A DNA stretch of 44,700 bases from SAR324 cluster bacterium SAR324-CTD7B (lineage in GTDB: Bacteria; SAR324; NAC60-12): the NCBI GenBank assembly GCA_002082305.1, contig LSNO01000060.1, positions 1 through 44,700 on the forward strand, read 5' to 3'. The notes under the pieces are model-generated. The model had not been told where the DNA came from. It searched no databases and saw only the letters and a list, made by a program, of their open reading frames with translations. Every line of letters begins with the position of its first letter. Position 1 is the stretch's first letter. Of the stretch, positions 1 through 44,700 are shown piece by piece. Made by a program: the position numbers and the translations under genes.

Positions 1-2
1 AT

Positions 3-554
3 GCTTACTCTCCGGAATATGATCTTTCTGAAAAAAGCGGAAAATATTGTGTGCAATTCACAACCTTTACTCGTGAAGGAGGTGAGACTGTGAGAAAATG
101 GTGGGAAGATCGTTGCATTGAGTGGTGTTTTGCCCGATTTGAAAATGGTAAATTCGGTGATCAAAAATATCTTGATGATTGGCCCGAAAGATTCCCGGAA
201 CAAGTCCATGTTCTGTCTAATCAAGGTTGGACGTTAGCACCATGGAATGCGAATCGTTTCCCTTATAGCAATGGTATATTTTGGCACTTTCATGGACTGC
301 GTCTCACAGAAAAACGATCAAAACCCATGGTTCAATTTACCACTTCGTATTCCATTCCTTCAATAACAAGAAAACAGATTTATGAACCATATTTGGAAGA
401 TTTACGTGTCGTTATTGAAATTATGAAAAGCCACGGTGTTCAACCAAGATTGCAACAAAAGTATCGTACATTTGGACGCCTCAAAGGAGTCTGGAAAGGT
501 ATCAAACAACAACTTTGGCGATTCAACCACGAACTGGTATCTAATTTAGATTGA
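3..554 (+). CDS. C-terminal part of a putative glycosyltransferase (5' end outside window)
   Basis: The frame is open from base 3, so this is the 3' part of a gene beginning upstream; the GTG at 51 is only an internal codon. The visible protein has the segment RCIEWCFARFENGKFGDQ followed by YLDDWPERF, then APWNANRF and FWHFHGLRL. I recall this spacing of GDQxYL-DxWP, APWN and HFHG from the C-terminal half of bacterial proteins annotated as glycosyltransferases of surface polysaccharide clusters. That recognition is from memory, and the catalytic half is not visible. The tail is basic with many aromatic residues and has no membrane segment. The next gene, uvrB, is convergent and unrelated, with 72 bp between the two stops. 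Function beyond probable sugar transfer cannot be given. Confidence 0.6.
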   Translation, partial: AYSPEYDLSEKSGKYCVQFTTFTREGGETVRKWWEDRCIEWCFARFENGKFGDQKYLDDWPERFPEQVHVLSNQGWTLAPWNANRFPYSNGIFWHFHGLRLTEKRSKPMVQFTTSYSIPSITRKQIYEPYLEDLRVVIEIMKSHGVQPRLQQKYRTFGRLKGVWKGIKQQLWRFNHELVSNLD

Positions 555-626
555 ATAAATAACTCAGTGTGGCACAAATATCAACGTTGATGCAGTTTGG
601 GAAAAAGTAATACCTTTGCTAAGCTT

Positions 627-2615
627 CTAATCTTTTTCTATCTTCTTCCTCAATTCAGCAATTCGGTCACGTAATTCAGCCGCACGTTCAAACTCCAGAG
701 ATTCAGCAGCTTCGTGCATTTCCTCCTCAAATTCCGCAATTTTTTCTTCCATGTTGATCACTGTTTCGTAGACCGGAGTTTCTTCCGCTGCATAAGAATC
801 GCTTTCAAGCATGTCATTCAGTTCGACAGGCGCAAAAGACGGTGCGATTTTCCGGAAAATGGTTTTCGGAACAATGCCGTGTTTTTTGTTGTAAGCTTCC
901 TGTTTTTTACGGCGTGAATCGGTAAGGTCAAGCGTGATCTGAATTGATGCAGTGATTTTGTCCGCATACATGATGACACGTCCGTTGGCATTTCTTGAGG
1001 CCCGTCCGCAGGTTTGAATAAGTGAACGAACTGAACGCAAAAAACCTTCTTTGTCTGCATCAAAAATTCCAACCAGCGACACTTCCGGTAAATCCAAACC
1101 TTCCCGCAGCAGGTTAATTCCAACCAAAACATCAAATTCTCCGGCCCGCAGATCGTGCAAAATCTTAGTCCTCTCCACAACATCCACATCTGAATGCATG
1201 TAGCGTACTCGTACATCAAGATCGTCGTAATATTCAGTCAGGTCTTCGGCCATCCGTTTTGTAAGTGTGGTAATGAGTACCCGTTCATTACGTCCTGCCC
1301 GTAAACGGATTTCATGCAGTATATCATCGACTTGTCCCAGCACCGGACGTATTTCGATTATAGGTTCAAGCAAACCGGTGGGACGCACAACGAGTTCTGC
1401 AACTTGACCTTCGGTTTGTTCCAACTCATAATCTCCCGGAGTTGCTGAAAGATAAATCATTCTCTGTGGAAACAGACAAAATTCAGGAAACTGGAGAGGA
1501 CGGTTATCGATTGCAGACGGCAGGCGGAACCCGTGTTCCACCAGAGTCGATTTTCTTGAAAAGTCACCTTTGTACATGGCTCGAAGCTGCGGGAGCGTCA
1601 TGTGACTTTCATCCACAAAAATCAGCGAATCATCCGGAAAATAATTCAGTAATGTTGCCGGCGGAGTTCCGGCTGCCCTCCGGTCAATAATGCGACTGTA
1701 ATTTTCGATTCCGGAACATGAGCCAGTCTGCTCAATCATTTCAAGATCGTACTCAGTGCGCTGCAAAAGACGCTGTGCTTCCAGAATTTTGTTTTGGGCA
1801 TTCAAGTCTTCGAGACGTTCGCGCAGTTCTTCCCGGATCAAGCTCAATGTTTCCGGAATATGTTCTGCCGGAGCAACATAATGCGAGGCAGGATAAATGA
1901 CAAAATGCTGATATGACATCTGCTTTTTGCCGGTCAGGGGATCGAAGCGAACCAGGCTTTCGATTTCGTCACCAAACAATTCGACCCGAATTGCAGACTC
2001 TGATTCTGCCAAATAAATATCAATCACGTCTCCGCGTACCCGAAAAGTTCCCCTGTGAAAATCGATATCGTTGCGGGTGTAGAGTAGTTCAACCAGTCTT
2101 TCCAGAATAACCTGCCGCGAAAATCGTTCCCCAACCTTAAAAATAAGCAGCATTTTTTCGTATTTTTCAGGCGAGCCAATTCCATAAATACAGGAAACAC
2201 TGGCCACAATCAGCACATCCCGACGTTCCAAAAGCGAACGCGTTGCCGACAAACGTAACCGGTCGAGGTCGTCATTCAGTGCAGTATCTTTTTCGATATA
2301 GAGATCACGGCTGGGAACGTAAGCTTCCGGCTGGTAGTAGTCATAATAGCTGACAAAATACTCGACTGCATTTTCAGGAAAGAAGGTTTGGAATTCGTTG
2401 TATAGTTGGGCGGCAAGCGTTTTATTATGCGCAATAACCAGGGTTGGGCGCTGCAGTGTCTGAACAACATTGGCCATCGCGAATGTTTTTCCGGAACCGG
2501 TAATACCCAGCAAAACCTGGTGCTTATGTTTATCTTCTACACCATTTACCAAAGCCTCAATGGCCTGAGGCTGATCTCCGGATGGTTTGAACTCTGATTG
2601 AAGCTTGAATTCCAT
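627..2615 (-). CDS. uvrB: UvrABC excinuclease subunit B
   Basis: UvrB is the damage-verifying, DNA-loading helicase-like subunit of nucleotide excision repair in the cytoplasm. At 662 residues it has the family's usual length. Visible features are Walker A GITGSGKT (residues 37-44), the tyrosine-rich beta-hairpin [12 protein letters not shown] (about 90-101) that pries the strands apart, the DESH box in [12 protein letters not shown], a helicase C-terminal segment with [17 protein letters not shown] and QTCGRASRN, and a C-terminal UVR coiled-coil motif ([14 protein letters not shown]) that contacts UvrC or UvrA. The ATG start is preceded by GCAGGAATC, a reasonable Shine-Dalgarno. It is the last gene of a trxA-truA-uvrB run, 11 bp after truA. 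No LexA-like operator is visible directly upstream. The assignment is secure. Confidence 0.98.
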
Positions 2616-2626
2616 AAAGATTCCTG

Positions 2627-3427
2627 CTAGTTATCGAGCACTTCCAGTGGCCACTCAATCATGCCTTCAGGATAAATCACGCTCAATGAATAGAGCCCTT
2701 GAGGCGGTGCGGTAATTCCGGCCTGCTTTCGCAAACCGCCCTCCAATGCTTTGGCAACATCTTTGACGCTTTTATACCCCCGTCCTACTTCAACCAGAGT
2801 TCCGGCAATTATGCGTACCATATGCTGCAAAAACGAATTGGCTTCCATTTCAATTTGTAGAGTAGAGTGACGGGAACGAACTTCGAAAATCTCTATTACC
2901 CTGAGATCTTTAACCGAACTTGGTGACGAACAACTTGCTGCGCGAAATGCGGAAAAATCATGTTTGCCGACTAATAAATCTGCGGCCTCGCACATCAGAT
3001 CAATATCCAAATCCTGACTTACCCACCAGCTCTGATTCAGGGAAAATGGTGGCTTGTAGGGTAGATTGGAAATCAGGTAGCGGTAGCGTTTACCGACTGC
3101 ACTGTGTCTGGCGTGAAAATCTGCTGCAACAGTTTGTGCGTATTTGACAACAATATCAGGCGGTAAAACTGCATTCAGCGCAACACGCCACTTTTCTGCC
3201 GTTTTGAAGTTTTCTGCTTTTGCAGTAAAATTTGCTGTGAAGTTGAGGGCATGAACTCCGGAGTCGGTCCGCCCTGCACCATGAACTTTCACAGTCTCTC
3301 CTGTCAAGCGCTTGACAGCCTGTTCAAGTGTTTCTTCAATGGTGGGCGAGTTCGGCTGAACCTGCCATCCGTGGTAGCAGGTTCCTTCGTAGGTCAGCAG
3401 AAGCAACCAGTTTTGTGCAGAAGGCAC
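2627..3427 (-). CDS. truA: tRNA pseudouridine(38-40) synthase
   Basis: TruA isomerises uridines 38, 39 and 40 of the tRNA anticodon stem to pseudouridine. The 266-residue length is typical. The catalytic aspartate lies in [10 protein letters not shown] (Asp55); GKRYRYLI and [19 protein letters not shown] are the other family signatures. N-terminal [13 protein letters not shown] is also characteristic. The start used is GTG at 3427, nine bases after the trxA stop; no strong Shine-Dalgarno is visible there, so translation may be coupled to trxA. It sits in a minus-strand run with trxA upstream and uvrB 11 bp downstream, which suggests one transcript although the three functions are unrelated. 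Confidence 0.97.
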
Positions 3428-3436
3428 GGGAGGTTT

Positions 3437-3763
3437 TTAAGAAGCGTTTGCCTGTTCTGCCAGTGCACGAACGCGGGAAGGATCATTACCAGTAACACTG
3501 TCTATTTCTTTTCCATCTTTGAGCAGGACGATGTAAGGGATTCCGCGTACTCCAAAACGTGCTGCTGACTCCATATTTTTATCGACATCTAGCTTGCATA
3601 CTTTGAGTTTGCCTTCCATATCTCCGGCAATTTCATCAATCAATGGTGCTAATGACACACACGGACCACACCATGCTGCCCAAAAATCAATGAGCGCATA
3701 GCCCGATTTAGTTTCTTCTTCAAAATTGGAATCCTCAAGGTGGATTACCTGGTCACTTGCCAT
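3437..3763 (-). CDS. trxA: Thioredoxin
   Basis: This is a 108-residue single-domain thioredoxin acting as a cytoplasmic disulfide reductase. The active site WCGPC has cysteines at 32 and 35, inside DFWAAWCGPC. The cis-proline loop reads GIPY where classical thioredoxins have GIPT, so substrate preference could differ slightly. There is no signal peptide or membrane anchor. The ATG is preceded by GCAGGAGCAATAT, a good Shine-Dalgarno. It is the first gene of the minus-strand trxA-truA-uvrB unit, so the promoter should lie in the 337-bp gap above it. The short hairpin ACAGAA-N4-TTCTGT at 3814-3829 is the only structure I see there. Confidence 0.95.
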   Translation of the reverse strand: MASDQVIHLEDSNFEEETKSGYALIDFWAAWCGPCVSLAPLIDEIAGDMEGKLKVCKLDVDKNMESAARFGVRGIPYIVLLKDGKEIDSVTGNDPSRVRALAEQANAS

Positions 3764-4100
3764 ATATTGCTCCTGCTAGGGTAATGATTTGAGTCTGGAA
3801 AATGCATGTATTAACAGAATTTTTTCTGTAAAATACATTTACTGGAACATATAATTGTGCCAAATAAACATGAGAAATGCAAGTTCTTTCCTGAGATCAT
3901 AGAGATTCTGCCCCAAAAACACTTTAATAATTATTGTTGAGATTAAAGATTAAAATGGTTTTGAGTTAGAAATTACCCGAAAAATCTTGCTAAATAATAA
4001 AAATCTTCTAATTTGAAACAAGAGAAAATGATTTGCAACTACCCCATGCTATCAAGTTTAAAATGCAGACTGCGCTCTTTTCATTTACAATCAATATTAC
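3764..4100. other. AT-rich divergent intergenic region (trxA / 4101 gene)
   Basis: This 337-bp gap separates divergent transcription units and must carry both promoters. I see no convincing minus-10/minus-35 pair. There is a short perfect inverted repeat ACAGAA-TTTT-TTCTGT at 3814-3829, which could be a small operator or a chance hairpin. On the plus strand a TAAAAT box lies at 4059-4064, but the nearest TTGCAA (4033-4038) is 20 bp away, longer than usual. No open reading frame, tRNA or riboswitch-like structure was recognised. Confidence 0.5.
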
Positions 4101-4430
4101 ATGATTGAGTTTAGTCAACAAAAAGTCCGTCAGTATCTGGTTCATTCTTTCCTTTACTATCAATTGGGTGAGTCAATTATTTCTGACATGCAGTATGATC
4201 AAATTTGTGTTGAAGTGGAAACCTATTTGCGGACAAATTCTAATTCAAATCCTCTTCCATATCATGATATAATAACTAAAAGTCTTGCGGAGGATGCATC
4301 CGGCTTTTCCATTCGTAAATACCCTGAAGAAATTGTCAGCACCGCAATGCACTTGCTCTATCAGCACAATTACAGAAAATCCATGACCTTCGATGCGTTT
4401 TTATCCCGTTTTGGATACAGTTTACTTTGA
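4101..4430 (+). CDS. Small protein resembling the N-terminal subdomain of NAD-dependent DNA ligase (LigA-related)
   Basis: The 109-residue protein begins with helices containing FLYYQLGESIISDMQYDQICVE (residues about 17-38). This resembles the Ia subdomain of LigA, where a helix with YY is followed by I-S/T-D-x-x-YD that binds NAD+. The adenylation, OB and zinc domains of a ligase are all missing, so it cannot be a ligase by itself. Proteins named 'LigA-related' with only this part are known, mostly of unknown function. The stop is 8 bp before rodZ, so the two are probably co-transcribed. It could equally be an unrelated helical protein; the ligase similarity is by eye only. Codon use looks like the neighbours. 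Confidence 0.65.
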   Translation: MIEFSQQKVRQYLVHSFLYYQLGESIISDMQYDQICVEVETYLRTNSNSNPLPYHDIITKSLAEDASGFSIRKYPEEIVSTAMHLLYQHNYRKSMTFDAFLSRFGYSLL

Positions 4431-4438
4431 GATAACGA

Positions 4439-5419
4439 ATGCCTAGAAAAAAAGTCGTAAAGACAGGTCCAAAGAAAGAAAAGTTCATTCCCCTGGAAGA
4501 CGAAATAATTTCAGAGGAAGAAGTTGTTCCGGAGGAAGAAATAATTCCAGAGGAAGAAGAGTCTCTTCAGTTACTGGGACAACAAATTCGTGAAGCACGA
4601 ATTACAAAAAATCTTTCACTAGAAAGCGTTTCCGGACATTTACATATTCCCCTCAACACTCTACAGTCTATCGAAGACGGGTGTAAGGGCAATGTACTAC
4701 CTCCAGTATTTTTACGTGGTTTGGTCCGCTCATACTGCCTGTTTTTGGGGTTGGAAAATACAGGCATTATTGACAAAACAGACCGGCTTTTGAAATCCGA
4801 TGATGAAAATGAACAGTTGAACCTAAAATCGCTTAGGCCGGTTTATGAAAACAGGGAATCAAAGCCAATTGGAATAATTTTGACAGTTTTGGTCCTTATT
4901 GTTGGAGGATTCTTTGTCTATTCCTTCTACTTTTTGCAGACGCCTTTTTCTTTCAACGGAGACAATGAAACAATAACAGAACCCCTGGTAGTTGAAGTTG
5001 AACCTATAATCGAACCGGTACAGAAAAGTACTCCAGCCATTCAGGAATCTGTCAGTCCTGCAGAGCCATCTCCTGAAATACCTGAAGTATCAACGGAGAT
5101 TACTCTTGTAGAAAAAAAACAAACTGAGAATACACAAATAATTCAACCGGTAGCGGTTCAAAACACTGTGGAGCCACTTGTTCTTGAGGTGGAAGCCTCT
5201 GAAGACACTTGGATTAGTATTGCAGTAGATAAAAAAGAAACTAAAGATGTTCTCCTGGAAGCTGACAAAATTCAGCAGTGGGAAGCAAAAAAACAGTATC
5301 TGCTGACACTGGGAAATACTCATGCTGTACGGGTTTTGTTGAATGGAAGAGAAATAGAAACTAACCGCGCTCATCAGTTGCTCACAGACTGGGTAATCGA
5401 CGCAAGTTTGTTACCGTAG
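4439..5419 (+). CDS. rodZ: RodZ-like helix-turn-helix membrane protein
   Basis: RodZ links the MreB actin cytoskeleton to the elongasome across the inner membrane. The 326-residue protein has, in order, a basic then strongly acidic N-terminus with repeated PEEE/SEEE units (20-42), a HTH_25 domain (44-107, with LGQQIREAR and SGHLHIPLNTLQSIEDG), a single membrane span at about 143-166, a Pro/Glu/Val-rich periplasmic linker, and a C-terminal DUF4115-like beta domain (about 245-322, with WISIAVD and HAVRVLLNGREI). The order and topology match RodZ. The acidic N-terminal stretch before the HTH is longer than usual. No mreB is in the window. It lies 8 bp after the small LigA-like gene and 5 bp before a radical SAM gene. 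Confidence 0.88.
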   Translation: MPRKKVVKTGPKKEKFIPLEDEIISEEEVVPEEEIIPEEEESLQLLGQQIREARITKNLSLESVSGHLHIPLNTLQSIEDGCKGNVLPPVFLRGLVRSYCLFLGLENTGIIDKTDRLLKSDDENEQLNLKSLRPVYENRESKPIGIILTVLVLIVGGFFVYSFYFLQTPFSFNGDNETITEPLVVEVEPIIEPVQKSTPAIQESVSPAEPSPEIPEVSTEITLVEKKQTENTQIIQPVAVQNTVEPLVLEVEASEDTWISIAVDKKETKDVLLEADKIQQWEAKKQYLLTLGNTHAVRVLLNGREIETNRAHQLLTDWVIDASLLP

Positions 5420-5424
5420 ATTTC

Positions 5425-6387
5425 TTGAAAGCCAAATATTACATGCAGCAATTCCGAGTGTTTGAACACGGTAAGCGCTACCGTCCGCTTAGTCAGCACT
5501 ATCTGGAGCGATTTGGCGAAAAAGTATTTAAGGTGAGTATTTCTGTCGCAGAATCATGTCCAAACAGAGAAGGTCACAATGGGGCGGCAGTCTGCATCTT
5601 TTGCGATGAATGGGGATCCGCCGCCTATCACCAGCAACGAGAAAAACCTGTCCGCGAACAAATCCAAATTAACCGAGAAGCTATCCGGAAGCGTTATCGA
5701 GCCGAAAAATTTTTGATCTATTTTCAAGCTTACACCAACACATTTGGACGTTTCAGGGAATTGGAATACTTTTACAAGGAGGCTTTGAAGGAAAAGGATG
5801 TGGTCGGAATTGTAGTGGGAACCCGTCCTGATTGCCTTCCCAAAAGAGTTTTGCAGAAATTTTCAGAAATCGCGCGAGAGAACTATCTGTCCGTTGAACT
5901 GGGTGTACAAACCTTTGACGATGCCCAGCTGCAGTTTCTTTCACGTGGACATGACAGCGCTTCCTCTTTAAAGGCAATCCGTAAATTGAAAACACTTCCG
6001 GACATTAATTTGTGTGTGCATTTGATGTTTGGGCTTCCGGACGAAACTGATGCACAAATTCGCAAAACTGCAGAAATTCTGTCTGAACAAAAAGTTGACG
6101 GAGTAAAATTACACAACCTGCATGTTCTCCGCAATACCCCGCTGGAAAAGTTGTATCGCGAATCCCATTTTAAACCGGTTGATCTGGAAGAATATAGTCG
6201 TAAAGTTGCATTGTTTCTTGAAAATCTTTCTCCAAAAATTGCTGTTCACCGCTTGGCTGCAGTTGCTTCGCGCTGGGATGAGTTAGTCGCACCGCAATGG
6301 ACCCGCGAAAAAATGAAAACCACTCAATTTATTGATGATTTTCTGGCTGCAAAAGAAACATGGCAGGGACGCTGTTTTGAGGTTTAA
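5425..6387 (+). CDS. TIGR01212/YhcC family radical SAM protein
   Basis: The 320-residue protein is a radical SAM enzyme of the YhcC family. The cluster motif is ESCPNREG...AVCIFCDEWG, with cysteines at 45, 57 and 60, that is C-x11-C-x2-C rather than the common CxxxCxxC, which is diagnostic of this family. YFQAYTNTFG, GTRPDCLP and SVELGVQTF follow in the expected order. Members are of uncertain biochemical role; I do not assign a substrate. Two starts are possible: TTG at 5425, used here, and ATG at 5443; neither has a clear Shine-Dalgarno and the conserved region begins after both. It follows rodZ by 5 bp. Confidence 0.9.
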   Translation: MKAKYYMQQFRVFEHGKRYRPLSQHYLERFGEKVFKVSISVAESCPNREGHNGAAVCIFCDEWGSAAYHQQREKPVREQIQINREAIRKRYRAEKFLIYFQAYTNTFGRFRELEYFYKEALKEKDVVGIVVGTRPDCLPKRVLQKFSEIARENYLSVELGVQTFDDAQLQFLSRGHDSASSLKAIRKLKTLPDINLCVHLMFGLPDETDAQIRKTAEILSEQKVDGVKLHNLHVLRNTPLEKLYRESHFKPVDLEEYSRKVALFLENLSPKIAVHRLAAVASRWDELVAPQWTREKMKTTQFIDDFLAAKETWQGRCFEV

Positions 6388-6519
6388 GGTTTGAAATTTG
6401 GGCTTTGAGAATATAAGTCACGTCCCTGATTTTTTCTGCATTGAAATTTTTATTAAATAAATATTTAAACTTTTGGGAAAAGTAGTAACAGCTTGTCATT
6501 CACATGAAGCTTCGTCTGG

Positions 6520-7038
6520 ATGACAGATAAGTGTGGCATTCGAACTTTTTACCACTTAATCCTTTCATATAAAAGAAACTTGGTTGCTGAAAAAGATACT
6601 GTTTTGAAAAATTCAGATAATAAAGTGGCTTATGAATTAAATTATGAAAATAATTTGGACAAGGCAATTGCTGATGATTCGGACCGAGCTTTAATAAAGC
6701 GGATCCTGGAACTGCTGGAGGATGCAAAGGCCGAAGAAATTGTTTTGATTGATGCACAGCATCGTTCAAGTCTGGCGGATTATCTGCTGATTTGTGAAGG
6801 TCGTTCGCAGTTGCACTGCAGAGGGATTGCAGAAAATGTAGAACATAATTTGAAGCGGGAAGGGGAGGCTTCTTTAGGCATTGAAGGTGAGCGTGAAGGG
6901 AACTGGGTACTTTTAGATTATGGAAATATTATCCTCCATGTTTTCCATCCGGAAATACGAAAGTATTACAGATTAGAAGAGCTTTATGAGCAGGGGCCAG
7001 GCCAAAACAGCACCAAAATGTCCATGACCTCAGAATAA
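6520..7038 (+). CDS. rsfS: Ribosomal silencing factor RsfS
   Basis: RsfS (Iojap/RsfA family) binds uL14 on the large subunit and blocks subunit joining when nutrients are short. The conserved domain covers about residues 50-160: EEIVLIDAQHRSSLADYLLICEGRS and the WVLLDYGNIILHVFHPEIRKYY segment are typical. The family is normally 105-130 residues; here the first in-frame ATG gives 172, with an approximately 45-residue N-terminal stretch lacking similarity. The true start may be a non-ATG codon further in, for example a TTG near 6603. The gap 6388-6519 before it has two TTGAAA boxes (6391 and 6441) but with poor spacing to minus-10-like sequences. murB starts 14 bp after the stop. Confidence 0.9.
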   Translation: MTDKCGIRTFYHLILSYKRNLVAEKDTVLKNSDNKVAYELNYENNLDKAIADDSDRALIKRILELLEDAKAEEIVLIDAQHRSSLADYLLICEGRSQLHCRGIAENVEHNLKREGEASLGIEGEREGNWVLLDYGNIILHVFHPEIRKYYRLEELYEQGPGQNSTKMSMTSE

Positions 7039-7052
7039 TTTAAGGTCGAAAA

Positions 7053-8012
7053 ATGTCAAACAAAGAAAAACCGGAATGGTTGGAGGAACTGGAGAAAGCC
7101 CCCCTGACCTCACGATTACGCAGAAAAGAATCCCTGAAACGCTTCAATACATGGCGTATCGGCGGAGTTGCAGAGTGTTTGATTGACGTTGTCAATGCTG
7201 AAGACCTGAGCCTCTTACTACCCTTCATAAGCAAACACCGCATTCCCTGGTTCATCCTTGGCAAAGGTTCCAACCTGTTTATTCCCGATACTGCCTGGCC
7301 CGGAATAATTTTGCATTTAAGCGGAGAGTTCAAAAGTTGGGTTCCTCTCGAAGAAAATAATTCCTCCGCCTGCAAAAATAGAGTCACTGCGGGAGCGGCA
7401 CTGGCCGATGTGACATTTGCTCAACGCTGTGTGGCTCAGGGATGGGGAGGTATGGAATTCTTGATCGGCATTCCCGGAACGATTGGCGGCGCTGTTGCCA
7501 TGAATGCCGGTGCACACGGTGGAGAAACTGCAGATTTTTTGCAGGAAGCAGAGTGGATGGACATGGAAGGGAATTTACATACCTCAGCCAGACAAAACCT
7601 GGAATTCCGCTACCGATATTCTGATCTTATGGGAAATTATGGACGGATTATTACCAGTGCAGTTTTTGAATTCCAGGAATCTGATCCGGAAACTGTAGAA
7701 AAAAAACTGCTTGAATGTCAACAGTTCCGCATGGAAAAACAACCTTACAATCAACCCAGCTGTGGTTCAGTCTTCAAAAATCCTCCTGGAGATTTTGCTG
7801 CCCGCTTAATAGAAGCCTCCGGATTGAAAGGTAAAATCATGGGTGGTGCTCAAATCAGTCCAATACATGCTAATTTTATTGTTAACCTTGGAAACGCCTC
7901 TTCAACAGATATTTTATCGTTGATTGATACCGTCCGGGAAACAGTTTTCAGCAAGCATTCCATTAATTTGGAGCCTGAGGTTCAAATCCTGCAGAGTTCA
8001 GTATACGGATAA
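7053..8012 (+). CDS. murB: UDP-N-acetylenolpyruvoylglucosamine reductase
   Basis: MurB is the FAD enzyme that reduces UDP-GlcNAc-enolpyruvate to UDP-MurNAc in the second step of peptidoglycan precursor synthesis. The 319-residue protein shows the FAD-binding elements ILGKGSNLF, LIGIPGTIGGAVAMNAGAHG and FRYRYSDL. The catalytic serine lies in CGSVFKNP and the catalytic glutamate in NLEPEVQIL near the C-terminus. It resembles type II MurB, lacking the tyrosine loop of the E. coli enzyme. It lies between rsfS (14 bp) and ftsQ (88 bp), consistent with a fragment of the division/cell-wall cluster, but no other mur ligase is adjacent. The last ORF nucleotides precede a small hairpin. Confidence 0.97.
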   Translation: MSNKEKPEWLEELEKAPLTSRLRRKESLKRFNTWRIGGVAECLIDVVNAEDLSLLLPFISKHRIPWFILGKGSNLFIPDTAWPGIILHLSGEFKSWVPLEENNSSACKNRVTAGAALADVTFAQRCVAQGWGGMEFLIGIPGTIGGAVAMNAGAHGGETADFLQEAEWMDMEGNLHTSARQNLEFRYRYSDLMGNYGRIITSAVFEFQESDPETVEKKLLECQQFRMEKQPYNQPSCGSVFKNPPGDFAARLIEASGLKGKIMGGAQISPIHANFIVNLGNASSTDILSLIDTVRETVFSKHSINLEPEVQILQSSVYG

Positions 8013-8030
8013 CTTTCAGCAGTTTACTGT

Positions 8031-8053
8031 AAACGGATTGCTAACATCCGTTT
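8031..8053 (+). terminator. Small hairpin between murB and ftsQ
   Basis: AAACGGA at 8031-8037 and TCCGTTT at 8047-8053 form a 7-bp stem with a 9-nt loop. The T residues at the 3' side are within the stem and no longer T-run follows, so this is at best a weak terminator or processing site. Confidence 0.3.
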
Positions 8054-8100
8054 TCAATCCTGTCTGAAAACCATATACTGCCAAACATTTACTGAAAGCC

Positions 8101-9204
8101 TTGTTTTCCATGCAGGATCTCAAACGACAATCAAATCGACGCCCTGTTGTGCGAAAGCTCCGGACTTCATCAATGAGAGTCCGGAAAAATCACAGCAATC
8201 CAATCCCGGGTCTTTCCGTTAAACTCCGCAAACCCAATACCGAACCTGGTTACAGCAATTCCTGGCTGCCGCCGTATTTTGTCGAAAATGAACCCGCATT
8301 TTTGCGTATGAAAATGCGTTGGCTGATTCAAAAATTTATTGGATTCTGTGGACTGATTTTTATTTTATGGCTGGTTGGAGGCAGTGTTTGGGTTGGTCAA
8401 TGGTTTTTTCAACAACCACTTTCAAGGGTCAATATCAAAGGTAACCTGTTGCTGAAAGATGCCGATGTGCTTTTTGCAAGCGGCCTGCGTCAAGGACAAC
8501 GTTTGATCGATCTCAATCCATATCAGGTTGCAGCACGTCTTCAGACACATCCCATTGTACAAAAAACCGACATACGTAGAAAATTTCCGGACGAAATTCA
8601 CCTGATTATAAGTGAACATCAGCCTGTTGCTTTGCTTCAGCTTTCACAACAGACGAACGTTTTTTCATCTGCGTCCTTATCGAAAACAAAGTACGTCCTC
8701 ATTGGAAACAATCAGCGCCTGCTCAAACTATTAACCTTTGATGAACTGCGGGACTCACCGTATAAAAACCTGCCGCTGATCAACGGACTGACAGTACCGT
8801 CCGTAACACTTGGTTCCAGTTTAGATTCACCGGTTCTTGAAAGAGGTTTAAGATTTCTGGAAACATTTCAAACAATGGCTGCAGCTCAAAAAGCTGAACT
8901 GCAAAATACACAGATAAAACTTGAAGGTCAATTCAGAATAGTTGACTGGTCTTCTCAGCCAATTCACATTGATATTTCTGATCCGCTAAACCTGAAAATT
9001 AACTGGCCACTGAATTCATCTGAGCTTCAACCTGGTTCTCCGGAGCCTTTGCGTACCGTTCCGCTGACGATCCAAATGGGAAGTCGTGATTTCGGCGAAC
9101 GCTTACGCACCTTCCAAAACATTTATCCTGTATTGGGTAAACAGCATCCGGGATTAAAAAGTATTGACCTGCGCTACAAAAATAGGGTAATGCTAGTACC
9201 CTGA
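8101..9204 (+). CDS. ftsQ: Cell division protein FtsQ
   Basis: FtsQ is the bitopic divisome protein that recruits FtsB/FtsL. The 367-residue protein has a basic cytoplasmic N-terminus (1-75), one membrane span at about 77-98 (IGFCGLIFILWLVGGSVWVG), a POTRA domain (about 107-178, from VNIKGNLLL through KFPDEIHLIISEHQPVALLQ) and an FtsQ beta domain. It is longer than typical FtsQ because of the approximately 75-residue N-terminal region. Two starts are possible: TTG at 8101 with a close GAAAG, or ATG at 8110. murB precedes it as in many division clusters, but ftsA and ftsZ do not follow; the next gene is a GspE/PilB-type ATPase. An FtsB/DivIC-like gene lies 4 kb downstream. Confidence 0.9.
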   Translation: MFSMQDLKRQSNRRPVVRKLRTSSMRVRKNHSNPIPGLSVKLRKPNTEPGYSNSWLPPYFVENEPAFLRMKMRWLIQKFIGFCGLIFILWLVGGSVWVGQWFFQQPLSRVNIKGNLLLKDADVLFASGLRQGQRLIDLNPYQVAARLQTHPIVQKTDIRRKFPDEIHLIISEHQPVALLQLSQQTNVFSSASLSKTKYVLIGNNQRLLKLLTFDELRDSPYKNLPLINGLTVPSVTLGSSLDSPVLERGLRFLETFQTMAAAQKAELQNTQIKLEGQFRIVDWSSQPIHIDISDPLNLKINWPLNSSELQPGSPEPLRTVPLTIQMGSRDFGERLRTFQNIYPVLGKQHPGLKSIDLRYKNRVMLVP

Positions 9205-9271
9205 TCTAAATTCAAAACAAAAATACTGGAACGTAGACATTTTGTCTGCCGGCATTTAATGGAGCATGACA

Positions 9272-10813
9272 ATGGCCTTGTTGGATGAACTGGTGCAGGA
9301 AGAAGATTTGGACCCGGAAGTGATGGGGCAGACCAGCAGCGCTTTCAAGAACCTCCCGGAGCTTGAGAAAATAAGGCGTCTGATTCAGATGGATTTGCTG
9401 GAAGAACCTCACCTTCTCCGGAATATGTCAGACCGTTATAACCTCCCGCTGCTTTCAACAACACTTGATGAAGTCCAAAATTACGAAAACCTTCCTTTGT
9501 CAAAGCAACTTTATGAACGCACCGGCATTTTACCTATGCGTCTGGGATCAAAGTGTGCCTGCCTGTTGTCAGTTCAGTCAAACTGGTTGAAGATGAATCA
9601 GGTTGCCTTTCATCTCGGCGAACCGATTTATTGGTATTTAGCACAACAGCAGCAAATTGAAGCACTGCTTGAAACTTCTCATTTGCAGATTGAAGATGCT
9701 GATATTTCTGCAACCGACAGAATTCATCATTTGTTTGAAGAAGCTATTTCCCGAAGAGGATCAGATATTCATCTTGAACCTGAAAAAAATCAGCTGAGAG
9801 TCCGATTCAGGATTGACGGCTACCTCCAGGACTCCGCTCCAATGCCGATGAGTTTCCACCCGCTTATTTTCTCACGCATTAAATTATTGGCCGGAATGGA
9901 CATCGCTGTCAGGCGCCGTCCTCAAGACGGACACTACACATACAACTCCAACAGTAATCGCATTTTTGACGTTAGAGTTTCCACTTTGCCGGGTCAATTT
10001 GGGGAAAAAATGGTGCTGCGGCTTTTGGATCAGACACCGGTACAACACAAATTGGAAGCACTCGGTTTTTTCAAAAATGACTTGGAAATGCTTTATCAGG
10101 CAAGCCAGGCTCCAAGCGGCTTGATACTAATGGTTGGGCCGACCGGCAGCGGCAAAACAACTACACTCTATGCAATCCTCAATGCACTGAATTCACAAGA
10201 AAAGAATATACTTACAATCGAAAATCCTGTTGAATATCACATAGAAGGCATCACCCAGGTTTCAGTCAAACCGGAACAAGGTTTGGGTTTTGCGGATACA
10301 CTAAGAGCGGCACTGCGTCAGGATCCGGATGTTCTGTTGATCGGAGAAATAAGAGATGAAGAGACTGCAAACATTGCTGTCAAAGCTGCGCTTACGGGAC
10401 ATTTGGTACTCTCAACACTTCACAGCAGCGATGCTGTAACTGCAATTCAGCGTCTGTTGAACCTCGGGATTGCTCCGGATTTATTAGCAGAAACACTGAC
10501 AGTAATCGTTTCCCAAAGATTAGTGCGCCGCCTCTGTTCACACCAGAACGGAAACAAGTCAAATCCTCATACTTCGGACAAAAACTGCTTGAGGTGCAGG
10601 GGTACGGGCTACTCCGGCCGCATTCCTGTCTACGAAATTCTGAAGGTGAATTCTCTGGTACGGGACCGGATTCAGGCTGGTGACACAGGAAGGAAATTGA
10701 TACGCCCAGAACCTGAACTTTACTTTCACACAATGGAACAAACTGCTCAACGCCTGACCAAAGAGGGTTTGACTGACTGGAAAGAAGTACAGCCGCTGTT
10801 ACTGAATGTTTAA
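9272..10813 (+). CDS. GspE/PilB-type secretion or pilus assembly ATPase
   Basis: This is a type II secretion / type IV pilus assembly ATPase of the GspE-PulE-PilB family. It has an N-terminal MshEN-like region (to about 140), then EEAISRRGSDIHLEPE, Walker A GPTGSGKTTT (about 291-300), the Asp box around ENPVEYHIEGITQVSV, Walker B with DVLLIGEIRDEETA and a His box TGHLVLSTLHSSDA. The C-terminal zinc motif is degenerate: CLRCRGTGYSGR keeps one CxxC pair, but the first pair reads LCSHQNG, with only one cysteine. Of two ATGs (9266, 9272) the second has GGAG at ideal spacing and is used. No other pilus or secretion gene is adjacent, so which system it powers cannot be told. Confidence 0.93.
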   Translation: MALLDELVQEEDLDPEVMGQTSSAFKNLPELEKIRRLIQMDLLEEPHLLRNMSDRYNLPLLSTTLDEVQNYENLPLSKQLYERTGILPMRLGSKCACLLSVQSNWLKMNQVAFHLGEPIYWYLAQQQQIEALLETSHLQIEDADISATDRIHHLFEEAISRRGSDIHLEPEKNQLRVRFRIDGYLQDSAPMPMSFHPLIFSRIKLLAGMDIAVRRRPQDGHYTYNSNSNRIFDVRVSTLPGQFGEKMVLRLLDQTPVQHKLEALGFFKNDLEMLYQASQAPSGLILMVGPTGSGKTTTLYAILNALNSQEKNILTIENPVEYHIEGITQVSVKPEQGLGFADTLRAALRQDPDVLLIGEIRDEETANIAVKAALTGHLVLSTLHSSDAVTAIQRLLNLGIAPDLLAETLTVIVSQRLVRRLCSHQNGNKSNPHTSDKNCLRCRGTGYSGRIPVYEILKVNSLVRDRIQAGDTGRKLIRPEPELYFHTMEQTAQRLTKEGLTDWKEVQPLLLNV

Positions 10814-11339
10814 GTATTGAAAGAAGTTTTGAGACTTTAGGCTATAATAATAATTGAAGATGTTAATCAGTTCTTTCTGGACAGAGATCTTAGATTTGTG
10901 GAAAAGCAATTGAATCCCTTGATCAAACAACTTCATGTTACTCCCTCATAGCTGCAACACCAAATCACGTTGGCGGAAACAATGCACTAACTCTAAACCT
11001 GTCTCGTCGCTGAAAGCCTTTCACAACATAACTACTGTGTGAGATTAAATATGCATAACTTTTGCACGATTTTGGCAGGAAAGTCTTTGGGGGGCGTTTT
11101 TTGGTAAAATAAACAAACTCTATCCGTAAGAGCCGATTAACTGAAACCTATTGTATATGTTAGTACCGATCGTGCTGGTGCAGGAAGAATTTGAATATAA
11201 CTGGTCTGTTACGGCAACCGCGGCAGACTGATGTTATTCGGCAGATCTGTTTAAAGCTATTCTCAAATTGGTTGTAGTTAAGTTATTATAGTGTTATTAT
11301 TAAGAGTTATTTTCGGCCATTTTCTATGTAAATGTGTGT
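10814..11339. other. 526-bp gene-free region upstream of the M23 peptidase
   Basis: No convincing gene, tRNA or riboswitch is visible. There is an AT-rich start with TATAAT at 10843-10848, but the nearest TTGAAA (10817) is 20 bp upstream. Around 11158-11232 a 24-codon reading frame (MLVPIVLVQEEFEYNWSVTA...) ends in TGA; its wording faintly resembles an MFS transporter N-terminus and may be a decayed gene remnant. A run GGGGGGCGTTTTTTGG lies near 11089-11105. The 3' end has a plausible promoter for the next gene. Confidence 0.5.
11272..11300 (+). promoter_or_regulatory. Candidate sigma70-type promoter for the M23 peptidase gene
   Basis: TTGTAG (11272-11277) and TATTAT (11295-11300) are separated by 17 bp. 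The minus-10 matches consensus at 5 of 6 positions, the minus-35 at only 3. Transcription would start near 11307, giving a leader of about 33 nt before the ATG at 11340. Confidence 0.35.
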
Positions 11340-12674
11340 ATGAAAAACTTTTCAATCCTTCTGCTTAAAGATAGTAACTTTGGAGTAAGCCAGTATCATT
11401 TTGGGGCAAAGTTTATGTTTTTTTTGTTGACCTTGATATTGGTTGGCGCTGGAGCTTTAGGTTGGAAATTTTTCGACCAGCACCAGACAATCTTGAAGCA
11501 GGCCCAGTTACTTGAAAAGCAGGAAAATACTCAGATAGCATTTCAGCAGCGGATTGATCTCTATGACGGCCGGGAGTCCAGAATTTCGTTTCTTGAAAAT
11601 TATGTTGAAGAATTGAAGCAGTCTTCACATAACAGTGACGTAATGTTTAAGAAACATTTGGCACTATTCCGTTCCAACACACATAAGTTGGATGAATTGC
11701 ATGATTACATGTGCCAGACATTGGAGGCTCAATGTACACCAAAACTCAAGGATCAAACAAATCCTCAACAGACCGTGCAGTGGCTGGATCAGATATATCA
11801 GGATTTTCTGCTCTTTAATCAGTCTTTGCAGGAATTTGCTTCAAATCGTAGAAGTTTTGAAGAACAGGCAAATACCATTCAGCAGTTACGAGGACAACTC
11901 GTTGAAACAGAACAGGATTTGTCTGAACATATGGAGTTCCTCAAAGTTAATCAGGCGACGGTCATCCGGCTAACAAAAAAGATCAGTAAAACTACTGGAA
12001 TAAGACTCAGCAAAACCGGAAAAACCAAACGAGTAAAAGCTAAAACTGGGCGCGGAGGTCCTACAATTTTGGATAGCTTGTCACTCGACTCACCGCAAAC
12101 TTTGTTAAGTTCCGGAAGTTTGCGTAGTTTTCTTTACAATAATTCTGATAACTACTACGAAACCGTTGCCCAACTGGAGGATTTAAGCCAGTTGATTGAA
12201 CGAAATCAAAGTTTCTGGAGGCATACTCCGACCGTGATTCCAGTTCGAAGCAGAGCATTATCTGATCGTTATGGAATGCGAAAGGATCCGTTCACCAAGA
12301 AACGTGAGTATCATGCTGGCATTGATTTCAGAGCAAAAAGAGGCACCCCAGTTCACGCTCCTGCAGATGGCACTGTCCGGATTGCAGACCGCAAATTAGG
12401 ATTTGGACTGCTTGTGGAACTACAACATGGAAGAGGTTTCTTTCCCGGAAAGAAAAATTCTGTTCGCTACAGAACACGTTTTGCTCATCTTTCTAAAATA
12501 AAGGTAAGACGCGGTCAGAAAATTAAACGTGGAGACTTGCTTGGATTAGTAGGAAGCACTGGACGCAGTACTGGTCCACATTTACACTATGAAATAATTA
12601 TTAACGGACGACGTACAAACCCTCTGTTTCCAATTTCCAGGTTTAATCCGGACCAGCGTCTTTATCGAAATTGA
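11340..12674 (+). CDS. Membrane-anchored M23 family metallopeptidase (LytM-like)
   Basis: This is a peptidoglycan DD-endopeptidase candidate. After a short cytoplasmic segment there is one membrane span (MFFLLTLILVGAGALGWKFF), then a Gln/Glu-rich coiled coil to about 215, a basic linker (TGIRLSKTGKTKRVKAKTGRG) and a C-terminal peptidase M23 domain. Zinc ligands are visible: His and Asp of HAGIDF, and HLH of GPHLHYEI near the end; a further His lies in FAHLSKI. So it looks catalytically intact, unlike many EnvC/NlpD activators. A GTG at 11334 is possible, but ATG at 11340 gives the natural MKNFSILLL start. The bactofilin gene begins 21 bp after the stop, a recurring pairing in shape-determining modules of Proteobacteria and Helicobacter. 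Confidence 0.93.
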   Translation: MKNFSILLLKDSNFGVSQYHFGAKFMFFLLTLILVGAGALGWKFFDQHQTILKQAQLLEKQENTQIAFQQRIDLYDGRESRISFLENYVEELKQSSHNSDVMFKKHLALFRSNTHKLDELHDYMCQTLEAQCTPKLKDQTNPQQTVQWLDQIYQDFLLFNQSLQEFASNRRSFEEQANTIQQLRGQLVETEQDLSEHMEFLKVNQATVIRLTKKISKTTGIRLSKTGKTKRVKAKTGRGGPTILDSLSLDSPQTLLSSGSLRSFLYNNSDNYYETVAQLEDLSQLIERNQSFWRHTPTVIPVRSRALSDRYGMRKDPFTKKREYHAGIDFRAKRGTPVHAPADGTVRIADRKLGFGLLVELQHGRGFFPGKKNSVRYRTRFAHLSKIKVRRGQKIKRGDLLGLVGSTGRSTGPHLHYEIIINGRRTNPLFPISRFNPDQRLYRN

Positions 12675-12695
12675 GTGCAAAGCTGAAAAATTAAC

Positions 12696-13052
12696 ATGCC
12701 GAACCAAAATACTGCAGCAAACAAAGGACTTGGATTCCTGGGTGAGGATCTATATGTAGAGGGTACCATCCACTCACAAAAGAAAATGGTTGTGAGTGGA
12801 ACAGTAGATGGATCCGTATTTTGCGACCAGGAGATTGTTGTTTCGGAAACTGGACAAGTCAAAGGAAAGATTGAAGGTAATATAGTACTGGTTGCAGGAA
12901 AAATCAATGGTGATTTGCTGGTCCATGAACGCCTTGAGGTGAATGTAACTGCAAATATTAAAGGTGAGGTACAAGTTCCTTCCGGAAAACTATTAATTCA
13001 GGAAGGAGCTAAACTGGATGCTCAATGCACCATTCTCTACGACAAAACTTAA
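12696..13052 (+). CDS. Bactofilin (polymer-forming cytoskeletal protein)
   Basis: The 118-residue protein consists almost wholly of the DUF583/bactofilin right-handed beta-helix: repeating units such as LYVEGTIHSQKKMVVSGTVDG, GQVKGKIEGNIVLVAGKING and NVTANIKGEVQVPSGKLLI. Bactofilins self-assemble into filaments without nucleotide and organise cell-wall enzymes or polarity. The short length, without long flanking tails, resembles CcmA/BacM-type members. It directly follows a membrane-anchored M23 peptidase, which in other bacteria is a functional partner in setting cell shape; the sequence context suggests the same here. An FtsB/DivIC-like gene follows by 79 bp. Confidence 0.93.
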   Translation: MPNQNTAANKGLGFLGEDLYVEGTIHSQKKMVVSGTVDGSVFCDQEIVVSETGQVKGKIEGNIVLVAGKINGDLLVHERLEVNVTANIKGEVQVPSGKLLIQEGAKLDAQCTILYDKT

Positions 13053-13131
13053 GACAGACAAGCATCCACCTGATTTACTTTGAGCAACGAAACTTCTGTG
13101 TCCAGCAGATGATTATTTTTAATTTTCAATA

Positions 13132-13602
13132 ATGCAATACCCAACTTCAAAAAATAGTCTTAAACAGCAAAACAAGCCAGTTGAACAGTCAAAACTGCTT
13201 AAGAATCATGACAGAATTCTGTATGTTAGCGGACTGTTTTCTCCACCAAAGGTACAAGAGACTCCTGTTGTTGGCATGGCAAAAGAAACTGAAGAGTGGC
13301 GCTCGTTGTTCTCACTGGTCTTAATTGCAGGGTTTGGTGTGGTTATGCTCATAATCTCAGTGATTGGGAGTTATGGAATATTAGCCACCAGCCGACTGGA
13401 AGCACATGAACAAAGGCTTATTCAAGAGCTAGAATCGATGAAGGTTGAGAAAACTTTAATGCAAGAAGAAGTTTTTGCACTGAAAACCAGTCAGGAATAT
13501 ATTGAATTGATTGCACGCAAAGAGTTGGGCTTAGTGCATTCCACCGAGCTGATTTATTATCTCCCTCCTTCAGCCAAAGATTCCTCCCGCACCGATTTTT
13601 AA
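13132..13602 (+). CDS. FtsB/DivIC-like septum formation initiator
   Basis: The 156-residue protein has a disordered N-terminus of about 55 residues, one membrane span (LFSLVLIAGFGVVMLIISVI), then a coiled coil (RLEAHEQRLIQELESMKVEKTLMQ) and the FtsB/DivIC tail with YIELIARKELGLVHSTELIY, the usual 'E-x-x-AR-x-LGxV' signature of the septum initiator family. This protein bridges FtsQ/FtsL in the periplasmic side of the divisome. FtsQ is encoded 4 kb upstream on the same strand. It is longer than E. coli FtsB (about 100) because of the N-terminal extension. Its stop is 5 bp from the convergent thioesterase stop. The exact family name (FtsB versus DivIC) cannot be settled from sequence alone. Confidence 0.8.
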   Translation: MQYPTSKNSLKQQNKPVEQSKLLKNHDRILYVSGLFSPPKVQETPVVGMAKETEEWRSLFSLVLIAGFGVVMLIISVIGSYGILATSRLEAHEQRLIQELESMKVEKTLMQEEVFALKTSQEYIELIARKELGLVHSTELIYYLPPSAKDSSRTDF

Positions 13603-13607
13603 TTAAT

Positions 13608-14042
13608 CTAAAAAATGCGGTCTTCAAGTTTTTCAATAGATTGTTGAATGACTTCCGGAATAGGGGTTGTCTGATTTTTTTGATAGTTGTAGCACACCAC
13701 AATTCCAGTACCTTCTGCAACCGGATCCGCATGCTTCTCACTGACGAGCAGATACTCCATTGTGAAACGTTTTTCGTGCAATTCTGTTATTTTTGCACCC
13801 GCAAATACAGTGTCCGGATAAGTGAGGGGAATCCGATAGCGGCAGGAAGTGGAGCCTAATATTGGACCAATGCCCATTTTTTCAATTATTTTCAGCCAGC
13901 CTAAAGTCTCAAAATACTGGATTCGGGCACTCTCAAAATAACGAAAATAGATCACATTATTTACGTGCTGAAATGAATCCATATCTCCCCAAATTACTGG
14001 AATTTTTGTGACAACAGGAAAAGTTTTTAAGAGTTCTTTCAT
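13608..14042 (-). CDS. Hotdog-fold acyl-CoA thioesterase (YbgC/4-hydroxybenzoyl-CoA thioesterase family)
   Basis: The protein (144 residues from the ATG at 14042; a TTG at 14054 would add four) is a hotdog-fold thioesterase. The segment WGDMDSFQHVNNVIYFRYFE contains the catalytic Asp and the HVNN motif common to this family, which hydrolyses short or aromatic acyl-CoAs; substrate cannot be predicted. The start lies only 11 bp from the divergent ATG of the thiamine pyrophosphokinase gene, so each gene's promoter must lie inside the other. The stop is 5 bp from the convergent septum-initiator gene. The gene is thus wedged between two plus-strand genes. Confidence 0.9.
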   Translation of the reverse strand: MKELLKTFPVVTKIPVIWGDMDSFQHVNNVIYFRYFESARIQYFETLGWLKIIEKMGIGPILGSTSCRYRIPLTYPDTVFAGAKITELHEKRFTMEYLLVSEKHADPVAEGTGIVVCYNYQKNQTTPIPEVIQQSIEKLEDRIF

Positions 14043-14053
14043 AAATTTTCTCA

Positions 14054-14731
14054 ATGAGTGAATTTAATAAACAAAAAGAGGGCCTGCCCCAAAAAATAGC
14101 CTTGATTATCTGCAATGGTAATCCGCCTCCGGAAAAGCTGTTGCACCAGTTATGGCAAGAAGCAGATTATCGGGTAGCAGCCGATGGGGGTGCAAATCAG
14201 CTGTACTGCTATAATCTGATCCCGGATGCAGTGGTTGGTGATTTTGATTCAATTAAGCCGGAAGTCCGGAAGAAATTGCCAAACTCTAAGCTATTTCATG
14301 TTAAAGAACAAGACACCAACGATGCCGACAAAGCAGTTCGACATTGCTTGAAACGCGAATGCACAGAAATACACATTCTTGGAGCAGAAGGTAGTCGTAA
14401 TGATCAGTTCCTTTCAAGTCTGGAAATTCTATTTAAATACACCCCAAATGTACGCCTCATTTTGTGGACTCCGCTGGAACGCATGGAGTTTATTCTTGAC
14501 AACTGGAAAGAGAATCTTCCGCCAGGAACAATTCTTTCTCTGCTGCCGCTTTTCGGCGGTGCTCAAGGTGTCGTCACACACGGATTAGAATTTTCTCTGG
14601 ACGGTCATGATTTGCTTCCAGGAAAAACACCTTCCGGAGTCTCAAATCTTGTAATCAGCAATCCTGTATCAGTAACTCTGAAAAAAGGTCAGCTGTTACT
14701 TGTTGTTCAGCACACCACAAATTATTCATAA
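14054..14731 (+). CDS. Thiamine pyrophosphokinase
   Basis: Thiamine pyrophosphokinase transfers pyrophosphate from ATP to thiamine, making thiamine diphosphate. At 225 residues it fits the family. Catalytic motifs are ADGGANQL, VVGDFDSIKPE and QDTNDADKAVRHC, with the Asp residues that bind Mg-ATP. The later family motif, usually GGRxDH, here reads GSRNDQFLSSLE, with Gln in place of His. A C-terminal TPK beta domain (TLKKGQLLLVV) follows. No TPP riboswitch can be present upstream since the divergent thioesterase gene begins 11 bp away. The AEC permease gene is convergent, 9 bp after the stop. The presence of this kinase suggests thiamine salvage; no thi biosynthesis genes are in the window. 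Confidence 0.92.
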   Translation: MSEFNKQKEGLPQKIALIICNGNPPPEKLLHQLWQEADYRVAADGGANQLYCYNLIPDAVVGDFDSIKPEVRKKLPNSKLFHVKEQDTNDADKAVRHCLKRECTEIHILGAEGSRNDQFLSSLEILFKYTPNVRLILWTPLERMEFILDNWKENLPPGTILSLLPLFGGAQGVVTHGLEFSLDGHDLLPGKTPSGVSNLVISNPVSVTLKKGQLLLVVQHTTNYS

Positions 14732-14740
14732 CACTCTGAA

Positions 14741-15673
14741 TCAGATAAAAGTCAGAATAACTGTCAAAGTTAGAATGCTGTAAAGCGTTGAAAAGAGTAC
14801 CGTCGTTGTAACAAATTCAGGAAGCAGTTTGTATTCCAATGCAATGATTGAAGCCAGTACAGCTGCGGGCATTGCTGCCTGAAGAATGCCGGTACTGCGT
14901 TCCAGACCTTCCAGCCCAAAATAGGGTACAATGAGCAGCGCCAAAACAGGACCTCCTATCAAACGTACTGTACTTGCAGCAAAAACGTTGAAGTTAATCT
15001 TTATTTTTGGAATCTCTCCCATTTGAACCCCAAGTGTAATCAGCATCACAGGGATCATTGCCTGCCCCAAGAGTCCACTCAAACGTGACAGAAAAATTGG
15101 TACTTCTACATCAGTAATATTGAAAACAAGAGCCGGAATCAGGGCTATTAAAGCCGGTGTTTTAAAAACAGAAAAGACAGCTGTCACACCTCCGCTGCGG
15201 GCCCAACTTGCCACACCAACACAAATTACAAAAGAAATAAAGACAGTCGCCACAAAATAAACAGTGGCAAAGGTCCGGGCTGTCTCTCCCAATCGAAACA
15301 CAATTAACGGCAGGCCAAAATTACCAACATTGCCAAACGTTGCAATCAGCACGAAAGCGGCTGTAATTTCCCTGGACTGGCGCAGGGCTTTACCAACCAA
15401 AAAACCCAACAAAGCAACCGCAATTTGGGCAACAAGAATAAAGCTGAGCATCTGTAAAGCCAATTCAGAATCAATTTTCGCCTCACTGATAATATTAAAT
15501 ACAAATGCCGGAATGAACACAAAATAGGCTGTTCTTGAAAGTGAACGTGCATCAATTTTTAGACGTGGGCCAACAAAATAACCTATAACAACAAGAATAA
15601 AAACTGGTGTGACAACATTGAGGAAAACTAAGAAGATCCCACCAATATTTTCCATAAAGATAAAACTGCTCAT
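14741..15673 (-). CDS. AEC family transporter
   Basis: The 310-residue, very hydrophobic protein has about ten predicted membrane spans in two sets of five, as in the auxin efflux carrier (AEC)/bile-acid-sodium-symporter-like fold. Characteristic pieces are IPAFVFNIIS in span 2, FGNVGNFGLPLIVFRLG in the crossover, and QAAMPAAVLASIIALEY near the end, which corresponds to the family's 'P-x-A-x-x-A' crossover. Substrates of bacterial members include malate and other organic anions; none can be inferred here. Two ATGs are possible (15673 and 15655) and neither has a clear Shine-Dalgarno. It stands alone on the minus strand between thiamine pyrophosphokinase and nth, with 48 bp to nth. Confidence 0.9.
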   Translation of the reverse strand: MSSFIFMENIGGIFLVFLNVVTPVFILVVIGYFVGPRLKIDARSLSRTAYFVFIPAFVFNIISEAKIDSELALQMLSFILVAQIAVALLGFLVGKALRQSREITAAFVLIATFGNVGNFGLPLIVFRLGETARTFATVYFVATVFISFVICVGVASWARSGGVTAVFSVFKTPALIALIPALVFNITDVEVPIFLSRLSGLLGQAMIPVMLITLGVQMGEIPKIKINFNVFAASTVRLIGGPVLALLIVPYFGLEGLERSTGILQAAMPAAVLASIIALEYKLLPEFVTTTVLFSTLYSILTLTVILTFI

Positions 15674-15721
15674 ACTATGGCTAACAAATCATTAAGTGTA
15701 GGTTATGTTAAGATCAAAGAT

Positions 15722-16357
15722 TTAAGTTACTATTTTATCCGGATGTTCGCATTCTTGGGAAATCACACAATGTTCACAATCAGGTTTTCGTGCCCTGCAG
15801 ACATAACGTCCATGCAGAATTAACAAGTGATGTGCGTCTTTTTTCCATTTTGCAGGAACTACTGACATCAATTTTTGTTCAACTTTTATGACAGTTTCTC
15901 CTGGTGCAAGCCCGGTACGGTTTGAAAGCCGAAAGATGTGAGTATCAACTGCAATCACAGGCACCCCAAATGCAGTGTTTAAAATCACATTCGCCGTTTT
16001 TCGTCCCACTCCCGGAAGTGCCTCTAAATCCTTTCTTTTGTCCGGAACCTCCCCTTTGTGCAACTTCACCAGTTGTCCACAAGTTGCAGCAATATTTTTT
16101 GATTTTGTCGGTGCAAGTCCAATACTCCGAATGTGCGCAAATACTTTTTCTGAACCAGCCTCAAACATTTCTTCAGGCGTAGGAAATGCGGAAAATAATT
16201 CCGGAGTAACTTTGTTTACAGAAACGTCTGTAGCCTGCGCACTGAGAATTACGGAAATCAATAACTCGAAAGGATTCCGGTAGCAAAGCTCCGTCTTCGG
16301 ATTCGGAATTGAGTCGCTCAACTTCCGGAAAAGACTAGCTATCTTTGCAGATTTCAT
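15722..16357 (-). CDS. nth: Endonuclease III
   Basis: Nth is the bifunctional DNA glycosylase/AP lyase for oxidised pyrimidines. The 211-residue protein has the helix-hairpin-helix LPGVGRKTANVIL with catalytic Lys120, the catalytic Asp138 in AVDTHIFRLSNR, and the [4Fe-4S] loop with cysteines 187, 194, 197 and 203 (C-x6-C-x2-C-x5-C). All key residues are intact. It lies 48 bp upstream of the AEC transporter gene on the minus strand and may be co-transcribed with it. It is divergent from moaB across 264 bp. Confidence 0.97.
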   Translation of the reverse strand: MKSAKIASLFRKLSDSIPNPKTELCYRNPFELLISVILSAQATDVSVNKVTPELFSAFPTPEEMFEAGSEKVFAHIRSIGLAPTKSKNIAATCGQLVKLHKGEVPDKRKDLEALPGVGRKTANVILNTAFGVPVIAVDTHIFRLSNRTGLAPGETVIKVEQKLMSVVPAKWKKDAHHLLILHGRYVCRARKPDCEHCVISQECEHPDKIVT

Positions 16358-16512
16358 GGATAAAACATCTCAAATTTGTTTCCTTAACTGCACATTCAGT
16401 TGCCTGTCTGCAGGTTTTCACTCATAACTTGTTTTAGGAACCGTTCCGTATTTATTTCCAAAACTGCAGACAATCTATCACAAATGTCGAACAATGCCAG
16501 TCATGAGTTAAA

Positions 16513-16541
16513 TTGACAATTAACACTAATAAACTGACAAT
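16513..16541 (+). promoter_or_regulatory. Candidate promoter for moaB in the nth-moaB gap
   Basis: A perfect TTGACA (16513-16518) is followed after 17 bp by GACAAT (16536-16541), four of six to the minus-10 consensus. The leader would be about 75 nt; it holds a small AAACC/GGTTT hairpin just before the ATG at 16622. The rest of the 264-bp gap 16358-16621 shows nothing I recognise. Confidence 0.3.
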
Positions 16542-16621
16542 GGACAACAATCCAATAATGAAACCGTCCACTATGGTCTTTCAAAATTATTGAAATTAAA
16601 AACCGATTACAGGTTTAGCAC

Positions 16622-17140
16622 ATGAAACAACTTGATTTTCTACCTCTCCGGATCTCAATTCTGGTGGTTTCTGATTCTCGAACTGAAGAAACCGATACTT
16701 CCGGGAAAATACTTACTGAACGTCTCACAGAAGAAGGGCACATTCTGGCGGAAAAATGCATTGTGCCTGATGATATTTATCAGATTCGTGCAGTACTGTC
16801 CCGCTGGATTGTTGATCCGGCAGTAGACATTATCCTTAGCACCGGTGGCACCGGACTCACCGGACGTGACGGCACTCCTGAAGCAGTATTCCCTTTATTT
16901 GACAAAGTAATCGAGGGCTTCGGTGAATTGTTCCGCCGGATATCATATGATGAAATCTCCACCTCAACTATCCAGTCAAGAGTCACAGCTGGAGTTGCCA
17001 ACGGAACTTATATTTTTTGTTTGCCGGGTTCTTCCGGAGCTTGTCGAACAGGTTGGGACAAAATACTAGCAACTCAACTTGATATCCGCAGTCGACCCTG
17101 TAACTTCGCAGAATTAATTCCAAGATTGACTGAAAAATAG
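16622..17140 (+). CDS. moaB: MoaB/MogA-family molybdopterin biosynthesis protein
   Basis: The protein binds molybdopterin and adenylylates it ahead of molybdate insertion (MogA/MoaB fold). Of 172 residues, the diagnostic parts are ILVVSDSRTEETDTSGK at the N-terminus, ILSTGGTGLTGRDGTPEA, EGFGELFRRISYDEI and FCLPGSSGACRTGWDKIL. The length and absence of extra domains favour MoaB over fused MogA-MoeA types. No other molybdenum cofactor gene is in the window. A single-gene plus-strand unit, it is divergent from nth and convergent with the DUF1611 gene, 90 bp away. Confidence 0.92.
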   Translation: MKQLDFLPLRISILVVSDSRTEETDTSGKILTERLTEEGHILAEKCIVPDDIYQIRAVLSRWIVDPAVDIILSTGGTGLTGRDGTPEAVFPLFDKVIEGFGELFRRISYDEISTSTIQSRVTAGVANGTYIFCLPGSSGACRTGWDKILATQLDIRSRPCNFAELIPRLTEK

Positions 17141-17230
17141 TAAATAGGCTCAGTTGTCAGTTATCAAGCTTAACACTTTTAAAATACTGAAAGACTTCTT
17201 TCAATGAGTCAACAGCTCACTCTGTAGATT

Positions 17231-18334
17231 CTAATTTTCTGCTTCTGATGCAATAAACTCCTGTACCACAGGAACAAGTCGCTCCATCCCTTCTTCCATA
17301 GGACAGACAACCGGTAAGCCCAAACGCTCTTCCAGTTTTTGCTGTTCTGACTCCAGTTCTTTTTTAGTGAGTTCGTAACTGTTCAGTGTTATAGCCAAAG
17401 TTTGAGAACCATATAAACGAATCAGTTCCAATTCTTCCTCAATCGGCGGCATCGGCCAAAGTTTTCGATCATCATCAGTCAGGTAATATTTCTGCTTTGG
17501 CGCATATTGTAAAATCACACCTTTGGCCAGTGCACTGCAAAGATATTCTGAACCGCATGGTCCGGAAGGATTGCGTAAAGAAGACTGACCTTCAAGCAGC
17601 ATCAAGTCAGGATTTTCCTCCTGATCACAACGAAAAATTGCCTCTTCCAGTTCTCCGCTGACAAAATCATTGAGGGTTGAATCAAGAATAAATCCATAGC
17701 GTCCACCTTGCAGTTTCCCGGTCTGCCCGGTGTAAATCATTTCGGTGCGAATGCCCTGCTTACGACAGGCATCTCTGAGCCAAAGACTGGAAGTGCGCTT
17801 ACCCAAGGCACAGTCCATTCCAAACATGGCAATTCTTGGAGCACGGACATTCAGGATATTTCCTGTCCAAAATGCGTGATCCTTTGCACTTTTGGGTTTT
17901 CGAATATCAAGCAATTTGGCCTGATTTTTCTCAGCTCTTTGTACTAATTCAGGATCATCGCTCAGATAGTGGTGCAGACCGTTTACAACATGCATACCAC
18001 TGGACAGTGCTTCCAGTAACTCTATACGAAGTCCCTCGGGGATTACCCCGCCTTGAGTTGCAATCCCAATAATTGCGTATACACCACGTCCGCTTTCTTC
18101 CAAAGCCAGTTTGTTTCTTGAACTTCTGGCTCTTAAAAATTCATTAATGGTTGCATGAATTGGGATGTCTAGCACCTGACCGTCAACGAGTTTTCCTGCA
18201 TCCTGTCCGGCAAAGTTTTGATCGATGACTGCAAGAATTTCATATTGTTCTGAATTACGAATCAGACCAAATGCAGTCTTTGCGTTATGAGAATCAAACA
18301 ATCCACTGGTGAGAATAATTGCTTCTTCTTTCAA
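17231..18334 (-). CDS. DUF1611 family P-loop protein (DgcN-like)
   Basis: The 367-residue protein has a Rossmann-like N-terminal domain (IILTSGLFDSHNAKTAFGLIR; YAIIGIATQGGVIPEGLR) and a P-loop NTPase-like C-terminal half with GMDCALGKRTSSLWL, GQTGKLQGGRYGFILDS and LEGQSSLRNPSGPCGSEYL. This is the DUF1611 arrangement. Some members, DgcN, have been linked to D-amino-acid (D-glutamate) catabolism, usually beside DgcA; no such partner is here, so I do not transfer the function. The start is a TTG at 18334, with no clear Shine-Dalgarno. It stands alone on the minus strand, 209 bp downstream of rimI, with a dispersed-repeat-like element in between. Confidence 0.85.
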   Translation of the reverse strand: MKEEAIILTSGLFDSHNAKTAFGLIRNSEQYEILAVIDQNFAGQDAGKLVDGQVLDIPIHATINEFLRARSSRNKLALEESGRGVYAIIGIATQGGVIPEGLRIELLEALSSGMHVVNGLHHYLSDDPELVQRAEKNQAKLLDIRKPKSAKDHAFWTGNILNVRAPRIAMFGMDCALGKRTSSLWLRDACRKQGIRTEMIYTGQTGKLQGGRYGFILDSTLNDFVSGELEEAIFRCDQEENPDLMLLEGQSSLRNPSGPCGSEYLCSALAKGVILQYAPKQKYYLTDDDRKLWPMPPIEEELELIRLYGSQTLAITLNSYELTKKELESEQQKLEERLGLPVVCPMEEGMERLVPVVQEFIASEAEN

Positions 18335-18446
18335 GGGAAATCTTTTTAAATAAGAGTTATGATGGTTTCGTTATAAGTCTTAAATCCACAATTTGTCGTT
18401 TCAACCGTAGGGATAAAACTCAATGATATTAGCGTAGTAGCATATG

Positions 18447-18478
18447 CAAGATTTCTCACTTCGCTCAAAATGACAAGG
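18447..18478. repeat. Dispersed (REP-like) repeat candidate
   Basis: The 32-bp stretch contains ATTTCTCACTTCGCTC followed by AAAATGACAAGG. Very similar words (TTCTCACTTCG-CTC-AAATGAC) recur in intergenic DNA of many unrelated bacteria as dispersed, partly palindromic elements. It lies in the 209-bp gap between rimI and the DUF1611 gene. It is single-copy in this window. Confidence 0.45.
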
Positions 18479-18543
18479 ATTTAGAACTTATTACAGGTTC
18501 ATCAGTTATAGTTATTTGATTATAGTATTATCGGACACTCCGT

Positions 18544-19035
18544 TTATTGCGCGGCCTGTTTGTCATCATACTTCAAGATTTTTTTTAGTAAAAGTGCATC
18601 TCCCAAAGGATTTATAAAATAATTTTTTCGGATGCCTGTTTCTTGATAACCTTGTTTGTAATACAATGCAGTTGCAGCTTTGTTTGCAGAATTGACTTCG
18701 AGCCAGAGTGATTCCAGATTAGCTGATTTCGCTACTATTTCCAACTGCTCTAACATAAATTGAGCCAACCCTTGTTTCCTCCAATCCGGCAGAACTGCTA
18801 ATCTGAGGATTTGCAGTTCCGGAGGTACTGACTGGAAAGACAGCATTCCTACTTGAGCTGCAGTTGGAACTTGCAGCAGCCAATTTGAGAAAGTAGGCTG
18901 CTCCTGCATTTCCCGATAATCTTGTTCACTCCATGCAGCACTGAAGCAGAGGGAGTCCATTTTCATCATTTCTTTTGGCGAAGGCTGCAAACAAAAACTG
19001 ATGCCCTGGACATGATGAGCTGAAGACGGAATCAT
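18544..19035 (-). CDS. RimI-like GNAT N-acetyltransferase
   Basis: This is a GNAT-fold acetyltransferase close to RimI, which acetylates the N-terminal alanine of ribosomal protein bS18. The approximately 163-residue protein has the acetyl-CoA binding motif LAVLPDWRKQGLAQFML (motif A: R/Q-x-x-G-x-A variant), then LESLWLEVNSANKAATALYYKQGYQETGIRKNYF, which closely follows RimI's LEVRxSN-xAxxLYxxxGF-xxxGxRxxYY. The EDAL motif at the C-terminus reads GDALLLKKIL. Start taken at ATG 19035, with GTG one codon earlier. It is divergent from rpsB. Being next to ribosomal genes is consistent with but does not prove the RimI role. Confidence 0.82.
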   Translation of the reverse strand: MIPSSAHHVQGISFCLQPSPKEMMKMDSLCFSAAWSEQDYREMQEQPTFSNWLLQVPTAAQVGMLSFQSVPPELQILRLAVLPDWRKQGLAQFMLEQLEIVAKSANLESLWLEVNSANKAATALYYKQGYQETGIRKNYFINPLGDALLLKKILKYDDKQAAQ

Positions 19036-19066
19036 CACTTCTTCTACTATTTTCTTGAAAAATAAC

Positions 19067-19095
19067 TTGTAAACTACCAGATGATTAGCTATAAA
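19067..19095 (+). promoter_or_regulatory. Probable promoter of the rpsB operon
   Basis: TTGTAA (19067-19072) and TATAAA (19090-19095) are separated by exactly 17 bp. Transcription would start near 19102 and leave a leader of about 145 nt before the rpsB ATG at 19248, long enough to carry autoregulatory S2-binding structure, although I cannot identify one. The rpsB Shine-Dalgarno AAGGAG lies just before the ATG. Confidence 0.55.
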
Positions 19096-19247
19096 TATAG
19101 GTTTAATTTAGAATTTTATTAAAGAGAAGAGGAATCTGTCTGTCAGGGGATGAGGACAACAGAGCCGATTCTTTATGATTCACTTCAGAGCCAGTTCGTC
19201 CGATTACATCCCGCGGACATTTAACCAAGCCATCATAAGGAGATTTT

Positions 19248-20396
19248 ATGGCTGTCATTTCAATGAAGCAATTTTTAGCAGCTGGAGTCCACTTCGGGCA
19301 CCAGACAAAACGTTGGCATCCCAACATGGCGCCGTACATCTACGGCATAAAAAACGGTGTTCACGTCATCGATCTGCGTCAGACACTGACCAAGCTCAAA
19401 GAAGCTTACGAATACGTTAAAGCCTCTGCAGAAGAAGGACGGGTACCACTATTTGTCGGCACAAAAATCCAAATACAACGTATCGTTAAAGAAGAAGCCG
19501 ACCGGTGTGGGTGCCCCTACATCAATTTTCGCTGGCTGGGAGGTTTGTTAACAAACTTTGGTACTGTAAAGCAGTCAATCGCACGAATGAAAACCTTTGA
19601 AGAAGTTGCTGGAGAAGACGGCAGTTACGAGGGTGTGATCAAAAAAGAAGCTCTGATGATGGAGCGAAAACGCGTGAAGTTAGAGCGTTCACTCGGCGGA
19701 GTACGGAATATGAAAAGTGTACCATCGATGCTTTTCATTACAGATTGTCATAAAGAACAGCTTGCATTGAAAGAGGCACAAAAGTTGGGAATACCAGTTG
19801 TTGGTATTGCTGATACAAATTGTGATCCTACCGGTATAGACTTCGTTATTCCTGGGAATGACGATTCCCCACGTGCAGTTGCCCTTTATGCAAACGTAAT
19901 TGCTACTGCAGTCATGGAAGGTCTTGCTGCTCGAAAACAAACTAGAATAGAATCGATTACTGAAGAAAAAGCTGCTGCTAAAAAAGCAAAACCTGCAGCG
20001 AAAGCAAAGGAGAAAGAAACTGATGTTGTTTCTGAGGCAAAAGCTGAAGAAGAGAAAAAACCTGAAGCAAAAGCAAAGGAGAAAAAAGCTGAAGAAACTC
20101 CTGCCAAAATAAAAGAGGAGAAGACCGAAGCTGCTCCGGGACCAAAGTCTGCTGAAACAAAAGTGGCTGCCGAAAAAGCAAAGCCTGAAGTGAAAGCAAA
20201 GCCTGAAGTGAAAGCAAAGTCTGAAGCGAAAGCAAAGGAGAAAAAAGCTGAGGTTGTTACCGAAGCCAAATCTGCAGTGGAAAAAACACCAGCTAAAAAA
20301 ACTGCTGCTACTGCAAAAAAAGCCGAAACTGCTTCCGGGAAAAAAGTTCCCGCAGCAAAAGCGACTAAGGCTAAAAAATTGGAAACAAAAAAATAA
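19248..20396 (+). CDS. rpsB: 30S ribosomal protein uS2 with a long Lys/Ala/Glu-rich C-terminal extension
   Basis: uS2 is a small-subunit protein needed for bS1 binding. The first 230 residues are a normal S2: MKQFLAAGVHFGHQTKRWHPNMAPY, LFVGTKIQIQRIVKEEA, NFRWLGGLLTNF, and GIADTNCDP with VIPGNDDSPRA. The family usually ends near residue 235-260; here about 150 more residues (231-382) follow, made of alternating Lys/Ala/Glu/Pro with units such as KPEVKA repeated (nt 20181-20234). This part is presumably disordered, with both positive and negative charge. Its function is unknown. An AAGGAG Shine-Dalgarno precedes the ATG. The gene leads rpsB-tsf-pyrH-frr, the standard order. Confidence 0.97.
   Translation: MAVISMKQFLAAGVHFGHQTKRWHPNMAPYIYGIKNGVHVIDLRQTLTKLKEAYEYVKASAEEGRVPLFVGTKIQIQRIVKEEADRCGCPYINFRWLGGLLTNFGTVKQSIARMKTFEEVAGEDGSYEGVIKKEALMMERKRVKLERSLGGVRNMKSVPSMLFITDCHKEQLALKEAQKLGIPVVGIADTNCDPTGIDFVIPGNDDSPRAVALYANVIATAVMEGLAARKQTRIESITEEKAAAKKAKPAAKAKEKETDVVSEAKAEEEKKPEAKAKEKKAEETPAKIKEEKTEAAPGPKSAETKVAAEKAKPEVKAKPEVKAKSEAKAKEKKAEVVTEAKSAVEKTPAKKTAATAKKAETASGKKVPAAKATKAKKLETKK
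20181..20234 (+). repeat. 18-bp tandem repeat within rpsB
   Basis: The unit AAGCCTGAAGTGAAAGCA occurs at 20181-20198 and 20199-20216, with a diverged third copy at 20217-20234. It encodes KPEVKA repeats in the uS2 tail. Confidence 0.8.
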
Positions 20397-20416
20397 ACAG
20401 TACCTACCAGATAATC

Positions 20417-20447
20417 TTTCCGGATTTACAACTTGTAAGTCCGGAAA
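20417..20447 (+). terminator. Strong hairpin between rpsB and tsf (inverted TCCGGA pair)
   Basis: The arms 20417-20431 and 20433-20447 are complementary over 15 positions with one G-U pair; the realistic fold is a 12-bp stem with a 7-nt loop. Each arm carries TTTCCGGA/TCCGGAAA. No T-run follows, so it is more likely an mRNA stabiliser, processing site or partial attenuator than a full terminator; tsf must still be transcribed. E. coli also has an attenuating structure at this point. Confidence 0.6.
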
Positions 20448-20486
20448 CCACATAAAAACTTAATAAGCATTGGAAGTATAAACAAG

Positions 20487-21341
20487 ATGGCAGCGATTAC
20501 AGCAGCAGCAGTAAAAGAGTTACGGGAAATCACCGGAGTTGCAATGATGGATTGCAAGAAGGCCCTCGTTGAAGCAGACGGAGATCTGGAAGCAGCACAA
20601 GATTATCTGCGGAAAAAAGGACAGGCAAAAGCCCTGAAAAAATCTTCACGGGAAACCAGTGAAGGTGCGGTAAGCTTTACAGTCAGTACAGATGGGAAAC
20701 GTGCCGGTTTGGTAAAAGTTGCCTGCGAAACTGATTTTGTAGCACGTAACGACATATTTCAGGATTTTATCAGCAAACTTGCAAATCAAGTGTCTGAGCA
20801 AGGCGGGGAAAATGTTTTACAACAGACATTAGTCGAAGGTGAAGGCAGTGTTGAAAGTTTGTTGACAGAAAAAATTGCTGAATTAGGTGAGAACATGCAG
20901 ATTCTTGACTGCAGAAAAATGGAAATAAGTAATGGTGTTCATGGAGGATATATCCACAGCAATGGCAAGATCGGAGTTGCGGTACCACTGGAAACGGACA
21001 AACCTTGTGACGATGAACGCCTGAAGACATTGGCCCGTGACATTGCCATGCACATTGCAGCATTTCCTGCAGAAGCAGTAAATGCTGATCAGGTTTCAAA
21101 AGAGGTGCTTGAAAAAGAAAAAGAGGTTTTTACGGCCCAGGCACGAGAATCCGGAAAACCTGAAAATATCATTGAAAAAATGATTGAAGGACGGTTAAAA
21201 AAATTCCTCAAAGAAATTTGTGTTGAAAGTCAACCTTTTGTCAAAGATCCGCAACTTTCTGTGAGTCAATTGGTTGAAAATACTGCAAAGGAACTTGGAG
21301 TTAAAATTAACTTCAACAGCTTTGCTAAATTCCAGTTCTAG
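20487..21341 (+). CDS. tsf: Translation elongation factor Ts
   Basis: EF-Ts is the guanine nucleotide exchange factor for EF-Tu. The 284-residue protein shows the N-terminal UBA-like domain with VKELREITGVAMMDCKKAL, the conserved ETDFVARND that inserts into the EF-Tu nucleotide site, and the dimerisation/core domain with DIAMHIAAFPAEAVN. Its usual length is 280-300. It follows rpsB by 90 bp, the gap holding a strong hairpin, and precedes pyrH by 9 bp. Confidence 0.98.
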   Translation: MAAITAAAVKELREITGVAMMDCKKALVEADGDLEAAQDYLRKKGQAKALKKSSRETSEGAVSFTVSTDGKRAGLVKVACETDFVARNDIFQDFISKLANQVSEQGGENVLQQTLVEGEGSVESLLTEKIAELGENMQILDCRKMEISNGVHGGYIHSNGKIGVAVPLETDKPCDDERLKTLARDIAMHIAAFPAEAVNADQVSKEVLEKEKEVFTAQARESGKPENIIEKMIEGRLKKFLKEICVESQPFVKDPQLSVSQLVENTAKELGVKINFNSFAKFQF

Positions 21342-21350
21342 ACTACCTGT

Positions 21351-22073
21351 ATGAGTCCTAAATACAAACGTATTCTACTTAAACTGAGCGGAGAAACTCT
21401 GGGTGGGAAACGCGGTACCGGGTTTGATTATGATACTATTAGGGCACTGGCTGAAAGTGTAATCTCCATTCACAACCTTGGTGTAGAAGTTGGGATTGTG
21501 ATTGGGGGAGGAAACATTTTTCGTGGATCCAAATCTGCTGAAGGTAATGTTGGCCGAGTTGCCGGAGATCATATGGGAATGCTGGCTACAGTGATCAACA
21601 GTATCTGCCTGCAGGAAATGCTGGAACAGCGAGGTATTTTAACTCGCGTCTTATCAGCCATTGAGCTGAACGCAATTGCGGAACCTTACATCAAACGCAG
21701 AGCTGACCGGCATTTGGAAAAAAAACGAGTAGTGATTTTTGCCGCCGGAACGGGAAATCCATTTTTTACTACAGATACAGCTGCAGTATTACGTGCTTCT
21801 GAGGTGGGTGCCGAAATTGTCATAAAAGCAACAAAAATTGATGGAGTTTATGACAAAGATCCCAAGCTCCACTCTGATGCGGTTCGTTACGATGTGTTAA
21901 ATTACGACGAAGTTCTCAAAAAACATCTGAAAGTGATGGACGCAACGGCCATTGCTTTTTGCAGAGATAATCAACTCCCCATTTTGGTCCTGGACTACCA
22001 GGAACCTGACGCAATCCTCAGGGCTGTTTGTGGAGAAACCGTTGGAACACTGATCAAGCAAAGAGGCTCATGA
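21351..22073 (+). CDS. pyrH: UMP kinase
   Basis: PyrH phosphorylates UMP to UDP with ATP and is the bacterial hexameric enzyme of the amino acid kinase fold. The 240-residue protein begins YKRILLKLSGETLGG and has VGIVIGGGNIFRG, RVAGDHMGMLATVINS, AAGTGNPFFTTDTAAVLRA and KIDGVYDKDP, all family hallmarks. The stop TGA overlaps the frr ATG as ATGA, suggesting translational coupling. The position between tsf and frr is standard. Confidence 0.98.
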   Translation: MSPKYKRILLKLSGETLGGKRGTGFDYDTIRALAESVISIHNLGVEVGIVIGGGNIFRGSKSAEGNVGRVAGDHMGMLATVINSICLQEMLEQRGILTRVLSAIELNAIAEPYIKRRADRHLEKKRVVIFAAGTGNPFFTTDTAAVLRASEVGAEIVIKATKIDGVYDKDPKLHSDAVRYDVLNYDEVLKKHLKVMDATAIAFCRDNQLPILVLDYQEPDAILRAVCGETVGTLIKQRGS

Positions 22074-22639
22074 CTATGGAAAACACACAGGAAGTTGAAG
22101 AAATGGTTGATCATAAGATGGATATTACCATTGAGAGTCTTAAAGTGGATCTCAGCGGTATTCATGCAGGACGTGTTTCACCTGCAATGTTAGATGCAGT
22201 CAAGGTTGAATATTACGGAAATCCAACTCCTGTTAATCAGGTGGCAAACATATCTACTCCTGAACCACAGATGTTGACAATCAGTCCCTGGGAAAAAACT
22301 ATGATCAAAGAAATTGAGCGTAGTTTGCAGGCCGCAAACCTTGGTTTCAGTATCTCCAATGATGGAAATATCATTCGTGCGGTTACTCCACCTTTCACTG
22401 AAGAGAGACGAAAGGATTACGTAAAACAGATCAAAAAAATTGGAGAGGACTCGAAAATTGCAGTACGCATTGTTCGCAGAGAAGGGAATGACAACTTGAA
22501 ACAAATGGAAAAGGATAAGCTCATTTCACAGGACGAAGAAAAAGTGGCGCAGGATCACGTCCAGAAAGTTACAGATAAGCATACTAACATGGTAGATGAG
22601 TTAGTCACTGCAAAGGAAAAAGAACTTATGACATTTTAG
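22070..22639 (+). CDS. frr: Ribosome recycling factor
   Basis: RRF splits post-termination ribosomes together with EF-G. The start at 22070 (MTMENTQ...) overlaps the pyrH stop; an alternative ATG lies at 22076. AGAGG upstream serves as Shine-Dalgarno. The 189-residue length matches the family's about 185. Conserved parts are GIHAGRVSPAMLD, VEYYGNPTPVNQVA, NDGNIIRAVTPPFTEERRKDYVKQIKKIGE and the C-terminal VQKVTDKHTNMVDELVTAKEKE. The next gene is mraY, 7 bp away; in most bacteria uppS or cdsA follows frr. Confidence 0.97.
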   Translation: MTMENTQEVEEMVDHKMDITIESLKVDLSGIHAGRVSPAMLDAVKVEYYGNPTPVNQVANISTPEPQMLTISPWEKTMIKEIERSLQAANLGFSISNDGNIIRAVTPPFTEERRKDYVKQIKKIGEDSKIAVRIVRREGNDNLKQMEKDKLISQDEEKVAQDHVQKVTDKHTNMVDELVTAKEKELMTF

Positions 22640-22646
22640 GACTGAA

Positions 22647-23903
22647 ATGCTGGCTGCACTTCTGCATTCAATTTGGCAATATCAGATTTTTAAGTCTGTC
22701 GTTTTTCGCGGTGGTATGGCTTTTTTGACTGCCTATTTTTTAATAGTGTGGGTGATGCCGAGTGTAATCAGGGCTTTCAGGAAACGAGGAATTACTTCTG
22801 ATTTTATCACAACTCCTGCTGATATAAAGCCTTACACGGGAGCACCTCCCATCATGGGCGGCGGCGTTTTGATTATGGGCATTTTGCTTGGAGCATTACT
22901 CTGGTGCAATCTGAATCAATACGTTCTGGCTCTGTTGGTGATCATGCTTTCGTTTGGCATTATCGGAGCAGTTGACGATATAGCAAAAGTCATCAACAAG
23001 CGGCGCGTTGAGTCCGGACATGAAACCAGAAAAGCATTTAGTGAAAAAGCAGATGGAATTAGCGGACGATGGCGACTGACTGCTCAATTTGCTGTTTCAC
23101 TGCTGGTAGTTACCGGTTTATATTTGTTTGTCGATATTGATGGACATTTAGTAGTACCACTCGTACCGCTGAAAACAGCATATCCTTACTTGCCAAAATA
23201 TCTTTTTATTCCATTCATGACCATCATCATCGTTGGTGGAGCAAATGCAGTTAACTTGACAGACGGCATGGACTCTCTGGCAACTGTACCCTTGATGACT
23301 TGTGCCATGTTTGTCGGACTTGTGGCCTACATAGGAGGAGACCCAGAATTTGCGGCAAGGCTGAAGATTCCAAGTCTTTCACATGATATCAAGGAATTAG
23401 CAGTTCTCTCTGCCCTGGTCATTAGTGCAGGTGTTGCTTTTCTAAAATACAATTCTCCGCCAGCATTGATTTACATGGGCGACTTGGGGGCACTTGCATT
23501 GGGCAGCATGGTTTCAGCTATGTTTATTTTTGTAAAAGCAGAATTATTTTTACCGATTGTAGGTGGAGTTTTTGTTTTTTCAGTACTTTCCTCTATCATT
23601 CAACGTACATTTTTCAGGTTCATGGTGTGGCGGAAAGGCAGGCCTATTGCTGAGCGATATCGCTTTTTTTTACGCTCACCATACCATCATCATCTTCAAC
23701 GCCTGTGGACTTATTCTGAAAAGAAACAAGAAGTTGTCTCTGTTTGGATAATGTTGCAGAATAAACTTGGAATAGATCCTGTTCCTGAAGAGAATAAGCT
23801 GTTAAATCCTCAGGAAGTTAACAGCCGCGTTATTTGGCACATGCATCTCAAATCAATTTGGCTGTTTGTATTTACGCTGATTATTTATTTTAAAATCCGC
23901 TGA
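22647..23903 (+). CDS. mraY: Phospho-N-acetylmuramoyl-pentapeptide transferase
   Basis: MraY makes lipid I by transferring phospho-MurNAc-pentapeptide to undecaprenyl phosphate in the inner membrane. About ten spans are visible. Catalytic motifs: GAPPIMGGGVLIMG (usual TPTMGG), VDDIAKV with the paired Asp, NAVNLTDGMDSLA with Asp, YMGDLGALALG and RSPYHHHLQ at the C-terminus. At 418 residues it is longer than the family's about 360; extra sequence follows the DD motif (NKRRVESGHETRKAFSEKAD) and between the HHH motif and the last span (about EENKLLNPQEVNSR). It lies 7 bp after frr rather than within the mur-fts cluster, and 85 bp before fabG. Confidence 0.95.
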   Translation: MLAALLHSIWQYQIFKSVVFRGGMAFLTAYFLIVWVMPSVIRAFRKRGITSDFITTPADIKPYTGAPPIMGGGVLIMGILLGALLWCNLNQYVLALLVIMLSFGIIGAVDDIAKVINKRRVESGHETRKAFSEKADGISGRWRLTAQFAVSLLVVTGLYLFVDIDGHLVVPLVPLKTAYPYLPKYLFIPFMTIIIVGGANAVNLTDGMDSLATVPLMTCAMFVGLVAYIGGDPEFAARLKIPSLSHDIKELAVLSALVISAGVAFLKYNSPPALIYMGDLGALALGSMVSAMFIFVKAELFLPIVGGVFVFSVLSSIIQRTFFRFMVWRKGRPIAERYRFFLRSPYHHHLQRLWTYSEKKQEVVSVWIMLQNKLGIDPVPEENKLLNPQEVNSRVIWHMHLKSIWLFVFTLIIYFKIR

Positions 23904-23988
23904 TGTATCTTTGTCAGAAAGAAAATCTGCAACAATTACATCTGCTCAACAGAAGAGTTTAACTGTCAATAAAACTACAGAAACTGCC

Positions 23989-24723
23989 ATGAATTTTGAA
24001 GGCCAGACTGCACTTATAACTGGAGCTGGAAGGGGTATTGGTAAAACTATTGCCTTAAGATTAGCAGGGTCCGGAGCAGATATCGTGTTGGCGGATATAA
24101 GTCCGGATGTTGCGGAAGTGCGTGGAGAAGTGGAAGCATTGGGCCGTAAATGCATGACTTTTGAGGTAGATGTAACAAATATTGAAACCATTGATGCGAT
24201 GGTTAAAAATATAACCGATGAACTGAGTGGAATTCATATTTTAGTCAACAATGCAGGAATAACGCAGGACAATCTGTTTCTGCGCATGAAATCGGAGCAG
24301 TGGTCAAAAGTAATTGATGTCAATCTCAATGGAGTGTTCAATGTTACCAAAGCAGTGATCCGGCTAATGGTAAAGCAGCGTACTGGGAAAATTATTAATA
24401 TTTCTTCTGTGGTCGGCTTTACTGGAAATCCGGGACAAGTCAATTATAGTTCAACTAAATCTGCTCTGGTTGGTTTTACCAAGTCACTGGCCCGTGAAGT
24501 TGGTGTCCGGGGAATTACAGTCAATGCTGTTGCCCCGGGATTTATAGATACAGCAATGACGCAAGCTCTCAATGAAAGTCAGCAGGAAGTAATCCTGCAG
24601 CAAATTCCTTTGGGCCGGATGGGAGATGCAGAAGATATTGCTAATGCAGTTGCTTTTTTGGCCTCAAAAGAGGCTTCGTACATTACCGGAACTATTCTGC
24701 ATGTGAATGGAGGAATGTACTAA
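23989..24723 (+). CDS. fabG: 3-oxoacyl-ACP reductase
   Basis: FabG reduces 3-oxoacyl-ACP with NADPH in fatty acid elongation. An open frame begins at a TTG (23911), but the family start is the ATG at 23989, giving 244 residues. Motifs: TGAGRGIGKTIA for cofactor, NNAGITQDN, catalytic Ser in INISSVVG, YxxxK as YSSTK, and the C-terminal ITGTILHVNGGMY. It is followed by acpP (98 bp) and fabF, a common trio. The 85 bp upstream has no clear promoter, so it may be co-transcribed with mraY. A GTACTAA-ACA-TTAGTAC hairpin overlaps its stop codon. Confidence 0.97.
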   Translation: MNFEGQTALITGAGRGIGKTIALRLAGSGADIVLADISPDVAEVRGEVEALGRKCMTFEVDVTNIETIDAMVKNITDELSGIHILVNNAGITQDNLFLRMKSEQWSKVIDVNLNGVFNVTKAVIRLMVKQRTGKIINISSVVGFTGNPGQVNYSSTKSALVGFTKSLAREVGVRGITVNAVAPGFIDTAMTQALNESQQEVILQQIPLGRMGDAEDIANAVAFLASKEASYITGTILHVNGGMY

Positions 24724-24733
24724 ACATTAGTAC
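24717..24733 (+). terminator. Small hairpin at the fabG stop, followed by a T-run
   Basis: GTACTAA at 24717-24723 pairs perfectly with TTAGTAC at 24727-24733 around a 3-nt loop. The run of eight T begins about 18 nt later (around 24751), so it is not a classical intrinsic terminator; it may attenuate fabG-acpP read-through. Confidence 0.35.
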
Positions 24734-24821
24734 TTGCAAAAACAGGGTTGATTTTTTTTCATATCTGACAAAAAATAAACCTCGTTTAATTAATTTTTCA
24801 AACCTTTAATCAAAAAATATA

Positions 24822-25058
24822 ATGGAAGAAATACAAGCTAAGGTCATCCAAATCATAAGTGAGCAATTAGGTAAGGATGAATCAGAAATCAAAATGAGTT
24901 CACATTTCATTGAAGATTTAGATGCAGACTCATTGGATACTGTAGAACTGGTGATGGCTCTGGAGGAGGAGTTTGAGGTAGATATTCCTGATGAGGCTGC
25001 AGAAAAAATTAGCACCGTTCAGTCTGCAGTGGATTTCATAGCTGAATCCAAAGCCTGA
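24822..25058 (+). CDS. acpP: Acyl carrier protein
   Basis: ACP carries growing acyl chains on a phosphopantetheine arm. The 78-residue acidic protein has the attachment serine in [10 protein letters not shown] (Ser37) and the helix II sequence [22 protein letters not shown], almost invariant in the family. Length and charge are canonical. It lies 98 bp after fabG and 88 bp before fabF, in the standard order. The upstream gap is AT-rich with an eight-T run and may hold a separate promoter, which would suit the high expression expected of ACP, but I cannot point to one. Confidence 0.98.
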
Positions 25059-25146
25059 GTAACGATAAAAAACTTTAAATGAAGACGTGGCACAGTTAAC
25101 AAATAATCGTGCTTGTCATCATTTCACGTAATCAATCTGAAAGAGC

Positions 25147-26382
25147 ATGGGAAACCGCGTTGTAGTGACGGGACTCGGGTGCATGTCCCCTCTCGGAAAT
25201 GATGTCTCCTCTTCCTGGGAGGCCTGCACCACTGGACAATCTGGAATAGACCGGATCACTCATTTTGATCCTGAATTATTCCGTTGTCAGATTGCAGGTG
25301 AAATAAAAAATTTCCAGCTGCCTGAAATCATTCCGATCAAAGAAGCCAAAAAAATGGATCTGTTCATTCAGTATTCAATTGGTGCCACACAGGAAGCTTT
25401 GCTTGACGCAAACTTGGAGATCACTGAAGATCTTGAAGAAGAAGTAGGTGTTTCAATGGGCGTCGGAATTGGTGGACTGGGCTGTATAGAACGATACTCC
25501 AAAATTATTGAAGAGCACGGCCCCAAACGTGTCAGCCCGTTTTTTATCCCGATGACTTTAAGTAATTTGGCACCGGGATATGTCTCACTTCTTTTTCGAG
25601 CCAAAAGTTACACCGCCTGCACCGTTTCAGCTTGTGCATCTTCCAATCACGCAATTGGCACTGCAGCCCGAACTATTGAACGTGGTGATGCAAAAGTTGT
25701 AATTTCAGGCGGTGCGGAATCAAGTGTGACACCACTCGGTATTGCAGGTTTTGCGTCAATGCATGCTCTAAGTACCAGAAATGATGATCCACAGAAAGCA
25801 AGCCGGCCTTTCGACAAAGACCGTGACGGGTTTGTCATGGGCGAAGGTTCAGGGATGCTAATTCTTGAAGACTACGAATTTGCCAAAGCACGGGGAGCAC
25901 GTATTTACTGTGAAATAACAGGATACGGTTTCAGTTCAGACGCACACCATGTGACATCTCCCTCATCAGAAGGCCCCGCGCGAGCCATGAAAATGACCCT
26001 CAAAGATTCCGGTTTGGCTCCAGAGGAAATTGACTATGTCAATGCTCACGGTACATCAACCCCAGTCGGTGACCTTAACGAAATAAGAGCCATAAAAATG
26101 GCCTTGGGAGAAAAAGCTGCCCAGCAACTTTCTATCAGTTCAACCAAATCCATGACCGGACATCTTCTCGGAGCTGCAGCAGCAATTGAAGCAATCTTTT
26201 CCATTAAAGCTTTACACCATAATTTTATTCCGCCAACTATCAATATCGAAAATTTGGATCCGGAATGTGATTTGGACGTGACACCGAATACCGGAAAGTC
26301 AAAAGAAATGCGCGTTGCAATGTCAAATGCCTTTGGTTTCGGTGGTACAAATGCCTCAATTATATTTCAGAAAATAGACTGA
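25147..26382 (+). CDS. fabF: 3-oxoacyl-ACP synthase II
   Basis: FabF condenses malonyl-ACP with acyl-ACP in the elongation cycle. The 411-residue protein carries the catalytic Cys163 in TVSACASSNHAIGTA, the two histidines in VNAHGTSTPVGD and SMTGHLLGAAAA, and the Lys of the active site in STKSMTGH. C-terminal SNAFGFGGTNASIIF is typical. An AAAGAG precedes the ATG. It closes the fabG-acpP-fabF run; the downstream gap has TTTTAGTCAG repeated twice at about 26389-26408, with no clear terminator. Confidence 0.97.
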   Translation: MGNRVVVTGLGCMSPLGNDVSSSWEACTTGQSGIDRITHFDPELFRCQIAGEIKNFQLPEIIPIKEAKKMDLFIQYSIGATQEALLDANLEITEDLEEEVGVSMGVGIGGLGCIERYSKIIEEHGPKRVSPFFIPMTLSNLAPGYVSLLFRAKSYTACTVSACASSNHAIGTAARTIERGDAKVVISGGAESSVTPLGIAGFASMHALSTRNDDPQKASRPFDKDRDGFVMGEGSGMLILEDYEFAKARGARIYCEITGYGFSSDAHHVTSPSSEGPARAMKMTLKDSGLAPEEIDYVNAHGTSTPVGDLNEIRAIKMALGEKAAQQLSISSTKSMTGHLLGAAAAIEAIFSIKALHHNFIPPTINIENLDPECDLDVTPNTGKSKEMRVAMSNAFGFGGTNASIIFQKID

Positions 26383-26485
26383 TTCCTTTTTAGTCAGTTT
26401 TAGTCAGTCAATAACCGGAACATTAGGCAGATCAAAATATGAATCTCAAAACCAATCCTATCCTCTTTTAAACTCAAAAAACATC

Positions 26486-28291
26486 ATGAGCAGCACCGAA
26501 TATCAAGTCGACCGCAGAGAGCTTCAATTCGTGGTTAACGAAACTTTGAAAGCCGGAAAATTGTGTGAACTTCCGGACTTTGCTGAATTTGACGAAGAGA
26601 TGTTTACAATGATTATCAACGAGGCCAGTACTTTTTCGGAACAGGTACTTGGCCCCCTCAACGAAAATGGAGACCGCCAGGGTTGTAGAATAGAAAATGG
26701 CTCTGTGGTAACTCCAGATGGTTTTGCAAATGCCTGGAAACAACTTGGCGAGGGTGGTTGGTTGAGCATGAATATGCCTCCCGAATATGGAGGACAAGGA
26801 CTTCCGGAAGTAATTTCTATGATTGCTAAAGAAACCCAATTGGCGGCAAACCAGGGATTTACCATCGGCGCATCACTCACATCCGGTTCGGCAAACCTGA
26901 TTTACACTTTTGGTTCAGAAGAACAAAAAAACACCTTTTGCGAAAAAATGTTCGGCGGCAAGTGGTCCGGATCGATGTGTCTGACAGAACCTCAGGCCGG
27001 AAGTGCAGTCGGCGATGCTGCCACCAGTGCAACAAAACAGGAAGCTGGACACTACCTGATAAAAGGTACAAAACAGTTTATCACAAACGGTGACCATGAT
27101 ATGGCGGAAAACATAATCCATCTGCTGCTGGCACGCACCACAGATGCCCCTGAAGGAACTAAAGGCATCAGCCTTTTTATAGTTCCTAAAATTCGAATGG
27201 ATGGAACACCGAATGATGTGAAGGTGATCAGCATTGAACATAAAATGGGGATCAACGGATCACCAACTTGCTTACTCTCATTTGGAGATAATGCAAGTTG
27301 TCACGGCTATTTGCTGAAAGCCGAAAATATCGGTATGGCGCAAATGTTCCAGCTGATGAATGAAGCCCGCTTACTCGTCGGTTTGCAGGGACTTGCCGGA
27401 GCAGGTGCAGCTGTGCAAAATGCATGGGCATATGCAAAAGAACGTACTCAGGGACCATCTGCAATTCATCCTGGTGAAAAAGCTGCAATCATTGAGTTCC
27501 CGGATGTGCGCAGAATGCTGATGCAGATGAAAGCCGTAACGGAAGGACTGCGTGCCCTGATGTACACGACAGCATGGTACACGGACATGGCGCATCATGG
27601 TCCGGATGAATCACGCGAAAAATATCAAGACTTGCTTGACCTACATATTCCAGTCTGCAAAGCATTCGGTACTGATCAGGGATTTGACGTGGCGCGGATC
27701 GGCATTCAGGTTTTGGGTGGTGTTGGATTTACACAGGATTTTCCGCTTGAGCAAAATGCACGTGACCAGAAAATCGCCTCGATTTATGAAGGCACAAATG
27801 GAATTCAGGCTCTTGATCTTGTTGACAGAAAATTTACTGCCAAAAAAGGACAGTTGCTCAAAGTTCTTGAACAGGAATTGAGCTGGTTTGACAATCATGC
27901 TCCAGAAGATGAACTCGCCGGCTGGGTTGCAGAATGGGAAAGTTACCGGACATTGATGCAGGAAAGCATTGCCGGTTTGAAAAAAATTGGAGAAGAACAG
28001 GGAAAAGACGGTTATGTCCTTTATGCAGTCAATATGCTGGATTTGATGGGCGATGTACTGTGTTGTTTTTATCTGCTCAAACAGGCTGATTCAGCTCAGC
28101 AAAAATGGAAAGCCTTGCTTGCTGAAGCAACTTCTCAGGCAGAATTGCTGGAGGAAAATGAAGAAGCTCAGTTTTACTGGAATAAGCTGCGTACCACCGA
28201 ATTTTATGTTTGGAGTGTTCTACCCCGTGCTTTGTCAAATGCAAAAACCATTAAAAACGCAAACCTCGCACCTCTAAATGCTTGTTTGTAG
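26486..28291 (+). CDS. Large acyl-CoA dehydrogenase (DmdC-like)
   Basis: This FAD-dependent dehydrogenase introduces a 2,3 double bond in an acyl-CoA. At 601 residues it belongs to the long ACAD group with an added C-terminal domain. Visible motifs are LSMNMPPEYGGQGLP, GSMCLTEPQAGSAVGD for the FAD/substrate loop, QFITNGDHDM, IQVLGGVGFTQDFP and YEGTNGIQALDLV with the probable catalytic Glu, then an alpha-helical C-terminal domain (about 450-590). This pattern fits DmdC, the methylmercaptopropionyl-CoA dehydrogenase of DMSP demethylation, but the same group serves other substrates, and dmdA, dmdB and dmdD are not in the window. The stop is followed in the same frame by an open stretch up to the next gene. 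Confidence 0.9.
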   Translation: MSSTEYQVDRRELQFVVNETLKAGKLCELPDFAEFDEEMFTMIINEASTFSEQVLGPLNENGDRQGCRIENGSVVTPDGFANAWKQLGEGGWLSMNMPPEYGGQGLPEVISMIAKETQLAANQGFTIGASLTSGSANLIYTFGSEEQKNTFCEKMFGGKWSGSMCLTEPQAGSAVGDAATSATKQEAGHYLIKGTKQFITNGDHDMAENIIHLLLARTTDAPEGTKGISLFIVPKIRMDGTPNDVKVISIEHKMGINGSPTCLLSFGDNASCHGYLLKAENIGMAQMFQLMNEARLLVGLQGLAGAGAAVQNAWAYAKERTQGPSAIHPGEKAAIIEFPDVRRMLMQMKAVTEGLRALMYTTAWYTDMAHHGPDESREKYQDLLDLHIPVCKAFGTDQGFDVARIGIQVLGGVGFTQDFPLEQNARDQKIASIYEGTNGIQALDLVDRKFTAKKGQLLKVLEQELSWFDNHAPEDELAGWVAEWESYRTLMQESIAGLKKIGEEQGKDGYVLYAVNMLDLMGDVLCCFYLLKQADSAQQKWKALLAEATSQAELLEENEEAQFYWNKLRTTEFYVWSVLPRALSNAKTIKNANLAPLNACL

Positions 28292-28384
28292 AATCCATTA
28301 TTTGCAGTAAATCTGTCAAAGAATTCATTTCTCAGTTTAAATACAAACGAATCGTCCGTTACACCGCTCTGGCCTGATTTTCTC

Positions 28385-28939
28385 TTGAATCTCCACTTTG
28401 CAACCTCAAATCCCAATAAACTAAGTGAGTTATCTGAGTTATTGGAATACCGGTTAACTCCATTAGAGCTGGATTTACAGGAAATCCAAACTACTGATCT
28501 CCAGGAACTGGTAAAACATAAACTGAAGCAGGCATACGAACACATTCATGCTCCAGTGATCGTTGAAGACACATCACTGTATTTTAAAGCATGGAATGAA
28601 CTTCCCGGACCACTCGTCAAGTGGTTTATAGAGAACCTTGGTTTGGCGGGAATGGTAAGTGCTTTATCTCAATTTAAAGATAAGTCCGCTCAGGCCGTTT
28701 GTTGTTTAGGATATACCAATAATGGTAAATCTATGTATTTGTTTGAAGGAAAAGTGAAAGGTGTAATCGTCAAACCAAGAGGCTCACTTAATTTTGGTTG
28801 GGACGCAATTTTTCAGCCTTCAGAGCATGAGCAGACTTTTGGTGAAATGGATCCGGAAGATAAAAATCGCATTTCACCTCGGGGAAAAGCGGCCACCAAA
28901 TTTAAGCATTTCTTAACACAGTCGGCAAAGCAAACGTAA
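28385..28939 (+). CDS. Non-canonical purine NTP pyrophosphatase (RdgB/HAM1 family)
   Basis: This enzyme removes ITP, XTP and dITP from the nucleotide pool. The 184-residue protein starts at a TTG (28385) with LHFATSNPNKLSEL, the family's substrate-binding N-terminus, then VEDTSLYFKAWNELPGPLVKWF and GWDAIFQPSEHEQTFGEM. It is somewhat diverged from RdgB: the usual K in SxNxxK and the ED pair are kept, but it lacks the long C-terminal arm. No Shine-Dalgarno is clear, and no ATG is available upstream in frame. Its last 38 nt overlap the convergent ispH gene. It follows the acyl-CoA dehydrogenase by 93 bp. Confidence 0.85.
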   Translation: MNLHFATSNPNKLSELSELLEYRLTPLELDLQEIQTTDLQELVKHKLKQAYEHIHAPVIVEDTSLYFKAWNELPGPLVKWFIENLGLAGMVSALSQFKDKSAQAVCCLGYTNNGKSMYLFEGKVKGVIVKPRGSLNFGWDAIFQPSEHEQTFGEMDPEDKNRISPRGKAATKFKHFLTQSAKQT

Positions 28940-29858
28940 CATCCTCTTGAACTATTTCAAGATCACGGACACTGCTTGAAGATGACATCTTACTGATTTC
29001 TGCAACTATGCCCTGCACGATATCCTCAGGCGCGGATGCTCCTGCAGTAATACCAACGTTCCGGACCTCTTCCAACCATTCCGGATCCAATTCTGCTGCA
29101 GATTCAATGCGGCGGGCCTTAACTCCTGTTGTTTCCGCAACTTCCAGTAAACGCACCGAATTTGAGCTGTTCTGTGCCCCCACTACCAGTACCAAATCAA
29201 CTTCCTTACTCAAAGCCTTCACTGCATTTTGGCGATTTTGTGTAGCATAACAAATATCATCTTTAGCCGGACCCTTTATTTCCGGGAAGCGCTCTTTAAG
29301 CGCAGTGATAATTTCTGCAGTATCATCCAAAGATAAAGTGGTTTGAGTGATATAACCTACCTTTTTCTCATCCGGAATCTTCAGATCCGATACTTCTTCT
29401 ACTGTTCCAACTACAAAAATATGTTCGGGAGCTTCTCCAACAGTCCCTTTAACCTCAACATGGTTATGATGTCCTATAAGGATAATGGTGTGCTCTTTTT
29501 GGGCATAGCGCTGAGCTTCTCTATGAACTTTTGTAACCAGAGGACAGGTCGCATCCAGTACCTGTAATTTACGTTTCTCTGCTCTTTTTCGAACTTCCGG
29601 AGAAACTCCATGAGCAGAAAAAATTGCATGTGAACCTTCAGGGATTTCATCAATATTTTCCACAAAAACGGCACCCTCGTTCCGAAGGCGCTGAACAACA
29701 TGCTTGTTATGGACAATTTCGTGCTGAACATAAATCGGAGCACCATACATTTCCAAAGCTTTTTCAACAATAGTGATCGCACGATCTACTCCGGCACAAA
29801 ATCCGCGAGGACTGGCCAATACCAGGTTAAGTGGAGCACCTGCGCTGTTTGTATTCAT
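28902..29858 (-). CDS. ispH: 4-hydroxy-3-methylbut-2-enyl diphosphate reductase
   Basis: IspH makes IPP and DMAPP in the last step of the MEP isoprenoid pathway using a [4Fe-4S] cluster. The protein is about 318 residues from the ATG at 29858 (a TTG at 29864 would add two). Cluster cysteines lie in RGFCAGVDRA, LDATCPLVTKVH and DICYATQNRQ. Substrate residues are HEIVHN, SAHGVSPE, QTTLS and NSSNS. It is on the minus strand, convergent with the rdgB-like gene and overlapping it by 38 nt at the 3' ends, and divergent from the small unknown gene at 29977. Confidence 0.97.
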   Translation of the reverse strand: MNTNSAGAPLNLVLASPRGFCAGVDRAITIVEKALEMYGAPIYVQHEIVHNKHVVQRLRNEGAVFVENIDEIPEGSHAIFSAHGVSPEVRKRAEKRKLQVLDATCPLVTKVHREAQRYAQKEHTIILIGHHNHVEVKGTVGEAPEHIFVVGTVEEVSDLKIPDEKKVGYITQTTLSLDDTAEIITALKERFPEIKGPAKDDICYATQNRQNAVKALSKEVDLVLVVGAQNSSNSVRLLEVAETTGVKARRIESAAELDPEWLEEVRNVGITAGASAPEDIVQGIVAEISKMSSSSSVRDLEIVQEDVTFALPTVLRNA

Positions 29859-29976
29859 AGACAAAGTAAAATTATGAAGATGGTTTGCATTTTGCTCTAA
29901 TTAGTTTATAAGGGTACTGACAACATTTCAATCTTTCAGTAAAAACTGAGAATACCACCAGAACGAAATCCAAGTC

Positions 29977-30318
29977 ATGAGTGAAGAAGATAAACGCCGC
30001 AAGGCGAGCTGGAAGCGCTTGAAAGGTACCACCAATTTTTATCCCACTTATGTTGACGGGAACCTTGACAAGGTCACTCCTGCTGCTGCGACACACAGCA
30101 CACAATTTCAAACCGTCATTCCACGTTACGATCTCTCCATGTCTGAAACCCGCAACGCAGGGACTGGTCCAACTTTTTTGGAAACAGCTTACCAACCTCC
30201 CACCGAGAATCCGGATCCTGAAAAACAATCCACGGACACACCTCCGGAATCATCGGAACGAAAGCTTAAACGGCCCCGTCACAAGAAAAAGAAAATCCGT
30301 ACCGATTTTTGGGAATAA
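29977..30318 (+). CDS. Hypothetical small basic protein
   Basis: The 113-residue protein is not recognised. It is hydrophilic with no membrane segment. The N-terminus is basic (SEEDKRRKASWKRLKG), the middle contains aromatic and Thr-rich sequence (NFYPTYVDG), the next part is rich in Pro, Glu and Thr and probably disordered, and it ends in a highly basic run KRPRHKKKKIRTDFWE. This looks like a nucleic-acid-binding or disordered accessory protein, but nothing more can be said. There is no clear Shine-Dalgarno before the ATG. An overlapping frame at 30050-30340 is also open, so coding status is probable rather than certain. It lies between divergent ispH and ffh; the gap to ffh is 247 bp. Confidence 0.55.
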   Translation: MSEEDKRRKASWKRLKGTTNFYPTYVDGNLDKVTPAAATHSTQFQTVIPRYDLSMSETRNAGTGPTFLETAYQPPTENPDPEKQSTDTPPESSERKLKRPRHKKKKIRTDFWE

Positions 30319-30507
30319 AACAACTCATCCAAACTTCTAAAAAAGCAAATATAACTGCCACAAATAAAATTGCTACCAGTTTGATATACTAAACTTGTAT
30401 CATTTATTTGCAGGCAATAGAAGCAGAAAGTTGAGTAAAAAAAGGAATTCCTTGCGCCAGCCCGGACAGTATATTTGTTGATCCCCAAGCATAAACTGCA
30501 AAACAGC

Positions 30508-30537
30508 TTGACAAAAACACCATTAATTTGATCTAAT
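30508..30537 (+). promoter_or_regulatory. Candidate promoter for the ffh operon
   Basis: A perfect TTGACA (30508-30513) is followed after 18 bp by TCTAAT (30532-30537), with TAATAT overlapping at 30534 (20 bp). Transcription would begin near 30545, giving a short leader of about 20 nt. The rest of the 247-bp gap (30319-30507) is AT-rich with no gene seen. Confidence 0.45.
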
Positions 30538-30565
30538 ATTATGTTAATCACTTTTCAATAAGCCT

Positions 30566-31906
30566 ATGTTTGAGACCCTGTCAGACAAATTAAGCGGTTC
30601 GTTACGTAAGGTACGTGGACGGGGTCGTTTGACGGAAGAAAATGTGAGTAAAACTCTAAATGAGGTCAAAATGGCCCTTTTGGAGGCGGATGTTAATTTT
30701 AGAGTTGTTAAGGCTTTTTTACGCTCAGTTAAGTCCAGAGCGGTTGGTGAAGAGGTACAGGGCAGTCTTACTCCGGGTCAGCAGTTCATTAAAATTGTCA
30801 ACGAGGAACTGACAGAGATGATGGGCGGAGCTAATTCTGGATTAACCGAACCGGAAACTGCTCCATTGGTCACAATGCTGGTTGGCCTCCAGGGATCAGG
30901 TAAAACCTCATCCGCAGGAAAGTTAGCACGACTTTACAAAACTGAAGGGAAGCGCCCTTATTTAATTCCCGCTGATATCTACCGACCGGCTGCTATCCAG
31001 CAACTGCAAGTCTTGGCGGACACATTGGGAATTTCATGCTACCCTTCCCGTACAGATCAAAATCCACTGGATATAGTCCAGAATGGACTCGAGGCTGCAA
31101 AGCAGGAAGAAGCCGATGCCGTCTTTATCGACACTGCAGGTCGGTTGCACATAGACCAGGAATTGATGGAGGAATTGAGTCGGATCAAAGATTCCGTCAT
31201 GCCTCATGAAATTCTTTTTGTCGCTGATGCAATGACAGGTCAGGAAGCAGTCAGTGTGGCAAAAGGCTTCAATGATTTGCTTGACATTACGGGTGTGATG
31301 TTGACGAAAATGGATGGAGACGCCCGCGGTGGCGCAGCACTTTCTATCCGGGCCATTACGCAAAAACCGATTAAGTTTATTGCGGTAGGCGAAAAACTCG
31401 AAAATTTGGAAGCATTCCATCCAGAAAGAATTGCTTCCAGAATTTTAGGTATGGGCGATATGCTCTCACTGATCGAAAAGGTTGAAGACTCTTTCAGTGA
31501 ACGTGAAGCCCTGCAGATACAGAAAAAGCTGAGGCGCAACGAATTTACGCTTGAGGATTTTAGAAATCAGTTGCGTTCGATGCGAAAAATGGGATCAATA
31601 AAAGACGTAATTGGAATGCTGCCCGGCATGAATGCTTCTTCTGTTAACGATGCAAATATTGACGACAAAAAACTGATTCATATTGATGCCATCATTTCAT
31701 CGATGACTATTAAAGAAAGAAATAACCACAAACTGATGAATGGCTCGCGGAGAATAAGGATCGCAAAAGGCAGCGGCACAACCGTCAGCGAAATAAATAG
31801 ACTGCTTAAGCAATTTATCCAAATGCGTAAAATGATGCAAAAGCTCACAAAAGTTTCCAATCCGGGCAAAGCCATGCGCATGATGCAGGATATGATGCCT
31901 AATTGA
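30566..31906 (+). CDS. ffh: Signal recognition particle protein Ffh
   Basis: Ffh is the SRP54 GTPase that binds 4.5S RNA and signal sequences at the ribosome. The 446-residue protein has the N domain (EVKMALLEADVNFRVV), the G domain with Walker A GLQGSGKT (107-114), DIYRPAAIQQLQ, DTAGRLHID and TKMDGDARGGAALS, and the Met-rich M domain (IGMLPGMNASS ... SMRKMGSIKDVIG, then MRKMMQKLTKV). It leads the common ffh-rpsP-rimM-trmD-rplS block. No clear Shine-Dalgarno precedes the ATG. The 4.5S RNA gene is not visible nearby. Confidence 0.98.
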   Translation: MFETLSDKLSGSLRKVRGRGRLTEENVSKTLNEVKMALLEADVNFRVVKAFLRSVKSRAVGEEVQGSLTPGQQFIKIVNEELTEMMGGANSGLTEPETAPLVTMLVGLQGSGKTSSAGKLARLYKTEGKRPYLIPADIYRPAAIQQLQVLADTLGISCYPSRTDQNPLDIVQNGLEAAKQEEADAVFIDTAGRLHIDQELMEELSRIKDSVMPHEILFVADAMTGQEAVSVAKGFNDLLDITGVMLTKMDGDARGGAALSIRAITQKPIKFIAVGEKLENLEAFHPERIASRILGMGDMLSLIEKVEDSFSEREALQIQKKLRRNEFTLEDFRNQLRSMRKMGSIKDVIGMLPGMNASSVNDANIDDKKLIHIDAIISSMTIKERNNHKLMNGSRRIRIAKGSGTTVSEINRLLKQFIQMRKMMQKLTKVSNPGKAMRMMQDMMPN

Positions 31907-31911
31907 AGGGT

Positions 31912-31936
31912 CCGGGTGCTGGATTCAGGGCACCGG
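31912..31936 (+). terminator. GC-rich hairpin after ffh
   Basis: CCGGGTGC at 31912-31919 and GCACCGG at 31930-31936 can pair with one bulged G around a 10-nt loop. No T-run follows, so it is probably a processing or partial termination site between ffh and rpsP. Confidence 0.35.
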
Positions 31937-31942
31937 CAGGTC

Positions 31943-31969
31943 AAACTGAAAACTGAAAACTGAAAACTT
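31943..31969 (+). repeat. 7-bp tandem repeat in the rpsP leader
   Basis: The unit AAACTGA occurs three times and a diverged fourth time (AAACTTA) from 31943 to about 31970, ending six bases before the rpsP ATG. It occupies the place where a Shine-Dalgarno would be; none is seen. Confidence 0.75.
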
Positions 31970-31975
31970 ATTATT

Positions 31976-32218
31976 ATGGTTAAAATACGTCTCGCCAGGG
32001 GTGGTACAAAAAAGAAACCTTACTACCGTGTTGTAGTTGCAGATCAACGTTGTAAACGCGACGGTCGTTATCTTGAACGCATTGGATTTTACAATCCAAT
32101 GGTCTCAGAAAACCGCTTTGGAATTGATGAAGAGCGAGTCAAGCACTGGCTTTCCGTGGGTGCACAACCGACGGAACGAGTCAGCAAATTGATGAAGCAG
32201 GCAAAAATCAAAGTCTGA
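31976..32218 (+). CDS. rpsP: 30S ribosomal protein bS16
   Basis: bS16 is a small-subunit assembly protein. The 80-residue sequence begins MVKIRLARGGTKKKPYYRVV and has DGRYLERIGFYNPM and LSVGAQPTERV, all canonical; the length is normal. The ATG at 31976 is preceded by a 7-bp tandem repeat and no Shine-Dalgarno, unusual for a highly expressed ribosomal protein. It sits between ffh (69 bp) and rimM (41 bp). The small KH-domain gene (khpA) often found after rpsP is absent. Confidence 0.98.
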   Translation: MVKIRLARGGTKKKPYYRVVVADQRCKRDGRYLERIGFYNPMVSENRFGIDEERVKHWLSVGAQPTERVSKLMKQAKIKV

Positions 32219-32259
32219 TAAGCTTTCGGGGTTAATCGTTTTTTTCGATAAGTACCGCG

Positions 32260-32814
32260 ATGAGTGTTTTTAATGATTATGATGAGCTGACTTGGGTTGC
32301 CACAATTGTTGGTGCTCACGGGATCAAAGGAGCAGTTAGAGTAAAATACTTTACAGATACTCCTGATTATTATCTGAATGTAGAGCTTTTCTTTTTAGAA
32401 TCTGAAGGACAGTTACAAAGCTTAAAAGTTCTGCAGATTCGACCGACAAAAAGTGGCTGGATCGTTCTCTTTGAAGAAATTGATTCCCGTACTGCTGCTG
32501 AAAAGCTTAAAAGCTGCCGCTTATTATTGCCGGATGATCAGTTAAGGCCTTTGGAATCCAGCGAAGTCTTCGTGCATCAGCTTATAGGGTGCAGTGTAGA
32601 AGATAAAAACGGACGTTTTTTGGGAGAAATTTCAGATGTTCTGGAAACCGGAGCAAACAACGTTTATGAGGTGCGTAACGGTAAAAGCAGTTTCATGATT
32701 CCGGATGTTCCGCATGTAGTACTTGAACTGGATGTTGAGTCCCGGCGGATGAAAATTGACCCGTTACCTGGATTGATTGAAGAAACAGCACCGGAGAGTA
32801 ATGTTACGCTTTGA
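32260..32814 (+). CDS. rimM: Ribosome maturation factor RimM
   Basis: RimM helps assemble the 30S head and binds uS19. The 184-residue protein has the N-terminal RimM barrel with ATIVGAHGIKGAVRVKYFTD and a C-terminal PRC barrel with HQLIGCSVEDKNGRFLGEISDVL and GANNVYEVRNG, ending FMIPDVPHVVLELDV. Length is usual. Its 3' end overlaps the trmD start by 14 nt, as expected in this conserved operon, indicating translational coupling. Confidence 0.96.
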   Translation: MSVFNDYDELTWVATIVGAHGIKGAVRVKYFTDTPDYYLNVELFFLESEGQLQSLKVLQIRPTKSGWIVLFEEIDSRTAAEKLKSCRLLLPDDQLRPLESSEVFVHQLIGCSVEDKNGRFLGEISDVLETGANNVYEVRNGKSSFMIPDVPHVVLELDVESRRMKIDPLPGLIEETAPESNVTL

Positions 32815-33505
32815 AGTTTTAACATTATTTCCGGATATTTTTACTTCTTTTCTGGAAGAAAGCCTGATTAAACGGGCAATTGAGAAGCAGTACCTGAATG
32901 TAAGTCTGGTCAATTTTCGCAAGCACGGACACGGGAAACATCTACAGGTAGATGATACACCTTACGGAGGCGGACCGGGAATGGTCTTGCGGATTGAGCC
33001 GATTGCTCAGACACTTAAGGAGCAAAAAGAGTTTCACCGCAGCAGTGGCCGGGAAACTCACACAATTTTAGTGACTCCGCAGGGACGACCTTTTTCACAG
33101 GAAAAAGCAAGAGAGTTAAGTAGGAAAAAAGCAGTCTTGACACTGATCTGCGGCCGTTACGAAGGATTCGACGAACGGTTACGCAGTTTGGTGGATGAGG
33201 AAATTTCAGGTGGAGATTTCATCTGTATGGGAGGTGAGGTCATTACTATGACAATGATTGAAACCATCAGTCGACTTGTACCCGACGTTCTTGGTAACCA
33301 AGAATCAGCTGTACATGAATCTTTCACGCAGCCCATGCTGGAATTTCCGCAATACACACGACCTGCAAGTTTTGAGGGTATGGAAGTTCCGGAAGAATTA
33401 AAGTCAGGAAACCATAAAATTATCGCCCAGTGGCGTGAAGAACAAGCTTTAGAACGGACAAAAAATCGCCGTCCGGACTTGCTTCAATGCAAAACTAAAA
33501 GTTAA
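32801..33505 (+). CDS. trmD: tRNA (guanine(37)-N1)-methyltransferase
   Basis: TrmD methylates G37 next to the anticodon using SAM. The family start is the ATG at 32801, with GGAGA just upstream; the frame is open a little further 5'. The 234-residue protein shows the trefoil-knot SAM site: DDTPYGGGPGMVL, LICGRYEGFDERL, SGGDFICMGGEV, and GNQESAVHESF. The C-terminal domain has the tRNA-contacting HKIIAQWREEQAL. It overlaps rimM by 14 nt and precedes rplS by 49 bp. Confidence 0.97.
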   Translation: MLRFEVLTLFPDIFTSFLEESLIKRAIEKQYLNVSLVNFRKHGHGKHLQVDDTPYGGGPGMVLRIEPIAQTLKEQKEFHRSSGRETHTILVTPQGRPFSQEKARELSRKKAVLTLICGRYEGFDERLRSLVDEEISGGDFICMGGEVITMTMIETISRLVPDVLGNQESAVHESFTQPMLEFPQYTRPASFEGMEVPEELKSGNHKIIAQWREEQALERTKNRRPDLLQCKTKS

Positions 33506-33554
33506 AATTAAATAATACAGACAACTAATTATTCACCTTAGCAAACGAGAAAAA

Positions 33555-33923
33555 ATGTCTACTGTAATGGAAAAGATTGAGCAATCGCAATTACGCAGCG
33601 GGTTGCCGGAGCTAAGAGTCGGATCCAGCGTCCGGGTTAATTACCGAATTACTGAAGGAAACAAAGAACGCATACAGGCATTTGAGGGTGTCATCATTGG
33701 CAAGCACTGCAGTGCACGTAACAACAAAGCCACTTTCACTGTACGAAAAGTAACCCAGGGGTATGGTGTTGAACGAATTTTTCCGCTGCACTCTCCCCGG
33801 ATTGATAGTATTGATGTCATTAAAGTCGGGAAAGTGCGCCAGGCAAAACTTTATTACCTGAGAGCACGTCGTGGAAAAGCAGCCCGGATCAAAGAACGCA
33901 TCACGGCACGGCCATCAGCATAA
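33555..33923 (+). CDS. rplS: 50S ribosomal protein bL19
   Basis: bL19 sits at the interface of the large and small subunits. The 122-residue protein has [29 protein letters not shown], then [24 protein letters not shown] and [23 protein letters not shown], all canonical. It is somewhat longer than the usual 115. The 3' end overlaps the rnhB frame by 53 nt in a different reading frame. Operon position after trmD is standard. Confidence 0.97.
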
Positions 33924-34569
33924 CTTCAGTCCAACACTTGAACTTGAAACAGCGGCTCAAGGCCGTGGTTTTCAGCAAGTTGCTGGTGTAGATGAAGCAG
34001 GACGAGGCCCACTGGCCGGACCAGTGATGGTTGCAGCAGTTATTTTAGGAAAAGATTGGAATGCCGAGCATCCGCTGAACGATTCTAAAAAGCTTTCTTC
34101 AACAAAACGGGAACAGTTATTTGACGTTATTTGTTCTGAGGCTCTGGCATTTAAAATCGTCTCAATTTCTGCAGAAGAAATTGACAGGCTGAATATTTTG
34201 CAGGCTACGCTTCATGGAATGTTACGCTGCCTGACTGAAATAGAACCTGCTCCGGATTATGCTCTTGTTGACGGAAACAGGTTCCCGCAAACTACAATTC
34301 GGGGTGAAGCAGTAGTTAAGGGAGATGCTCGTTCCAAAAGCATTGCTGCAGCTTCAATTTTGGCCAAAGTGACACGGGACCGAGTAATGGTCGAAAATGC
34401 AAAACGTTATCCGGAATGGGGCTTTGAAGGTCACAAAGGATATCCGACAAAACAACATAGGGCAGCCATTGAGAAATATGGATTGTCACCCTTACATAGA
34501 CGATCTTTCAGGCTCAAATCCCTGTCAAAGCTGGACAGATCGTCTACTGCTCAATTGAATTTGCTGTGA
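33871..34569 (+). CDS. rnhB: Ribonuclease HII
   Basis: RNase HII cuts the RNA strand at single ribonucleotides and R-loops. The catalytic DEDD residues are in [19 protein letters not shown] and [26 protein letters not shown] is also conserved. From the GTG at 33871 it is 232 residues. This GTG lies inside rplS, and no in-frame ATG, GTG or TTG occurs between it and the conserved VAGVDEAG core, so either the 53-nt overlap is real or a non-canonical start is used. GAGAG about 8 nt upstream could be a Shine-Dalgarno. The stop overlaps the GTG start of yraN. Confidence 0.95.
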
Positions 34570-34925
34570 CAAAGGCACGACAGCAGACTGGAGCAGCAGG
34601 AGAGCAAATTGCCTGTAATTTTTTGCAAGAGCAAGGATATCGCATTATTGAACGGAATCACCGTTCCAGACTTGGTGAACTTGATATTATTGCAGCTTAC
34701 GGGGAGTTCCTTATATTTTGTGAAGTAAAAACCCGCAGGGGCAGCAGTGGACCGCATCCGTCTTTATCGGTAACTGCGAAAAAAATTGGAAAGTTGCGCC
34801 AACTGGGTGAGCTTTATCTCAGCCGGAAGCATCTAACGTACCTGCAACCGCGTTTTGACGTGATTGCTGTACAACTGGCGGATGGAAAACCGCCGAACAT
34901 TGATCATTTTATCAACGCTTTTTAA
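34566..34925 (+). CDS. YraN family protein (UPF0102, nuclease-like)
   Basis: The 119-residue YraN protein has a restriction-endonuclease-like fold. Its key sequence is HRSRLGELDIIAAYGEFLIFCEVKTRRG with the D-(E/x)xK pattern of a PD-(D/E)xK nuclease; GEQIACNFLQEQGYRII begins the domain and FDVIAV ends the core. The biological role of the family is unresolved. It starts with GTG in a GTGA overlap with the rnhB stop, so it is translationally coupled; this rnhB-yraN pairing is common. rpsT follows by 18 bp. Confidence 0.92.
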   Translation: MTKARQQTGAAGEQIACNFLQEQGYRIIERNHRSRLGELDIIAAYGEFLIFCEVKTRRGSSGPHPSLSVTAKKIGKLRQLGELYLSRKHLTYLQPRFDVIAVQLADGKPPNIDHFINAF

Positions 34926-34943
34926 GAAAAAAGGAAAACACTT

Positions 34944-35213
34944 ATGGCTCATCACAAGTCAGCGCTTAAGCGTGTTCGACAAACAATAAAACGTACTGCA
35001 CAGAAGCGTTCTCAGCGGGCAGATCTACGCACAGTCATCAAAAAATTCCGCCTGATACTGGATGGAGGAAATATGGATCAGGCACGTGAAGCTTATTCCG
35101 GAGTTCAAAAAAATATCGATAAAGCTGTCACTAAAGGAATCCTGCACAAACGTACCGGCGCACGCTACAAGTCGCGCCTTGCACTGTCCCTTTCAAAAAC
35201 TGTCGCAAGCTGA
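34944..35213 (+). CDS. rpsT: 30S ribosomal protein bS20
   Basis: bS20 is a small helical primary rRNA-binding protein. The 89-residue, very basic sequence (MAHHKSALKRVRQTIKRTAQ ... ALSLSKTVAS) is canonical, with the DKAVTKGILHKRTGARYKSRL motif near the C-terminus. An AAAGGAAAA upstream could be the ribosome site. It ends the ribosomal block. The 149-bp gap to sdhC has no clear terminator and no strong promoter; a TAAAAT box lies at 35301-35306 without a matching minus-35. Confidence 0.97.
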   Translation: MAHHKSALKRVRQTIKRTAQKRSQRADLRTVIKKFRLILDGGNMDQAREAYSGVQKNIDKAVTKGILHKRTGARYKSRLALSLSKTVAS

Positions 35214-35362
35214 CATTTCTGTCGCTTTCATAATTGCATTAGATCGTTCTGATCCGATAGTCACAGAAATAACCACTTTCTAATTTGCTGCCTTTCGTGC
35301 TAAAATAAATGCAGAGTTTTCAGCGGTTTATTTAAGGTATGTATTTTAGTTAAGGGTGGTTT

Positions 35363-35980
35363 ATGGACTCACATTTTCTAATGCGGCGCATTCACAGTTT
35401 GACGGGTGTTGTGCCGGTGGGTCTGTTTTTGGTGTATCATCTCTATTTGCAATTGTATCTGCATTCAGGGGCAGAAACATACAATACTGCAGTCAACAGT
35501 TTCTATGACAGTCCCTTGGCGATTTGGACCCTAGTCATAGTTGTTTATATTCCGCTCTTCTTTCATGCCTTCCTTGGTGTTCGCCTGATTTTTGAATCCA
35601 CCGTACAACCTTCTTACACATATTTTTCACACCTGTTGTATTGGCTGCAGCGAATCAGCGGCATCGGCGTACTCCTTTTCATTCTCGCACATGTTTGGAA
35701 CACCCAGTTTGGGCCTTGGATATCCGGGACCTGGGGGACCCATTTTGAGCATCTTTCCAGCGGATTTAGTGATCCTGAATCGGGTATAATAACCAAGACG
35801 GTTTACCTGCTTGGTGTCCTGGGAGCAGTCTTTCATTTTGCAAACGGCTTCAACACCTTTTGCATGACCTGGGGTATCGCCCTCACTCCAAAATCCCAAA
35901 TACGGGTTCGTATTTTTAGCATTCTTCTTTTCTTGATTTTATCGGCAAGTGCCCTGTATGCACTGTCTGCAATTTGGTAA
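35363..35980 (+). CDS. sdhC: Succinate dehydrogenase cytochrome b558 subunit (type B, di-haem)
   Basis: This 205-residue membrane anchor has five predicted spans and is of the single-subunit, two-haem type found in Bacillus, epsilon- and deltaproteobacteria. Four likely haem-ligand histidines are at 26 (VYHLY), 68 (FFHAF), 110 (LAHVW) and 158 (FHFANGF), close to the spacing of the B. subtilis ligands at 28, 70, 113 and 155. A separate sdhD is absent, as expected. This form exchanges electrons with a quinone near both membrane sides and is usually linked to menaquinone. AGGGTGG precedes the ATG. sdhA follows by 14 bp. Confidence 0.92.
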   Translation: MDSHFLMRRIHSLTGVVPVGLFLVYHLYLQLYLHSGAETYNTAVNSFYDSPLAIWTLVIVVYIPLFFHAFLGVRLIFESTVQPSYTYFSHLLYWLQRISGIGVLLFILAHVWNTQFGPWISGTWGTHFEHLSSGFSDPESGIITKTVYLLGVLGAVFHFANGFNTFCMTWGIALTPKSQIRVRIFSILLFLILSASALYALSAIW

Positions 35981-35994
35981 ACAGATCTTTTCAG

Positions 35995-37929
35995 ATGAGC
36001 AAACAACGAGTAATTGTAATTGGAGGAGGTTTAGCCGGATTGGCCGCAACCATGAAAATGGCGGAACTGGGCATGTCAGTTTTGCTGGTTTCGTTTCTAC
36101 CGGTAAAACGCTCGCATTCAGTTTGTGCCCAGGGAGGCATCAACGGGGCAGTCAATATCAAAGGCGAGGGAGATTCTCCGGACATTCATTTTTATGATAC
36201 CGTGAAGGGCGGTGATTTTTTAGCACACCAGCCGCTTTGCAAAGATATGTGCCATCATGCACCGTATATCATCAACCTGATGGACAGGCTCGGAGTAACT
36301 TTCAACCGAACTCCTGAAGGCAATCTTGATTTTCGTAGATTTGGAGGAACGCTCTATCACCGCACTGCATTCGCCGGTGCAACTACAGGCCAGCAGCTTT
36401 TGTATGCACTCGACGAACAGGTACGCCATTACGAAGTACAGGGCCTGGTCGAAAAAATGGAGTGGCATGAATATCTCGGCGCTGTACTAAACGGTGATGG
36501 ACGCTGCGTTGGTGCGGTCATCCACAATTTGCGTTCAGGCGAAATTAGCACCGAAAAAGGCGATGCCGTTATTTTAGCCACCGGAGGTCCGGGACTGGTT
36601 TACGGACGTTCCACCAATTCCATGGTTTGCACAGGAACTGCAGTTACTTCTGCATATTTACAGGGCGCAAAATATGGGAACGGTGAATTTATCCAAATTC
36701 ATCCATCAGCCATTCCCGGTCGTGACAAATTACGTTTGATGAGTGAATCCGCACGCGGAGAAGGCGGCAGAGTCTGGGTTCCGCGAAAAGCCGGGGATTC
36801 ACGTAAGCCCAAAGAAATTCCGGAAAAAGAACGTTTTTATTTTCTTGAAGAGCGCTATCCGCTTTTTGGAAATTTGGTGCCGAGAGACGTTGGAGCGCGT
36901 GAAATTTACGATATTTGCGTGAACGATAAATTAGGCGTTCACGGAGAAATGAAAGTCTATCTGGATTTGACTCATCTCACGCGTGAATTTCTTGATCATC
37001 GTCTGGGTGGGATTCTTGAGATTTACGAAAAGTTCACCGGTGTTGATCCCCGTGAAGAGCCGATGGAAATCTTTCCCGCGGTGCATTATTCAATGGGCGG
37101 CATCTGGACAGATTACACGAGAACTGAGGAAGGTTTAATCGACCACCAATCGCCACAAAATCAAATGACTTCAATCACCGGGCTTTATGCGGCGGGAGAA
37201 GCGGATTATCAGTATCACGGCGGAAACCGCCTGGGAGCAAATTCTTTGTTGAGTTGCATTTACACCGGTTTGATGATGAGTCCGGGCGTGCTCAATTATG
37301 TCAAAAATGTCCCGGAAGCGGCTGATGATGTTCCTGAAAAATTGTTTACGGAGGCAACTAAACAATGGCAGGAAAAATATGCGGAAATTAAGAAAATGTC
37401 CGGAAATGAAAACCCTTATGCACTGCACAGAGAAATGGCAGAGGAAATGATTTCCAATGTTTTGATTGTCCGAGAAAATTCTAAGTTGCAGGCAACGCTC
37501 GAAAAAATTGACGAATTTGAAGAGCGTTGGAAGAACGTAAACTGTGTTGATACAACAGATTGGTCAAATCCAGTTCCAAGTTTCATCAACCAACTCTGGA
37601 ACATGATTCAGCTTTCCAAAATTATCACCAAGGGTGCGTTGTTAAGAGACGAATTCCGGGGTTCACATTACAAACCGGAATTTGACCTCAATCAGCCGAG
37701 CGATTTCCGACCAGAATCTTATCTGGAATATGAAAAACAGAAAGCCGCCGGAAAAGTCAATGAAGAAGGCTTTAATCCGGAACACTTGACGTATATGAAA
37801 CGCTTTGCCGAAAATAATGTAAAATGGCTCAAAAGCACCATTGCGACTTATCAGAACGGAGGGCCGGATATTTCTTATGAGGCAGTGGACACTTCGCTCA
37901 TTGCACCTCGTCCCAGGAAATACGACTGA
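35995..37929 (+). CDS. sdhA: Succinate dehydrogenase/fumarate reductase flavoprotein subunit
   Basis: SdhA oxidises succinate to fumarate with covalent FAD. The frame is open to 35974, but ATG at 35995 starts the usual SKQRVIVIGGGLAGLAATMK. At about 644 residues it is of the larger type B group. Visible are HSVCAQGGINGAVN, HQPLCKDMCHHAPY, the FAD loop GGTLYHRTAFAGATTGQQ, HPSAIPGRDKLRLMSESARGEGG with the catalytic Arg, HYSMGGIWTDY and YAAGEADYQYHGGNRLGANSLL. Its C-terminal domain carries ENNVKWLKST. It lies between sdhC and sdhB; a 31-bp inverted repeat is found in the 76-bp gap after it. Confidence 0.96.
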   Translation: MSKQRVIVIGGGLAGLAATMKMAELGMSVLLVSFLPVKRSHSVCAQGGINGAVNIKGEGDSPDIHFYDTVKGGDFLAHQPLCKDMCHHAPYIINLMDRLGVTFNRTPEGNLDFRRFGGTLYHRTAFAGATTGQQLLYALDEQVRHYEVQGLVEKMEWHEYLGAVLNGDGRCVGAVIHNLRSGEISTEKGDAVILATGGPGLVYGRSTNSMVCTGTAVTSAYLQGAKYGNGEFIQIHPSAIPGRDKLRLMSESARGEGGRVWVPRKAGDSRKPKEIPEKERFYFLEERYPLFGNLVPRDVGAREIYDICVNDKLGVHGEMKVYLDLTHLTREFLDHRLGGILEIYEKFTGVDPREEPMEIFPAVHYSMGGIWTDYTRTEEGLIDHQSPQNQMTSITGLYAAGEADYQYHGGNRLGANSLLSCIYTGLMMSPGVLNYVKNVPEAADDVPEKLFTEATKQWQEKYAEIKKMSGNENPYALHREMAEEMISNVLIVRENSKLQATLEKIDEFEERWKNVNCVDTTDWSNPVPSFINQLWNMIQLSKIITKGALLRDEFRGSHYKPEFDLNQPSDFRPESYLEYEKQKAAGKVNEEGFNPEHLTYMKRFAENNVKWLKSTIATYQNGGPDISYEAVDTSLIAPRPRKYD

Positions 37930-37950
37930 TTCACATAACATCTGCACAAT

Positions 37951-37981
37951 CGGATTTTGAAAAAGCGATATCCGAAATCCG
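37951..37981 (+). repeat. Inverted repeat between sdhA and sdhB
   Basis: CGGATTT (37951-37957) pairs with AAATCCG (37975-37981); the alternative TCGGAT/ATCCGA pairing (37950-37955 with 37970-37975) competes with it. Either could form a hairpin in the sdhA-sdhB mRNA. No T-run follows. Confidence 0.4.
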
Positions 37982-38005
37982 AAAACTTAAATCATAAATG
38001 ATATT

Positions 38006-38752
38006 ATGCCAGATACTATTACTTTCAAAATTAAACGTCAGGATTCGGAAAGTTCCGGTTCCTACTGGGAAACTTTCGTCATTCCACATGTCCCAAACTC
38101 CAATGTAATTTCCTGTTTGATGGATATTCAGGCAAATCCGGAAAACTCCAAAGGAGAAAAAGTCGCACCAGTGGTCTGGGAATGCAACTGCCTGGAAGAA
38201 GTTTGCGGTTCATGCACAATGGTGATTAACAGAAAGGTGCGTCAGTCCTGCAGTGCATTAGTGGATCAACTTGAAAAACCGATCACTTTGGAACCCATGA
38301 GCAAGTTCCCGGTAATTCGTGATTTAGCAGTGGATCGTTCCCGGATGTTTGGTGCCTTGAAAAAAGTACAGGCCTGGGTCACAGCAGACGGCTACCACGA
38401 TCTTGGACCCGGAATCCGTGAACCTCAAAATCATCAGGAAATTGCCTACAAACTTTCTGAGTGCATGACTTGCGGATGCTGCGTGGAAGCTTGTCCGCAA
38501 TACAGTCTCAACAACAACTTCCTTGGTGCTGCGGCCATCAGTCAATCACGCCTTTTCAACATGCATCCTACTGCAAAAAACATAGCGGATGAGCGGCTCG
38601 ACACTCTTATGCAGGAAGGTGGAATTGCCGATTGCGGCAATGCGCAAAACTGTGTTGAAGCCTGTCCAAAATCCATCCCTCTTACTGAATCCATTGCCGA
38701 AATAGGACGCCAAGTTTCAGGCAAACTTTGGAGCAATATTTTTCAGGCATAG
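38006..38752 (+). CDS. sdhB: Succinate dehydrogenase iron-sulfur subunit
   Basis: SdhB passes electrons from FAD through three clusters to the membrane subunit. The 248-residue protein has the [2Fe-2S] set C62-x4-C67-x2-C70-x11-C82 (NCLEEVCGSCTMVIN), the [4Fe-4S] motif CMTCGCCVEACPQ and the third set with CGNAQNCVEACPKSIPL. It lacks any obvious loss. The N-terminal sequence begins IKRQDSESSG. The ATG is preceded by no clear Shine-Dalgarno. It ends the sdhCAB run, typical of type B enzymes, which lack sdhD. Confidence 0.95.
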   Translation: MPDTITFKIKRQDSESSGSYWETFVIPHVPNSNVISCLMDIQANPENSKGEKVAPVVWECNCLEEVCGSCTMVINRKVRQSCSALVDQLEKPITLEPMSKFPVIRDLAVDRSRMFGALKKVQAWVTADGYHDLGPGIREPQNHQEIAYKLSECMTCGCCVEACPQYSLNNNFLGAAAISQSRLFNMHPTAKNIADERLDTLMQEGGIADCGNAQNCVEACPKSIPLTESIAEIGRQVSGKLWSNIFQA

Positions 38753-38787
38753 TAAATGTTTTTTCCTGAATATTTGATAATGTATTC

Positions 38788-39846
38788 ATGTCAACAAATC
38801 CTTCATCCGATTCCCGCAAACGTTTCCTGCTGATCCGCACGGATCGGGTTGGCGATACCATTCTGACTTTTCCTGCAGTTACAGCTTTACGCAATAATTA
38901 CCCAGAAGCGTTCATCTCATTTTTGGCACAGCCCTATACCGTTCCGTTAATTGAACAGTATGCGGGAATAGACCTGTTGCTGAGTTATGAGCCTGAGGGA
39001 CGGCACAGAGGCTGGAAGGGAGTATTGAAACTCAGTCATCAGCTGCGGGAACTTAATTTTGACGCGGCAATACTGTTTTATCCCCGACCGGAATTAGCCT
39101 TTGCTCTGCTCAAGGCAAAAATTCCTCTCCGGATCGGTACAGGTTACCGCTGGTATTCATTCCTTCTGAACAGGCGCATTTACGAACACCGAAAAGACTG
39201 CCGGAAACATGAGTCTGAATACAATCTTTCCCTGCTTGAATCACTTATGCCGGACAAAATAACCCAGCCTCATTACGAGTTTAAGCAATGGACACCAGAA
39301 CCGTGGTGGGATGATTTCCAGACAGAACTAAAATCTAAGGATTATGTTATATTGCATTCCGGATGCGGTGCTTCTGCTCCAAATTTGAATGAGGAGCAAT
39401 ACAAACTGATAATACGACTGTTACTGGAAAAAACTGACTGGACGGTTTTATTAACAGGAGTTTCCGGAGAAGAAAATGTGGTGAATGCACTGGCTGCGGA
39501 TTTTCCAGAAGAGAGAGTAAAGAAGACTGTTGGACGATTTTCACTTCCAGAATTATTTACTGTGATCCGGAATGCTTCGTTGTTGATTGCCAGCAGCACC
39601 GGACCTTTGCATCTGGCAAATGCTGCAGGAACTCCGCTGCTTGGATTTTTCTGTCCTGCAAAACCACATACGCCAACTCGCTGGGGACCGTACGATCAGC
39701 AACAATGGGTGGTGACACCAAATCTGGACTGGCCCGAGATTTGTGAATTGAAAAACTGTCCGCATGGCGGATGCCTGAATCAGCTTTCAGACGATGAGAT
39801 TACTGAAATTTTGTGTACTCAAAGATTAAAAACCATTCACAAATGA
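38788..39846 (+). CDS. Glycosyltransferase family 9 (heptosyltransferase-like)
   Basis: The 352-residue protein belongs to family 9, the ADP-heptose:LPS heptosyltransferases (WaaC/WaaF-like), which build the lipopolysaccharide core on the cytoplasmic side of the inner membrane. Features are [22 protein letters not shown] at the N-terminus with the nucleotide-sugar loop, [14 protein letters not shown] for the second Rossmann half, and [24 protein letters not shown], which carries the family's ST-GPxHLA motif. The exact acceptor cannot be predicted. It is preceded by sdhB and its stop overlaps the pgi start as ATGA. Confidence 0.92.
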
Positions 39847-41450
39847 ATCACAAACAAAATAAAGGAATGACAAAATCAGTAACCTGGCAAAATTTTCAGC
39901 AGCATTACCTTGACCTTCCGGAGTTGGGGATGGCACTTGATACATCTCGAATGAATGTTCCGGATAAACTGCCGAATGAACTGGAAATGCTTTTCCGTAA
40001 TGCTTTTCAACAAATGCAGAACCTGGAAAAGGGAGGTATCGCAAATCCTGATGAAAACCGCATGGTCGGACATTACTGGCTGAGAAATCCTGAACTTGCT
40101 CCGTCTACAGATATTCAAACGGTGATCAGCAGCACACTTGAAAAGATTCAAAATTTTGTAGCAGAAATTCACCGGAACAAAATCCAACCGCAAAAAGCTG
40201 CTTCTTTCCGGAATGTGCTGCTGCTCGGAATCGGAGGTTCCGCGCTTGGTCCGCAGTTCGTACTAAGTGCGCTTGGTTCTGGGACGGATCGAATGCGGTT
40301 TTATTTTCTAGACAACACTGATCCGGACGGAATCGATCAGGTCATGGCCTCAATCGGCAAAGGATTAGGGGAAACTTTGACGCTGGTTATTTCCAAGTCC
40401 GGAGGAACAAAAGAAACCCGGAACGCAATGCTGGAGGTTCGAGATGTCTATGAAAAGAACGGACTGGATTTCACAAAACACGCTGTTGCAGTCACAGGCG
40501 CAAACAGTCAACTTGATCAACTTGCAGCACAGGAAAACTGGCTTGACCGCTTTCCAATGTGGGACTGGGTTGGAGGGAGAACATCGGTATTTTCTGCAGT
40601 TGGACTGCTTCCTGCGGCTTTACAGGGTTTGAATATCTATGAATTTATAGCTGGCGCAAAAACGATGGATGAAATTACCCGTAGTCCGGAAGTCAGCAAT
40701 AATCCTGCTGCTCTGCTGGCCTGGATGTGGCACCATGCAGGCAGAGGCCAAGGTGAAAAAGCGATGGTGCTGCTGCCTTACAAAGATAGATTGCTGCTCT
40801 TCAGCCGTTATCTGCAGCAACTGGTAATGGAATCAATCGGTAAGGAAAAAGATTTGGTCGGCAAAAAAGTAAACCAGGGATTGACTGTTTACGGCAACAA
40901 AGGTTCAACCGATCAGCATGCTTTTGTTCAGCAGCTCCGCGACGGTACTGCCGATTTTTTTGTAACTTTCATCGAAGTGCTAAAAGACAGTGAAACCGGC
41001 AGTCTTGAAGTTGAACCGGGAATCACTTCCGGAGATTTTCTGCATGGTTTTCTGCTTGGAACCCGCGAAGCGCTTTTTCAAAACGGACGTGCCTCCCTCA
41101 CCATCACACTTGAAGAAATTAACACTCAAACTCTGGGAGCCTTGATTGCACTTTTTGAAAGGGCAGTCGGCTTATATGCATCTCTGGTTGGTATAAATGC
41201 CTATCACCAACCCGGTGTAGAAGCCGGAAAACAAGCTGCTGGTGATGTGTTAGAACTTGCGGTAAAAATTCAACACCATCTCCGCTCACATCCGGAACAA
41301 AAATTTACTGCAACTGAGCTTGCTGATATACTCCGAAAAACAAAAAATACAGAAACAGTTTTCCAGCTTTTGCTTCACCTGGCAGCCAACGGCAGGGTAC
41401 AAAAATTTGACGCCAGCAGCCCTTTTTCTGCCAGTTTTCAAGCAATTTAA
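39843..41450 (+). CDS. pgi: Glucose-6-phosphate isomerase
   Basis: Pgi interconverts glucose 6-phosphate and fructose 6-phosphate. The start at 39843 (MNHKQNK...) overlaps the preceding gene's stop in ATGA; an ATG at 39867 with AAAGGA adjacent is an alternative. The protein has [54 protein letters not shown] and [18 protein letters not shown], covering substrate and catalytic residues. At about 535 residues it has a C-terminal part of about 60 residues ([20 protein letters not shown], then [10 protein letters not shown]) that looks like a small helical winged-helix-like extension, also seen in some cyanobacterial-type enzymes. Confidence 0.95.
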
Positions 41451-41459
41451 ACTTATCAA

Positions 41460-41488
41460 TTGACACATTCATCTCAGAAAGTTAATAT
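41460..41488 (+). promoter_or_regulatory. Promoter candidate upstream of the 41663 secreted-protein gene
   Basis: TTGACA (41460-41465) and TAATAT (41483-41488) are 17 bp apart; the minus-35 is perfect. The leader would be about 170 nt and shows no gene or riboswitch that I recognise. The 212-bp gap follows pgi. Confidence 0.5.
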
Positions 41489-41662
41489 TGGCAGAGAACC
41501 TGCACGAGGTGAGAACAATTGTTATTTGCCTGAAAAAAAGAACTTGAATTAAATTTCGAGGCATTCATAGATATCATTTAAAGAAAAAATTGCACCGGTC
41601 TGATTCAACTCGTTTCACTGCTGCCAGAAAACGATCACCATCATCCGGGAGATTTCTCGCCA

Positions 41663-42937
41663 ATGGATAAACGGCTTAAAAACACAAAAACGGCTGGAAG
41701 CATGATCTTGCTGATGCTGTTTCTCTTTCTGCTGAGCCCTCAGTCAGCGTGGTCTGCCGAAGATGAAGCTGAAATTCTAATTTTCAGCCTCTCGCCTGAA
41801 AAAGTTGAAGAACAGCAGGGAGTTCTCCAAATTCAGATCAGCACCTTCAGTCCAATTGAGAAAATAATTGTTGATGGAAAACCTCATAAATTCCCCAAGG
41901 CTGCAAGCCTGGTTTGGCTGAAGATTCCTTATAAACTAAAGCCAGGAGTAAATATTTTTAAAGTTTACGTTAAGACCAAGTTCGGCGAAGCAAGAAAGAT
42001 AATCCGGATAATCTATGAAACTCCTGAACTTCTTAAAAAAGCAAAACTTGGTGACTCCTTTCAGTTGATCACTATCCTCAGCGGCGTTACCAAAGATAAC
42101 ATTGAAAAGGTCGAGGACAACAGCAGTAAGTCCAAAGCGTTTTCTTCAAGCATTCTGTTCGTACCTTCATACCGCTTTGACGTCTTTGAAGATTCCAGCA
42201 TTTTTTTACGGGGAGTCCTGATGGGCGACCAGCAGCACAACGGTAAATTTGAATCCAAAAAGGTTTTGTTTAAACAGGCAAGCATTGAGTGGGAGGAACG
42301 TGAAAGCTGGGCAGGCGTCTTAACGCTGTCATTGGGTACAAATGAAGCGGGAACAAGGGAAATTCCGGTGACCTCAACTCCCAGAGACAGCCTTTCCAAA
42401 AAATACAAACGGGCGACCCGTGACAACGTCTACACCCTCAAGGCCAAGCAGGAACTTGAAAAAGGTACAACATGGAACTGGCAGATCGACCGTAAGAAAA
42501 AGTCCGTAGAGGGTTCCAACGACGACAGCGGTTTTTCAACCACACTTGCGGCAGGTTATGTAACTCCTATATTTGGCGTAAAGACAACTTTTGGAGGAAC
42601 GCTTGAAGACACAAACCTCAATGGAGCATACAAGGACACCGAAGCAATCAAAGCCAAACTAAAAGTAGATTATCCAATTCCGCCGGTTTCTCTTGGTGTC
42701 CAGTATGATTTTTCTGAAACCGAAAATAAGGTTGCTGATCCATCTCTGGAGTGTGTTACTATCTGCAATGGAAAGACAAAGAACCGGAATCAAATTTATA
42801 CGCTTAGCCTCAACTATCCTGCAGCGGCGTGGTGTATCTTTGGATTGACCCAGAAACATGAGAGTCAGAGTTCAAACATTGTTGGAAAAACCTACAAAGT
42901 GAATTCGACACAATTGCAGGTAATACTCATTTATTGA
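41663..42937 (+). CDS. Exported protein with Ig-like domain and beta-barrel-like C-terminus (unknown function)
   Basis: The 424-residue protein is not recognised as a named family. It has a signal peptide (LMLFLFLLSPQSAWS, cleavage near residue 32, before AEDEAE). The next part looks like a cadherin/Ig-like domain: EKIIVDGKPHKFPKAASLVW, then LKPGVNIFKVYVKTKFGEAR and YETPE. From about residue 150 it alternates charged/polar and hydrophobic residues in beta-strand fashion (SYRFDVFEDSSIFLRGVLMG and similar), and ends QLQVILIY, an aromatic C-terminus typical of outer membrane barrels. So it is probably an outer membrane protein. The downstream FecR-domain gene, with its own promoter, may act with it; that is inference. 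Confidence 0.7.
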   Translation: MDKRLKNTKTAGSMILLMLFLFLLSPQSAWSAEDEAEILIFSLSPEKVEEQQGVLQIQISTFSPIEKIIVDGKPHKFPKAASLVWLKIPYKLKPGVNIFKVYVKTKFGEARKIIRIIYETPELLKKAKLGDSFQLITILSGVTKDNIEKVEDNSSKSKAFSSSILFVPSYRFDVFEDSSIFLRGVLMGDQQHNGKFESKKVLFKQASIEWEERESWAGVLTLSLGTNEAGTREIPVTSTPRDSLSKKYKRATRDNVYTLKAKQELEKGTTWNWQIDRKKKSVEGSNDDSGFSTTLAAGYVTPIFGVKTTFGGTLEDTNLNGAYKDTEAIKAKLKVDYPIPPVSLGVQYDFSETENKVADPSLECVTICNGKTKNRNQIYTLSLNYPAAAWCIFGLTQKHESQSSNIVGKTYKVNSTQLQVILIY

Positions 42938-42953
42938 AAATTAAACTATCTGC

Positions 42954-42982
42954 TTGACACAGTAAGATAAATTCAAAATAAT
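42954..42982 (+). promoter_or_regulatory. Strong sigma70-type promoter for the FecR-domain gene
   Basis: TTGACA (42954-42959) is perfect and AATAAT (42977-42982) matches the minus-10 at 5 of 6 positions, with exactly 17 bp between. Transcription would start near 42989, a leader of about 22 nt before the ATG at 43011. Confidence 0.65.
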
Positions 42983-43010
42983 TAGATTTAAAGAAAAACC
43001 AAACATACTC

Positions 43011-44700
43011 ATGAAATTTCGAGTCTTACTCCTGCTGGCCCTGTTCCTGGCTGCCATTCCTGCAATTCCCCTGCAGGCACAGCAGGGACTGCTGTTGCTG
43101 GAAAAAGGTTCGGTCAAGGTGATCGGTCCGGAACGCACTCGTCTGCTGCGCAAGCCCGGTGCTAAAATGGTCCTCCATGCCAAAGACCGTGTACAGACCG
43201 GCAAAGATACATCCGTTAAAATCAAGATCCGGGGCAAACCTGAAATAATTGAACTCTCCTCCCGTTCCTTTTTCCGTATGGGAAAGATTACCCGGCAAAC
43301 CAGCAGTATCTCCCTGCTGACCGGAAAAGCCCGTTTTAAGATTCAAGGCAAACTCAAGCGCAAGAGCAAAAGGAAACGCTTTCAGATTCGTACCGTTACC
43401 GCACTGGTAGGTGTGAGGGGTACCGACTTTGTGGTTGGTGCGTCCAATACTCAGACCAGTCTTCTCACTATTTCCGGTACAGTTTCTGTGGCTCCGGTGA
43501 GTATGCCGGATATTGAGATCGAAGTTCCTGCCAACCAGGCTTCTACAATTCAGCAAAACTCAACGCCAACTGCACCTGTTGAAGTTTCCCCAAAAATGCG
43601 TGAGCAGATCCTCAAGGCTGATTCGCCCAAAGCTTTTAATAATGTCAAATTCGGAGAGGCGGTAAATCCGGAAGAAGTACGCAAAGAAAATGAAAAAAAG
43701 AAAAAGGAGGAAGAGGAAGAACAAAAGAAAGAAGAAGAAAAGCGAAAGGAAGAAAAACCTAAGAAGGACGGGGAAGGTAAAGATGGAGAAGGAAAACCCC
43801 GGCAGGAAAAAGAAGGAGAACCAAAACCGGGCGAAGATGATCCGGAAGGTGAAGGAAAACCAGGAGATGAGGAAGGTCCGCCAGGCGAAAAAGAAGAAGG
43901 AGAAGAAGGACCTGGAAGAAAAGGTCCACGAGGACCTGGAATGCCTGGAGAGGGAGAGGAAGATGAAGAAGGCATGATGATGGGACCAGGAGGTGAAGGA
44001 AAACCAGGAGATGAAGAGGGTCCGGGAGGCCCTGGAATGCCTGGAGAAGGGCAGAAAAATGAAGGCGGCATGATGATGGGACCAGGAGGTGAAGAAGGCG
44101 GCATGATGATGGGACCAGGAGGTGAAGAAGGCGGCATGATGATGGGACCGGAGGGTGAGCAAGGGGGGGCCCCTGATGTATCTTTTCGTACAGGCACTGA
44201 TGAAGGCATGCCAGGCGGCAGTTTTAAGCCCGGAGACGAGGCGGGAGCTCCAGGTGGTATTTTTGTACCATCAGGTGGTGACTTCGGAGGAGACCCAGGA
44301 GACTTCGGAGGTGGTGACTTTGGAGGAGACCCAGGAGACTTCGGAGGTGGTGACTTCGGTATAAAAGATGACTTTGGAGGGGATTTTGGAGGTGATGATG
44401 ACTTTGGAGGCAGCTTTGGGGGCGATGACTTTAGAGGCAGCTTTGGAGGTGATGACTTCACAGGAGAAACTTATGCCGGAGATGATTTTGGTGACACCTT
44501 TGGTGGAGATGACTTCGGGGGAGCTTTTGGAGGTGATGACTTTAGGGGGGACGATTTCGGAGGAACAGCTGGTTTTGGGGGAAAAGATGACTTCGGACCA
44601 GGTGATCCAGAAGGCCCAGGCAAACCAGGTGATCCAGAAGGCCCAGGCAAACCAGGTGATCCAGAAGGCCCAGGCAAACCAGGTGATCCAGAAGGCCCAG
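43011..44700 (+). CDS. Secreted FecR-domain protein with long repetitive Gly/Asp/Phe and collagen-like tail (3' end outside window)
   Basis: The frame from ATG 43011 is open to the window end (563 codons) and its stop lies beyond. It starts with a signal peptide (MKFRVLLLLALFLAAIPAIP). Residues about 27-160 form a FecR-type domain: LLLEKGSVKVIGPERTRLL, then KDRVQTGKDTSVKIKIRG and VTALVGVRGTDFVVG, the last being the family's RGT-F-V motif. FecR domains outside siderophore regulation occur as periplasmic or surface domains. After a charged coiled coil (ENEKKKKEEEEEQKKEEEKR) come acidic GE/KPGDEEGP collagen-like segments, a triple GGMMMGPGGEE repeat, a DFGGDDFGG-type region and perfect GDPEGPGKP repeats. 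No catalytic domain is seen. Function unknown; structural, adhesive or matrix role is a guess. Confidence 0.85.
   Translation, partial: MKFRVLLLLALFLAAIPAIPLQAQQGLLLLEKGSVKVIGPERTRLLRKPGAKMVLHAKDRVQTGKDTSVKIKIRGKPEIIELSSRSFFRMGKITRQTSSISLLTGKARFKIQGKLKRKSKRKRFQIRTVTALVGVRGTDFVVGASNTQTSLLTISGTVSVAPVSMPDIEIEVPANQASTIQQNSTPTAPVEVSPKMREQILKADSPKAFNNVKFGEAVNPEEVRKENEKKKKEEEEEQKKEEEKRKEEKPKKDGEGKDGEGKPRQEKEGEPKPGEDDPEGEGKPGDEEGPPGEKEEGEEGPGRKGPRGPGMPGEGEEDEEGMMMGPGGEGKPGDEEGPGGPGMPGEGQKNEGGMMMGPGGEEGGMMMGPGGEEGGMMMGPEGEQGGAPDVSFRTGTDEGMPGGSFKPGDEAGAPGGIFVPSGGDFGGDPGDFGGGDFGGDPGDFGGGDFGIKDDFGGDFGGDDDFGGSFGGDDFRGSFGGDDFTGETYAGDDFGDTFGGDDFGGAFGGDDFRGDDFGGTAGFGGKDDFGPGDPEGPGKPGDPEGPGKPGDPEGPGKPGDPEGP
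44064..44162 (+). repeat. 33-bp tandem repeat (GGMMMGPGGEE) in the FecR-domain gene
   Basis: Three consecutive 33-bp units begin at 44064, 44097 and 44130; the third is diverged (GPEGEQ). They encode GGMMMGPGGEE, an unusual run of three methionines per repeat. Confidence 0.85.
44274..44345 (+). repeat. 36-bp tandem repeat (GGDFGGDPGDFG) in the FecR-domain gene
   Basis: Two nearly identical 36-bp units (44274-44309, 44310-44345) encode GGDFGGDPGDFG. Degenerate DFGG/GGDD units continue to about 44595. Confidence 0.85.
44601..44700 (+). repeat. Perfect 27-bp tandem repeat (GDPEGPGKP) at the window end
   Basis: Identical units occupy 44601-44627, 44628-44654 and 44655-44681, and a fourth begins at 44682 and is cut by the window. 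The units encode GDPEGPGKP, a collagen-like Gly-X-Y pattern. The identity of all copies points to recent expansion. Confidence 0.95.

Follow-up and report, generated by a model that had tools for sequence, protein, structure and literature searches.

Organization of the locus

The window, namely the whole stretch of DNA analysed here, is an entire contig of 44,700 bp (G000:C145). At its end, an open frame on the forward strand starts with the ATG at 43011 and continues through 563 codons with no stop to the final base, 44700; a gene for a putative outer-membrane protein (OMP) lies directly upstream on the same strand. The frame is genuine and runs off the contig end inside an exact 27-bp repeat. 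The features of both genes and of the spacer between them are as follows.

41663..42937, + strand: OMP with a signal peptide, an Ig-like domain (approximately aa 38-118), a predicted beta-barrel and an aromatic end (...QLQVILIY); conserved across SAR324
42954..42982, + strand: promoter-like site between the OMP and FecR genes (TTGACA-17-AATAAT, 11/12); box pattern recurring in several orthologous spacers
43011..43079, + strand: signal peptide of the signal-peptidase-I type (aa 1-23, ...LQA/QQG), read from the sequence; kept in orthologues
43080..43679, + strand: conserved FecR region (aa 24-223); 81-93% identity to orthologues
43185-43484, + strand: Pfam FecR core (PF04773, aa 59-158), E = 3.5e-10
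43680..43769, + strand: Lys/Glu charged coil, read from the sequence; helix at the matching place in a low-confidence model
43770..44160, + strand: acidic Gly/Pro/Glu region with triple-Met repeats (TRF); 33-bp unit at 44061-44154
44273..44596, + strand: Asp/Phe/Gly repeat region (DDFGG and variants), its units diverged in DNA (TRF)
44597..44700, + strand: perfect 27-bp array encoding GDPEGPGKP, 3.9 copies with 100% match (TRF), the contig end lying inside

The match to PF04773 scored 40.6 bits against a gathering score of 24, and with the threshold relaxed to E ≤ 10, FecR was still the one Pfam family that matched. An earlier note on this DNA had read a single frame joining signal peptide, FecR domain, charged coil and repeats, and this layout was borne out by the Pfam match and the TRF arrays. 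The same note had assigned the gene its own promoter, which is probably correct: the TTGACA-17-AATAAT site scored 11/12, and a TTGACA/T box followed 17-18 nt later by an ATAAT-like box was present in several of the orthologous spacers.

The tail of the window protein was shown to consist of 31% Gly and 2% Val, Ile and Leu together, with a net charge of -59 and neither Cys nor Trp. TRF resolved arrays of a 33-bp unit (GGMMMGPGGEE, 2.9 copies), a 36-bp unit (2.4 copies), a 27-bp DFGG-type unit (6.5 copies) and the perfect 27-bp unit, and exact 18-mer repeats numbered 134, codon shuffles averaging 0.03. The four DDFGG units of the window carried four different DNA spellings, and 12 spellings were found among the 14 units of the orthologue L035; since the spellings differ, these units are old and have been kept as protein, and the GDPEGPGKP units, being identical in DNA, are recent. 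Met-rich GGMMMGP units occurred in the window, L028, L029 and L024, and FGPE-type units replaced the Met positions in three sister species. Tail length was likewise variable among the orthologues and the repeat arrays differed by species; the acidic Gly-rich middle is probably a fast-changing, flexible spacer.

Complete orthologues and their C-terminal end

Five complete orthologues of 604-746 aa were identified, with 81-92% identity to the window protein over the FecR region (93% for a frameshifted copy in G004). All five possess the signal peptide, the FecR domain, the Lys/Glu coil, the acidic Gly-rich repeat tail and a conserved C-terminus, made up in each case of an acidic helix together with a final strand, for instance VIIEINYD (an example ends in ...DDILGDTGTILDDLDDTLDNIETIRRVIIEIKYD). 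Conservation is therefore concentrated in the FecR region and in the ~30 residues at the C-terminal end, with a varying middle between them, and the window contig stops before the helix/strand region. The named matches came from SAR324 and 'Deltaproteobacteria' MAGs and from isolates labelled AG-, which are taken to be single-cell genomes. Because five relatives carry the complete gene with a conserved end, the gene is neither open-ended nor an artefact. In the G004 orthologue (L024:7217-9414), a stop at aa 242 was followed by a tail, including RVIIEINYD, spread over three frames, a pattern that suggests many indel errors in this 5-contig assembly as opposed to a short protein.

The earlier note thus stood in its view that the protein has a FecR domain, is exported, carries a low-complexity tail of an unusual kind and belongs to an envelope or surface setting. 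Of the two outcomes it had named as fatal, a stop soon after the window and repeats generated by misassembly, neither was encountered, the relatives running on to 600-750 aa and carrying repeats of the same classes. The C-terminal anchor it had looked for took the form, in the relatives, of the short acidic helix and terminal strand. What the note had missed is that the gene belongs to a conserved OMP-FecR-lipoprotein cassette. Structure prediction was uninformative: AlphaFold2 modelling of a full FecR orthologue gave a mean pLDDT of 40.1 from a shallow alignment of 6 rows. For the OMP, the mean pLDDT was 35.5 (7 rows), the N-terminal beta-sandwich alone being at usable confidence, and two FecR profiles found no sequence match in the PDB.

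Relation to known FecR-domain proteins

The best NCBIfam match of the window protein was Lsa33 (NF047849, E = 1.7e-11 over aa 12-168). Leptospira Lsa33 (LIC11834) is an exported protein with its FecR domain at aa 60-162, for which laminin and plasminogen binding have been reported (PMC3444417). The window protein is likewise exported, and the position of its FecR domain is almost the same; unlike the window protein, Lsa33 is a lipoprotein, and a long repeat tail is unreported for Lsa33. At 43.8 bits, where the curated cut-off is 420, the window protein falls outside the Lsa33 family. Another Leptospira FecR-domain envelope protein, LipL45/Qlp42 (PMC5553009), matched weakly (NF033165, E = 1e-4; 21.5 bits versus a cut-off of 350) and, in contrast to the window protein, is a lipoprotein processed at its N-terminus. 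The closest named relatives are these two Leptospira proteins, both far below the curated cut-offs. The window protein is interesting but not unprecedented, namely a repeat-tailed version of a stand-alone FecR envelope protein.

With canonical FecR of the E. coli FecIRA type, the window protein has PF04773 in common. Unlike canonical FecR, however, it carries a signal peptide, lacks both the DUF4880 anti-sigma domain and the C-terminal DUF4974, and was seen with no FecA-type receptor partner, its cassette neighbours being the Ig-like OMP and a lipoprotein as judged by blastp to the window, by eye and by Pfam scans of some of the flanking genes.

A conserved OMP-FecR-lipoprotein cassette

It is well supported that the gene of the repeat protein is one of two or three adjoining cell-envelope genes that are conserved together in SAR324. 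A search of 58 genomes, 52 of them of the same class or nearer, gave 50 matches to the OMP in 31 genomes, and in 40 of the 50 a FecR homologue lay directly downstream on the same strand, several of the others being at contig edges. Conversely, 15 of the strongest 55 FecR homologues had no adjoining OMP match, some of these at contig ends. The cassettes sit in differing genomic contexts, with two copies in some genomes. Two overlapping searches with the OMP profile, covering 54 genomes from outside the phylum, returned nothing convincing and a single marginal match (E = 9.9e-4); the module is apparently phylum-typical. In addition, OMP and FecR distances were correlated (r = 0.91, 0/2000 permutations, n = 24), in a mirror-tree statistic that ignores shared ancestry.

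A lipoprotein gene follows the FecR gene in the orthologues of G002, G003, G004, G007, G009 and G014, and the FecR-lipoprotein gaps were often 5-24 nt. These lipoproteins share a conserved N-terminus (CGDLEPEMQDTRTV...IPLNT) and vary in their C-terminal modules (LamG, GLUG, Big and others). In several cassettes the adjoining lipoprotein was absent, moved or undetected, and for the window copy none was found in its own genome. Short repeated segments (TTCCCCGGAACGGAGT, CGCCAATTCCATCACG) were observed downstream of one cassette, at L027:4078-4981.

The genome of the window contains a second OMP-FecR-lipoprotein cassette (L042:4470-9530; G000:C21), located directly behind MotA/ExbB-like and MotB-plug/OmpA genes, and in another genus the cassette of L049 is likewise directly downstream of such a pair. 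No stator genes were seen near the window cassette. Behind the second lipoprotein, at L042:1-2521, lie two repetitive genes, one of which contains near-identical units of the PDNASADNSTFFTITN type. Paralogues of 245-350 aa with the same type of OMP partner carry short, plain charged linkers. Meanwhile, two FecR homologues from genus g2 (L078 and L079) have PEPT or AEKKT repeat tails, adjoin an OMP gene and run off contig ends.

The terminal strand and a rearranged partner

For those FecR homologues whose C-terminus is complete, an alternating hydrophobic terminal strand was found in 29 of 31 OMP-paired proteins as opposed to 4 of 21 unpaired ones (Fisher p = 3.7e-8, shared ancestry being ignored), by a 14-residue rule chosen after the ends had been viewed and with the paired set taking in L068, L070 and L095, whose C-terminus ends in F as those of the OMPs do. 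When the first 22 proteins were compared with shuffles, 19 showed such a strand, whereas the shuffles averaged 4.7 and never exceeded 10.

In one family (L067, L068 and L070), the partner encoded upstream retains Ig-like domains but no barrel, and the FecR proteins are longer by ~190 residues, with GGRF, GRRF or GLNF at the very end. We infer that these extra residues may form a barrel. Pfam barrel families gave no match to them, and the barrel call, both for these C-termini and for the OMP itself, rests on the aromatic ends and on a Porin_4 match below cut-off; a beta-alternation score did not separate most of the predicted barrels from shuffles and failed on the OMP. If the segment is indeed a barrel, FecR and Ig-like domains stay paired while the barrel changes chain, which argues for a physical partnership of the two at the outer membrane.

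Alternative readings and proposed role

The composition of the tail, rich in Gly and Asp, might suggest a collagen-like fibre or an RTX-type calcium-binding protein, and the orthologue L036 does contain a run of 11 GXY triplets. Collagen-like bacterial proteins share a Gly/Pro-rich region with the window protein, which itself lacks an in-register GXY array: its longest run was 3, below the shuffle mean of 4.7, so that the collagen-like GxY repeat listed in the earlier note and the collagen-type surface filament built on it were not upheld. The calcium-binding protein of the RTX type fared no better, since no nonapeptides (GGxGxDxUx) occur in the window protein, and Pfam Collagen and RTX were both unmatched. 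Run length, motif and Pfam thus rule out either identity for the window protein, and a reading of this kind is very unlikely. A classical FecR regulator of cell-surface signalling, acting as an anti-sigma factor, would agree with the Pfam match above cut-off, but a signal peptide occupies the place where the cytoplasmic anti-sigma domain would be, no second Pfam domain is present, and no TonB-dependent receptor was seen in the cassette; this role, contradicted by the domain content, is extremely unlikely. That the repeats are an assembly artefact is barely conceivable. The contig does end inside a perfect 27-bp array whose continuation, searched for with the 3' end, was absent from all other contigs of the same assembly; nevertheless, independently assembled genomes, including the AG- isolates, show the same repeat classes followed by the conserved end.

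Two further readings are doubtful rather than untenable. The repeat protein might be, as the earlier note had supposed, a stand-alone secreted surface or matrix protein; its tail would then be the functional part, a self-associating extracellular polymer, with the OMP as its mere exporter. Phe and Met are spaced in the acidic Gly background of the tail, the DDFGG units are conserved at the protein level, and the arrays are species-specific, all of which speaks for this view; however, the conserved parts are the two ends, and since the OMP-partnered paralogues carry only short charged linkers, the repeats appear dispensable for the conserved function, making a matrix protein rather improbable. 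The module might instead be a periplasmic sensor or strut that connects the outer membrane with either peptidoglycan or a proton-driven stator, the tail spanning the periplasm. The MotA/ExbB-like and MotB-plug/OmpA genes ahead of two of the cassettes and a FecR-OmpA fusion in G046 point in this direction, but the window cassette has no stator genes nearby and the LamG and GLUG modules of the lipoproteins look extracellular; we consider a strut unlikely.

The analysis shows the module itself and, within the FecR protein, the conserved ends and the variable middle. Our leading reading, which we hold tentatively and at a little less than an even chance, is that of an outer-membrane display module, in which the FecR-tail protein is the middle component, docking on the OMP with its tail as a flexible spacer. 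The FecR protein would cross the inner membrane by Sec, its FecR domain would sit against the Ig-like domain of the OMP at the outer membrane, and its terminal beta-strand may dock on the OMP by strand pairing. With both ends held in this manner, the acidic, aliphatic-poor Gly repeats dotted with Phe and Met would loop out between two fixed points as a long, flexible stretch of variable length, and the lipoprotein encoded just downstream would be the displayed cargo. The most likely role of such a module would be to hold or space adhesive ectodomains at the cell surface. In RcsF-OMP complexes, lipoproteins are threaded or tethered through OMP barrels; the likeness to the proposed module, a disordered linker tied to a beta-barrel, is an analogy drawn from the proposed mode of action.

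SAR324 is, to our knowledge, uncultured, and it is widespread in the ocean globally (PMC9031357). An envelope module with interchangeable, adhesin-like cargo is a concrete candidate for how SAR324 cells meet particles, and it would show the FecR domain in use outside iron signalling, next to a partner that can be tested. The module also accounts for the way in which genes of this kind run to contig ends and, seen in one genome at a time, resemble orphan repeat proteins. Literature searches found no paper treating SAR324 and FecR together and no earlier description of the cassette and its rearrangements, and it is the latter two that lift the interest above that of the repeat-tailed FecR protein itself. 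A bolder version of the display module, speculative and improbable as it stands, would be a SAR324-specific apparatus in which the FecR protein is held at both ends on the Ig-barrel OMP and uses its disordered, fast-evolving tail to tether interchangeable lipoproteins adjustably at the surface; one paralogous form of this apparatus may be driven by a MotAB-like stator. As a separate observation, a 903-aa protein at L073:2364-5075 (G046:C63) was shown to combine PilZ, FecR and OmpA domains, together with a sub-threshold response-regulator match.
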